IMG/VR virus record: IMGVR_UViG_3300046477_000356
Coordinates: 1 to 40,183 of that record
Length of the DNA: 40,183 bases
Direction: 5' to 3' (one strand)
Source of the DNA: a virus
Part shown: positions 1 through 40,183 of the stretch, piece by piece
How the letters are laid out: each line of letters starts with the position of its first letter
How positions within the stretch are numbered: the first letter of the stretch is position 1
The notes under the pieces: generated by a model
What the model saw: the letters and a program-made list of their open reading frames with translations, nothing else
Told to the model about the DNA's origin: nothing
Databases searched by the model: none
Made by a program: the position numbers and the translations under genes

Positions 1-270
1 CGCGAGCGGGTGCAGGCTGCGCGCCCCCAGGCCGCTCCGCCGCCCTCCGACGCGGACGCGGAAGCCACCGCGCTCTACAAGGCGATGCAGGCCCGCATCG
101 ACGAGGCGGTGACGGTGAAGGGCCTCGATACCATCGTGCCGTCGCAGGCGTGGAAGACGCTGGACGACGCGCTGCACACGATCCGACCGGCGGACGTGGC
201 CGATGCCTCGATGGGCCTCCTGCGCGACCGCATCGAGGCGCACCGGCAGATGCTGTTGGGAGGGACGTGA
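1..270 (+). CDS. Hypothetical protein, 5' end cut by window edge
   Basis: The frame is open from the first base, so the true start may lie outside the window; a GTG at position 10 is the first visible start candidate. The visible product (about 86-89 residues) has an Ala/Pro-rich beginning and then a soluble, probably helical region ending near RIEAHRQMLLGGT. I recognise no family. Its TGA overlaps the ATG of the next gene by one base (TGATG), the translational coupling used throughout this phage, which supports it being a real gene in a small-gene operon. Confidence 0.6.
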   Translation, partial: RERVQAARPQAAPPPSDADAEATALYKAMQARIDEAVTVKGLDTIVPSQAWKTLDDALHTIRPADVADASMGLLRDRIEAHRQMLLGGT

Positions 271-731
271 TGACCGAGAAACTGAGGTCGTTCGTCGTCG
301 TGATGAACTTCGCCCCGCCGGGGGTTTTGAGGCTCGGTTCCTACATCGCGCCCGACGAAGCCAGCGCGGCGGCACTATGCGCAATCGACGCGGCGCATAC
401 TATGCGCCACATCGACCCTTACCCGCCGCTCAGCAACTGCCTGGTGGTCGAGGAGACCGCCGAGATGCTCCGCCACCGGCTGCGCGCCATCGAGGGAAAG
501 CCGGCCGGCGATGTCGTCTCGCTGGTGCCGGCGCGAGATGCCGACACGGTTGCCGCTGAGATACTGAGCAATCCCGGAGGGCAAGACTATCTGAACAAGC
601 GCGCCGCTGAGATTCGGGCGCGCGGAGGCGAGACGCCGATGGCCGATTGGGAGGCTGAGCAAATGGCTCAACGCCGCCGTATGATGGATCCCGGATGGCG
701 GCCCGACGATCCATGCGACCCGGTGGCGTGA
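270..731 (+). CDS. Hypothetical protein, 153 aa
   Basis: The start is taken as the ATG that overlaps the preceding TGA, although the frame is open further upstream. The protein begins MTEKLRSFVVVMNF, has a mixed alpha/beta composition, and ends in a charged helical part (ADWEAEQMAQRRRMM). No signal peptide or membrane segment is visible. I do not recognise a family. It is coupled at both ends by TGATG overlaps, so it belongs to the left-arm small-gene operon. Confidence 0.6.
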   Translation: MTEKLRSFVVVMNFAPPGVLRLGSYIAPDEASAAALCAIDAAHTMRHIDPYPPLSNCLVVEETAEMLRHRLRAIEGKPAGDVVSLVPARDADTVAAEILSNPGGQDYLNKRAAEIRARGGETPMADWEAEQMAQRRRMMDPGWRPDDPCDPVA

Positions 732-955
732 TGATTGTCTCTGCCGTGTCCGACAAAAAACGCATCGTCATTACGGACGAGGAGGGATGGGATGGAACTC
801 TGACGTTCTCGCGCGGCCAGGGCGGCAAGATCGAGGTTGCCGCCGACCAGGACCATGCGCAGGACTCGTACAATGAAACCATAAGCAATACCTACACGCT
901 CCCGAGAAAAATAGCGGTAGACTTGCTTGTTTGGCTCGGCGATGCCCTCCGGTAA
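731..955 (+). CDS. Hypothetical protein, 74 aa
   Basis: The ATG overlaps the TGA of the gene before it. The product starts MIVSAVSDKKRIVITDEEGW and appears as a compact beta-rich domain followed by an acidic stretch (AADQDHAQDSYNETIS) and a short C-terminal helix (AVDLLVWLGDALR). No known domain is recognised. Its end overlaps the start of the following 41-codon membrane ORF. Confidence 0.55.
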   Translation: MIVSAVSDKKRIVITDEEGWDGTLTFSRGQGGKIEVAADQDHAQDSYNETISNTYTLPRKIAVDLLVWLGDALR

Positions 956-1067
956 CGTGCGCCGCCCGACGCCGGCCGGGCGCTGGGTCATCGGCCTCTC
1001 GGTCGCCCTGGCCGCACTCCTCGGGGCCTGTGCGGTGATCTTCAACGGAGGTATGTGGGGTGGCTGA
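942..1067 (+). CDS. Small single-span membrane protein, 41 aa
   Basis: This very short ORF starts inside the end of the preceding gene and stops inside the start of the next, so it fills an otherwise empty 100-bp interval. The product has a basic N-terminus (NVRRPTPAGR) followed by one hydrophobic helix (WVIGLSVALAALLGACAVIF), which by the positive-inside rule suggests a single-span inner-membrane peptide. A Cys sits in LLGAC, resembling a lipobox, so a small lipoprotein is an alternative. Function unknown. Confidence 0.45.
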   Translation: MPSGNVRRPTPAGRWVIGLSVALAALLGACAVIFNGGMWGG

Positions 1068-1084
1068 ACAAAAGTGGACGCCGG
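1047..1084 (+). repeat. Gene-start repeat A, copy 1
   Basis: This 38-base stretch covers the Shine-Dalgarno, the GTG start and the first codons of the 64-residue gene. It matches 1262-1299 with about three mismatches by eye. It pairs with a second repeat covering gene ends (1238-1261 and 1564-1587). Confidence 0.8.
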
Positions 1085-1254
1085 CGGGAATGGATGGGGA
1101 GCTGAACGTTCTGCTACGCGGCAATCGGCTCGAAATTTCGGCGGATGTTGACCGGGCTGGTCTACAGCGGCTCAAGGAAATCCTCGGGAAGTATGAGGAG
1201 ATTTTGGCGCTCCTCGATCCCGATACCAAAGCCGGTGAGGCCCGGGGCGAGTGA
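1060..1254 (+). CDS. Hypothetical protein beginning MAEQKWTP, 64 aa
   Basis: The GTG start is preceded by a good GGAGG Shine-Dalgarno sequence about nine bases upstream. The protein begins MAEQKWTP, nearly the same as the next gene (MAEPKWTP), then diverges into an amphipathic helical domain (RAGLQRLKEILGKYEEILALL). Both ends of the gene lie in sequence repeated at the ends of its neighbour, suggesting cassette-like gene shuffling. No function recognised. Confidence 0.6.
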   Translation: MAEQKWTPAGMDGELNVLLRGNRLEISADVDRAGLQRLKEILGKYEEILALLDPDTKAGEARGE

Positions 1255-1261
1255 TGGCCGG
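1238..1261 (+). repeat. Gene-end repeat B, copy 1
   Basis: These 24 bases cover the last codons (ARGE), the stop and the next few bases, and are identical to 1564-1587. Copy 1 directly abuts the second copy of the gene-start repeat, forming a composite stop-start boundary. Confidence 0.85.
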
Positions 1262-1299
1262 GGAGGAATGTGGGGTGGCTGAACCAAAATGGACGCCGG
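1262..1299 (+). repeat. Gene-start repeat A, copy 2
   Basis: This is the second copy of the 38-base gene-start repeat, giving the gene beginning MAEPKWTP the same ribosome binding site and opening codons as its upstream neighbour. Confidence 0.8.
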
Positions 1300-1580
1300 G
1301 ACCGTGGCGAGTGGAGGGCACGGATCAATCCGATCAACCTCTCGTATTGTCTCCTCCAGAGACAGGTCGTTTGGTGGCGGTTTGTTGTCACGAATGCGTT
1401 GATGAGGCTGGTGCCCACGCTAACGCCCGCCTGATCGCCGCCGCGCCGGAGCTTTACGAGGCGCTATTGGCCTCCGAGGAAGAATTGCGGCTTATCCACA
1501 TGAAAGACACGTCGGTAGTCTACAATCCGGCCCTACGAACGCAGATGGCCCTCGCCCTCGCCAAGGCCCGGGGCGAGTGA
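1275..1580 (+). CDS. Conserved phage protein with WTPGPW...ANARLIAAAPELYEAL motif, 101 aa
   Basis: The product carries the recognisable signature of a widespread phage family of unknown function: an N-terminal KWTPGPW block and, near the middle, HANARLIAAAPELYEALL. The start is set at the GTG that sits behind GGAGG exactly as in the preceding gene; an upstream start in the same frame is possible but ignores that ribosome binding site. A Cys-Cys-His-Glu-Cys cluster (VCCHECVDEAG) precedes the conserved helix. Family members occur in many unrelated tailed phages, usually among early small genes. The biochemical role is unknown. Confidence 0.75.
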   Translation: MAEPKWTPGPWRVEGTDQSDQPLVLSPPETGRLVAVCCHECVDEAGAHANARLIAAAPELYEALLASEEELRLIHMKDTSVVYNPALRTQMALALAKARGE

Positions 1581-1587
1581 TGGCCGG
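1564..1587 (+). repeat. Gene-end repeat B, copy 2
   Basis: Perfect 24-base copy of 1238-1261, covering the codons for ARGE, the TGA and the overlapping ATG of the next gene. Confidence 0.85.
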
Positions 1588-2104
1588 AAACTTCGTCCCC
1601 CTGCTGTTCGTCGATCACATCGACCTCGCCGGCTCCCTGCGCCGGCACGAGGGGCTGTACGACCACGGCACCCCGCGCATCCTGCCCGTCCACATGCCGC
1701 GCAAGGGCAGCGCCGACGAGGAGGATTTCGTCTGGTGCCAGACCGTGCGCGAGAAGAAGTGGGTTGCGATGACCAACTTCCTCGGCCGCCTCAAGCGCGA
1801 GGCCGAGAAGCTGGTCGGCCCCATCGACCTCGGCCTCGTCTTCCTCGAAATGCTCGACGCCGGCACGGCGGTCGTCATGGGGGCCGGGAGCGGGGCCTAC
1901 ATCGAGCGGTACACGAGGGTCCACGTCGCGCTGCGGACCAACCCGGCGGCTCTGATGGTCTCGGGATCCGAGGCGTCGAGCCCTGCCCCGGGGTGGGTGA
2001 CGGCGGTCAACGTGCGCGTGCCGTGCTATGCGGTCAACATGGGCCAGCACCCGAGGGTCCACCTCGTCGTGGATTTCAAGAAGAAGGAGCCGGCCGATGG
2101 CTAG
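1580..2104 (+). CDS. Hypothetical protein, 174 aa
   Basis: The ATG overlaps the previous TGA. The protein begins MAGNFVPLLFVDHIDLAG and is a soluble alpha/beta protein with a basic middle (FLGRLKREAEKLVG) and a beta-rich C-terminal half. No catalytic motif is evident, and no family is recognised. Composition matches its neighbours. Its end overlaps the start of the next gene by eight bases. Confidence 0.65.
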   Translation: MAGNFVPLLFVDHIDLAGSLRRHEGLYDHGTPRILPVHMPRKGSADEEDFVWCQTVREKKWVAMTNFLGRLKREAEKLVGPIDLGLVFLEMLDAGTAVVMGAGSGAYIERYTRVHVALRTNPAALMVSGSEASSPAPGWVTAVNVRVPCYAVNMGQHPRVHLVVDFKKKEPADG

Positions 2105-2306
2105 GTTCACCCCCGAGGAGATCCAGGTGATCGCCGATCGGCTGGCCCGGAACCTGATTGCGGAAATGCCCGAGGGGCTGGCCTGGGTGCTGCTATTCGC
2201 CGAACCGGGGCACGAGGGCGCATTGCGCTCCAACTACACCGAGCGGCAAGCGGTCGCGACCTCGCTGCGCGAGACGTTGCGCCAGGTCTATGGCGAGCAT
2301 GTCTAA
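2097..2306 (+). CDS. Hypothetical protein, 69 aa
   Basis: The ATG lies within the last codons of the upstream gene, with a GGAGC ribosome-binding element before it. The product (MARFTPEEIQVIADRLARNL...) is helical, has no membrane segment, and ends YGEHV. It overlaps the next ORF by eight bases. Function unknown. Confidence 0.55.
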   Translation: MARFTPEEIQVIADRLARNLIAEMPEGLAWVLLFAEPGHEGALRSNYTERQAVATSLRETLRQVYGEHV

Positions 2307-2607
2307 CCCCACCCTCGCCTCGCTGGAGACCCGCATCAGGATCCTGGAGCGCCACGTCGAGACGCTGGAGCGGGCCGCCAAGGTCACGCGCAGGCATAGC
2401 TCCGCCTCCGGTATCCTGCCTGCCGATGGCGGGCTCCGGAACTCGGAGGCTGCTCGCGAAAGAGGTATAGCCGAGCTACCCGTATCGTGGGCCAGACGCC
2501 TGCCCCGGCTTATAGTGTGGCGCCGGACGCCAAGAGTGTGGCATTCATTGCTCGGTTTCCTGGTAGGCCGCAGCCGGCCATCCCAGCGGTCGGAGCCCTC
2601 GCGGTGA
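2299..2607 (+). CDS. Hypothetical coiled-coil-like ORF, 102 aa, doubtful C-terminus
   Basis: The first 30 residues look genuine: LETRIRILERHVETLERAAK is a heptad-like coiled coil and the start overlaps the preceding stop. After about residue 35 the composition changes to Arg/Ser/Pro-rich, shadow-like sequence (WARRLPRLIVWRRTPR). The gene may therefore be frameshifted or have acquired a non-coding tail. The start is fairly sure, the end is not. Confidence 0.35.
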   Translation: MSNPTLASLETRIRILERHVETLERAAKVTRRHSSASGILPADGGLRNSEAARERGIAELPVSWARRLPRLIVWRRTPRVWHSLLGFLVGRSRPSQRSEPSR

Positions 2608-2762
2608 GTTCCCGCCCCTTTCATGCACGCGCCGGCGACTTCGGCCTTCACGGGCAGGAGGCCGCTACTGCGGGGCATGCATTGGGGTTGTTCGGAGAGC
2701 GGGAGTATCGTATCTCTGCCGACAAGGCGCTGGGGACCATGCCCGTGGACCAGCTGCCTTTA

Positions 2763-2801
2763 GAGGGCTCGGAGGTTCACGCCTCCGGGCTCTCGCCTTT
2801 T
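2763..2801 (+). terminator. Intrinsic terminator of left-arm operon
   Basis: A 13-bp stem with two G-U pairs (arms 2763-2775 and 2782-2794) closes a six-base loop and is followed at 2798 by four T. It stands downstream of the plus-strand small-gene run and before the convergent late operon, where a terminator is expected. Nothing else that I can support lies between 2608 and 2762. Confidence 0.7.
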
Positions 2802-2829
2802 CTGCTACATCACACCGGAGGATAGGTCA

Positions 2830-3009
2830 ATGACGAAGCTCACCGCGCCGTGGGGCTATAAGCCAATTCCCGGATATACGTTAGGCTCCAATTCCAGCAT
2901 CGACGTCCTACTAATCAAGGCTGCGCATTATAGGGTTCTGGCTCGCATTTTCGCGGGGATAACCGTGGTTACGGTTGCCATGGCACTCACCATCCTGCTT
3001 CAGCGGTAG
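2830..3009 (+). CDS. Small membrane-anchored protein, 59 aa
   Basis: A clear GGAGG lies eight bases before the ATG. The N-terminal half (MTKLTAPWGYKPIPGYTLGS) is polar, while the C-terminal third is one hydrophobic helix (IFAGITVVTVAMALTILL) ending QR, so it looks like a tail-anchored or single-span membrane protein. It sits after the terminator and is the last plus-strand gene before the convergent late operon. No family recognised. Confidence 0.55.
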   Translation: MTKLTAPWGYKPIPGYTLGSNSSIDVLLIKAAHYRVLARIFAGITVVTVAMALTILLQR

Positions 3010-3054
3010 CACGGCGACGACCTGCTACACCGTGGGCAACATGATCGTGTGCTA

Positions 3055-4341
3055 CTAAGCGTAGATCATCCCCTTCGCAAACCCGTGGGTCTGTAGCCGA
3101 TCCAGATCCCGGCTGAGGCGCTGCCCGATGTCGATGCGGTACTGATATTTGATCGGGGATTGCAGCCGTTCCGCTACCCGGTAGACCGCGCTTCGGGCCG
3201 CCTGCACGGAGTCTCCCGAACCTGTGACGACGCAAACGTAATCCCCCGCCGAGGCAAGCTGGCCCTTCTCCATCTGCGCCTGGGTCAGGTGAACCCGCTC
3301 CTCTATGCTAGGCACCACATTCCATATTGGCACCCCGACGACCTCATCGGTCTTGGCTCCCGGGTTCGGGTATGGTGGGAGCGATAGCACGACGCCGACC
3401 GCAACCTCGTTCATCCGCCGTGTGTTGGGCGGGTTCCCCTCGGCGAGGCCGGCCAAAAACTCCACCGGATCGTCGTGCAGCGAGCACTCGATCTGGAACG
3501 CGGGCCAGCCGAGCCGCATCGTGAACTCCAAAGGAAAGGGAGTGCCGTCCTCGTCCACGATGCAGTTCACGTCCACGTTGCCGACGTACCCCATGCTCAC
3601 CTGCCGGTCCTCGAAGGGCTTCAGCACCGCGTCGGCCATCTTCGAGGATTTGACGAGGCGCATCGTCGTGCCTTGTTCGCCCGTGGCATTTCCGATGTTG
3701 CCGGCGAACAGGGCCTTCTCCTCGAAATTCTCTTCCCAGCCCGGCGCGAAGCCATCGGGACCGATCCACGCACCGACCGCAAATTCCACCCCGTCAATCT
3801 TATCCTGCACCATCAGGCCGCTGGGGAAGCTCTTGCCCTCGCGCCGCCAACGATCAAGCCGCCATAAGATCGTCCGGGCGTCCTTGCCGACGACGCTGGT
3901 CGACTTGTCCCCCACGTCGCCGCAGGGCTTGACGGCGCACCCCTCGCCGCGCTTCTCGACATACTCCATCGCCTCGCGCAGGTTCTGGCATTGGCGGAAC
4001 GGTGGGACCGGGATGCCGGCGCGCTTGAAGGCGGCCATGCCGGCCAGGCGGTCCAACTCCCACGCCGCCGCCTCGGCGCACCCGCCGATGATCGGCACAC
4101 CCTCCGCGCGCCAGCGGTCGAGCTCGATCAGGTATTTGCCGTTGCCGCCGACGACGACCAGATCGGCCCAGCGCATCGACGGGCGCCAATCGGCCACCCG
4201 CTCGACGAGGCCGCGCCCGGCAGGTGCTTTCACGGCGTCGAACGCCCGGCAGAAATATTTAGGGGTATGCCCTAAACGATTTGCAATCACCGCTAGATCG
4301 AGCAGCCCATCGGCGGTATCTTCAATCAGGAGGATTCTCAT
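3055..4341 (-). CDS. PurD-like ATP-grasp ligase, 428 aa
   Basis: The whole protein follows the layout of phosphoribosylamine-glycine ligase (PurD; ATP + phosphoribosylamine + glycine to GAR): an N-terminal Rossmann-like domain (MRILLIEDTADG; ADLVVVGGNGKYL), the linker GVPIIGGCAEAAAWELDRLAGMAAFKRAGIPVP, a central ATP-grasp domain (CAVKPCGDVGDKSTSV; LMVQDKIDGVEFAVGAW) and a C-terminal lobe. PFPLEFTMRLGWPAFQIE aligns with the PurD Mg/substrate strand that usually reads IEFNxRFGDPE: the Glu and Arg are kept, but the Asn and the GDPE segment are changed. Length matches PurD (about 420-430). No other purine gene is nearby, so a different amine or amino-acid acceptor is possible. It is the last gene of the late operon and follows a relic of a second copy. 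Confidence 0.75.
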   Translation of the reverse strand: MRILLIEDTADGLLDLAVIANRLGHTPKYFCRAFDAVKAPAGRGLVERVADWRPSMRWADLVVVGGNGKYLIELDRWRAEGVPIIGGCAEAAAWELDRLAGMAAFKRAGIPVPPFRQCQNLREAMEYVEKRGEGCAVKPCGDVGDKSTSVVGKDARTILWRLDRWRREGKSFPSGLMVQDKIDGVEFAVGAWIGPDGFAPGWEENFEEKALFAGNIGNATGEQGTTMRLVKSSKMADAVLKPFEDRQVSMGYVGNVDVNCIVDEDGTPFPLEFTMRLGWPAFQIECSLHDDPVEFLAGLAEGNPPNTRRMNEVAVGVVLSLPPYPNPGAKTDEVVGVPIWNVVPSIEERVHLTQAQMEKGQLASAGDYVCVVTGSGDSVQAARSAVYRVAERLQSPIKYQYRIDIGQRLSRDLDRLQTHGFAKGMIYA

Positions 4342-4442
4342 GAGCCTATCATATCACTTCACAAAGATGCGCGAAGTGCCGCGCCCGTGGTGGAAACGTC
4401 TGTTCGCCAAACCGCAGTTTCGTTTAGCGCTGATGACGAGGA

Positions 4443-4763
4443 TTAGGGTCGGGCGAGGGGGTAGCGAGGCTTATTTTGTTCGGTGGCTTTAAGAGGCACA
4501 ATCGCGTCCCGAATCCCGGCGGCATTCTCAACTGCCGCCAAAAAAAGCGCGGCAATCGCCATCTCTGCCGCTTTAGGGTAATTCCAATTATCGACCGTGA
4601 CCTTGAAAGAGAGGGGCCCGAAACTGACCACGACACTCAAAAACTGGTTCAGCGGATCACTTTTGTCGGCCTGATTCAAGATTGAAACACGCACGGTGGA
4701 GGTGTCCACCTCAAGAGCCCTCATCGGGGCCTCATACGGCTTGCCAACTTCAACGATAGTCAT
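4443..4763 (-). CDS. Hypothetical protein, 106 aa
   Basis: The start is the ATG preceded by GGAGGA, five bases away. The product (MTIVEVGKPYEAPMRALEVD...) is beta-rich, with a C-terminal Ala-rich helix (AAEMAIAALFLAAVENAAG). Its codons are less GC-rich than those of most neighbours, like the beginning of the ATP-grasp gene downstream. It lies exactly between the ATP-grasp relic and the complete ATP-grasp gene, so it probably arrived together with the latter. No family recognised. Confidence 0.6.
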   Translation of the reverse strand: MTIVEVGKPYEAPMRALEVDTSTVRVSILNQADKSDPLNQFLSVVVSFGPLSFKVTVDNWNYPKAAEMAIAALFLAAVENAAGIRDAIVPLKATEQNKPRYPLARP

Positions 4764-4797
4764 AAACTCCTCCGAGTGACTGCCGCGGGTTTCCCGA

Positions 4798-4923
4798 TCA
4801 TCGGTTACGCGCACAAAGCTGGGCCTCCCGGGCCACCCCCGCGGCATTGCCGGAACTATAGCGGGCGATGACGGCGAGGTCGAGGAGGCCGTCCGCCGTG
4901 TCCTCGACAAGCAACAACCGCAT
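4798..4923 (-). pseudogene. 5' relic of a second PurD-like ATP-grasp gene
   Basis: The ORF begins MRLLLVEDTADGLLDLAVIA, matching the first residues of the complete ATP-grasp protein (MRILLIEDTADGLLDLAVIA) with two conservative changes, then runs 21 unrelated residues to a stop. Codons are mostly GC-ending and differ from those of the intact gene at many synonymous sites, so this is a divergent homologue and not a recent duplicate. Its ATG still overlaps the stop of the upstream 550-residue gene (TGATG), showing that it once occupied the normal operon slot. Confidence 0.8.
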
Positions 4924-6575
4924 CAGAATACCGGCTGCCGCGGCGGCTGATCGGGATCGCGCTTCGGCTGCGGCAACCCGCCCGATTGTCCCGGCGCGAA
5001 GCCGCCAGCTTGCGGCAAGGACAACCCCTGCAATGCTCGCGATGCCGGGTTCAAGAGCGCCGGCGCGGCGGGTTGCGGCCCCCTCATCCGCTGCTTGAAC
5101 ATCTGCTCGATCATCCGGTTCGGATCGTTCCAGAACCGGGTAAGCTCTGTCGCCCCCTTTGAACCGATGGCGAGCACCAGGGCTTTCGGGTTCCCCATGA
5201 GAGCGTGCAGGAACTCCCGAGAGGCGATGAAATTCCCAACCTTGTAAAGCGTGCCGCTGGGCCTGTTGGCGATCCGCTCGGCCGCCTTGGTCACGTCCTT
5301 GTCGAGAGAGCGCAGCGCCCCATACCTGTTGCGCAACTCCTGCCATCCCGGCCCCTCGGCAGCCTCGATCCCCTCATCGAGCGCCTGTCGGAGTCGCCGC
5401 GCGATCGGCTCAAGGGTGGTGTCGGGAAGCCCCAGGGCGGTCCTCTCGGCGTTGATGCCCTTGATGACGTTCTGGGCCTCAAGAGGCGTGTAAGATCCCT
5501 GCTTCTCGTAGAGGTCCGCTAAATCTTCCATTCGCCGTGCCGTCGCGGGATTGACGTGGGCTATTTCCGGCGTCTTTGCCAGGGCGCGCAAATCGCTGAC
5601 GACCGGGGCAAGCTCAATCCGCAAGCCACGTTCACCGGCACGCTGGGTCATCGGGTTCCATTGCTGGAACAGCGTTGTCTCGCTCTGGTCAAGCGCCTCA
5701 CTCATTTGCGCCACGGACCCGGGCACCGTACTGCCGGGTGGGAGCGGGGTTCCGTTCCGCGCGGTCAGGCGAAGGTTCGGTTGATTACCGATTATCTCGT
5801 CAACTCCAGTCGTGATCGCGTCGTTGTGCGCCTTGACCTGAGGAGCCCTGCTCCTCCGGCCTGTTCCGGGTAGCACGGCCTGCCGATAGAGGCTCACCGT
5901 CGCGGCGTCGCGCTCGGGAGTTGACGGAATCGGGGGCCTGACCGGCGGTGGCTCTGCGGGCGCTGCTGCCGGCGCTCCCGGCGGCATCTGCTCCGGCGTC
6001 AGCGGCGGCGATTGCACCGTGCGCGGCGCTCCTGTCGGCATCTGGACCGTCGCCAGCCTCGTGTTGCCACCCACCGGCCCTACAGGGGATGGCGGCTGTC
6101 CACCGAGAGTGAGGCGGGGCGGCCGCTCGGCCAACCCGGGCAGCGCCCGGCCTGGCGCAAACCCGCCCTGCCCAGCCATGCCCATCGCCATGCCGCGCGC
6201 CGCCTGCTCGGCCTGCGGTCCAGGCTGCATCTCGCCCGTCACCATCTGGCCCGGAGGCTTGACGATGCCCTCCCATAGGCTCTCCGCAATGCTTCGGCCA
6301 CCCGTGCCGATGGCGCGGCCGGCAAAGCGCGCAGGGCCGCCCTCGAGCTGCGACGCGCGCCCCTCGGGGATGCCCATGCCCACGGCCCCCTCAACAATGC
6401 CCTGTCCAACCCGGGCCGGCGCCGTCGCGACGCCGCTGACGGTGTTCCACAAGGATTCAATGATCGAGGGAGTGGCCCTTGGCGTAGGCGGCTGCAACCC
6501 GAGGCTTTCGAGCGTGGTCGTCGGCTTGGCGCCAGCAGCGGGCGGCGCGAGGCCGAGGTCGTCAAGCGTCGTCAT
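4923..6575 (-). CDS. Large virion-associated (ejection-type) protein, 550 aa
   Basis: The protein starts with two related peptides (TTLDDLGLAPP and TTLESLGLQPP), continues with a Gly/Ala/Pro-rich region to about residue 220 (GMAMGMAGQGGFAPG), then a helical domain (EQSETTLFQQWN-like region, QALDEGIEAAEGPGWQELRNRY, SREFLHALMGNPKALVLAIG) and a Pro-rich tail. Low-complexity linkers plus long helices, together with its position directly after a transglycosylase-bearing protein at the end of the late operon, fit internal/ejection proteins of podoviruses. I cannot assign an exact family. Its ATG overlaps the preceding TGA (ATGA). Confidence 0.6.
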   Translation of the reverse strand: MTTLDDLGLAPPAAGAKPTTTLESLGLQPPTPRATPSIIESLWNTVSGVATAPARVGQGIVEGAVGMGIPEGRASQLEGGPARFAGRAIGTGGRSIAESLWEGIVKPPGQMVTGEMQPGPQAEQAARGMAMGMAGQGGFAPGRALPGLAERPPRLTLGGQPPSPVGPVGGNTRLATVQMPTGAPRTVQSPPLTPEQMPPGAPAAAPAEPPPVRPPIPSTPERDAATVSLYRQAVLPGTGRRSRAPQVKAHNDAITTGVDEIIGNQPNLRLTARNGTPLPPGSTVPGSVAQMSEALDQSETTLFQQWNPMTQRAGERGLRIELAPVVSDLRALAKTPEIAHVNPATARRMEDLADLYEKQGSYTPLEAQNVIKGINAERTALGLPDTTLEPIARRLRQALDEGIEAAEGPGWQELRNRYGALRSLDKDVTKAAERIANRPSGTLYKVGNFIASREFLHALMGNPKALVLAIGSKGATELTRFWNDPNRMIEQMFKQRMRGPQPAAPALLNPASRALQGLSLPQAGGFAPGQSGGLPQPKRDPDQPPRQPVF

Positions 6576-8614
6576 TGAGCCGCTTTCGGCGTGTACCCGA
6601 ACTGGTCGATGATGATCTTTTTCCCGGCCTCTGGTGTCAGCGCGCCCGAGTCGATCGCCCTGAGAACGTCATCAGGCGACTTGTAGGCCGACCCCGCCGC
6701 GCCCTGCGGCGGAGTGGCGGGCGTCTCGGGCTTGCGCATGGCCGGCGGCTGGCCGATGGGCGTAATGCCCTCCATCGCCGGCCCCACCGCCTCGCGCATC
6801 AAGCTCATCTCGTAGTCGAGCTGCTGAATACCGCGCTCGATCTGCCCCTGATTGAAGGCGGTCGAGAGCAGTTCATAGGCATGGTTCTGCTGGGAGTCGG
6901 TCAAACGTCCGGTGCGGCTGACGGTCGCCGCATAGATGTTGAGGTACGTGTTTAGCGCCTCTCGGAAGGCTACTGTTTGCGGCGATCCAGCCTGCTCCTG
7001 CAGCCAGTTGGTGAAGCGGTTTGCCGCCGGAAACTCCGTGCGCGGCACAGCCTTTGATGTCTCGACGACCTGCGGCGCGGCTTTCTTCGCCTCCTCGATG
7101 CCGAAGCCGATCTGCGCCGCCCGTCCGCCGCCGACGATCATGCCGTGGCGCTCGCCAGCGTATTGCGCCTGGACATCGGGCGTTGAGGTAGCCGTGAGCC
7201 CCAGCGCGTGCTGGGCAGCGGGGGTTGCCGTAATGACCAGATTTCGCATCCCCGGCTGGAACCCAAGGGACGGCATCTTGCCGGTTCGGACATACTCGAC
7301 AGTCGCCGCCCACACGTCCTGCCGTACCCCGGGAGGAGCCTTGTTCGGCATCCCCTCCCACTTCTCGGGAAATTGCAACTCGGCCCCCAGTTCCACCCCT
7401 GGGCGCGCTGCTCCGACCTTCGTGGCCCCAGCCGGCGCGTCAACCGGAAGCGATGGTTCGCCGGGCTTGACCCACATTGATTGCCCAGTCTTCGGGTCTG
7501 TCAGCAACGTGTACCCTTTATTTTGCTGTGCCGACTTCTGATCTTGTCGCTTGTTCCGCTCGGCCCATTCCTTCTCGGCCACGCCGACCTGAACCTTGTA
7601 TTGCTCCATCTGCTGTTGGTATTGCCGCGTCGCCTCTGGGCCGTGCTGCGCGATATAGTTCTGCAGCATCCGTTCCTTGTCTTGCCAAGGAGCGTTCGGA
7701 GCACGCTGATTGATACGCTGACGCACCGCGTCGATGTTTAGATTTGGCACCGAGGGCATCGGGATTTTAGCAATCGCGGCCTGAAGGCTATCCTGCGGCC
7801 CCGCATCGGTCGCGGTCTGCGGCCCGGCCTGCGCCATCTGATTTGCGCGCTCGGTGTCGGCCGGCGTCATCGGTCGTTCCGAGCCGCTGACGCCCTCTTG
7901 ACCGATTGCCGCTCTGGCTTCGTCAGAGCCGATGTCATACCGATAGCCACCCGCGCCAACCGTTCCAGCGGTTGGCTGCTGAGCATCGGTTATGGTCTGT
8001 GGGCCAGCCGAGGCCATTTGTGTGCGAGGAGCGGCCATGCCAGAGCCACCCGCCCCTGCCCCGCCTCCGATGGCGGCGGCAAGCCGAGAGTTATACGGCG
8101 CCCACGGACTGTAACCCTGTTCGTTGTAGAGCCTCTGGGCCACCCGCTTCTGGACATCGACGGGAGCCGACATCGCCGTAGGGTATTTCGTGATGTCCAC
8201 CCCTTCCTTTGGGGCCATCTCTCGCCATGTCGAGTTGATAAACTGCCACGGCCCGCTGGCCGAGCTGGTCGGGTTCTTGATGTTCCGTCCGCCGCTTTCG
8301 TACTTGGCGATCAATGAGAGCGGGTCGCCCCCCGATGTGCCAACCGAAGACGCGCCCCCGGGCATCGCCCCGCCGCCCGGGAAGCCACCCGAGGTGCCGC
8401 CGACCGGCTGAAAACCTTGCCCCCCGCCGCTGATATTGCCGAAGTCGATGTTCGCCAACTCGTTCTGGCCCTGCCGGTCCTTCTGCTCCTGCTGATACCT
8501 CGCCAGCGTGATCGCGAGCATCTGCTGGCGCTCCTGCGCCGCCTTCTGCTGCTGGTACTGCTGCGCGAACATGCCGAGGCCGGCGCCAATCGCGGCGAGG
8601 GGAAAGCCGGGCAT
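6572..8614 (-). CDS. Internal virion protein with lytic transglycosylase domain, 680 aa
   Basis: Residues 1-55 form a hydrophobic patch followed by a Gln-rich helix. Residues about 98-185 carry a transglycosylase/lysozyme-like fold: LSLIAKYESGGR with candidate catalytic Glu106, then SGPWQFINSTWREMA, the usual GxxQF motif, and YSPWAPYNSRLAAAIG. The remainder is helical and Gln/Ala-rich. Family knowledge: such enzymes cleave peptidoglycan locally while podovirus ejection proteins form a conduit across the envelope. Position between two other large internal-type proteins supports this. Confidence is high for the enzymatic domain, moderate for the ejection role. Confidence 0.75.
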   Translation of the reverse strand: MPGFPLAAIGAGLGMFAQQYQQQKAAQERQQMLAITLARYQQEQKDRQGQNELANIDFGNISGGGQGFQPVGGTSGGFPGGGAMPGGASSVGTSGGDPLSLIAKYESGGRNIKNPTSSASGPWQFINSTWREMAPKEGVDITKYPTAMSAPVDVQKRVAQRLYNEQGYSPWAPYNSRLAAAIGGGAGAGGSGMAAPRTQMASAGPQTITDAQQPTAGTVGAGGYRYDIGSDEARAAIGQEGVSGSERPMTPADTERANQMAQAGPQTATDAGPQDSLQAAIAKIPMPSVPNLNIDAVRQRINQRAPNAPWQDKERMLQNYIAQHGPEATRQYQQQMEQYKVQVGVAEKEWAERNKRQDQKSAQQNKGYTLLTDPKTGQSMWVKPGEPSLPVDAPAGATKVGAARPGVELGAELQFPEKWEGMPNKAPPGVRQDVWAATVEYVRTGKMPSLGFQPGMRNLVITATPAAQHALGLTATSTPDVQAQYAGERHGMIVGGGRAAQIGFGIEEAKKAAPQVVETSKAVPRTEFPAANRFTNWLQEQAGSPQTVAFREALNTYLNIYAATVSRTGRLTDSQQNHAYELLSTAFNQGQIERGIQQLDYEMSLMREAVGPAMEGITPIGQPPAMRKPETPATPPQGAAGSAYKSPDDVLRAIDSGALTPEAGKKIIIDQFGYTPKAAQ

Positions 8615-8615
8615 G

Positions 8616-10037
8616 TCAGGCGCTCATCGCGAAGGGCAACGCAGACAGGAGGCCGCCGCCACCTCCCCCGCCGCCTATCAAACCGATGTCGGTCAGGGCA
8701 CCCGCGTCCAATCCGGTCGCCGCGCCGAGCCCCGCCGCGTTCTGCGCCACCCCTGCCGCGTCCAGCGCCGTTCCGCCGCCGCCGAACAGGCCGCCGAGAC
8801 CGCCTCCTCCGCGAAGCATGCCGCCCTGCCCGAACAGCGTGTTCGCGCCCGAGAGCGCGCCGCCGAGGCCCTGCGCGGTCTGCTGGAAGCCGAGGTTGCC
8901 GAGTTGCCCCGAGATGTCCGACGCCCTCTGCCCGAGGCCCATGTACTGCATCAGGTTGCCGATCTCCTGCTGCGGCAACTGGAACTGGTTGTTGCCGAGG
9001 TTCGTCAGGTTCGACAAGCCCGCGAGGCTGTTGTTCGCGATGCCAGACGCCGTGTTGTAGGGCGCGCTGCCGTACTGCTGATATGCCTGGGCACCCTGAA
9101 GGTTGGCCTGGTTGGCCTGCCCGATCCCCTGCCCGGCGGTCCCGAGGAGAGAGCCGTAGCCCGCAATGCCCTGGTTGGCCCCCTGATTGCGTTGATTCAG
9201 GGCTGTAATCAAAGCCTCCGCATTGGCGTCGAATGCCCTGCCCGGCAACGCGGCGGTGGACACCATGAGACCGGGCGCGGCGCCGTATAGCCCGGCCGCC
9301 GTGTTTGCCGCCCCGCCCGCCGCCCCGGTGGCCTGCGTCTGCCGGGCGAGTTGCTGGTTCTGCCAGTCGATGTCGAAATTGCCCATCGCGTTCGCGCCGA
9401 CGCTCGCCCCGTAGGGCGTCCCGCCGAGGCCCGACATCGCGTTGATCGCGTTGGTCTGGTCCATCAGCCGGCCCTGCGTCCGGTTGAACAGCGCCGACCG
9501 TGGGTCGAAGCCCGATTCGAGGAGCGGGTTGATCGTGCCGGCGATCTGCCCGCCCATCCCCATCATCGCGTTGGCGCCGGTCGCGCCCATCCCCGCCGCG
9601 GCCTGCGCCCCGCTGAGTTCCTGACCCAAGTATGGATTGTTCTGGATATCCGAGATGGCCTGGCTGTAGCGCGGATCGAAACCCTGCGAGAGAGCCTGGT
9701 TGGCAAAGGGGAGCCCGCCCGTGGAAGCGCCAAAAAGCTGGTCGGCCCCGCTGAACGCCTGCGGAGCAAAGCGGTTGAAGGCGCTGTCGGCGGCGGCCTG
9801 AGAGCCGGCTATCGCCTGGTTCTGGAAGCCGGGGTTGAGAAGGTCGCCGTAGATCGCGCTCTGCGCCGCCGGGAGGTTCTGCGCCGCCGGGGTGCCCGCG
9901 CCCGCGTTGGCCGACATGTCGAGCAGCGGCAGGATGAGCTGCTGCAGCGAAGCGTCCGCCGCGCCCTGGCTGCGCGGCGTGTAAACGTTTGCGGTGCTGC
10001 CCCCGCCGGAGCCGCCGCCGCCCATCGCGCCACCCAT
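8616..10037 (-). CDS. Ala/Gly/Gln-rich internal virion-type protein, 473 aa
   Basis: The start is the ATG overlapping the preceding TGA (MGGAMGGGGSGGGSTANVYTP). The protein is rich in Ala, Gly, Gln and Asn with almost no charge, contains recurring helical blocks (NQANLQGAQAYQQYG, LSGAQAAAGMGATGANAMMG) and ends in poly-Gly followed by LLSALPFAMSA. It looks like low-complexity internal virion/ejection proteins that precede the transglycosylase protein in podoviruses. A long ORF in another minus frame runs across this gene but has shadow composition. Confidence 0.6.
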   Translation of the reverse strand: MGGAMGGGGSGGGSTANVYTPRSQGAADASLQQLILPLLDMSANAGAGTPAAQNLPAAQSAIYGDLLNPGFQNQAIAGSQAAADSAFNRFAPQAFSGADQLFGASTGGLPFANQALSQGFDPRYSQAISDIQNNPYLGQELSGAQAAAGMGATGANAMMGMGGQIAGTINPLLESGFDPRSALFNRTQGRLMDQTNAINAMSGLGGTPYGASVGANAMGNFDIDWQNQQLARQTQATGAAGGAANTAAGLYGAAPGLMVSTAALPGRAFDANAEALITALNQRNQGANQGIAGYGSLLGTAGQGIGQANQANLQGAQAYQQYGSAPYNTASGIANNSLAGLSNLTNLGNNQFQLPQQEIGNLMQYMGLGQRASDISGQLGNLGFQQTAQGLGGALSGANTLFGQGGMLRGGGGLGGLFGGGGTALDAAGVAQNAAGLGAATGLDAGALTDIGLIGGGGGGGGLLSALPFAMSA

Positions 10038-10402
10038 CAAGGCTTGGCACTCCTCTCCACCGCAGCGTCGTACTCGGACCAATTCACCCCGAGGGCCGCG
10101 ATCAGCATCCGCTCGACCGCCGTCGCGAAGCAATGCTGATTGCGGTACGGCGCGTCAGCCTCGTCGCCCGGCTCGTCAATCCCGTCATACGCCTTGTCGA
10201 AAGCATCGACCAGCGTACCCGGCACTCCCGCCGCACGGCACAGGATCGCCTCGACCGCCTCGTGAATGCCGACCGCCGCCTCGTAGCCCCAGTTGCCCAT
10301 CTCTGAGACATAGACCACGAGGTCGCCGTTGACCCATTGCCAGTCACCGCAAGTTTTGTATCGCTGCTGGTTGTGCGGGATGGTCTCAATCGTGATCTTC
10401 AT
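10037..10402 (-). CDS. Conserved phage protein with HEAVEA motif, 121 aa
   Basis: The product begins MKITIETIPHNQQRYKTCGDW and has VSEMGNWGYEAAVGIHEAVEAILC followed by VDAFDKAYDG. This pattern, with His-Glu in a helix, is familiar from small phage proteins of unknown function. The His-Glu-x(3) helix and nearby Cys, Asp and His recall a metal site, but no activity is known to me. The ATG is chosen because it forms an ATGA overlap with the upstream 51-residue gene. Confidence 0.7.
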   Translation of the reverse strand: MKITIETIPHNQQRYKTCGDWQWVNGDLVVYVSEMGNWGYEAAVGIHEAVEAILCRAAGVPGTLVDAFDKAYDGIDEPGDEADAPYRNQHCFATAVERMLIAALGVNWSEYDAAVERSAKP

Positions 10403-10554
10403 TTCAGGTGTGCCCACGATTGCCGAGCGCGAATCCGGTTAACGTGCGCAGGGGAGATACCATAGAAAGGAGCGGCAATCCTAGCAAACCGTGTGTCGGC
10501 TCGGATTTGCCTGACGATGGCCGCCGTCAGTTTGGCTTCAGGAAACAGAAACAT
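10399..10554 (-). CDS. Small helix-turn-helix protein, 51 aa
   Basis: This short ORF fills the apparent gap between the GNAT gene and the HEAVEA gene. Its stop overlaps the next ATG (ATGA) and its start lies in the end of the GNAT gene. KLTAAIVRQIRAD, IAAPFYGISPAHVNRIRARQSWAHL is the pattern of small phage/HNH-associated DNA-binding domains (KLT-x-VRxIR ... YGVS-x-IxxIRxGxxWxH). It is probably a sequence-specific DNA-binding peptide. A second ATG one codon upstream (10557) is an equal start candidate. Confidence is good that it is translated, moderate for the HTH call. Confidence 0.65.
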   Translation of the reverse strand: MFLFPEAKLTAAIVRQIRADTRFARIAAPFYGISPAHVNRIRARQSWAHLK

Positions 10555-11032
10555 CATCGCTAAGTGATCCTATCCACATTGTTGACAATGGCTCAAGACC
10601 AAGGCTCAAAAAGAAAGGCATAAGAGGTCTACAAGCATTGTCGTGAGTCATAATAGCCTTAACTCCATCTTCTTTCAAAGCAGCAATTACAGACTTCCAC
10701 ATCCTATACCCAATGCGTCCATTGTTTCTAAATTCAGGAGATAGGTAATGACCGCCGTCAATCGCGATCGTCATCGTCTTAAAATACATATGAGTCTGCA
10801 CGTAGAACGCGGCGAAGCCGGCCAGCGTACCGTTCACCCGCGCCGTCCAGATCCGGTAGACACCGTCCGCCTCGTGCCTGAGCAACCGCGCCCAGTCGAT
10901 GTCGAGCGGGAGGTCGGTGAACGGCGAAAGCTCCAGCCAGTATTCCTCGACGAGGTCGCGGATGCCCGGCTCTTTAAGCAGGAACTCCAAGCGTTCCCAT
11001 GCGCAATTCAGCTTGTCGGGCGATCGAGCCAA
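10538..11032 (-). CDS. GNAT-family acetyltransferase, about 150-164 aa
   Basis: The product contains a GNAT-like core: LAGFAAFYVQTHMYFKTMTIAIDGGHYLSPEFRNNGRIGYRMWKSVIAAL, where RNNGRIG is the acetyl-CoA pyrophosphate-binding loop, followed by VKAIMTHDNACRPLMPFFLSLGLEP. No ATG is in frame near the 5' end; TTG at 11032 (with GGAAAG upstream) or TTG at 10990 are the candidate starts, and I give the longer one. The 3' half is unusually AT-rich (about 40% GC over 10551-10750 by hand count), suggesting recent acquisition. GNATs next to endolysins are common in phages; the substrate is unknown. Confidence 0.75.
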   Translation of the reverse strand: MARSPDKLNCAWERLEFLLKEPGIRDLVEEYWLELSPFTDLPLDIDWARLLRHEADGVYRIWTARVNGTLAGFAAFYVQTHMYFKTMTIAIDGGHYLSPEFRNNGRIGYRMWKSVIAALKEDGVKAIMTHDNACRPLMPFFLSLGLEPLSTMWIGSLSDDVSVS

Positions 11033-11727
11033 TCGCGATACTTTCCGAGGGCCGCCGTCAGCGTGTCGTTCGGCCGCCCGTCCATCGGGCCGGCATAGTA
11101 GCCGTCCACGGCGAGGATGGTCTGCAGGAGGACGATGGCGGCGGCGGTGACCTCCGGGCTCCCGGGCGTCTCCGCGGCAGGCGCCGGCTTGGGCTTGGCC
11201 GGGATGAACACCGGCCCGCTCGGTGCCGGAGTCGGGGCGGGGGCGGGGGTCGACGGGGTGACCGCCAGCGCCGCGGCATAGCGGCCGGGGAAGGTGGCGT
11301 CGCTCATCGAGGTCCACGTCGGCCGCAGGATGCCGCCGACGTTGTCGATGCGGCCCTGCGCAAGGTCGCTTATCAACTCGCGTCCGGTGCGCGCGCCATA
11401 GTCCTGCTGCGCGAGAAACCACGCGCCCCAATCCTGGTCGTCCGGGTTGCGGAAGTTCGGGCTCGCCGTGCTGCCGAACCACGGGAGGATGCCCCGCCAC
11501 GTCGCCGGCTCGAACTGGTAGCGCCCGGCGGCGTGGCTGTTGTCCTTGCCCTCCCACTCGGGGAAGCCCGCGTATCCCAGCCGCTCGGGGAACCCCCCGA
11601 ACGAGCCGCCGCCATAGAGGATGTAGTAGGGCGATATGCCCTCGGCCTTCGCCGTGGGGTCGCTCTCACCTCGCGCGATGGCGTCGAGGAGCGCGCGGGC
11701 CTCGCGCGGCAGGTTGGCTGCTGTCAT
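11008..11727 (-). CDS. Endolysin: GH104-like muramidase with C-terminal peptidoglycan-binding domain, 239 aa
   Basis: Residues 9-130 match the lambda-R/GH104 lysozyme plan: ARALLDAIARGESDP with candidate catalytic Glu21, YYILYGGG, then AAGRYQFEPATWRGILP. After a Pro-rich linker (residues about 150-185), VVLLQT-like sequence IVLLQTILAVDGYYAGPMDGRPNDTLTAALGKYRDWL has the PG_binding_1 pattern. The enzyme would cleave host peptidoglycan glycan strands at the end of infection. No signal peptide is visible, so it should need a holin. Its ATG overlaps the upstream zinc-ribbon gene (ATGA). Confidence 0.85.
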   Translation of the reverse strand: MTAANLPREARALLDAIARGESDPTAKAEGISPYYILYGGGSFGGFPERLGYAGFPEWEGKDNSHAAGRYQFEPATWRGILPWFGSTASPNFRNPDDQDWGAWFLAQQDYGARTGRELISDLAQGRIDNVGGILRPTWTSMSDATFPGRYAAALAVTPSTPAPAPTPAPSGPVFIPAKPKPAPAAETPGSPEVTAAAIVLLQTILAVDGYYAGPMDGRPNDTLTAALGKYRDWLDRPTS

Positions 11728-11915
11728 CCGTTCATGTCCGCGATGTTGCCGGGCTCTTTGATGCGAGCCTTGTCGAGCGGCACCTTACCACCGCCCCCAC
11801 ATGTCTCGCACAGGGAAAACAGCTTGAAATCGGCGGGATCGTCCTCGCCGTTCTCCATCTTGCGCTTTACGTGGGAAACGGTGCCGTTACCCGAGCACGC
11901 CGGGCACGGCTCCAT
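11724..11915 (-). CDS. Small zinc-ribbon protein, 63 aa
   Basis: Two CxxCxGxG-type knuckles, CPACSGNG near the N-terminus and CETCGGGG near residue 37, match the zinc-binding repeats of DnaJ central domains. It therefore probably binds one zinc ion. Its place between the membrane lysis candidates and the endolysin is a common slot for such peptides, but their role is not known. The ATG follows a TTG that could also initiate. Confidence 0.65.
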   Translation of the reverse strand: MEPCPACSGNGTVSHVKRKMENGEDDPADFKLFSLCETCGGGGKVPLDKARIKEPGNIADMNG

Positions 11916-11938
11916 CAAGGGCGCGTCATGTCATCGCC

Positions 11939-12190
11939 TCAGATGTGTTGCGACGCGGCGAGCCCGAGGAGCACACCGAGGATGGCAAAGCCGAATTTCC
12001 AGACGACGGCGCGCAGCTCCCTGATCGCCGCCCCGTTCTCGGCGTGCATCCGGTCGCGCTCGGCCCGCATCGCCATGAACTCGTTCTCGGCCTGGTGCGA
12101 CAAGGATTTGACCTGCCGGCGCAACTGGCGGTGCAGGTGCCCGCACTCGTCGATGTGGTCCTCAAGGCGCTGTCTCGTGCCTGATAGCAA
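11939..12190 (-). CDS. Coiled-coil protein with C-terminal membrane segment, lysis-block candidate, 83 aa
   Basis: The protein is a long charged coiled coil (RQRLEDHIDECGHLHRQLRRQVKSL...AERDRMHAENGAAIREL) followed by one hydrophobic helix (VVWKFGFAILGVLLGLAAS) at the extreme C-terminus. No ATG is available; TTG at 12190 follows a purine-rich stretch. An overlapping frame starting ATG at 12207 has shadow composition. Its place two genes before the endolysin suggests a holin-accessory or disruption role, but this is inference. Confidence 0.6.
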   Translation of the reverse strand: MLSGTRQRLEDHIDECGHLHRQLRRQVKSLSHQAENEFMAMRAERDRMHAENGAAIRELRAVVWKFGFAILGVLLGLAASQHI

Positions 12191-12203
12191 TTTACCGCCC
12201 CCG

Positions 12204-12509
12204 TCATGATTTTTCTTTCGCTTCGGCTATCGCCTCGGCCTTCCCCTCGGCGTGCCCCGCCTCGCGGTTCACCTTGTTGAGGGCCTCCTGGATGCTGTTC
12301 GTGTTGACGGCCAACTCCTTCATGTCAGCCGCCATCCCGGCCACCACCTCGGTCGCGGCGGCGGCATGACCGGCAGCCAGGGTCGCCGCATCCTCGGCCC
12401 CCTTCGCCGCCGTGGTGGCCGACTTCTCTACGCTGTAGAGCTTCCACAGCAGCACTACCGGGCCGATACCCGCGAGAAAGGTGTTCAGCCAGGCCTGGAA
12501 ACTCGACAA
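12204..12509 (-). CDS. Membrane-anchored coiled-coil protein, holin/lysis candidate, 101 aa
   Basis: It has one N-terminal transmembrane helix (FLAGIGPVVLLWKLY) followed by an Ala-rich coiled coil (AAKGAEDAATLAAGHAAAATEVV...MKELAVNTNSIQEALNKV) and a charged tail. The TTG start abuts the TAG of the upstream spike gene. This mirror-image topology to the following protein (N-terminal versus C-terminal anchor, both coiled coils) suggests the two may interact. Located just before the endolysin, it is a holin-function candidate, without a family match. Confidence 0.6.
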   Translation of the reverse strand: MSSFQAWLNTFLAGIGPVVLLWKLYSVEKSATTAAKGAEDAATLAAGHAAAATEVVAGMAADMKELAVNTNSIQEALNKVNREAGHAEGKAEAIAEAKEKS

Positions 12510-14897
12510 CTACAGCCTCGCGTCTGCCGTGGCGTGGATGCAGTATTTGCTGGCGACGGTCGGGGCGTCGGTGATCTCGTTGATCGGCACGCCCGTCGTG
12601 CCTTTGGCGACCGGGACATCGACGCTGACCGTCACGTCGGCCGCGCCCGTCACGTTGCGCCAGTTGGCGTTGCCGGCGCTAGGGTTGTAGGTAACGATTG
12701 TCGGTGCGGCCACCATGTCCACCGGAAAGCGCCATTCGACGCCGAGGGTGCCTATCGTCGTGCTTTCCCCCACCGTACACAATGCTCCGGCCAGCCCTGG
12801 CGTACCTCCCACCACCACAGCCGTTCCTTGCGGAAAGGTCTTGGCATAGTAGCGTTGTTGTATAGCCAGCTCTTCAGCAAAAGGCAGCGTGACAAACGGT
12901 GTGGGAACGGACGACACTTCCAGCTTGGCATTGCTTATTTGGAAAGTCGCGCCCGTGTTGGTCGTCAAGGCCGTCTGGCTTGCAAGGCATTCTGTGTCTG
13001 CGCCAACCCAGGCGTTCGCTGTGCCCTGGAAATTGGACCCGCACTCCATGATTACCATCATGTAGGCGCCGATGCCGCCGCCGGTCGCGGTCCAGGTGCC
13101 CGTAACATCACCAGGGATGACGAACACGCATTCCGTCCAAGTCGCCGCCGTCAAGGCGCAGTTCTGAAATATGCTGCGGGTGCGGCCGGTGTTTTGCAGG
13201 ACGATGGCATAGTTGCCGGTGATCGAGGTCTTGAGCCAAATGCTGAGCGTGACGGTCTTGGCACCTGCGGCTCCGAATCCCAGATTGCGGAGATTGTTGG
13301 CCTCGATCCTCTGCCAGAACCGAGTGAATTGCGCTGCGGTCGGCGCACTACCTGCGGTCCCCACGGTGTATTTGAGACTGTGCTGCGCTCCAATCGGGGC
13401 ATCGGTAACACGCTGCATCGTCGGTGCGCCGGTGGCGCTGTTGCTTCCCGAGAACGTCCAGCCGTCCGCGCCGAAGGTATTGCCACCGCCGCCCGCCGCC
13501 ACCGATGCGCCTTCAAGCACCTGGTCGATCTCGATGCCCCCGTTGCGGATGAGGTTCGGAGCGGGCGCGGCACCAAAGTTGATCGCGCTCCAGTTCATCG
13601 TCGATGAAGCAAACTCGCTCGCCAGCCCAAGCGGCTGATTTCCGGTGTAGGAAACATTGGCGGCGGCAGCCCCCACGCTGAGCCCCGTCGCTCCGGCTGT
13701 CCCGTTGCCGTTGAGCACGTTGCCGGTGATCGCGATGCCGGTGCCGTCGTTGATCTGGATCATTCCGCCCGTCAGTGCAACGGTGTCGTTCGTGTGGTTT
13801 CCTACGATGTTGACGTTGCGTATCCACTTCGGCGCGGTGTTAGGCGTGCCGGTTCCGATGAGGATGTTGCCGCTGGTGGGGTTGTTGGCGATGTTCGAGA
13901 ACTCATTGCCGATAATTGCGACGTTTGCATATTCCTTGGTTGTAACACCTTGAGTCAATGCAATGTTCGCTGTCTTGTGTTCCTCGAATGAATTATTGGA
14001 CATAAGAAGCGTGCCGGTGGGACCGACCTGCAGATTTAACAGAACGCCGTAAAGAGATCCGCCGACGAACTTGTTGTTGGACACTTCAATGTCGCCGCCA
14101 CCCTGGACCTCGAACTGTGCGTTGCTGGTGCCGACATTCAAATCCCAGAAGTTGTTGCCGCTGATGACGGACGATCCCCCCGCGCTGCTGCCGTCGGCAT
14201 GGCTGCTGTCGGGCGCGTAGAGAACCCCGTCATGCTGGAAGTCGAGAAACTGATTGTCTCGGATTTTCCAGCCTTGTGCGTCTACGAGCTTGACCGCATC
14301 GAACATGCCAGAAATACGCATTCGCGTGATCTTCGACCATTTGTTGCCCGAGCCCCCACCACCGAGCGTGATGTTGATCCCCGAACCGGAAACCTTTGTC
14401 ACGGTCGGGGCGTCTATGCCGAAGTTGTCGAATGTAACCGCTTGATCGGTGACGACGGTGAACACGTCGGCGGTTGTGGAGTTGGTGCGGATTACGGTGC
14501 CGCCGCTGTTGCCCGCTCCGCTCGCAGAACCTGCACCCGCGCCGATGATCGTGACGCCGCTGGTGATGTTGATCGCGCCGGTGATTTGGCAGAAGCCGGC
14601 GGGCAGAACGAGTATCCCGCCACCATTGCCGGTCGCCGGGAAAGCCAACGCCCGCGCTAGATTTACGGCTGCCTGGAGCGCCGATGTGTTGTCGAAAACA
14701 TTGTCGCAGACCATGCCGCTGTTGGCGCCGTAGACATAGGTCTTGCCGATGCCGAAATTGTTGAGCACGTTGGGCAGCGTCGCGTTGGAGCCGCTTTGGT
14801 TCATCCCCCCAAGGGTGCCGAGCGTCGGCGGGTTGCTCACCTGCGCCGCGGCGGTGCCGGCGCATAGCACGAGAGCGGCGGCGAGGAGCCGTTTCAT
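12510..14897 (-). CDS. Exported beta-helix spike/depolymerase-like protein, 795 aa
   Basis: It begins with a Sec signal peptide (MKRLLAAALVLCAGTAAAQ, predicted cut AAA|Q). Residues about 60-460 form a right-handed beta helix with repeated I-x-NN-x-F rungs (VISGNNFWDL, EVSNNKFVGG, LLMSNNSFEEH, AIIGNEFSNI, AITGNVLNGN). Residues about 480-660 resemble a jelly-roll carbohydrate-binding module (LIRNGGIEIDQVLEG... VTLSIWLKTSITGNY). The mature chain has eight cysteines by count. Such folds in phages are spikes that bind or cleave capsular or LPS glycans; the signal peptide is unusual. The start overlaps the upstream TGA. Confidence 0.75.
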   Translation of the reverse strand: MKRLLAAALVLCAGTAAAQVSNPPTLGTLGGMNQSGSNATLPNVLNNFGIGKTYVYGANSGMVCDNVFDNTSALQAAVNLARALAFPATGNGGGILVLPAGFCQITGAINITSGVTIIGAGAGSASGAGNSGGTVIRTNSTTADVFTVVTDQAVTFDNFGIDAPTVTKVSGSGINITLGGGGSGNKWSKITRMRISGMFDAVKLVDAQGWKIRDNQFLDFQHDGVLYAPDSSHADGSSAGGSSVISGNNFWDLNVGTSNAQFEVQGGGDIEVSNNKFVGGSLYGVLLNLQVGPTGTLLMSNNSFEEHKTANIALTQGVTTKEYANVAIIGNEFSNIANNPTSGNILIGTGTPNTAPKWIRNVNIVGNHTNDTVALTGGMIQINDGTGIAITGNVLNGNGTAGATGLSVGAAAANVSYTGNQPLGLASEFASSTMNWSAINFGAAPAPNLIRNGGIEIDQVLEGASVAAGGGGNTFGADGWTFSGSNSATGAPTMQRVTDAPIGAQHSLKYTVGTAGSAPTAAQFTRFWQRIEANNLRNLGFGAAGAKTVTLSIWLKTSITGNYAIVLQNTGRTRSIFQNCALTAATWTECVFVIPGDVTGTWTATGGGIGAYMMVIMECGSNFQGTANAWVGADTECLASQTALTTNTGATFQISNAKLEVSSVPTPFVTLPFAEELAIQQRYYAKTFPQGTAVVVGGTPGLAGALCTVGESTTIGTLGVEWRFPVDMVAAPTIVTYNPSAGNANWRNVTGAADVTVSVDVPVAKGTTGVPINEITDAPTVASKYCIHATADARL

Positions 14898-15265
14898 CAG
14901 CGGTAATCGCAGGCGGTCGGCGTCGGGTCGCCCGAGCCGATGACCGAGACCTTGGCCGGGAGCGAGCCGCCGCCCAGGTTCCACCATCGGCATCCGCCGG
15001 GGTTGAGCGTCAGCGTGCCCGCCGAGCCGATCGCCGCCGTGCCGCCCACGACGTTGACCCCCAGCGTGTTCGTCGCATGGGCGTTGCAGATCGAGAGGTA
15101 GTTGAGCGGGGCTGTCGGCCCGCTTGCGCCGGCGGCGGGAAACGGCACCAGCGCGGCGACGGGACCAGCCGATTGCGAGCAGTTCTTCGGCGCGTTCTGC
15201 TGCGCGGCCGCGATGCCGAGGCCGGCGAAGAGCGCGATCCCGAACGCGGCCAGACGCAGCATCAT
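14897..15265 (-). CDS. Exported small cysteine-containing protein, 122 aa
   Basis: A Sec signal peptide (MMLRLAAFGIALFAGLGIAAAQ) precedes a beta-rich mature domain with four cysteines (KNCSQ, SICNAH, GGCRWW, TACDYR), consistent with two disulfides in the periplasm. Segments such as GTAAIGSAGTLTLNPGGCRWWNLGG resemble fibre or receptor-binding-tip sheets. It is coupled by ATGA to the basic gene before and by TGATG to the spike after, so it may work with the spike. No family recognised. Confidence 0.65.
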   Translation of the reverse strand: MMLRLAAFGIALFAGLGIAAAQQNAPKNCSQSAGPVAALVPFPAAGASGPTAPLNYLSICNAHATNTLGVNVVGGTAAIGSAGTLTLNPGGCRWWNLGGGSLPAKVSVIGSGDPTPTACDYR

Positions 15266-15486
15266 TTCTTCCTCCGCGCAGGCTTCATGCCCTTCGCGGT
15301 CGTCTTGCTCCCGCGCTTCAGGCCGATCTTGTTGGCTATGGCATATTTTTCCCGCTCGCCGCCAGGGAGAGCGCTCGCCTTAACCTTCTCCTCAAAGCTG
15401 GCAATTTTGGTCTTGCGGCCGCTCTTGGTGCGTTTTGGCATCTTGCGCCTCGTCGTGATCCCCGCGAAATCAGCGGACGTGTTCAT
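15262..15486 (-). CDS. Small very basic protein, 74 aa
   Basis: Rich in Lys and Arg throughout (MPKRTKSGRKTKI, KIGLKRGSKTTAKGMKPARRKK), with the peptide GGEREKYAIANKIG typical of small basic phage peptides near structural genes. It may bind DNA or acidic partners. It has no signal peptide, unlike the genes on both sides, to which it is joined by ATGA overlaps. Confidence 0.6.
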   Translation of the reverse strand: MNTSADFAGITTRRKMPKRTKSGRKTKIASFEEKVKASALPGGEREKYAIANKIGLKRGSKTTAKGMKPARRKK

Positions 15487-15716
15487 TGCCCTTGTGCCCT
15501 GATCTGCTCGCGCATGCTCCGCAGCAACTCAACCGCCTGCTGGCAGATCGCGAGTTGCGTCACGTTCTGGCAGCCGATGGCCCCGAGGGTCTGCACGATC
15601 AGTTGCGCCTGCTCGACCGTCACCTCAAGGTGCAGCGGCGGCACGCCGGTAATGGGCTGCTGGGCGAGCGCGGGCCCACCCAGCAGCAACGCACCGATTA
15701 TCGCCAGCCGGCGCAT
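15483..15716 (-). CDS. Exported small helical protein, 77 aa
   Basis: A signal peptide (MRRLAIIGALLLGGPALAQ, cut ALA|Q) leads to a helical mature domain of about 58 residues with two cysteines in GCQNVTQLAICQQAV, spaced to allow one disulfide. The start overlaps the TGA of the upstream 172-residue exported protein. No family recognised; it belongs to the exported block. Confidence 0.65.
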   Translation of the reverse strand: MRRLAIIGALLLGGPALAQQPITGVPPLHLEVTVEQAQLIVQTLGAIGCQNVTQLAICQQAVELLRSMREQIRAQGQ

Positions 15717-16234
15717 CAGGTCGGGCTGAAGTAGCCGACCGCCTTCACGCATTGGAACGTCGAGGCGGAGGTCGCCTGCGGCAGGATCGTCACCGGCGTC
15801 CCCGGCACCGTCGATTTCAACCCCGTGGGGTAAATCTCGGAGACCAGGAACTCGGTGGTCGGAACGCTTGCCGCCGACGCCGTGACGTTGGCGAGCCATG
15901 CCGGGGTGCCGGTTATGTTCGTCGCCGTCCACAGGGTCGCCGAGGAGGCCGCCGTCGCGTTCGGCAGGTACTCGATGTAAAGCCCCGTCAGGTAGACGAA
16001 ATTGCCGGCCGGCGGGGTGATCGTGACCGTCAGGTTGGCGATCGACGCCTGCGACGTGGTGCATGACGTGGCGGCCGGAGCGGCGAAGAAGGCCGCCGCG
16101 TCCGCCTTCGAGCCCGACTGCGTGACGATCAAGCCCTGCGATTGCTGGGCCTCCACGACCTGCGGAGTCCCGAGAAGCCCGACGCCAAGGGCAACCGCCG
16201 ATGCGCCGCCGAGCAATGCCTGTCTCATGTCCAT
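15716..16234 (-). CDS. Exported protein, paralogue 2 of a 172-aa pair
   Basis: It starts MDMRQALLGGASAVALGVGLLG..VEAQQ behind AAGGAGAA, giving a twin of the preceding gene. The mature domain is beta-rich with two cysteines (TSCTTSQ and FQCVKAVGYFSPT). Shared motifs with its neighbour: LTVTITPPAG-x-Y, LYIEYLPNATA, EIYPTGLKSTVPGTPVTI. Both proteins are exactly 172 residues. The role is unknown; the surface-like fold and block context suggest a spike or adhesin component. Confidence 0.7.
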   Translation of the reverse strand: MDMRQALLGGASAVALGVGLLGTPQVVEAQQSQGLIVTQSGSKADAAAFFAAPAATSCTTSQASIANLTVTITPPAGNFVYLTGLYIEYLPNATAASSATLWTATNITGTPAWLANVTASAASVPTTEFLVSEIYPTGLKSTVPGTPVTILPQATSASTFQCVKAVGYFSPT

Positions 16235-16259
16235 GATGGTTCTCCTTGGCTCAGGCGGT

Positions 16260-16778
16260 TTAGGTCGGGTTGAAATACCCGACCGCGTGGGCGCAAATGA
16301 AGGCCGAGGCCGTGGTCGCGCTCGGCACGATGGTCACGGCAGTCCCGGCCACGGTCGACTTCAGCGCGGTCGGATAGACCTCGTTGATGAAGTACGGGAC
16401 GCTCGGGTTGGCCGCAGCCGCCGTGGTCGTGCCGGTCAGCCATTGCGGGCTCCCGGTCAGGTTCGTCGAGGTCCACAGCGTATTCGAGGTTGAGGCCGTC
16501 GCGTTCGGCGCCACCTCGAAATACATGCCGGTGATGTAGACGTACTGCCCGGCAGGCGGGGTCAGCGTGATCGTCAGGTTCGCGACCGTATCCTGCGAGG
16601 TCGTGCAGGAGGTGCGGGTGTTGCCGGTGATGAACGTCGCCGCGTCCGCGCGGGACGCCGACTGCGTGACAGCGGTGCCCTGCGACTGCTGCGCATCGAC
16701 GATCTTCGGAACCCCGAGAAGCCCGACGCCCAACGCGAGAGCGGAAACGCCTCCGAGTAGTGCTTGCCTTGTGTCCAT
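16260..16778 (-). CDS. Exported protein, paralogue 1 of a 172-aa pair
   Basis: The ATG is chosen over an upstream GTG because GGAG lies five bases before it, giving the same length as its paralogue. The signal peptide is MDTRQALLGGVSALALGVGLLG..VDAQ. The mature part repeats the paralogue's pattern (LTITLTPPAGQYVYITGMYFEVAPNATA; EVYPTALKSTVAGTAVTIV; FICAHAVGYFNPT) with two conserved cysteines. A tandem duplication followed by divergence is likely. Confidence 0.7.
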   Translation of the reverse strand: MDTRQALLGGVSALALGVGLLGVPKIVDAQQSQGTAVTQSASRADAATFITGNTRTSCTTSQDTVANLTITLTPPAGQYVYITGMYFEVAPNATASTSNTLWTSTNLTGSPQWLTGTTTAAAANPSVPYFINEVYPTALKSTVAGTAVTIVPSATTASAFICAHAVGYFNPT

Positions 16779-16845
16779 GACCACTCCTTTCGCGCCAGGG
16801 TTGCCTACCGTCCGACCGGGCCTGGCCCCGGCGCTTCGGCGGTAT

Positions 16846-17580
16846 TCATTCGGCCGCGACGCGGCCCTCGAACAGCTTGCCGACCTCCTGCGCCTGCGCT
16901 TTGCCCTGAGCGGCGTTGCGTTCCATGTTGAGCTGCGATCCCGTGACCTCCTGAATCTGGTCGGGCCGGAACCACGGGATCTGCTGCGTGTCGATGTGGA
17001 TGATCTCTTTCGTCAGGTCGTTATCGCACCAGATTTCGTAACCGTGCGCCTGGGCCAGACGGCAGAAATACACGTCGTCCCGCGCCTCGTTGTGGAGGCC
17101 GGGCTTGAACCACGGGAACGGCAGCTTCTGGAAAACCTCGAATTTGGTCAGGAGAAAGCCGGTCGGGATCTGCACCATCCGGCGCAGCCCCGGCTGCATC
17201 GTCTCGATGTCGCCGTTCTGGTAAATGCCGGCGCAGGCGTAGGGCGGCGTGCGCGTCCGGTAGTTGCACCCCACGATGTCCTTGTCGTGCGCGAGGAGGC
17301 GCAGAAGCGCGTCCTCGGGGAACTGCATGTCGGTGTCGATCCACAGGACGTGCGTCAGCGGGATGCCGCTGTTGAGGAAGAAATTGACCAGCCCGTTGCG
17401 ATTGTCCTCGATGTAGCAGCCCGACGTGGCGATCGGCAGCATCCCCGCCTTGTCCTCGGGCGTGCTGATCGTCGTGAAGACCGCCGCGGTACGCATCGCC
17501 ATCGCCATCGCCGAGAGGCCCATCGGCCCCTCCCAGACGCGGTAATAGGGGATCGCGATCCCGACCTTCGGCAAACTCAT
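16846..17580 (-). CDS. GT-A-fold glycosyltransferase, 244 aa
   Basis: The N-terminus MSLPKVGIAIPYYRVWEG and the block VLWIDTDMQFPEDALLRLL contain the nucleotide-sugar-binding strand and the Asp-Thr-Asp (DxD) metal motif at residues 82-84. GCNYRTRTPPYACAG and the later HNEARDDVYFCRLAQAHGYEIWCD resemble the acceptor and catalytic-base regions of GT2-like enzymes. It would transfer a sugar from a nucleotide donor. The neighbours, exported spike-like proteins and a methyltransferase, suggest modification of a virion or exported protein or of host surface glycan; the acceptor is unknown. Confidence 0.75.
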   Translation of the reverse strand: MSLPKVGIAIPYYRVWEGPMGLSAMAMAMRTAAVFTTISTPEDKAGMLPIATSGCYIEDNRNGLVNFFLNSGIPLTHVLWIDTDMQFPEDALLRLLAHDKDIVGCNYRTRTPPYACAGIYQNGDIETMQPGLRRMVQIPTGFLLTKFEVFQKLPFPWFKPGLHNEARDDVYFCRLAQAHGYEIWCDNDLTKEIIHIDTQQIPWFRPDQIQEVTGSQLNMERNAAQGKAQAQEVGKLFEGRVAAE

Positions 17581-17801
17581 GCGGCACGCTCCATTTTGGT
17601 TGCCACCGGCGGATCAGGCAAAGGCATCCAATGGGTAGGAGGAAACAGCGGCCCGTCATTTTCGTGTCCACCACCCCACCAAGCGCCGCCAAGATATCCG
17701 GCGTCCCACTGGACGATGTCCCACAACCACGGCCGGTCGGCATAATATCCAAGGATGAACGTGCCGTCCTTGGGCGCGGTCTCGATAGGTTGCCAATTCA
17801 T
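17577..17801 (-). CDS. DUF551-like protein, 74 aa
   Basis: It opens with MNWQPIETAPKDGTFILGYY and ends PPTHWMPLPDPP, the two signature ends of the DUF551 family (W-x-P-I-x-T-A-P-K-D-G ... THWMPLPxPP), common in phages. The biochemical role is unknown. It overlaps by ATGA with both the methyltransferase before it and the glycosyltransferase after it. Confidence 0.8.
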   Translation of the reverse strand: MNWQPIETAPKDGTFILGYYADRPWLWDIVQWDAGYLGGAWWGGGHENDGPLFPPTHWMPLPDPPVATKMERAA

Positions 17802-18346
17802 ATGCTGATCCTCGACGGTTTCTTGGCCTGCATGATGAAGTAGAACTGGTGGTCGCCGTCCTCGCCCACCTTCACGTCCTTGAAGACCGGCGCGAAATCG
17901 GCTCGGTAGACGTGCCGGTAATCGGCCAGCGCCGTCTCGCCCACCTGCCGGGTGTATTCATCCTGATCCAGAAACGTGAAGGTCTCCGGCACGATGACGC
18001 GGGTGTGCCCCGGATCGGCGAACACCCATGCCGAGCTCACCGCCGGCACGACGCCGCAAAAGAGGCCGTCCGGCTTCAGGAGCCGCCAGAACTCCGACCA
18101 TTGGGCGAAGAAGAAGCGCCAGTCGCCCATCCGCCCGGTGTGCTCCAACACATGATAGGCGTGGATCTCGTCGAAGCTGTCGTTCTCGAAGGGCAGCGGC
18201 ATCCGCTCCAAGTCCCACTCGACATCGGCCCCGCTGTTCGGGTCGAGGTCGAGCGTCGTCAGGTCGGCCCAGGCGTTGTTGCCCGGTCGGTAGAGCAGCT
18301 TGTCGCGGCGGTTGCCGCAGCCGATCAGAAGCTCGCGATTTGCCAT
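17798..18346 (-). CDS. Class I SAM-dependent methyltransferase, 182 aa
   Basis: LLIGCGNRRDKLL (motif I), LTTLDLDPNSGADVEWDLERMPLPF (motif II and Asp loop) and FDEIHAYHVLEH (motif IV-like) form the Methyltransf_11-type Rossmann core. FWRLLKPDGLFCGVVP is the post-core strand. No DNA-methylase DPPY motif is present, so the target is probably a small molecule, sugar or protein. It lies beside a glycosyltransferase, which hints at methylation of a transferred sugar. Confidence 0.75.
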   Translation of the reverse strand: MANRELLIGCGNRRDKLLYRPGNNAWADLTTLDLDPNSGADVEWDLERMPLPFENDSFDEIHAYHVLEHTGRMGDWRFFFAQWSEFWRLLKPDGLFCGVVPAVSSAWVFADPGHTRVIVPETFTFLDQDEYTRQVGETALADYRHVYRADFAPVFKDVKVGEDGDHQFYFIMQAKKPSRISI

Positions 18347-18347
18347 G

Positions 18348-18854
18348 TCAATAGGCCGGCGTGCCGTGGCTGCGGCCCAGCCAGTCCTTCGCCATCCAAT
18401 ATCCCGTCAAATGATCGGACATCCCGAACGGCTCCTTCCCACTGACAACCCCGGGCGCGGGAAACAATCCGGTCGTGGGGGTAAACGAAACCTGGTTGCC
18501 GAACTGCAGAATCCCGGTATCGCCCTGTCCAAAGAGGATGATGTTGCCCGAGCCGTTCGGGTTGATCTGAATGCCCGCGTTGGCGTCGGCGCCCGGCTGC
18601 AGGCCAATGACGCCGGGGCTGCCGGTCAGGCCGCCGGTCATCGAAATCTGGTTGACCAGCGTCCCGCTGGGGGTCGAGGAGGGGCCGAGCGCGGGCACCA
18701 GGACGTTGTTGATCTGGATGATGAGAGAATTGAGGGTCGCCAGGGTCTGCGACGGGTCGAGCGGCCCCTTGAGGAGCGGCATCGGCAGCGTCTGCGCGAA
18801 GGCGGGAGCCGCCGACATCAGCGCGCACAGCACAAGATAAGGTAGCCGTTTCAT
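18348..18854 (-). CDS. Exported protein, 168 aa
   Basis: A signal peptide (MKRLPYLVLCALMSAAPAFAQ, cut AFA|Q) is followed by a helical stretch (TLATLNSLIIQINNVLVP) and a Gly-rich beta region (GADANAGIQINPNGSGNIILFGQGDTGILQFG) like tail-fibre shafts or beta-sandwich tips. The C-terminus GYWMAKDWLGRSHGTPAY is aromatic. The mature part has no cysteine. GCGAGG precedes the ATG. Confidence 0.65.
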   Translation of the reverse strand: MKRLPYLVLCALMSAAPAFAQTLPMPLLKGPLDPSQTLATLNSLIIQINNVLVPALGPSSTPSGTLVNQISMTGGLTGSPGVIGLQPGADANAGIQINPNGSGNIILFGQGDTGILQFGNQVSFTPTTGLFPAPGVVSGKEPFGMSDHLTGYWMAKDWLGRSHGTPAY

Positions 18855-18931
18855 CCTCGCCCCCTATAGAGCCTCCGCCCCATAACACACATGGCCCCCG
18901 CGCGCTATCATTTCGCGACCTCGGGAGACGC

Positions 18932-20293
18932 TCAAAGCTCCGTTGCGGTCATGATTACCTGTGAGATCGAAGCCGTCCCGCCCGTGCGCGCGACCAGGGC
19001 CACGTCATACCACATGGCCGTATTGAGGGCCTGTCCGGTGGCGATGGAGGTTCCGGTACACGGGATAAATTTCGCCGCAGCCGCCTCCTCAAAAAGAACC
19101 CCGGCCCCAATCGGATTGCCGGTAAGGGCATCGCCATTCGCGGGCGCGGCTCCATTCCCCACATATATCGTCACCTGTCCGCCGTCATTTATCGTTCCGT
19201 TGGCGCAAGAGCCCGTAAAGGTAAACAAAATCGTTCCCGAGGTCCGAGGCGTAATCGAACCGGCCAACCCCATCATCACGCCATTCCCGGTCGTGTTCAC
19301 CGTTCCCGACGGATTCGCGGGCGTGCTCTGGGTGGCATTGGACGCCGGGATCGGCGCGGTGCCGACATTAAGCGTGCCGGGCGAGTAATAGGCGCCGCCC
19401 GTCGCCGTGCCGGCGGCATTCCCAGGAAGATAAGAAGCTGCCGCTCCGCCAATAGTCTCAATAACCGCACCACCCGACAAATCAAACCGCTTACCAGTAG
19501 CGGACCCCGAAAATGTAACAAAGTTTGAATTGATGTAAATAGTCGAATTAGCGAGTGCAGACACAAATCCCAATGAATATGCCGGAGTTCCCGATAGCGT
19601 AACGGTTATCGCACTTTCAGGATATATTATTGCCCCAGCCAGGGAACCCTGGGCTTCTGCCCCGGCGTTTCCAATTGACGTATAGGACGCCGCTATTTTA
19701 ATAATGCCGCCGCCGAAGTCCGCGTGAAACTTTCCGGCCCCACTGCCGGCGGTTCCCGCCACATAATCGGTATTCGTTTGTACCGTTCCTCCCGATCCGG
19801 CGAATAGCCCATTGTTGTTCGTGCTTTGAACCTTCACTCCCTGCAACGAGACGAAACACCCGTTGTTAGCGGAAACCGCCGCCGCGGCCGCCCCCGGGGC
19901 TCCCGTTTCCGAGATCGTGACATTCGCCGATCCGTTCGTGCCTATGACGCTCAGATAAGCGGGCGTCGTACCGCCGAATGCCGTTCCTACCGGCACGCCG
20001 CTACAAACAAACCCGGCATAAGTGCCATTAGCTACGGAAATGTTCGTTACATGGCTTCGGCCGTCGTAATTACTCAGGTATTGATTGACGGCATACTGAA
20101 GCGTTTTGCACGGAGTGGCGATTACGTCACACCTATTGCTTGCCGCATCCGATCCCGTAGTTGCCACGTAGAGGTTTTTGGTCGCGGTCAGGGGAGTTCT
20201 GAACCCAGTGGTCGGCCCTCGGGATGGAATGTCCTGCGCCATCGCCGCCGTGGCGACGATCACGCTGAACGCGATAGGGAGAATCCGTTTCAT
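18932..20293 (-). CDS. Exported beta-helix protein, spike-like, 453 aa
   Basis: The signal peptide MKRILPIAFSVIVATAAMAQ (cut AMA|Q) is followed by KNLYVATTGSDAASNRCDVIATPCKTLQYAVNQY, the classic opening of pectate-lyase-3/parallel beta-helix proteins (LYV-x-T-x-GxD...PxxTLQxAV). Rungs continue to about residue 300. A C-terminal domain ends in GTASISQVIMTATEL. Six cysteines are in the mature chain. It probably recognises or degrades a surface glycan. The ATG overlaps the TGA of the nozzle gene; a second ATG lies one codon upstream. Confidence 0.75.
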   Translation of the reverse strand: MKRILPIAFSVIVATAAMAQDIPSRGPTTGFRTPLTATKNLYVATTGSDAASNRCDVIATPCKTLQYAVNQYLSNYDGRSHVTNISVANGTYAGFVCSGVPVGTAFGGTTPAYLSVIGTNGSANVTISETGAPGAAAAAVSANNGCFVSLQGVKVQSTNNNGLFAGSGGTVQTNTDYVAGTAGSGAGKFHADFGGGIIKIAASYTSIGNAGAEAQGSLAGAIIYPESAITVTLSGTPAYSLGFVSALANSTIYINSNFVTFSGSATGKRFDLSGGAVIETIGGAAASYLPGNAAGTATGGAYYSPGTLNVGTAPIPASNATQSTPANPSGTVNTTGNGVMMGLAGSITPRTSGTILFTFTGSCANGTINDGGQVTIYVGNGAAPANGDALTGNPIGAGVLFEEAAAAKFIPCTGTSIATGQALNTAMWYDVALVARTGGTASISQVIMTATEL

Positions 20294-23256
20294 CATAACT
20301 CCGGCAGCCATTGGTTAAGGGCCATGTCGTATTGCCAGCAGGTTCCGCCGTTGGCCTCTAGCGTGAACGGGCCGCCCGAGGTTCCGGCCATCGTCGTCGA
20401 AGCCGGCGCGCTCACGGTCACGACAGCGAGCCTCTGCGTCGTCGAGATGCAGAAGCTGTCGCCGTTCGATGGTGTCGGCGGCATGACGACAGCCAGCGTC
20501 GCGAGCTCGCCAAGCGGGTCGATGCGGAACGCCAGTAGCCCCGCTACGGCCGTCAGGGTGTCTCCGGTCAGCGGGACCACCCGCAGATAGGGTGTTGCCA
20601 CGGCGTCCTCGTCATTGTTGTAGCCAAGAATCTCGTACCTCATATAGAGGTTTCCGATGCGGACCCGGGAATTACTTGTTCCCCGCGCCTGCATCGACAT
20701 CTGCTTGAAGATGATCGGCTCGTGCCAGTGCAGCGAGCGCTCGCGCAGGATAGAGTTGGTCACGGTCGGAACGACGTTCACCGCGTCGAGGGCGCTGCCC
20801 TGCTCGTCGATGGCAACCACCTGGATAATATCGCCTGGCGCGGCCGAGCACATCAGGTTGGCCTCGACCATCGAGTTCATCGCCATGTGCTCGTTGTCGG
20901 GCAGAAGCACCGTCTCCTGGGTCCACGAGAGCTGCACGCCGTTCTCGATGAAGTCCGCCGCCGTGCCGGCGCCGTAGCTCGGCCCCACCGTGTCGCTTTT
21001 CCACAGGCTCGCCGTGACGCCGATCGGGGCCATGATGAAGCTCGCGCGCCAATGCTGGATGAGGCGCGCGGGGAAGCTGTGCGGCCCCGACCAGGTTTTG
21101 CGGCTGAGGTCGAACCAGAACTCCTGAAACGGCTGGCCCGGCTCGGAGCCGTGCTGCACGGTAATCCGCAGCACCGCGACATTCGCCTCGGCGCAGATGC
21201 GCGAGGGGAAGACCGCGTACTGGAACGGATGCGTCACGCCCTGCCCGTCGACTCCGACAGGGTCCGTCACCGAGCCGTCAGGGCGCACGAAGCGCAGACC
21301 CTGCGGCGAGACAAAGGCGGTGCCGAGGCTGCACGGGATGACCGAGAGCGGAGCAAGCGAACCCGTCGCGATCGGCAGGAGGTTCATCTTGAGGTCGGCC
21401 GTCGCCATGTCGCCGGTGATCTGGCGCATCGCGCCGTCGCCCGAGAAGGCGATCGCCGCCTGGACGATGCCGCCGGTGATCGGGGCCGAGAGTTCCAGGG
21501 GCGCGACGATTGTCACCGCCGTCCCGTCATTGGTCGTCAGAGCCTGCACGTCGGGCTGGTTCGAGCGCCGGCACGGGAGGCCGCTGTCGGAGAACGGGAT
21601 GCCGTCGAGCCCGTCGGCGAAATAGGCCCGCCCGTTCATCTGCATGACGCCGAGTGGGGTGGAGAGGAGCGGGTTGCGGTCGCAGTCCCCGGCGCCCCAC
21701 AGCGGCGCGGCCCGGGTGCCGCCGGCAATCGTCAGGCTGGTGTTGGCGACCGAGCCGGTCGCCGCCTGGGAGAGCGTGATCGTTGCCCCGGTGAACGTGA
21801 CCGGGACGTTTATCGGGGCGGCATTGAGGGACACCGCCGAGAGGTTGGCGGTGAGCGTGTTGACCGTGATCGAGACGCCGTTTGCCGTGGCCCCGGCCGG
21901 TTGGCTCAGCGTCACGCCGAGGCTGGAGAACGTCAGGAGGTTGAAGTTCACCGTCGTCGTGGCGGCGTTGTTGAGGACGACGGAGCCGCCCGAGAAGGTG
22001 ATCGCGTTGGCGACGATGGTGTGGTCGGCGGGGGTGCTTATCGTCACCTGCGTCGGGCTGTCCACGGAGACGATGATCGTGGTCTGGGCAAAGATCCCCG
22101 TGCTGATCGGGGGGATGCCAAACCCGATCACTTTCTGCCCGGCGAGCAGTCCCGCGGTCGATGCGAGGTTGATGATGACGGCGGAGCCGCTGGTAATGTC
22201 GCCCGTCGTGTTCAGGGTGAACAGCGTCGCGGAAACGACGGTCGTCGCGGCCGGAATGCCGAACCCCGTGACATTCTGGTTCGCGACGATGCCGTCGATG
22301 GAATCCACCTGGATCGTCGTCGTGCCGTTGAGGCTCGCGAGCACCTGAAAGGAGATCGCCACGACGGCGGCGACCTCGGTATTCGCCGGGATGCTGCCGC
22401 CCGAGATCGGGTCGCCGATGATCGGGAAGTCGGCGTTGCCGCTGGCGTAGACGAGGTTGTCAACGGTCGTGTTGGAGTGCGTGCTGCCGGTCCACACGCC
22501 AGCCGCCGTCGTGATCGAGGAGACGGTCGTGCCGAACGGGATGTCGAGCCCCGCCACGTCCTGCCCGACCGCGATGCCGAGGGACGACCCGAAATGGGTC
22601 AGCGTGTTGAGGTTGAGGAGGGCCGTCGTCGTCAGCACGAACTCGGTGGTGGCGGCGACGTTGGTGTTGGCCGGAATGTTCGCCCCGGTGATCGACATGC
22701 CCACCTGCACGCCGAGGACCGAGGGGTTGCCGTCGATGAGGGTCGAGGTGTGGGTGTTACCGAGCACGACCTCGCTGAAGCCCGAAACGTCGAACCAGCC
22801 GAACTTGATCGCGCCGCCGGGGAAGCCCGGGTGCGTGACGATGACGCGCGGCGAGACCTGCGCCATGATCGGCGGCACCCAGTCACCCGAACTCGGCTGC
22901 GTCGTCGGCGTGTTGGCGTTGGTGACCCCGGCCACCGGCAGGAAGACGCCGTTCGCCAAATCATAGCAGTAGGGTTCGTCCTTCCCGGCAAAGCGGGTCG
23001 AGGCGATCATGCCGTATTCGAGGTCGCCGACCGTCAGCATCGCCTGCACGTCGCCCGGCCCGGTCGGGGCGTTGACGCCGGTGAAGCTGGTCTCGATCTG
23101 GGCGGCCGGCCGCGGCACGTAGATGCCGGCGGTCGAGGGGTCGGGGATCAGGTTGATGAGTTGCTGCTGCGCGCCCGGGAACGAGTTGGTGCCGTCGCTT
23201 GCGTCAGTGAGACCGCGCGGCACCCATTTCGTCGGTACGGAATTGGGGATCGGCAC
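20293..23256 (-). CDS. Tail nozzle / tubular protein B-like, 987 aa
   Basis: The N-terminus SFPGAQQQLINLIPDPSTAGIYVPRPA resembles the start of podovirus nozzle or stabilisation proteins (P22 gp10, T7 gp12 type: N-lipids-RP pattern). The C-terminal half (residues about 560-960) has the matching features SLWKSDTVGPSYG, GVQLSWTQETVLLPDNEHM and RVRIGNLYMRYEI. Residues about 170-520 are an insertion of at least five repeats with the core GxxVxGxxIPxxTxV. It would cap the tail and keep DNA inside. Position after the adaptor gene supports this. Confidence 0.7.
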   Translation of the reverse strand: MPIPNSVPTKWVPRGLTDASDGTNSFPGAQQQLINLIPDPSTAGIYVPRPAAQIETSFTGVNAPTGPGDVQAMLTVGDLEYGMIASTRFAGKDEPYCYDLANGVFLPVAGVTNANTPTTQPSSGDWVPPIMAQVSPRVIVTHPGFPGGAIKFGWFDVSGFSEVVLGNTHTSTLIDGNPSVLGVQVGMSITGANIPANTNVAATTEFVLTTTALLNLNTLTHFGSSLGIAVGQDVAGLDIPFGTTVSSITTAAGVWTGSTHSNTTVDNLVYASGNADFPIIGDPISGGSIPANTEVAAVVAISFQVLASLNGTTTIQVDSIDGIVANQNVTGFGIPAATTVVSATLFTLNTTGDITSGSAVIINLASTAGLLAGQKVIGFGIPPISTGIFAQTTIIVSVDSPTQVTISTPADHTIVANAITFSGGSVVLNNAATTTVNFNLLTFSSLGVTLSQPAGATANGVSITVNTLTANLSAVSLNAAPINVPVTFTGATITLSQAATGSVANTSLTIAGGTRAAPLWGAGDCDRNPLLSTPLGVMQMNGRAYFADGLDGIPFSDSGLPCRRSNQPDVQALTTNDGTAVTIVAPLELSAPITGGIVQAAIAFSGDGAMRQITGDMATADLKMNLLPIATGSLAPLSVIPCSLGTAFVSPQGLRFVRPDGSVTDPVGVDGQGVTHPFQYAVFPSRICAEANVAVLRITVQHGSEPGQPFQEFWFDLSRKTWSGPHSFPARLIQHWRASFIMAPIGVTASLWKSDTVGPSYGAGTAADFIENGVQLSWTQETVLLPDNEHMAMNSMVEANLMCSAAPGDIIQVVAIDEQGSALDAVNVVPTVTNSILRERSLHWHEPIIFKQMSMQARGTSNSRVRIGNLYMRYEILGYNNDEDAVATPYLRVVPLTGDTLTAVAGLLAFRIDPLGELATLAVVMPPTPSNGDSFCISTTQRLAVVTVSAPASTTMAGTSGGPFTLEANGGTCWQYDMALNQWLPEL

Positions 23257-23259
23257 CGA

Positions 23260-24207
23260 TCACCAGCCCGAAGCCTTCGTGATGCGCAGCGCCCGCCCCG
23301 AGCCGTTGCCGTAGCGCCGCGCGTCCATCTGCACCGTCTGCGCCCGGTTCCGCGTGTCGTCCACCATGCTCTTATATTTGCCCAGCGTATGCTCGGCGCT
23401 CGCGTCAAACTCCGCCCTGCGGGTGTCGCCGGTGATCGGCATCATCAACGCCGCCAACTTCTCGATGAGGTAGTCCTCGTCGGGAAACCAGGGATAGCGC
23501 GAGGTGTCGAAGATGTCGGGCATCATGCGCTGATAGCGGATCGAGACCGGGTACGGGCCGACCGGGGCGGGGTAGACATAGGCCACCGGCGCGATCCCGA
23601 AGAAGACGCTGGCGGTCGTGCTGGTCCCCGTCGCCGGCAGGCTCAGCGTGATGTTCGAGCCCGAGACCGTGATCGTCGTCCCCGGCTGCACCCCCTCGCC
23701 CGCCATCGAGAGCCCGTTATAGAGGCCGCTGCTGACGCCGACCGTGCCGGCGGTGCTGCCCGCACTGAGGCTTGCCGTCGTCGCGAGGATGATGCGCTGC
23801 GTCAGCGGGCCGCCCATGTCGGTCGCGATGACGCTGGGCAGCCCTTGCGCGTCGAGCTGCGGGTACTGGTCGAACTCGCCGAGGTCGATGGGAACGAGCG
23901 GCATCGGCTGACCGCTTGGAAAGGTCGGCGCCGGGTAGAGGAACCACGCCGACTTGGTGACGCCCTCCGCGCCCGAGGAGCCCGAAGTGCGCAGGTAGTC
24001 GAGCGGCAGCGGATAGGGTCCGCTGCCAAAGAGGGTTGTCAGCGAGGGATTGAAATTGAACTGAAAGAGGCCGCGCGCCAGGGCGAAGTCCTCGTTCTGG
24101 CAGATCCCTCCGAGGACGATGTTGAGCCCGTCGAGGCCCTGGCTCGCCATGCCGGCGCCCTTGGCGATCTGGTTCGCCCGCGTGATGATCTGGCCTGCGG
24201 TGAGCAC
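23260..24207 (-). CDS. Head-tail adaptor / tubular protein A-like, 315 aa
   Basis: The GTG start follows the upstream TAG directly. The N-terminal helix TAGQIITRANQIAKGAGM, the YPLPLDYLR segment near residue 70 and the C-terminal helical part (DEDYLIEKLAALMMPITGDTRRAEFDASAEHTLGKYKSMV) fit podovirus adaptors (T7 gp11/P22 gp4-like topology). Residues about 140-205 are an inserted beta module (LSMAGEGVQPGTTITVSGSNITLSLPATGT) of the type repeated in the next protein. Confidence 0.65.
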   Translation of the reverse strand: MLTAGQIITRANQIAKGAGMASQGLDGLNIVLGGICQNEDFALARGLFQFNFNPSLTTLFGSGPYPLPLDYLRTSGSSGAEGVTKSAWFLYPAPTFPSGQPMPLVPIDLGEFDQYPQLDAQGLPSVIATDMGGPLTQRIILATTASLSAGSTAGTVGVSSGLYNGLSMAGEGVQPGTTITVSGSNITLSLPATGTSTTASVFFGIAPVAYVYPAPVGPYPVSIRYQRMMPDIFDTSRYPWFPDEDYLIEKLAALMMPITGDTRRAEFDASAEHTLGKYKSMVDDTRNRAQTVQMDARRYGNGSGRALRITKASGW

Positions 24208-24208
24208 A

Positions 24209-24451
24209 CTATTCCGCCTCGGCGGGCATTTCCTCGAAGATCACCCGCGTATTCACCCCTTCCGGGGCCAGACGCTGCAAGTGACCGATCTCGACATGGA
24301 GGATTCCGGTGATTTCCTCGGAGAATGGTGTGAGCGGCCGCACCTCGACCCACTCCTTTGTCTCGACATGCTGCGCTTCAAAGCGGATGCCGATATTGCC
24401 GCGCTTGCGCCGCACCTCGATCAAACAGGCGTGTGGATCATCGGCACTCAT
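24209..24451 (-). CDS. Hypothetical small head/neck-region protein, 80 aa
   Basis: A beta-rich protein (IEVRRKRGNIGIRFEAQHVETKEWVEVRPL) with an acidic end (VIFEEMPAEAE). The start forms an ATGA overlap with the upstream gene and the stop abuts the adaptor start. No family recognised. Confidence 0.6.
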   Translation of the reverse strand: MSADDPHACLIEVRRKRGNIGIRFEAQHVETKEWVEVRPLTPFSEEITGILHVEIGHLQRLAPEGVNTRVIFEEMPAEAE

Positions 24452-24942
24452 TCCGCCGCCTCGCGCTGGTCGTTGGCCGCGTCCGGGTAGAGTTCGGGCG
24501 GCTCCTCGCCGGCGATGACCGCTTCGAGGTAGGGGATCGCGGCCCGCGCCCCCTCGATCTGGCCGTTGATCTCCATGATGCGCTGATCGAACTGCGCCAG
24601 GGCGTTCACGTCCTGCGGCATCTCGACCGAGCCGCCGCGGCGCTGGATGACGCGCCCGGACATCTGCGCCTTGTGCCGGGCGCGGTCGATCTCGGCGGTC
24701 TTCAGCAGCTTGAGGTTTGCGGAGAGGCGCTGCTTTTCGAGCGGCAACTGCTCCATCGCCCGCTGACGGCGGGTCGCTTTGGCCACGATGTCAAGCTGGA
24801 TGTTGAGGTCTTCGAGGGAAATGGTCGCATCGACCGCGATCCTGAAGCCGACGCCCAGGCCATCCGGCCCGATCGGCCCCTGAAACTCGATCTGCATCCC
24901 GGGCACCTCGGTCGCCCGCACCTCGATTGCCTTGTCCGTCAT
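24448..24942 (-). CDS. Hypothetical coiled-coil structural-region protein, 164 aa
   Basis: The first 50 residues are beta-rich (IEVRATEVPGMQIEFQGPIGPDGLGVGFRI). Residues about 60-150 are helical and charged, with coiled-coil potential (QRAMEQLPLEKQRLSANLKLLKTAEIDRARHKAQ; FDQRIMEINGQIEGARAAI). It is coupled by ATGA at both ends. An assembly or minor virion role is possible. Confidence 0.6.
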   Translation of the reverse strand: MTDKAIEVRATEVPGMQIEFQGPIGPDGLGVGFRIAVDATISLEDLNIQLDIVAKATRRQRAMEQLPLEKQRLSANLKLLKTAEIDRARHKAQMSGRVIQRRGGSVEMPQDVNALAQFDQRIMEINGQIEGARAAIPYLEAVIAGEEPPELYPDAANDQREAAE

Positions 24943-25139
24943 ATCAATCCTGCTTTTTTGGCGGCAGCAACCGCGCTATCCGGTACCCCGATGAGCGAAT
25001 CCCAAAAGGGGCCGAGTTCGCGATGCCATTCGCCGTTGCGGAAAACCTCGACATACCAGCCGGCGGGCAAGCGTCGCCATTCGCCATCAACTAACTCAAG
25101 GGGAGTGTCGTCGTGGTATTGGACGTCGCCCTCCCTCAT
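24939..25139 (-). CDS. Hypothetical protein, 66 aa
   Basis: A short Trp-rich protein (GEWRRLPAGWYVEVFRNGEWHRELGPFWDSL) with a C-terminal helix ending KKAGLI. ATGA overlaps on both sides support translation. No family recognised. Confidence 0.55.
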   Translation of the reverse strand: MREGDVQYHDDTPLELVDGEWRRLPAGWYVEVFRNGEWHRELGPFWDSLIGVPDSAVAAAKKAGLI

Positions 25140-25846
25140 GCGCGCGCTCCGTTGAGGTTGAATTTCACGTCGAGGGCGCCGGTCGAGACGCGGCGCAGTT
25201 CGTCCACCTGACCCCTGCCCTGGAAATCGAGTTCATGCTGCTTGGCCCGCCACCACTGCTCGCGGTAGCTGAGCCATTGACCGTAGGTTCTGGTCACCAT
25301 CTGCCCATGATAGAGCAGCTCCCCGTCGATGCGGTAGCCCTCGTCGAGCAGGTTGCCCTTCGAGTCGCGCATCATCTCGACTTTCCAGGTCACCTTGCGG
25401 GCCAGCATCCGCTGCAGCGCGGCCGAGGCCGCGTCCTCCGGCGAGACGAGGCCGGCGTCGGTCTTCGCCATGCGGTCGGCCCGGGCGGTCGCCTGCTTCT
25501 TCGCGACCTCGCGCCTTGCCTCCTTGGCGGCCTTGACGCGCGCCGCCCAAATCGCCTCAAGCTGCGGGATGCTGCCGTCTTCCTCGGTCAGCAGCTCGCG
25601 CGTCTCGTCGTCGATCTCGGCGAGGAAACGCTCGAACGGGCTCGGCATCCCCACGGCCGGCGGCTCGCTGACGGCAACCTCGTCCTCGATCTCGACCACC
25701 TGCGGCGCGTCGCCCAGCGCGGGCATGACTTCCGGCGCCGGCTCCTCGGGAGCGGCGGCCCTTACCGCCAGCGCCTCGACGGCCTCACGCTTCTTGCGCG
25801 CCTTGGTTTCCTGCGCCTTCGCTCGGATTTCGGCTGTCCAGGCCAT
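25136..25846 (-). CDS. Hypothetical helical protein of the head-neck region, 236 aa
   Basis: The N-terminal 30 residues are basic (EIRAKAQETKARKKREAVEAL), followed by an acidic linker (EIEDEVAVSEPP) and a helical domain (ARVKAAKEARREVAKKQATARADRMAKTD). The C-terminal 70 residues are rich in Trp and Tyr (TRTYGQWLSYREQWWRAKQHE) and look like a folded binding domain. Function unknown. Confidence 0.6.
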   Translation of the reverse strand: MAWTAEIRAKAQETKARKKREAVEALAVRAAAPEEPAPEVMPALGDAPQVVEIEDEVAVSEPPAVGMPSPFERFLAEIDDETRELLTEEDGSIPQLEAIWAARVKAAKEARREVAKKQATARADRMAKTDAGLVSPEDAASAALQRMLARKVTWKVEMMRDSKGNLLDEGYRIDGELLYHGQMVTRTYGQWLSYREQWWRAKQHELDFQGRGQVDELRRVSTGALDVKFNLNGARA

Positions 25847-25855
25847 GAAAACTCC

Positions 25856-26158
25856 CTACGTGTGAACCCAGTTCGCGCCGGCGGCGGAGTATTTGGTGAC
25901 GAGGATCACCCCGCCCCTCGCGTCGACCGCCACGATGTCGCCGTCGTATAGCTGCAGCGGCCCCCGATTGGGCACGTAGAGGAGGCCCTCGCGCACGAAG
26001 CCGCCTCCGCCGTCGATCTGCGCCTGCGGATGCCGGAGGTTCAGGTCGTTGAGGATCGCCGTGTTGATCGCACGGACATCGGCCTGCGCCATGTTGCTGT
26101 GCCAGACGGCTCCGGTCAGCGTCGTGGTCGCGGCGGTCCCTATGGTGATCGTCGCCAC
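25856..26158 (-). CDS. Small beta-rich head protein candidate, 100 aa
   Basis: The sequence MATITIGTAATTTLTGAVWHS followed by a helical DVRAINTAILNDLNLRHP and a Gly-rich strand region (GGGGFVREGLLYVPNRGPLQLYDGDIVAVD) suggests a small virion surface or head-completion protein. It lies two genes after the capsid gene. No family recognised. Confidence 0.55.
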   Translation of the reverse strand: MATITIGTAATTTLTGAVWHSNMAQADVRAINTAILNDLNLRHPQAQIDGGGGFVREGLLYVPNRGPLQLYDGDIVAVDARGGVILVTKYSAAGANWVHT

Positions 26159-26482
26159 TTATGGGCTCCCGGTGTTCCAGGCGTTGATCTGCGCCAGCAG
26201 CGTCGGGGTAATCAGCGGCGTGCCGCTCGCCCCGGCCAGCGTCGCGACCGCGGCGGTCAGCGCCGTGTTGATGTTCGCCAGCGTGATCGCGCCCGCCGTT
26301 CCCGGCACCGCCTCCGCGTCCTGAAAGTACATGAACTGGTCGATCGGCATCATGATCGACACCTGCGACTGCCCCTGCCCGGGGTTGTTCGACTGGTTCT
26401 GCTGAACCTGCACCGCCGTCGTCCCGCCTTGCACCTGGGCAATGCGGAGTTCCAGCATGACGATTACGTTACCTGCGGCCAT
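26159..26482 (-). CDS. Small head-region protein, 107 aa
   Basis: Begins MAAGNVIVMLELRIAQVQGG, then a Gln-rich stretch (VQVQQNQSNNPGQGQSQ) and an Ala/Thr-rich half. It directly follows the capsid gene with AAGGAGG before its ATG, which is a common place for a decoration or cement protein. That function is inferred from position only. Confidence 0.55.
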   Translation of the reverse strand: MAAGNVIVMLELRIAQVQGGTTAVQVQQNQSNNPGQGQSQVSIMMPIDQFMYFQDAEAVPGTAGAITLANINTALTAAVATLAGASGTPLITPTLLAQINAWNTGSP

Positions 26483-26500
26483 GTTGACCTCCTTACGGGA

Positions 26501-27847
26501 TTACGTCCAAGTTCCGGTGTTGCTGGCGGTGGTCTCGATCCGCGCGAGATAGCGCTGGTCCTTGATGACCCACCCCTCGAAGACCTTCCAGCCGATCGAG
26601 CGGAGTTGATTGTGCGGGTCCGACTTGTCGGCTTCCATCAGACGGTTCCACGAAACCCCTTCGAGCTTCAGGCAGGCAAACGAATTTTTGCCGAAGACGA
26701 AGGTCGGGTAGACCGTGATGCCGGTGGTCGGCGCGGCCGGCGGGATCGCCATCGAGCCGAGGCCCGTGATGACGACGGCGGTGCCCGGCGCGATGCCGAT
26801 GGCCTGGCCCGCGAACGGCCCGGTTTGAGGCCCCGAGGTCGTCAGGCCGAGGTTGGCAGGGGCCGCGCCCGAGCCGACGCCGACATAGACCGCGTAGGTG
26901 AAGCCCGGGGTCGAGGGCACCGTGACATTGATGCCGCCCGCGATGACCGCGATGTCGGCCGAGAGTTGGTAGATGCGGCTCTCGTAGAAATTCTGGATGT
27001 CCCAGCCGGTGACCTGGATCGTGTAGGTCGCCGTGGTCAGCGACCCGGTGCCCGGCGTCCCGTTGACCTGGGCGAATCCGGTAAAGGTCGGGATCATGTT
27101 GGAGCGGCAGAAGGTGATCCCCTTCCAGTACCCCATCTCGTTGATGTAGAGCCGGTTGATGTCCGAGCGCTGCCACGCGGCGACGACGGTCGGGTTGTTC
27201 GCGAGGTCGTCCAACGGGAAGGTGTTGCTGACCGCGACGAGGTGCTCGACCCCCTTGATCGTCTTCTCGCTCGCCCGCGCGGTGTAGTCGATCGAGCGCT
27301 GCACGTCCTCGCCGGTCTGCCCGTTCCACATATGGACGCCGAGGTTGACCATGTTGGCGAAAGTGCGGGTGACATCGGTCGGGTTGAGGTTGTCGCCGGC
27401 CGCGAGCGAGGCGCGCGAGCCGACCGAGTTGGCGTAGTTGACCTGGGAACCCGACATCAGCGCGACCATCGCGTTGCGCTCTTTCATCTCGCCCAACTGC
27501 ATCCCCAGCATCCGCGACCCCTCGGTGATGAGGTTCTGCTGGGTCGTGATGATCGAAACGTCGGTGAAGACGAGGCGTCCGGCCCACTGGACCGCCGAGC
27601 CCATGACCTGCGTAAACGAAAGCTGGTTGGCGACCGGCGCCACCCCCTCGGCCACCGGGTATTGCGGCAGCGGCAGGCGGGACCAGCGGATCGCCGACCA
27701 CGTGACGCCGTGCCCGTGATCGAGGGTTTCCTTGTCGGCGAACTGGTAGAGGACGAGGTAGCGCTGGGTTTCCTCCAACGCCTTCCGGGCGATGATTCGG
27801 GTCGTTGCGCCGGCGTACTGGGAACTGGTGTTTACGGTAACGGCCAT
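26501..27847 (-). CDS. Major capsid protein, N4-gp56 family, 448 aa
   Basis: The N-terminal 270 residues show the N4-gp56 pattern: ARKALEETQRYLVLYQFADKETLDHGHGVTW, LPLPQYPVAEGVAPVANQLSFTQV, VQWAGRLVFTDVSIITTQQNL and GMQLGEMKERNAMVALMSGSQVNYA. The family has the HK97 fold and forms the shell of the head. Residues about 290-385 are a beta-rich insert (VTVPSTPGFTYAVYVGVGSG; GQAIGIAPGTAVVITGLG), similar in flavour to the repeats of the tail proteins and probably exposed. It follows the scaffold gene as expected. Confidence 0.9.
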   Translation of the reverse strand: MAVTVNTSSQYAGATTRIIARKALEETQRYLVLYQFADKETLDHGHGVTWSAIRWSRLPLPQYPVAEGVAPVANQLSFTQVMGSAVQWAGRLVFTDVSIITTQQNLITEGSRMLGMQLGEMKERNAMVALMSGSQVNYANSVGSRASLAAGDNLNPTDVTRTFANMVNLGVHMWNGQTGEDVQRSIDYTARASEKTIKGVEHLVAVSNTFPLDDLANNPTVVAAWQRSDINRLYINEMGYWKGITFCRSNMIPTFTGFAQVNGTPGTGSLTTATYTIQVTGWDIQNFYESRIYQLSADIAVIAGGINVTVPSTPGFTYAVYVGVGSGAAPANLGLTTSGPQTGPFAGQAIGIAPGTAVVITGLGSMAIPPAAPTTGITVYPTFVFGKNSFACLKLEGVSWNRLMEADKSDPHNQLRSIGWKVFEGWVIKDQRYLARIETTASNTGTWT

Positions 27848-27886
27848 CGGTTCATGCCTCCGCTAAAGCAGAGGCGGGGCCTCCGC

Positions 27887-28723
27887 TCACTCGAATACGT
27901 TGTGTCCTGATCGGATGCCCTCGGCGACCAGCCAGTCGTCATGCTCGGGGGTGCCGGGCACGAGGCGTGCGCCGCGGCCGCGCGCCGCAACGTCGCCGCG
28001 AGCGCCGGTCGGCTGCGTGCGTTGCGACGCAACCCGGCGGGCCGCGCCGGTGCGCTGCGCCGGAGCCGCGCGGTTGGCGCGTTCGAGCACGTCGTTGCCC
28101 ACGAGATATTTGAGGATGACTTCGCGATCGGGGTTGCGGCCGGCGGCACGCTCGGCAGCCAGCGTCGACTCGACCTGCGAGCGATACTGCTGGTGAACCC
28201 TCGATGTGCGTGCCGCTGCGTCATAAGCCTGTTTGTCTAGTCTCTCGTTCGTCTGAAACTGAAGATTCTGAACGACATTCCCGATCTGCTGCTGCCCGCG
28301 CTGCATCAGCGCCTGATATGCCTGCGCCGGAGGCATCATCTCCAACGACGCATAGAACTCCTGCTCCGCCCTCGCCGCCGCCTGCGGGTCAACCGTTCGC
28401 GCCTGCATTCCCTGCTGGAACCCGCGCGCCTCGGCCAACTCCCGCTCAAGCTGAGCGGCCCTCTGCTCCGCCTCCTGCGCCCGTCGCCGCTGCTCGCGGA
28501 TCGTCTGCGATCCGCCGCCGCGCCTGGGTGCGGGAGGCTCCGCTGTTACATCTTCGGCTTCTTCGCCTTCCCCTTCCTGTTCATCGGCATCCCCACCGGC
28601 ATCATCCCCTTCATCTTCAGGGGCGTCGGCTTCGGCGAGGTCTTCTTCTTCATCCGGGCCAAGGACAATCTCCTCCTCGACAACGTCAACAGGATCGGCT
28701 TCAGCGCCGCGTGTGCGTGCCAT
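27887..28723 (-). CDS. Scaffolding protein, 278 aa
   Basis: The N-terminal 65 residues are extremely acidic (EEEIVLGPDEEEDLAEADAPEDEGDDAGG). A long coiled coil follows (REQRRRAQEAEQRAAQLERELAEARGFQQG) and the C-terminal part is basic. This acidic-coil-basic pattern directly upstream of the capsid gene is typical of podovirus internal scaffolds, which direct head assembly and then leave. A promoter-like site precedes it. Confidence 0.8.
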   Translation of the reverse strand: MARTRGAEADPVDVVEEEIVLGPDEEEDLAEADAPEDEGDDAGGDADEQEGEGEEAEDVTAEPPAPRRGGGSQTIREQRRRAQEAEQRAAQLERELAEARGFQQGMQARTVDPQAAARAEQEFYASLEMMPPAQAYQALMQRGQQQIGNVVQNLQFQTNERLDKQAYDAAARTSRVHQQYRSQVESTLAAERAAGRNPDREVILKYLVGNDVLERANRAAPAQRTGAARRVASQRTQPTGARGDVAARGRGARLVPGTPEHDDWLVAEGIRSGHNVFE

Positions 28724-28785
28724 TCTCTCTCCTCGGGGTGCGTTCCCCCGCTCGGTGCGGACTGCGATCGCCCGCTCGAACCTTG

Positions 28786-28815
28786 CCTATGCCGCTATAT
28801 CTTGTGCTTTGTCAA
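28786..28815 (-). promoter_or_regulatory. Candidate sigma70-type promoter before scaffold gene
   Basis: On the minus strand a perfect TTGACA (28815-28810) is followed 18 bases later by CATAGG (28791-28786), a weak -10. It lies in the 88-bp gap before the scaffold gene, one of very few gaps in the late operon. It would give extra transcription of scaffold and capsid. Confidence 0.4.
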
Positions 28816-29093
28816 GCCGAATGGCCACCATAGCGTTGGTGGTACTTCATCACATGAGGCATCGGCGCCTGCCGCATCCAACTAAATCGGACGAGCCACA
28901 ACAACTCCCCGCCCCAATGTTCCTGCCCGCCTTTGACACGCCAAAGACGAAATCCACGGCGAGTTCCCGGGGATGACCATCCGATGTTGAATAGAAACGT
29001 CCAGGTCAGCGACCACCACGGATGACGCGAGATCAGGTTGATTGAACCGTCGCTGACCCGCTCGAACAAAGCGATCCCATAGGCCACTCGCAT
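28812..29093 (-). CDS. Hypothetical Trp-rich protein, 93 aa
   Basis: Ten or more tryptophans are found in fewer than 100 residues (HPWWSLTWTFLFNIGWSSPG; LLWLVRFSW). The ATG overlaps the portal stop (TGATG). One stretch is hydrophobic enough for membrane contact, but charged residues are interspersed. No family recognised. Confidence 0.55.
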   Translation of the reverse strand: MRVAYGIALFERVSDGSINLISRHPWWSLTWTFLFNIGWSSPGTRRGFRLWRVKGGQEHWGGELLWLVRFSWMRQAPMPHVMKYHQRYGGHSA

Positions 29094-31300
29094 CAGTTTC
29101 TCCTCGGCATTTGTACGATGCCGCCGCCTGCTGCCTGATCGGGATGCAACGCCCCCGGCGGGCGCTTTACCGCGTGCGGCTGGCCCGGCGTCGCCCCCGG
29201 TTGCGGCTGGCCCGGCCCGCCGCCGCCCTGTTGCGGACCCCCGCCATGCGCGGCTTGGCTCCGCTGCATCGAGGCCATCGCCTTCATCTGCATGGATTGG
29301 AGCGTTGCCTGGATGTGGATTCTGATCGTGCCGTGCGGGTCGCCGGTTTCCTGCAGCGCCTGCATGTGCGACTTCAAATGCTCCTGGTTGTTGTCGAGCG
29401 GATGGACCCCAGGCTGGAAGCCCGCCAGCAGCATCGCGTTTTCTTCGTCCGGGGGCATCGTCAACTGGTGGCGCTGGTCAATCAGCACCTTGGAGGCAAC
29501 CGTGGCGCCCAGCAGGTTCTGATAGGCGATCTCGAAAATCGCGGCCGGGTTGAAATCGTAGCCCGCCGCTTTCAGCACGGGTAGGAACGGCAGCGTCACG
29601 TTCACCAGCGCCGGAACCTGCTGCTGCATCATGCCCTGCAGCTTGACCTGCTCGGCCCCCTTCCACAGAAATGCAAAGCCAGAGCGGTTCTGCAGCGGAG
29701 CGACCTGCTCCAACTCGGCCTGTCGCCCCATGAAACCGAACTGGCGCACCGTGATCTCGGTGTCGCGATACTGGTAGTCGAGGTCCACCATCCATTCCAG
29801 GGTCGGGGTGCAAATCTGATGGGTCAGCACCTTGACCCCTTCCGCCGTCGTCAGAAGGTCGACCGCCTGCTCCTGCGCGACCTGGGCCTGGTTGGGCTTG
29901 CCGGCGCGGGTCTGCTGCGGCAGCATCGACGGGTTGACCCCCAATGACTGGAAGATCGCGGCGAGCGCCATCTGCACCCGCGTCACGGCGCGCGGCGTCA
30001 GGTCCGGGAACGACATCATCTCGATCTCGCCCTGGTTCGCCTTCCAGATCGCGCCGATGGCTAAGACGAGCGGTCCCGTTGCCTCGCGCGATTGTCGGAT
30101 AATGGGCCCGGCCGAGAGGGTGGCGGCGTCCGCGCCCTCGTTCACCGCGTCGTTGGCTTCGTACTGCAGGCTCGCGACGTGCGCGATCATGCTCTGGCCC
30201 TTGAAAACCCCGGCGACCTTCTCGACCGGCGCCGACAGGAGCGGACAGCGGTCGTTCCAGTAGGGGTTGCGCTTGCACCCCAGGGGCTCGCGCTCGGGGC
30301 CGAAGAAGACGCGGCAGAGCCTCGGCCTACCGTCCTCGCTGTAAGACCCCTTGTCGTCAAGCCGCAGCATCGTCCAGGTTTCCCAGACTGTCGCCTCCTT
30401 GCCCCCGGCCCGGATGCCAACATGTTCGAGGAGCTTCTTTTCCTGGTTCGCCTCGCCGCGCGACATCTTCGCCATCGCGTCCTTCAGGTCGCGGGCGGCG
30501 CGCTTGGTAATCTGGCCCTGCTCGGCCATCTGCTCGATCTTGTCCCTGCCCCAGCGCCGCACGATCGTGACCGAGCCACCTTTCGCCAGCGCCTCGTCGA
30601 TCGAATCCACGCTCTGCGGCAACACAAGCACGTCGCAATCGTGCAGCACCTCGAAGACGGGGCGGCCTTCGACGACCGTTTCCTCCTTGACGTCCTCGAT
30701 TTCCTCGCCCGGGGCCTCCACCTGCTGGCCGCCCATCTCGATCCGGGGGCCGTGCGTTTCACGTGAAACGATCTGCCGTTCCAATTCGGTCCAATCAACG
30801 TATAGGTTGTATTGCCCCTCGATGTCGCCCTGCCGGCACAGGGGCTTCATCACGTTGGTCTCAAAATGCGCCACGCGCAGGTAGTGTTCGAGAAGCCCCA
30901 CGATGTCGGGCAGCATCGGGCCGCTGCCGGTCTGCTCGATGGCGCGGCCGCCCTGCGGGAACATCTGGTTGGTGAAGCGCGTCACCCGCGCATTCACCGC
31001 GTCGTGGATGATCGGAAAGAATATCTGCGCGATGCCGTTGTAATACTGGCACTCGTTCAGTTCGCAGTTGTAGGCTTCCCAGTACCGCGCCTGGTCGTCG
31101 GCGCGGGGGGACTGGTCCTCGTAGCCCCGCGCGTTGTCGTCCCACACCTTGCCGAGCTTCTCGCGGATCTTCGAGCGCGAGCCGCCGAGGAGGTCGCGGT
31201 CGCGGTCCACCGGAGCGGATGCAACCTCGTCCTCCTCGACTTCACCGCCCTGGCCCGAAGGCCCGGCCTGGTCCAGGACAAACTCGCCGCTGTCCGACAT
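29093..31300 (-). CDS. Portal protein, 735 aa
   Basis: The long acidic-to-helical protein has portal features: a conserved N-terminal YWEAYNCELNECQYYNG...IFFPIIHDAVNARVTRFTNQMFPQGGR, a central stem and wing region with DCDVLVLPQSVDS and WTMLRLDD, GSDAADLG-like ANDAVNEGADAATLS, and a Gln/Met-rich C-terminal helix (QATLQSMQMKAMASMQRSQAAHG) forming a barrel-like extension. Length fits P22-type and other podovirus portals (700-750). The dodecamer would sit at the head vertex and pass DNA. It lies between terminase and scaffold as expected. Confidence 0.85.
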   Translation of the reverse strand: MSDSGEFVLDQAGPSGQGGEVEEDEVASAPVDRDRDLLGGSRSKIREKLGKVWDDNARGYEDQSPRADDQARYWEAYNCELNECQYYNGIAQIFFPIIHDAVNARVTRFTNQMFPQGGRAIEQTGSGPMLPDIVGLLEHYLRVAHFETNVMKPLCRQGDIEGQYNLYVDWTELERQIVSRETHGPRIEMGGQQVEAPGEEIEDVKEETVVEGRPVFEVLHDCDVLVLPQSVDSIDEALAKGGSVTIVRRWGRDKIEQMAEQGQITKRAARDLKDAMAKMSRGEANQEKKLLEHVGIRAGGKEATVWETWTMLRLDDKGSYSEDGRPRLCRVFFGPEREPLGCKRNPYWNDRCPLLSAPVEKVAGVFKGQSMIAHVASLQYEANDAVNEGADAATLSAGPIIRQSREATGPLVLAIGAIWKANQGEIEMMSFPDLTPRAVTRVQMALAAIFQSLGVNPSMLPQQTRAGKPNQAQVAQEQAVDLLTTAEGVKVLTHQICTPTLEWMVDLDYQYRDTEITVRQFGFMGRQAELEQVAPLQNRSGFAFLWKGAEQVKLQGMMQQQVPALVNVTLPFLPVLKAAGYDFNPAAIFEIAYQNLLGATVASKVLIDQRHQLTMPPDEENAMLLAGFQPGVHPLDNNQEHLKSHMQALQETGDPHGTIRIHIQATLQSMQMKAMASMQRSQAAHGGGPQQGGGGPGQPQPGATPGQPHAVKRPPGALHPDQAAGGGIVQMPRRN

Positions 31301-31303
31301 GGA

Positions 31304-31807
31304 CTACAGCGTGCTTTTCAGCCGCGCCAGTTCCACCGTCTGCTCGTCCGAGAGCCTGGGCAGGGCTTCGAGCATCTTCACGCGGTCCTCGATTTCCTGC
31401 CTCGTCGCCCCGAAGGGGAGCGCCTCGTAGGACGGCGGCGGGGCCTCGGGCGGCGGGCCGGCGTGAAACAGCGCCGCGTCGAAGGAGGCGCGCATCGCCG
31501 CGGCCCGGCCGGCAAGGCCGTGCAGCTGCGGCAGCGTGCCGACGACCTGCTCGACGAGGCCGACGAGATGGGCCCAGGTCTCCGCCAGATACGCCTCGAC
31601 CTTCTTCGGGTCGGGCGGTGGCGGGGCCGCCTCGCGCTCCACCAGCTTGTCAAGCTCGATGGTGTTCTCCGGGCTGAGCGGCGGAGGCATCGCCCGCAGC
31701 TCGGCCATCCGCGCCCGCTCGACATCGGTGAGCGGCACGACGGACGGGTCGGCCGGGGACGCGGGGCCGCCGGTGGCGGCGGGCTTCGCCGGGATGAAAT
31801 CGGGCAT
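31304..31807 (-). CDS. Pro/Ala-rich helical protein, 167 aa
   Basis: Begins MPDFIPAKPAATGG, a peptide that recurs in two other proteins of this window. A helical middle (TWAHLVGLVEQVVGTLPQLHGLAGRAAAMR) lies between Pro-rich linkers, and the end is a coiled coil (IEDRVKMLEALPRLSDEQTVELARLKSTL). A start further upstream (GTG at 31846) is possible but overlaps the previous gene. Immediately precedes the portal; role unknown. Confidence 0.6.
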   Translation of the reverse strand: MPDFIPAKPAATGGPASPADPSVVPLTDVERARMAELRAMPPPLSPENTIELDKLVEREAAPPPPDPKKVEAYLAETWAHLVGLVEQVVGTLPQLHGLAGRAAAMRASFDAALFHAGPPPEAPPPSYEALPFGATRQEIEDRVKMLEALPRLSDEQTVELARLKSTL

Positions 31808-31817
31808 GGCGGCGGGC

Positions 31818-32141
31818 CTACGCGGGCGTCGCTGCGATGCGGACACTGGTCAGCACCTGCGCCGGCGTGCCGGGGTTGACGGTCGCGTCCACCGTCGCCT
31901 GGTAAGTGACCCCGGCGACGATTACGGTGAGCTGGATCGTGTCCGATCCGCCGGCGTCCAGGCCGAGAGCGGTCGCCGTGTTGCCGTCCGCCGAGGGGGT
32001 CAGCGTGTCCGCCGCAGGGTTGGTCTGCCCCCATGCGGGCGGCGAATCCGGGGTCGGCGTGACCAGCATCGGCGAGCCGTTGGCGTCGAGGTACTCGATG
32101 GCGAGGTTTTCGGTCTTGCCGGCGTCCAGGGTGAAAGCCAT
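31818..32141 (-). CDS. Ig-like domain protein, 107 aa
   Basis: The chosen ATG has AGGAG eight bases upstream. The protein has the strand pattern of a bacterial Ig-like (Big) domain: LAIEYLDANGSPMLVTPTPDSPPAWG...NTATALGLDAGGSDTIQLTVIVAGVTYQATVDATVNPGTP. Such domains decorate phage heads and bind surfaces weakly. An alternative ATG at 32267 overlaps the previous stop (ATGA) and would add a His-rich leader. Confidence 0.65.
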   Translation of the reverse strand: MAFTLDAGKTENLAIEYLDANGSPMLVTPTPDSPPAWGQTNPAADTLTPSADGNTATALGLDAGGSDTIQLTVIVAGVTYQATVDATVNPGTPAQVLTSVRIAATPA

Positions 32142-32263
32142 GTGGATTACTCCTATCCAGTTCGGGAACAGTTCAACGGCGACATTGCCGATGACGAGCG
32201 CCACCCTGATATGGTGATGATGCCGGCGGTGGCTCCGGTGATGATGAAAACGGCGGTGGTGCC

Positions 32264-32434
32264 TCATCGTGCCCCGACCGGGCGATCGGGCCAGCCGGCG
32301 GCAACCTGCTCCCAGAATATGCGCTCCGATTCCTCGTCCGTAAAATAGAACTGCGGATAGATCACGGCCTCGCCATTCGGAGCGGCGGGCGGCAGAACCT
32401 TGAACTCGGGCGGTGGCGGGGGTTGCTTTTTCAT
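32264..32434 (-). CDS. Small protein with poly-Pro start, 56 aa
   Basis: Starts MKKQPPPPPEFKVLPPAAP, then a compact domain YPQFYFTDEESERIFWEQVAAGWPDRP. It is missed by length cut-offs, yet its ATG overlaps the terminase stop (ATGA) and its stop overlaps another ATG in the same way. This double coupling supports a real gene. Function unknown. Confidence 0.6.
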   Translation of the reverse strand: MKKQPPPPPEFKVLPPAAPNGEAVIYPQFYFTDEESERIFWEQVAAGWPDRPVGAR

Positions 32435-34527
32435 CGTGCCCTCATTGGCATCGCGCTCGCATACGCCCTTCCGGTGCGTTCGTCTATGCGCATGTTCTGC
32501 TGGTCATCCTCCGCCTCGGGGGCGCGGGTCGCCGTCAGGCCGCAAAACGCTTCCAGCCCCTCGACCAGCAGCCGGTACGGCCCCTCCTCGGCGTCGTCCT
32601 GCAGCCGCCCGCGCGTAAATTCCCTCGTATACCCGCCGGCCAGCGCGCGCAGCGTCCAGCGCGCCCGGGGGCTTATCTCGACCGCCGGCATCCCGCGCAC
32701 CGTGCGCGCCAGCGCGTCGCGCAGGAACATCTGGCCCGTCACCCGGTCGCCGCCGACCCGCGCCTCGGCGACCGACGCGCGCACCGCCTGCATCAGCCCG
32801 ACATTCATCATCTGGTCGCTGTGCCGGTCGGGCACGACCCACACCGGGCGGTTCGGCCGCGAGATCATCCGGTCGGGCAGCGGCAGCTTCAGCATGTCGT
32901 CCCACGGCCGCGCCACCGGGACAGCGCGCACGCTGGACGTGTCGATCTCCTGGGCGGCCGCCTGCACGATGTCGCCGGCGCGCTCGGCCGGTCCGCCCTC
33001 GAACACCCAGTCGGCGAGAATCCGCAGCTTGCCCTCGAACGCCTGGACCAGCATGGCCGTGGTCATCGAGGCGGTGGCGTTGCCCGCCAGGAACAGGTGC
33101 TGCCCGGCGGCCAGCGCCGCGCCCTCGACGACGTGGTTCTCCGGGTTGAACCCGTCATATATGGGGACAGCGGCGCCGCCGCCGTCGCGCGTCTGCGCGT
33201 AGGCCAGCGCGTTCGCGGTGTCGCGGATGCCGTGCGGGAACGAGAGGAGTTGCGCCTCCAATTCGGGCTGGGGCCTCGCGAAGATGACTTCGCCCGCCGC
33301 GAACAGCGGCTGCAGCCCCTCGACAAAGGCCGCCTGCCCGCCGCCGCGCGTGCCGCTGATCGCGTGGACGCCCTTGACCGGGATCGTATAGCCCCGGCGC
33401 ACCTGCTCCTGGCGGATCGGCTGCATCAGCCATTGTTCGAGGCCGTCCAGTTCGGCCATCACCCACACGGGGTCGAAGCGCTCGGCGATGTCAAAGATCA
33501 GCGAGACGGTTTCGTCCGGGGCGATGAACTCGGAGCCGCTCGCCCAGACGACGAGGCGGCGGTTGACCCACGACCACGCCGCCCAGCCGAGGGAGGCGGC
33601 CTGTTTCCCGCTCGCCCGACGCGGGTCGACAAAGGCGTAAACGCCCTCCCAGGTCCGCACCCGGGGCTCGTATTTGAACATCGCCCGGGTGAAGCGGCGG
33701 TCGGACGAGCTCGTCGCCTCGCACATGTATTCCTGCGCGTAGAGGTCCATGTTGCCGCGGTAGTCGTACTTAAGCTGGTCGATCTTCGCGAGGGGCCACT
33801 TCGCCGGCCAGGTCGCGACGCGCTCGCCGCGCTCACCCAATGACTCGATCGGGAATTTAACGGTCTTCATCCCGTCTTTTTCGAGCCGCTCGGGCAGACT
33901 GTTCGAGCCGCGGCGGGTGCCGAGGAAGCGGCCCCAGGTCGTGAGCGCGTCTTCGAGGCAGGGCTGGAAGGTCTGCTTCAGCCAGCGCCAGGTTTCCTCG
34001 CGCTCGGTGTCGGTGCGCTTTTCCTCCGGGTCTTCGATGTCGTCCACGATGAAGGCGTCCGGGCGCCACTGGCGGAACTTCAACCCGGTGATCTTCTGGT
34101 CGCGGCCGAGGGCCTGGATGCAGATGCCGCTCGCCAGCACGAGCTTGCCGGCCTGCTCGGTCTCGCCGCGCAGCTTGCCGAAAAGCCCGTCCTTCTCGTC
34201 GAAAAACGGGTTTACGTCGATCTCGTTGGCGATGGCGTCGATGCGGTCGCAGGCGCGCGGGAAGCTGGGGCCGATGATGACGAGGTTGTGGAACTCGCGG
34301 AACGTGGCCTTCAGAAGCGCGGTCTCCTCGGTATAGGTCGTCTTGGCGACGCCGCGGAACCCCTCGACCGAGAGGCGAGGGGCCGGGCTGTTGATTGCCG
34401 CGACAAGCTGGCGGTGGGCTTCGGGCGAGGCGTCGGGATGGCGGTGGGCAAAGAGGTAGCGGTGCGCGAGCCAGCGATCGGCGCGCAGCCGCTTTAGAAG
34501 TGCGAGGTGCTCGGCCTCCTCGGTCAT
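32431..34527 (-). CDS. terL: Terminase large subunit, 698 aa
   Basis: The N-terminal ATPase has RLSVEGFRGVAKTTYTEE (variant Walker A, about residues 56-64) and DAFIVDDIEDPEEKRTD (Walker B plus catalytic Glu, about 159-166). The C-terminal RNase-H-like nuclease starts at VYAFVDPRRASGKQ with candidate metal Asp301, then WVMAELDGLEQWLMQPI and AFVEGLQPLFAAGEV. About 200 extra C-terminal residues follow. It pumps DNA into the head and cuts it. No separate small subunit is recognised; the two small genes just upstream are the places to look. Confidence 0.9.
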   Translation of the reverse strand: MTEEAEHLALLKRLRADRWLAHRYLFAHRHPDASPEAHRQLVAAINSPAPRLSVEGFRGVAKTTYTEETALLKATFREFHNLVIIGPSFPRACDRIDAIANEIDVNPFFDEKDGLFGKLRGETEQAGKLVLASGICIQALGRDQKITGLKFRQWRPDAFIVDDIEDPEEKRTDTEREETWRWLKQTFQPCLEDALTTWGRFLGTRRGSNSLPERLEKDGMKTVKFPIESLGERGERVATWPAKWPLAKIDQLKYDYRGNMDLYAQEYMCEATSSSDRRFTRAMFKYEPRVRTWEGVYAFVDPRRASGKQAASLGWAAWSWVNRRLVVWASGSEFIAPDETVSLIFDIAERFDPVWVMAELDGLEQWLMQPIRQEQVRRGYTIPVKGVHAISGTRGGGQAAFVEGLQPLFAAGEVIFARPQPELEAQLLSFPHGIRDTANALAYAQTRDGGGAAVPIYDGFNPENHVVEGAALAAGQHLFLAGNATASMTTAMLVQAFEGKLRILADWVFEGGPAERAGDIVQAAAQEIDTSSVRAVPVARPWDDMLKLPLPDRMISRPNRPVWVVPDRHSDQMMNVGLMQAVRASVAEARVGGDRVTGQMFLRDALARTVRGMPAVEISPRARWTLRALAGGYTREFTRGRLQDDAEEGPYRLLVEGLEAFCGLTATRAPEAEDDQQNMRIDERTGRAYASAMPMRAR

Positions 34528-34718
34528 TCGTCCGCCGATTCCTCGATCATGTCGGATGCCCGGCGCAGCGCGTCGGCCACCGCTTTGCGCGACCTCGGGT
34601 CGTCGGCCACGTCGTCAACCCACACGGCAAGCCCGCCCTGGTAATCCTGGCGCAACGTCACCTTGTACGTCACCGGCCTTCGGTACGCTCCGATGGAAAT
34701 GACGCCGCGCCCGGTCAT
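34524..34718 (-). CDS. Hypothetical protein, 64 aa
   Basis: Begins MTGRGVISIGAYRRPVTYKVTLRQDYQGG and ends in a helix RKAVADALRRASDMIEESADE. Both ends are ATGA overlaps, the second with terL. Possible small terminase or regulator by position only; too short for a typical TerS. Confidence 0.55.
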   Translation of the reverse strand: MTGRGVISIGAYRRPVTYKVTLRQDYQGGLAVWVDDVADDPRSRKAVADALRRASDMIEESADE

Positions 34719-34954
34719 TTCTCCAGCGCCGCCTCGATCATCGCGCGCCATACGTCCGTTGGATAAAAGTCAACGTCGCGCAGGTCGGGGGCGGCGCTGA
34801 CCATCGCCTCGCTCGGCTCGCGCATCGCTTCGAGCGCCGCTCGTGCGGAACGGTAAAACACTTCCCGTTCAACGTAGGAAAGACTGCCGGGCCATTGGTC
34901 GTAGTAGTTTTTCGCATACATTGCCCGCGCCATCTGCTCGATCATCTCGCTCAT
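34715..34954 (-). CDS. Conserved small phage protein, 79 aa
   Basis: MSEMIEQMARAMYAKNYYDQW...FYRSARAALEAMREPSEAMVSAA...VWRAMIEAALEK matches a familiar phage family of unknown function (ARA-x-Y ... W ... ARAALEAMREP ... M ... W-x-x-MI-x-AAL). It starts and ends with ATGA overlaps. Confidence 0.75.
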   Translation of the reverse strand: MSEMIEQMARAMYAKNYYDQWPGSLSYVEREVFYRSARAALEAMREPSEAMVSAAPDLRDVDFYPTDVWRAMIEAALEK

Positions 34955-35178
34955 TCGTCTACCAGATCGCTCCGAATTGCCAGAGCCAGCGAGCCGATCG
35001 CTTCCAAAGTGGACACCTGGCCCCACCCGTAAGTGATAAAGCTGCTGTCTCGATTGACAAAAACAGCGGTGATGAATTGCAGATCGGGATACTCTCCAGC
35101 CTCGATCCGATCGGCCGCCCCTCGCAGCATCGCCACGATGTCAACCGGATTTTCAAGCCTGACAACCTCGGCGATCAT
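34951..35178 (-). CDS. Conserved small phage protein, 75 aa
   Basis: The opening IAEVVRLENPVDIVAMLRGAADRIEAGEYPDLQFITAVFV resembles a small phage family with the IEAGEYGD-type motif. The rest (FITYGWGQVSTLEAIGSLALAI) completes an alpha/beta fold. No activity known. Coupled by ATGA on both sides. Confidence 0.65.
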   Translation of the reverse strand: MIAEVVRLENPVDIVAMLRGAADRIEAGEYPDLQFITAVFVNRDSSFITYGWGQVSTLEAIGSLALAIRSDLVDE

Positions 35179-35453
35179 AGCCGCCGCGGCAGATTGCGGA
35201 CGACCCACTCGACGGTCGAGATGTCGGCGGCGAAGCGCGCCGGGTCGGCGCACACGACGTCCACGCCGGCGTTGATGACCATGACCGGCAGCGCCGCGGC
35301 GGGCAGCGCCACCGTTACCGCGCCGTCAACCGCCTTGAAAAGCCCCGATTGCGTGCAGGCCGCCACGATGCGCGCCGTCACCGCCGGGTCGGCCGGCTGC
35401 ATCGGGCCGCACGCGGCGAGCGCGAGAAATGCCAGGACATGCAGGTGTTTCAT
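35175..35453 (-). CDS. Small lipoprotein, 92 aa
   Basis: MKHLHVLAFLALAACGPMQP carries a lipobox (LAAC), so it should be lipidated after export. The mature domain (PAVTARIVAACTQSGLFKAVDGAVTVALPAAALPVMVINAGVDVV) is hydrophobic and helical. Together with the small lipoprotein before it, it is a candidate for an outer-membrane spanin-like or envelope function. GGGGGC lies before the ATG. Confidence 0.65.
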   Translation of the reverse strand: MKHLHVLAFLALAACGPMQPADPAVTARIVAACTQSGLFKAVDGAVTVALPAAALPVMVINAGVDVVCADPARFAADISTVEWVVRNLPRRL

Positions 35454-35463
35454 TCGATGCCCC

Positions 35464-35556
35464 CTATTCATAGCGGGCGTGGCCGACGGCCAGGAAGTAG
35501 AGCATCCCGGCGACCGTCGCGGCAACCACCGCCCAGAAAACGACGATGCCGGTCAA
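35464..35556 (-). CDS. Tiny single-span membrane peptide, 30 aa
   Basis: TTG start overlapping the previous stop (TTGA). The product LTGIVVFWAVVAATVAGMLYFLAVGHARYE is almost entirely one transmembrane helix. No ATG is present, so it could be chance, but the interval between two lipoprotein genes is otherwise empty. Confidence 0.35.
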   Translation of the reverse strand: MTGIVVFWAVVAATVAGMLYFLAVGHARYE

Positions 35557-35675
35557 TGCCCCTCGCAAACGGTTGGGCCGAGGGGGTCGACGCGGTCGCA
35601 ATGCACGCAGCCGGCGGCCAGCAGCGCGATCAGGAAGGCCGCGGAGCGTATATCCGAAAGGCTACGGAGTGACAT
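35553..35675 (-). CDS. Very small lipoprotein, Rz1-like in size, 40 aa
   Basis: MSLRSLSDIRSAAFLIALLAAGCVHCDRVDPLGPTVCEGH has a basic start, a hydrophobic core and a lipobox LAAGC; two further cysteines follow. Its ATG overlaps the preceding TAA (TAATG). Size and lipobox resemble outer-membrane spanin Rz1, but Rz1 is usually Pro-rich and embedded in Rz. Confidence 0.6.
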   Translation of the reverse strand: MSLRSLSDIRSAAFLIALLAAGCVHCDRVDPLGPTVCEGH

Positions 35676-35998
35676 TATGGCGCGGGCCTCGCCGGGATGA
35701 AGCCGCCGACCGGGGGCGCGGGCTCTACCGGCACGACAGGCGGGGCCGCGATGGCGGCGATCGTCGCGTCCTTGTTCTGCGACGAGTTCGAGGAGCCGAT
35801 CCAGTAGCCGGCCGCCACCATCGCCAGCGCCTTCACCGTCTCCATCAAATTGTTGAACGCCTGCGTGTCCTTGTAAAGCGCGCTGACCGCGAGGCCGCCG
35901 CCGAGGAGCAGGAAGACCGAGACGGTGACGAACAAGGCCCCCAGCGCGTTGAAGCGCCAGCCAACCTGGTCGGTGGGGCTCGGTGTCGGCAGCGGCAT
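35675..35998 (-). CDS. Holin-like two-span membrane protein, 107 aa
   Basis: Two hydrophobic helices (FNALGALFVTVSVFLLLGGGLAVSALY and LMETVKALAMVAAGYWIGSS) are followed by SNSSQNKDATIAAIAAPP and a Pro-rich tail ending FIPARPAP. The GYWIGSS-x-S-x-NK pattern is common in holin-like phage membrane proteins. GAGGAGG precedes the ATG. It is the first gene of the late operon and 24 kb from the endolysin. Confidence 0.7.
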   Translation of the reverse strand: MPLPTPSPTDQVGWRFNALGALFVTVSVFLLLGGGLAVSALYKDTQAFNNLMETVKALAMVAAGYWIGSSNSSQNKDATIAAIAAPPVVPVEPAPPVGGFIPARPAP

Positions 35999-36127
35999 GT
36001 CAATCCTCCTCGATCCCCGGCCCGCCCCCCAAGCGTGCCATCGCTCGCGGGCACAAAGCCCGCCACGGGCCGGGGACCGCAACCTCTCTACCGCGCCGGC
36101 CGAATGTATGCAATGGGGAAAATGAAA

Positions 36128-36157
36128 CGGCCCCGCCGGGGAATGAGAGCGGGGCCG
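36128..36157 (-). terminator. Strong hairpin in divergent region, leftward terminator-like
   Basis: A 9-bp perfect GC stem (36128-36136 and 36149-36157) with a 12-base loop is followed on the minus strand by TTTCATTTT. In that direction it has the form of an intrinsic terminator, between the rightward promoter candidate and the late operon. Confidence 0.5.
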
Positions 36158-36164
36158 CTCATGC

Positions 36165-36192
36165 TTGACAGCCGGCGTGACGGCAATCTAGC
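36165..36192 (+). promoter_or_regulatory. Candidate rightward promoter of the right arm
   Basis: TTGACA at 36165-36170 and TCTAGC at 36187-36192 with a 16-base spacer. It precedes the first plus-strand gene by about 60 bases. The -35 is perfect and the -10 is weak. Region 35999-36249 holds no other gene. Confidence 0.45.
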
Positions 36193-36249
36193 GTGTGCGT
36201 CGCGGGTCTTCGCCGCCCCGCGCGCAACCGGCCATGGGAGGGCCTTGCC

Positions 36250-36600
36250 ATGTCAGATACAACTCCGAACCGCAAACATCAAGCCTCGCTGGCCGACACG
36301 ATGACCCCGGAAGATTTCTGGCGTGACCTATGCGAGAAGGACGACCGCACGAGCCCGGAAGATTACCCGGACATGGCTCTCGTTACCCAGAACGAGCTTG
36401 TCTACATGCTAACCGCCTACGGCGACCAGCGCGCCCGCGAGGCCCGGGCGGCGGCGATCGAGGAGGCGGCGAAAACGTACCGTTACATCATTGCTCAATG
36501 CGGAATACCCGATCCCGACGAAGCGTGCCGCCAGATATTGGCGACGTGTTTACGTGCCCTCACCGATGTCCCGCCGCGGCCCGAGGGAGGCGAGGGGTGA
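36250..36600 (+). CDS. Hypothetical phage protein, 116 aa
   Basis: GGGAGGG precedes the ATG. The middle reads QNELVYMLTAYGDQRAREARAAAIEEAAKTYRYI, a helical pattern shared by small phage proteins, after a disordered start (SDTTPNRKHQASLADTM). It ends GGEG and its stop overlaps the next GTG. Function unknown. Confidence 0.65.
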   Translation: MSDTTPNRKHQASLADTMTPEDFWRDLCEKDDRTSPEDYPDMALVTQNELVYMLTAYGDQRAREARAAAIEEAAKTYRYIIAQCGIPDPDEACRQILATCLRALTDVPPRPEGGEG

Positions 36601-36881
36601 GCAACCTGGTGCGCGGCTCCGGACAACTCGGGCTCGCCGAGCAGGAGCGCGCTCTCGCCATGATTCGCTCCGGCGCCCGCCAGCGCGACGTCGCGGCCAT
36701 CCTCGGCGTCACCAAGAACACGATCGCCGGAATCTGGCGCCGCCACGGCAGGCCGGCCACCCCCGAGCCCACGACGCTCTGGACCCGCTGCGCCGCCCTG
36801 GAAGCCCGCCTCGCCGCCGTCGTCGCCGAGAACGACGGCATCGGCCGCATCCCCGGCTCGAACGAGGCGCCGCGGCGGTGA
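36597..36881 (+). CDS. Helix-turn-helix protein, 94 aa
   Basis: GTG start in a GTGA overlap. Residues about 13-45 are EQERALAMIRSGARQRDVAAILGVTKNTIAGIWRRHGRP, a resolvase/GcrA-like HTH (RDVAAILGVTKNTIAGIW). A short coiled coil (ALEARLAAVVAEN) follows. It probably binds DNA and may regulate the methyltransferase gene to which it is coupled by GTGA. Confidence 0.7.
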   Translation: MSNLVRGSGQLGLAEQERALAMIRSGARQRDVAAILGVTKNTIAGIWRRHGRPATPEPTTLWTRCAALEARLAAVVAENDGIGRIPGSNEAPRR

Positions 36882-37066
36882 GCGTCCGCATCATCACCGG
36901 CGACGCGCTGACCGAGTTGAACCGGCTGCCGGAGGGCAGCGTGCATTGCTGCGTGACCTCGCCGCCGTTGCGTACTTGCGGCGGTGATGTTATTCTGGGC
37001 GCATGGAACCAGAAGATTTGGCCTACGCGGCGGGGGTCATCGACAGCGACGGATATATCGGCGTGA
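36878..37066 (+). pseudogene. N-terminal stub of beta-class DNA methyltransferase (copy 1)
   Basis: VSVRIITGDALTELNRLPEGSVHCCVTSPP is the N-terminus of a phage beta-class methyltransferase ending in the catalytic S-P-P of motif IV; the next codon should be Tyr or Trp but reads LRTCGGDV and the frame runs 32 codons into the homing endonuclease gene. Composition is GC-rich like the phage. The GTGA overlap with the HTH gene shows that this is the original 5' end. Confidence 0.8.
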
Positions 37067-37482
37067 AGCGGAACACGTATTCGATGCGACGAGTAGGTGA
37101 TTGCGCCCAGCCGACGTACAGCGAGCGTGTCTGCGTCAAACAAGTTGAGCCGCAGGCTGTCTATCTACTCAAGGACATGTTCGGCGGGACGCTAACGATG
37201 GGAAAGCCGACCGCAAAGAAGGGCCGCCCGCTTCATACGTGGCAGACGACAGACATAAAGGCGGCAGACTGTCTCCTTGCAATCATGCCGTACCTTCGGA
37301 TCAAACGAGAGCAGGCGTTGAACTGCCTCGATTTGCGTGCGGTAAAGGAGCGCAGCAAGTCGGCCAGGGTATCGCGTGGGCGGGGGCATCGAGGTTCAGC
37401 GCCGCGCACCGACGAGCACTCGTCTCTCATGGAAAAGGCATATCAGAAGGGGAAAGCACTGAACGCGGTCGGCGTTCGATGA
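37003..37482 (+). CDS. LAGLIDADG homing endonuclease, 159 aa
   Basis: The dodecapeptide YAAGVIDSDGYIGV with Asp near residue 14 is a single LAGLIDADG motif, followed by VKQVEPQAVYLLKDMFGG, TWQTTDIKAADCLLAIMPYLRIKREQALNCLDLR, the standard alpha/beta fold. A single-motif enzyme would act as a homodimer, cutting a long recognition site in intronless or inteinless methyltransferase alleles. It ends with an ATGA overlap to the replacement N-terminus. Confidence 0.85.
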   Translation: MEPEDLAYAAGVIDSDGYIGVKRNTYSMRRVGDCAQPTYSERVCVKQVEPQAVYLLKDMFGGTLTMGKPTAKKGRPLHTWQTTDIKAADCLLAIMPYLRIKREQALNCLDLRAVKERSKSARVSRGRGHRGSAPRTDEHSSLMEKAYQKGKALNAVGVR

Positions 37483-37577
37483 GTGTGCAGATAATCACAG
37501 GTGACGCATTGGGAGTGCTCAAGGGTATGGCGTCTGAGAGTGTGCATACGTGCATCACTTCTCCGCCATACTATTGA
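37479..37577 (+). CDS. Replacement N-terminus of DNA methyltransferase (copy 2), 32 aa
   Basis: MSVQIITGDALGVLKGMASESVHTCITSPPYY is about 60% identical to copy 1 (17 of 28 aligned residues) and includes the full catalytic SPPY. Its TGA lies at TATTGAA, where the body of the enzyme continues in another frame. The stop overlaps a TTG start (TTGA) of the next frame. Either reinitiation makes a two-piece enzyme or the gene is frameshifted. Confidence 0.7.
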   Translation: MSVQIITGDALGVLKGMASESVHTCITSPPYY

Positions 37578-39181
37578 ATGGGCTGCGGGATTACGGGACG
37601 GCGACGTGGGAGGGAGGCGATCCAGCGTGCGATCACAAACAAGGCCGGCCTGGGGCGGGGCGGGCGGACGGTATCGTTGACGAGCGTGGCCAACGCAACC
37701 GCGATGGTGTCGGGTCAATGGGCGGCGATTGCAAGTGCGGCGCTCGCCGAATCGACGCGCAGCTCGGCCTGGAAGCGACGCCCGACGCCTACGTGGCGGC
37801 GATGGTCGGGGTGTTCCGCGAGGTGCGCCGCGTGCTGCGGAGCGACGGCACTCTCTGGCTCAACATCGGCGACAGCTATGCGAACGACGGCAAGTGGGGC
37901 GGCAAGACCAGCGGCAAGCATGTCCCGGCGCTTGCCGGTGATACGGGCATTGGCCGCCGTCGGCAGAACACCGGGTTGAAATCCAAAGACTTGATCGGCA
38001 TCCCGTGGGCTTTAGCAAAGGCGCTCCGCGATCCCTACTATACCGGAACGATCAGCCGCGAAGTCGACCGGGTGTGGCTCGCCGCCATTATCGACGGCGA
38101 GGGATGCTTCTTCATTCACAAGCGAAAGGCTGGCACATCAGCCTATAGCAGCTTTGTTCGGGCCGACGGCACGGAGGCACATTATTCCCGCACGGCGGAT
38201 ACCTACGAGGTTGGTCTCGAAATTTCGAACACCAGCAAAGCCTTAATAGACAGGGTCGCCGAGATAGTGCCGGGAGGTACGTTTACAACCCAAGGCCCGG
38301 AGCAAAACGCACGCCGAAGGCAGACAATTTATCGCTGGCGGCTTGCGCCGAACGAAACGAAGCGGCTGGCGCAAGAATTATATCCGCACCTGGTAGCGAA
38401 ACAGCATCAAGCTCGGTTAATTTTTTCCTGTCCATCCAGCGGCGATGCCGGTGCCGCCGCACATGAGGCGATGATGGCTCTGCATAATGGAGCAGGTACA
38501 TCCGTCAACTTTCCCGCGCCACCATCACTATTTGAGCCGGGATGGTATCTAAGACAGGACATAATATGGGGAAAACCCAACCCGATGCCCGAGAGCGTCA
38601 CCGATCGCTGCACCAAGGCGCACGAGTACCTGTTCCTGCTGAGCAAGAGCAAGCGGTACTATTTCGACGCCGGCGCGGTCAAAGAGAACCGCAGCCATGA
38701 TGAGGACGCCAACACCTTTCGTGGCGGTTGCTACGTTTCAGGCGATACCGACAACGGCACGCTGGGAAAGCGCCGAATTCCGGGCAACAAGCGGCACAAA
38801 CATCAGGCCGCCTACGAGCAAGGCGATCATCGCTCACGGACGAAAGCCGGGCTGCTGGCGTATTGCGACAGGGAGCGCGCCGCCGATCAGAACGATCTCG
38901 GCTCCCGTAATAAGCGCTCGGTCTGGACGATAGCGACCGCGCCGTTCCCCGAGGCGCACTTCGCCACCTTCCCGCCCGCCCTCGTCGAGCCGTGCATCAA
39001 AGCCGGATGCCCCGCCGGCGGCACCGTCCTCGACCCCTTCCTAGGCGCCGGCACGACAGCCCTCGTCGCCGATCGCCTCGGCCGCTCCGCCATCGGCATC
39101 GAACTCAACCTAGCCTACGCCGAGATGGCCCGCCAGCGCATCGCCGACGACGCCGGACTTTTCTTCCAAGCCGCCAAGTGA
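37574..39181 (+). CDS. Beta-class DNA methyltransferase body with in-frame homing endonuclease domain, 535 aa
   Basis: The protein begins LNGLRDYGTATWEGGDPACDHK, which follows the SPPY motif in phage N6-adenine/N4-cytosine methyltransferases. It continues TLWLNIGDSYANDG, KDLIGIPWALAKALRD, then an insertion of about 169 residues, then GWYLRQDIIWGKPNPMPESVTDRCTKAHEYLFLLSKS and motif I VLDPFLGAGTTALVADRLGR near the C-terminus. The catalytic motif is not in this chain. It would use S-adenosylmethionine to methylate DNA, perhaps against restriction. Activity is doubtful unless the split and insertion are removed or complemented. Confidence 0.75.
   Translation: MNGLRDYGTATWEGGDPACDHKQGRPGAGRADGIVDERGQRNRDGVGSMGGDCKCGARRIDAQLGLEATPDAYVAAMVGVFREVRRVLRSDGTLWLNIGDSYANDGKWGGKTSGKHVPALAGDTGIGRRRQNTGLKSKDLIGIPWALAKALRDPYYTGTISREVDRVWLAAIIDGEGCFFIHKRKAGTSAYSSFVRADGTEAHYSRTADTYEVGLEISNTSKALIDRVAEIVPGGTFTTQGPEQNARRRQTIYRWRLAPNETKRLAQELYPHLVAKQHQARLIFSCPSSGDAGAAAHEAMMALHNGAGTSVNFPAPPSLFEPGWYLRQDIIWGKPNPMPESVTDRCTKAHEYLFLLSKSKRYYFDAGAVKENRSHDEDANTFRGGCYVSGDTDNGTLGKRRIPGNKRHKHQAAYEQGDHRSRTKAGLLAYCDRERAADQNDLGSRNKRSVWTIATAPFPEAHFATFPPALVEPCIKAGCPAGGTVLDPFLGAGTTALVADRLGRSAIGIELNLAYAEMARQRIADDAGLFFQAAK
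38033..38539 (+). mobile_element. In-frame LAGLIDADG insertion 2 inside methyltransferase
   Basis: Between ALRD and GWYLRQ, normally adjacent or nearly so in the family, lie about 169 codons with EVDRVWLAAIIDGEGCFFIHK (LAGLIDADG-like), GLEISNTSKALIDRVAEIVPGG and LAQELYPHLVAKQHQARLIF. No intein ends are seen (no N-terminal Cys/Ser splice block or C-terminal His-Asn). The frame stays open through the insert and into the following exon. Confidence 0.7.
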
Positions 39182-39197
39182 CCAACGAATTGGTCAC
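39178..39197 (+). terminator. Hairpin over the methyltransferase stop
   Basis: A perfect 8-bp stem (39178-39185, 39190-39197) with loop CGAA includes the TGA. It is followed by CACTTTCG, a weak T-run. A terminator or an operator are both possible. Confidence 0.4.
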
Positions 39198-39204
39198 CAC
39201 TTTC

Positions 39205-39216
39205 GTAACGCGTTAC
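39205..39216. promoter_or_regulatory. 12-bp perfect palindrome
   Basis: GTAACGCGTTAC reads the same on both strands, eight bases after the preceding hairpin. It resembles a dimeric repressor operator. A TTGACA on the minus strand follows at 39228-39223 but has no convincing -10. Confidence 0.4.
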
Positions 39217-39501
39217 AAAACCTGTCAAGCCCCTAAATACCCTTAAACCGCGCCACTTTCGCAACACCCGCCGAAAAACGTGTGCTATACCACGCGTTCA
39301 GCGCTGTTGCGTGCAGCGCTCCTCTAAGCCGAAAATCGCCCCCATCGAGGGCAGAGCCTCGGAGCCGCTGCCGACGAACGGCTCACACAATAGCCCACGG
39401 CTCTGGGTAACGCCTCGGATAGCCCCTCGACCCGATCTCCAAACAGGTGTGCGGGAGTGGCCTCCTAGTTGAGCGCACACCGGCGGCAGGGTAGAGGCCC
39501 C

Positions 39502-39660
39502 GTGGCCGCCAACCCGATTTCCAAAAACCTGCGCGAATTTTCGGAGGTGGATACAAAATCCTCTCCCCCACTCGACGACCCCGACGTTTCCCCGAACGTG
39601 CTCGAGCTGCCGGCCGCTGGATGGGCTGCGGGATGGGTAGACGGCTCGACCGGCCTGTAA
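39502..39660 (+). CDS. Possible small protein, 52 aa
   Basis: GTG start with AGAGG five bases before. The product VAANPISKNLREFSEVDTKSSPPLDDPDV...GWAAGWVDGSTGL looks like a plausible acidic peptide and its codons are moderately GC-ending. There is no coupling to neighbours and no family match, so it may be chance. Confidence 0.3.
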   Translation: MAANPISKNLREFSEVDTKSSPPLDDPDVSPNVLELPAAGWAAGWVDGSTGL

Positions 39661-39684
39661 CCCACTGATATCGCTGGCTGTGTG

Positions 39685-39748
39685 GCGGATGGGGTATCCG
39701 CTTACAGCTGCCGTGTTGCTGCTTCGTGCTGCGGTATCGGAGTACCGC
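39685..39748 (+). repeat. Two adjacent 6-bp hairpins
   Basis: GCGGAT...ATCCGC (39685-39701, five-base loop) and GCGGTA...TACCGC (39731-39748, six-base loop) are perfect stems. They stand just before the large palindromes and share the GCGG(A/T)(T/A) arm style. Confidence 0.5.
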
Positions 39749-39751
39749 GAG

Positions 39752-39769
39752 CGTTCAGCCGGCTGAACG
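39752..39769. promoter_or_regulatory. Perfect 18-bp palindrome I
   Basis: CGTTCAGCCGGCTGAACG is self-complementary over all 18 bases. It lies 47 bases from another 18-bp palindrome and upstream of a TTGACA. It may be an operator, an origin or partition site, or a cruciform. Confidence 0.6.
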
Positions 39770-39797
39770 TTGTTCAAACTTCCCGCCGGATAGAAGC

Positions 39798-39815
39798 GCA
39801 TGATTGCAATCATGC
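39798..39815. promoter_or_regulatory. Perfect 18-bp palindrome II
   Basis: GCATGATTGCAATCATGC is self-complementary over all 18 bases and AT-richer than palindrome I. Its sequence is unrelated to palindrome I, so two different dimeric proteins or two structural roles are likely. Confidence 0.6.
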
Positions 39816-39881
39816 ATGAGCGCGGTTCATTCCGCCTGTGTCGAGCATGAACAGATATTTCCCCTTTGGTGAGAATTGTGC

Positions 39882-39911
39882 TTGACACCTGTATCTCCGT
39901 GTGAGAGAAAT
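39882..39911 (+). promoter_or_regulatory. Candidate promoter of last gene
   Basis: TTGACA at 39882-39887 and AGAAAT at 39906-39911 with an 18-base spacer. It lies about 60 bases upstream of the final gene and downstream of both palindromes. The -10 is weak. Confidence 0.4.
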
Positions 39912-39940
39912 GTGTCGTTGCATTATTGGGGAGTGAGCAG

Positions 39941-40183
39941 ATGATCTACCAAGCGATCACCACGAAATATGTCGGCCCGACAAACACCAGGGGCGGGCGC
40001 ATCATTGCGATAACCGGGAGCGGCATCCGGCATACGATCAACTATCCACACGAGTTGACCAGCGAGCAGGGGCACCGCAAGGCGGCCGAGGAGCTGGCCG
40101 CGAAGCTGAACTGGCAGGGCAAGCTGGCTGCCGGCGGGCTGAAGACCGGCTACTGCTTCGTCATGCTCGACAGCGCGGCATAG
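39941..40183 (+). CDS. Conserved small phage protein, 80 aa
   Basis: MIYQAITTKYVGPTNTRGGRIIAI, HRKAAEELAAKLNW and LAAGGLKTGYCFVML follow a familiar phage family of unknown function (AI-x-T-x-Y-x-GPTNTRG-x-RI ... H-x-x-AA-x-x-LA-x-KL-x-W ... GG-x-x-x-G-x-VFV). The ATG follows GGGGAG. The stop is exactly at the window's last bases, so the window may end at an artificial or circular breakpoint. Often found in early regions of phages. Confidence 0.75.
   Translation: MIYQAITTKYVGPTNTRGGRIIAITGSGIRHTINYPHELTSEQGHRKAAEELAAKLNWQGKLAAGGLKTGYCFVMLDSAA

Follow-up and report, generated by a model that had tools for sequence, protein, structure and literature searches.

Apparent replacement of the 5' end of a phage ATP-grasp gene beside a relic of its old start

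The ATP-grasp gene of the window (the whole 40,183-nucleotide stretch of viral DNA analysed here) is a hybrid. Judged from sequence comparison, a block of about 520 bp entered after codon 20 of the native gene together with a substitute 5' end; foreign sequence in what is now the complete gene is confined to the first ~30-45 codons, and its body is native. The old start survives upstream as a dead stub. In other phages a homing endonuclease forms part of this layout, which hints at a way for such insertions to spread while the gene they enter survives. The locus comprises the following features.

4923..6575, minus strand: 550-aa gene upstream of the stub, an open reading frame with homologues directly upstream of the intact ATP-grasp gene in relatives
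4798-4923, minus strand: stub open reading frame of 41 codons, beginning MRLLLVEDTADGLLDLAVIA
4864..4923, minus strand: stub proper, matching native ATP-grasp codons 1-20 by nucleotide identity to relatives and by the N-terminal tree
4798..4863, minus strand: non-homologous tail of the stub frame, running into inserted DNA up to the stop, with no convincing match to native codons
4855..4883, minus strand: sigma-70-like promoter TCGACC-17-TATAGT over the stub/insert junction (consensus match only, 9/12)
4342..4863, minus strand: inserted, foreign block of ~522 bp between stub and complete gene, missing from L002-L007, L009 and L010 and of lower GC
4443..4763, minus strand: 106-aa orphan gene, the cargo, with a strong Shine-Dalgarno sequence (GGAGGAG)
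4369..4384, minus strand: terminator-like hairpin between the 106-aa gene and the ATP-grasp gene (consensus scan, not above shuffles)
3055-4341, minus strand: complete ATP-grasp gene, beginning MRILLIEDTADGLLDLAVIA
4207..4341, minus strand: foreign 5' end, about codons 1-45, from nucleotide identity to the L001 start and a GC3 changepoint at codon 29
3055..4206, minus strand: native body, PurD-like with GARS domains, from nucleotide identity to intact relatives and TIGR00877

The stub and the start of the complete gene share 18 of 20 residues, the two differences being the conservative changes L3I and V6I. This likeness is not due to chance, because the match reaches E = 1.6e-7 in tblastn (database of 43 sequences) and E = 8.8e-7 in blastp (all-against-all of the window's frames). 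At the nucleotide level the stub's codons 1-20 are 63% identical to the window's own complete copy, with a different triplet at 16 of their 17 shared degenerate codons. Over the same codons the stub is 80-87% identical to the starts of the intact genes in L002, L005, L006 and L009, and the N-terminal tree clusters it with L006, L005 and L002. The end of the 550-aa gene, which is unnamed and presumed to belong to the virion module, overlaps the stub start as TGATG on the minus strand; the intact ATP-grasp gene of L006 has exactly this overlap, and the other intact relatives have TAGTG. Because of these identities, the tree grouping and the L006 overlap, the stub is the old native start of the gene. 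After codon 20 the tail has a counterpart in none of the relatives compared, and a search of the insert and the stub tail for native codons 21-100 gave no convincing match. A preliminary description of this DNA had reported the 20-residue repeat with its two conservative changes, the many synonymous differences, the retained original TGATG coupling, and the 106-residue gene followed by the complete gene, and each of these holds. It had also proposed searching for intact ATP-grasp genes directly coupled to the 550-residue gene. These are found in the IMG/VR relatives L002-L007, L009 and L010, where the gene begins at or overlaps the upstream gene's end and there is no insert.

The complete gene changes character along its length. 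Its GC3 rises from 0.45 to 0.84 at codon 29 (changepoint, permutation p = 0.002), the latter value being the local composition. Codons 1-40 are 72% identical in nucleotides to the HNH-linked start of L001, as against 55-63% to the intact relatives, and the window's replaced start matches that of L001 at 81% over codons 1-18. Codons 61-428 are 76-80% identical to intact relatives and to all of the close group, and the body tree places the window inside the close clade with the intact relatives. Since GC3, nucleotide identities and trees all differ between 5' end and body, the gene is a hybrid; the position of the crossover is uncertain and lies at about codons 29-55. The hybrid reading frame is intact. 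The protein is a PurD-like ATP-grasp enzyme rather than PurD proper, because its match to TIGR00877 purD (E = 6e-23) scores 81 bits, below the NCBIfam cutoff of 288; its PDB profile matches are PurD enzymes. The preliminary description had called the complete gene less GC-rich and read it as replacement by a homologue from another phage. The first point stands for the insert and the first ~30-45 codons, to which the lower GC is limited, and not for the remainder. Of the second, the abandoned old start and the entry of foreign DNA from another phage lineage stand, and the replacement of the body does not.

The 106-aa gene has no relatives in Pfam, PHROGs, NCBIfam or phages. Its sole viral_contigs match (L044) proved spurious, being antisense with stops, and its predicted fold was of low confidence (pLDDT 50) and was not used. 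The sigma-70-like site is possibly the promoter of this gene. No recognisable nuclease was found in the insert with Pfam, PHROGs or NCBIfam. A faint opposite-strand resemblance to a nuclease remnant was unsupported, the only strong match in that search being the antisense of the shared ATP-grasp start. Rfam gave no intron at the insert and an RNA structure search likewise returned nothing. A group I intron or an intein was rejected: the reading frame of the stub is closed by a stop, the full gene starts on its own and lacks no codon, and there is no Rfam match.

Inserts also occur in the ATP-grasp genes of two relatives. In L001 a 25-codon stub is followed by ~900 bp of inserted DNA carrying, on the minus strand, a gene for an HNH_3 endonuclease (Pfam E = 1.5e-11; the PHROGs matches are endonucleases) and then by a complete gene with a low-GC start, in which codon 38 marks a rise in GC3 from 0.39 to 0.90 (p = 0.001). 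The stub of L011 is about four codons long, and the insert after it has a 210-aa phrog_4652 gene that is not a known nuclease; GC3 in the ATP-grasp gene of L011 changes from 0.54 to 0.90 at codon 81 (p = 0.001). A strong low-to-high 5' jump in GC3 is confined to these three insert-bearing genes (window, L001 and L011; p <= 0.002), and none of the intact ATP-grasp relatives shows a comparable one. The preliminary description had suggested a phylogeny of the two N-termini, and this separates them: the stub falls with L006, L005 and L002, and the complete copy joins the replaced start of L001 (0.91) and then that of L011 (0.82), though the placement of L011 could partly be long-branch attraction. 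In the body tree the three are scattered, which is incongruent with the N-terminal tree. Because the stubs end at different codons (~4 in L011, 20 in the window, 25 in L001), no single cut site is demonstrated.

Further searches covered HNH_3 loci (n = 40), where the stub form occurs in L001 itself and is clear in none of the 39 others; a scan with the N-terminal start, which returned the L001 contig alone again; and cellular genomes, which hold no close relative. Several separate features of these genes were seen along the way. The L011 cargo gene is flanked at 1240-1420 and 2180-2330 by short repeated motifs like GGTATGGTCCGGT / CCGAACCACACC. In L030 and L031, at about 6649-7560, an in-frame LAGLIDADG_3 insert of ~300 aa follows ...GPN in the ATP-grasp gene and starts CYSADTEVLT, an insertion that looks intein-like. 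From codons ~397-403 onward GC3 falls from 0.83 to 0.45 and 0.31 in the ATP-grasp genes of L006 and L008, which suggests an exchange of the 3' end; no downstream duplicate was found there.

A second locus of the window, at a methyltransferase gene, is laid out in the same way.

36878..36967, plus strand: native, GC-rich methyltransferase stub, codons 1-30 (..CVTSPP)
37003..37482, plus strand: homing endonuclease with the motif AGVIDSDGYIGV (phrog_5046 endonuclease, E = 6e-17; relatives in L111, L196 and L197)
37479..37574, plus strand: low-GC replaced copy of methyltransferase codons 1-32, overlapping the endonuclease gene as ATGA
37580..39181, plus strand: native methyltransferase body (PF01555, E = 1e-38)

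As the preliminary description had recognised, this METHYLTRANSFERASE locus repeats the form of the ATP-grasp locus, and it does so with stub, endonuclease gene, divergent start and native body. That description left out the likely agent, a homing endonuclease, which is visible in L001 and in all four methyltransferase loci. All four close members of this endonuclease family that were found (one in the window, and L111, L196 and L197 from IMG/VR) have a methyltransferase stub on one side and a divergent methyltransferase start on the other. The endonuclease gene shares the strand of the methyltransferase in the window and in L197, whereas in L111 and L196 it runs the opposite way. In L111 the stub shares 20 of 22 residues with the full copy at 67% nucleotide identity, and GC3 runs from 0.95 in the stub through 0.61 in the replaced start to 0.95 in the body. 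The stub of L196, at about 11 codons, is short and the weakest of the four. A survey of methyltransferase loci (n = 80) gave no clear further case, and the distant family members inspected in Gordonia, Mycobacterium, Caulobacter and Streptomyces phages have no duplicated start.

The replaced start of the window's methyltransferase is out of frame with the body by 5 extra nucleotides (tgaat). At 37560-37590 it ends ...SPPYY TGA and the body resumes after these 5 nt, where a TTG overlapping the stop (TTGA) could serve as a restart. In L196 the frame shifts by 4 nt at this motif (SPPY|WGLRDY). The window's methyltransferase also contains a second endonuclease domain, in frame, at about 38060-38425 (phrog_5046, aa 171-292, E = 3e-17), followed by an AT-rich stretch coding GWYLRQDIIWGKPNP. 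Other duplications and nested genes were also noted. In L198 (Gordonia phage Bibwit) the annotation joins two pieces into a cytosine methylase at 2110-3819, and a LAGLIDADG endonuclease gene is nested in it; Keitabear and Hans have separate genes annotated at this locus. L139 has two complete tandem methyltransferase copies (2446-5417; 51% identical), and the window has tandem duplicated genes of 172 and 174 aa at 15716-16784 (61% identical).

A moderately probable account of the ATP-grasp locus is that the insertion was driven by homing-endonuclease repair that brought in a divergent 5' end, the native gene surviving as a hybrid. A nuclease would cut a sensitive allele at its conserved 5' end; after resection, the break would be repaired from a donor carrying the nuclease, or other cargo, beside a divergent allele. 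On the right side exchange would proceed by homology inside the gene, and on the left side the join would fall inside the old start. The outcome would be a stub, the cargo and a hybrid gene in which the first ~30-45 codons of the divergent allele are fused in frame to the native body. For the window's ATP-grasp gene, whose insert holds no nuclease, we infer this repair step as likely. A nuclease may once have been there and been lost, the 106-aa gene may have taken its place, or there may never have been one; the ATP-grasp locus of L001 and the window's methyltransferase still carry nuclease genes. Replacement of a 5' end beside cargo would fit co-conversion of the neighbouring target gene. 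In favour of the account stand the intact coupled genes of relatives, the likeness of the stub to intact starts and of the full copy to the L001 start, the GC3 jumps, the incongruent trees, the HNH_3 gene of L001, the four methyltransferase loci and the absence of an Rfam intron. Weighing against it are the lack of a nuclease in this insert, the non-nuclease cargo of L011, the differing stub ends, the single HNH_3 locus of 40 with the form, and the distant endonuclease relatives that have no duplicated start. Since nearly every synonymous site differs, the incoming 5' end probably escapes further cutting. Stub and full copy are saturated for synonymous divergence. The window pair lies slightly above the expectation from random codon choice (p 0.01-0.02) and the other four pairs do not, so active recoding beyond random codon choice is overall unsupported (1 of 5 pairs, marginally), and recoding as an escape from cutting is an interpretation rather than an observed result. 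We tentatively raise the idea that phages contain natural cleave-and-rescue elements, in which homing endonucleases in conserved 5' coding regions of useful genes carry an uncuttable, synonymously divergent copy. If true, such elements spread without intron or intein.

At the window's ATP-grasp locus the serious rival, which we regard as possible, is a moron-like cassette of promoter, 106-aa gene and terminator that came from a divergent phage by ordinary recombination, with no endonuclease ever involved. One side would have been joined by homologous exchange inside the ATP-grasp gene, the other by an illegitimate event in the old start. The absence of a nuclease from this insert, its low GC, its promoter-like and terminator-like sites (consensus matches only) and the different non-nuclease cargo of L011 at the same junction all suit such a cassette. 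It sits less well with the relationship of the window's replaced start to the HNH-linked start of L001 (79% nucleotide identity over codons 2-20) and with the occurrence of the same architecture with nucleases in at least five loci.

The remaining explanations are far less probable. That the whole ATP-grasp gene is a xenologue which replaced the native one agrees with its foreign 5' end, but GC3 and identity return to native levels past about codon 30-60 and the body groups inside the close clade, which makes this very unlikely. The stub still has a start codon and overlaps the 550-aa gene, as a functional leader peptide or small protein might. However, the 41-aa frame with this tail occurs in no relative, the stubs of L001 and L011 differ from it in length and tail, and the conserved independent peptide that the preliminary description had named as contrary evidence was not found among the relatives compared; a functional peptide is hardly credible. 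An assembly chimera of two related phages is a natural concern for a metagenomic virus contig, yet it too is given almost no weight, as the form recurs in separate contigs with different cargo and appears twice in this contig in different genes, and the hybrid reading frame is intact.

The usual explanations for endonuclease genes inside coding sequences are introns, inteins and split genes. The recurring inserts with a replacement 5' end represent a further way in which endonuclease elements can live inside genes. Such replacement creates hybrid phage genes and misleads gene phylogenies, and its relics are recognisable and can be searched for at scale. The pattern is a natural analogue of engineered cleave-and-rescue drives.

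Like phage morons, the window's insert is an extra gene of unusual composition at a gene junction, possibly with its own promoter and terminator. Morons are not known to exchange the 5' end of the following gene and leave a stub behind. A literature search, with most subscription journals outside its scope, found no phage precedent for the form. The closest architecture is that of fungal mitochondrial mORFs, at the 3' end: a LAGLIDADG or GIY-YIG gene is inserted in a coding sequence together with a divergent duplicate of that gene's end, forming a hybrid gene (Beaudet et al., 2013, PMC3630166; Allomyces atp6 cited there). The native relic in that system is 91.2% identical to a relative and 63.5% to the inserted end (PMC3630166). 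Both systems show a divergent duplicate of one gene end beside an insert, and in both the relic resembles relatives and the new end does not. They differ in that mORFs affect the 3' end (C-terminus) in mitochondria with the relic downstream, whereas here the 5' end is affected in a phage with the relic upstream; the window's ATP-grasp insert also lacks the homing endonuclease, which L001 and the window's methyltransferase have. Intronless homing in T4-like phages by the free-standing SegF and MobE (PMC2988022; model restated in PMC12724721) provides the established logic for the proposed repair, as a free-standing nuclease acts and repair brings along the donor's resistant target allele. The T4 gene, however, is intergenic, its product cuts at a distant site and no stub has been described, unlike the insertion inside a coding sequence with a partial duplicate seen here. 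In phage genes split by homing endonucleases, such as T4 gene 60/mobA and Aeh1 nrdA/mobE (PMC2988022), the nuclease is likewise inserted in a coding sequence, but two working fragments are left, whereas here a complete gene is rebuilt. The ATP-grasp case is thus a 5'-end, phage variant of known endonuclease-linked gene-end replacement.

Follow-up and report, generated by a model that had tools for sequence, protein, structure and literature searches.

A non-random palindrome cluster in a candidate regulatory region of an uncultured phage genome

Close to the right end of a 40,183-bp virus record, just upstream of its last gene, two hairpin-forming inverted repeats and two unrelated perfect palindromes are crowded together ahead of the hexamer TTGACA. 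This arrangement raises the question of whether such a cluster can be a product of chance and, if it is not, which function it serves. Three functions had been offered in the original prediction, namely a control switch, a replication origin and a partition site, and each is weighed below against the composition of the region, its conservation in related loci and the proteins encoded by these phages.

Palindrome cluster and its chance expectation

The stretch of DNA that was analyzed (hereafter, the window) is the entire virus record of 40,183 bp. The structural genes and the large terminase gene (32431–34527) are encoded on the minus strand, and a plus-strand gene set extends from ~36.2 kb to the end of the record and from position 1 to ~3 kb. 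The record appears to be truncated within this plus-strand operon because the first gene is without a clear start and the records of two relatives measure 46,295 and 46,712 bp.

The methyltransferase region that precedes the cluster (36896–39181) looks rearranged: a short methyltransferase-like start comes before a homing-endonuclease-like gene (37003–37482, PHROG 5046), a second methyltransferase start ends in a frame break near 37577, and residues 171–292 of the 37550–39181 frame produce a second match to PHROG 5046. Just past the methyltransferase stop, positions 39179–39340 form a block that is ~79% identical to L017 and L025 and contains, in the window, the 12-bp palindrome GTAACGCGTTAC (39205–39216). 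A perfect 16-bp palindrome, CGTTTCACGTGAAACG, is located at 30755–30770, within the minus-strand frame 29093–31300.

Direct reading and a script both recovered all the parts listed in the original prediction, that is, two 6-bp hairpins (H1 and H2) and two perfect 18-bp palindromes (P1 and P2) followed by TTGACA (Table 1). H1, H2, P1 and P2 together span 131 bp. Two additional dyads, O1 and O2, were absent from that list. The G+C content is lower over the last 240 bp (0.53 vs 0.65).

Table 1. Coordinates of the features in and around the palindrome cluster (positions in the window)
Feature	Description	Position	Strand	Basis
Conserved element	CCGATTTCC-AAAAA ... TTTCCCCGAACG; apparently non-coding; upstream boundary of the region	39512–39600	+	nhmmer
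H1	Inverted repeat GCGGAT-GGGGT-ATCCGC (GCGGAT-N5-ATCCGC)	39685–39701		Read in sequence and script
H2	Inverted repeat GCGGTA-TCGGAG-TACCGC (GCGGTA-N6-TACCGC); motif CGGTA-N6-TACCG	39731–39748		Read in sequence and script
P1	Perfect 18-bp palindrome CGTTCAGCCGGCTGAACG	39752–39769		Script
O1	Dyad TGAAC-GTT-GTTCA; overlaps the right arm of P1	39764–39776		Sole perfect TGAAC-N3-GTTCA in the window
P2	Perfect 18-bp palindrome GCATGATTGCAATCATGC	39798–39815		Script
O2	Dyad TGAGC-GCG-GTTCA; one mismatch to the O1 motif	39817–39829		Motif scan
TTGACA	Probable -35 hexamer	39882–39887	+	Recurs in relatives; no good -10 hexamer after it
Last gene	80-aa protein, PHROG 3199 (function unknown); first gene after the promoter	39941–40183 (ATG at 39941)	+	PHROGs match

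P1 and P2 are the sole perfect palindromes of at least 18 bp in the window, for which the composition-based expectation is 0.33 (0.0035 in the 744-bp intergenic stretch). When the window was shuffled 300 times with its dinucleotides preserved, such palindromes numbered 0.38 on average, and two or more were present in 4.7% of the shuffles. Two lying no more than 100 bp apart were obtained in none of the 300, which bears out the earlier claim that the pair is very unlikely to have arisen by chance. A search of 127 other loci (1,262,037 bp, some overlapping) yielded seven palindromes that long, none of them within 100 bp of another. The 340-bp stretch from the conserved element to the last gene holds four dyads (stem of at least 6, loop of 0–8), compared to a shuffle mean of 0.54; this number was reached by 0.4% of 500 shuffles, and the summed stem length by none. 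Given the rarity in shuffles and other loci along with the excess of dyads, the cluster is real and non-random. No near-copy of P1 or P2 with fewer than four mismatches was detected elsewhere in the window.

Conservation of the dyads and of an adjoining element

Searches with the large terminase identified 14 loci (L014–L027) and, when an alignment was used, 11 more distant ones at 24–32% identity. The terminases of L014, L015 and L027 are 99–100% identical to that of the window, yet these loci end before the region, as does L021; the syntenic place is reached by ten loci (L016–L020 and L022–L026). L017 is almost identical in sequence to L025, and L019, L020 and L022 are likewise near-duplicates close to the element, so that about seven comparisons are independent. 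A DNA search of 39190–40183 against 50,697 phage records produced no match, the terminase produced 13 weak matches in these records, all below 60% identity, and a terminase search of genome_contigs returned 17 pattern stretches and no relative. The phages of this group are uncultured and are represented solely by viral contigs from metagenomes; the collections searched contained no close isolate. A phrase search of titles and abstract starts found no literature describing these motifs, for which other wording is possible.

The dyads were compared across seven regions, those of the window, L016, L017, L019, L023, L024 and L026. The H2 motif, CGGTA-N6-TACCG, is present at the corresponding interval in the window, L024 and L026, with identical arms and spacer length and with different spacer letters. 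The other four regions lack it, and no copy was detected in other loci totalling 945,214 bp; L026 has one more copy, which falls within the terminase match. No 5-mer dyad was common to the window, L024 and L026 in any of 2000 shuffle sets, and a shared 5-mer dyad of any kind appeared in 0.5% of the sets for the window and L026 and in 0.3% for the window and L024. The half-site and spacing of H1 (GCGGA-N7-TCCGC) are common to L017 only, among the six relatives compared, and P1 and P2 occur in no relative. In viral_contigs, P1 has no exact match and P2 has one, in an unrelated context with no similar layout on a 5.8-kb contig (L013). A lack of conserved dyads in close relatives had been named in advance as the result that would speak against the original prediction; such a lack was found for P1 and P2 and not for H2, which is retained in L024 and L026. 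The striking palindromes are thus private to this record, and the parts that are common to relatives are humbler.

Two copies of TGAAC-N3-GTTCA, each with one mismatch, were found in the corresponding interval of L026. When up to one mismatch is allowed, this motif occurs four times in the whole window, two of them here, and twice in the 22-kb L026 locus, both here. O1 and O2 are separated by 53 bp centre to centre, and the L026 pair by 32 bp, near five and three helical turns, respectively; both the motif and the helical phasing were picked after looking and should be treated with caution. The pentamer GTTCA/TGAAC is represented five times in 115 bp, out of 80 occurrences in the window (Poisson probability ~4e-6 per 115 bp, ~0.0015 over the window).

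Compared with shuffles, the dyad density is far above expectation in the window, above it in L024 and in weaker excess in L026; the excess is weak in L017 and nil in L016, L019 and L023, all of which carry TTGACA/G. A candidate third shared motif, CGTTTAAACG, has six sites in family loci and none in 945,214 bp of others, and four of the six are upstream of TTGACA (L026:6740 and 6865; L024:3713; L023:2406). It was rejected, with two of the six sites in reading frames and none in the window.

These comparisons bear on two alternative explanations. The dyads could have arisen by chance or be neutral remnants of, e.g., a mobile element or the methyltransferase/homing-endonuclease insertion, as the restriction of P1 and P2 to this record among those searched and the homing-type genes upstream might suggest; however, both the density of the dyads and the sharing of motifs exceed those in shuffles, and we consider this explanation extremely improbable. 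Alternatively, the dyads could act as RNA, forming a four-hairpin run within the 3' portion of the transcript from the methyltransferase gene, with a role in stability, processing or attenuation. On visual inspection, each of the four can fold into a stem of 6–7 bp with a loop of 4–6, and the plus strand is free of terminator-like sites from the methyltransferase stop (39181) to the cluster. Nevertheless, no Rfam family was matched (best E 0.62, below its gathering score), no hairpin is followed by a T run, and the arms of H2 are kept in their letters, not via compensatory change. Because the letters themselves are kept and not just the pairing, a DNA-binding protein suits H2 better than an RNA hairpin, and an RNA role appears quite improbable.

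Upstream, the region is bounded by a conserved element. An nhmmer model built from the window, L017 and L026 detected this element in each of the ten relatives extending to the syntenic place (E values in this small set, 3e-9 to 2e-24), with a weaker match in L120 and L124 (2.8e-7). A 52-aa frame (39502–39660) was set aside as a gene: although open in L016, L018 and L019, it is interrupted by stops in L026 and L023, and hence conservation of the stretch, which is apparently non-coding, is most likely at the DNA level. In genome_contigs, the element pattern matched 42 stretches, none convincing with the profile, and these were attributed to chance, as was L131. The element precedes an HGGxSTG-domain gene in L016 and L017 (NCBIfam model, over the cut-off), with a similar gene below the cut-off in L120. 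To the phage, the element is probably more important than the palindromes, and a fair guess would make it a candidate packaging (cos/pac) signal.

The palindromes might accordingly lie within an extended packaging site, with the dyads as cosB-like recognition sites of the small terminase. This possibility draws on the retention of the element throughout the ten relatives and on its location upstream of an HGGxSTG-type gene in L016, L017, L019 and L120, given our assumption that HGGxSTG proteins may be small terminases. However, L016, L019 and L023 have the element and no conserved dyads, none of the group's contigs was observed to terminate at the element, and PHROGs assigns no function to HGGxSTG proteins; on balance, we regard a packaging role of the dyads as unlikely.

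Promoter, candidate regulators and proposed mode of control

TTGACA or TTGACG is found 150–367 bp past the element in the window and in 8/8 relatives scanned for TTGAC[AG] (L016, L017, L018, L019, L022, L023, L024 and L026), against a background of 0.25 per 300 bp. By eye, L024 alone has a good -10 hexamer (CTATAA after 17 bp); the window has no acceptable one, and a scan with the sigma-70 consensus finds no full promoter there. No intrinsic terminator was identified on the plus strand of 39100–40183, where the minus strand has one weak match (39970–39982).

The last gene is 84–89% identical to its copies in L004–L006, in which the upstream sequence is quite different (the L006 contig is not among the terminase relatives). 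In nine other relatives of this gene (L004–L012), the longest perfect palindrome in the upstream regions is 14 bp, indicating that the dyads belong to the place and not to the last gene. In relatives, the rightward operon encodes an HGGxSTG-domain protein; more distally, in one relative (G003), it encodes a Rad52-type recombinase (L130:3371–4201, minus strand; PF04098, E 1.8e-34), which is also found in G007 and is absent from the window record.

Among the functions originally proposed, a control switch is the best supported, with TTGACA/G in all the scanned relatives and some of the dyads recurring upstream of it in two of these; the other two functions found no support. A phage replication origin, with the dyads as initiator sites, would be compatible with a non-coding stretch of lower G+C that contains inverted repeats and heads an operon leading to the Rad52-type recombinase in G003. 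However, the region includes no DnaA-box match (two are present elsewhere in the window), no direct-repeat array beyond short two-copy families and no clear skew turn, and no replication initiator was recognized among the scanned proteins, which leaves an origin unsupported and very improbable. A partition site is unsupported as well: in ten records, which may be fragments, ParB_N yielded one weak match and none over the cut-off, and no ParA-type ATPase (AAA_31) was detected. Phage_integrase is missing from all 14 records and HTH_3 exceeds the cut-off in one of the 14 and not in the window, with the caveat that the records may be fragments. Lacking an integrase, the 14 records, most of them fragments, do not indicate a lysogeny switch.

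In our assessment, the region is probably a promoter preceded by a group of putative protein-binding sites with two-fold symmetry. Repeated symmetric sites with a common motif are indeed present, O1 and O2 here and two in L026, and the H2 motif in three phages. No regulator stands out. The 94-residue helix-turn-helix (HTH) protein (36597–36881), suggested originally as a binder of the dyads, is a poor candidate because its presence does not track with them: L016 encodes a homologue (54% identity) and is devoid of the dyads, whereas L026 has dyads and no homologue. The second protein suggested, an HTH protein of 51 residues, was not found in the window. A 52-aa HTH protein of L017 is also encoded in L016, L019, L020, L022 and L025 and has no homologue in the window, although one might be encoded in the part of the genome that the record lacks. 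HTH scans produced weak matches, with no candidate tracking with the dyads. The alphaproteobacterial LexA box is GTTC-N7-GTTC, and its sole match in the window, at 32160, is not in the region.

The region separates the conserved element from the first gene of the rightward operon, and under the proposed mode of control, dimeric regulators would be expected on H2, O1, O2, P1 and P2. With O1 and O2 spaced near five helical turns, proteins bound to them would face the same side of the DNA and could touch each other or loop the DNA. Activation, or repression by looping, would be favored over a repressor that covers the promoter because the sites are ~60–150 bp upstream of TTGACA, the -10 hexamer is poor and O1 and O2 share one helical face. 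The window and L026 are the only compared phages with both an upstream DNA methyltransferase and TGAAC-N3-GTTCA dyads; that the phage's own methyltransferase, encoded directly upstream, sets the binding of the regulator to the dyads and thereby times the downstream operon is nonetheless an exceedingly doubtful scheme. Overall, this looks like an ordinary type of regulatory region from a poorly characterized phage group. If the promoter reading is true, it would provide a candidate regulatory region for these uncultured phages, and 39720–39840 would serve as a short DNA bait for finding the regulator.

Comparison with known systems

Operator regions of the lambda type contain several two-fold-symmetric sites at an early promoter, with helical spacing. 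For the present region, by contrast, neither a divergent pair of promoters nor a CI/Cro-like gene was found beside it, and its dyads are of several unlike sequences.

Work on the repressor gp33 of mycobacteriophage BPs (PMC4557955) shows that a short palindrome in a phage can act as an operator half site, paired with an imperfect partner a fixed distance away. The region described here resembles the gp33 operators in its short perfect intergenic palindromes by a promoter, its paired and spaced sites, and its imperfect partners. In BPs, the -10 and -35 of PR flank OR, and further sites related to it are present elsewhere in the genome (PMC4557955); by contrast, the sites here are upstream of the -35, P1 and P2 are single-copy, and neither a repressor nor an integrase was detected.

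In Pseudomonas phage K5 (PMC5945682), a palindromic site of SrpA, a small regulator needed for expression, is located at -201 to -183 from the start codon and serves, at that distance, to raise expression; another SrpA site is at a phage N6-adenine methyltransferase gene. The likeness to the present region is a palindrome well upstream of a phage start codon; as given there (PMC5945682), the SrpA motif, NTATC-N(0,9)-GATAN, differs from the present dyads, and SrpA is a Pseudomonas host protein. By analogy, the region may work like the BPs and SrpA sites, yet with dyads that differ from both, it would be a member of neither.
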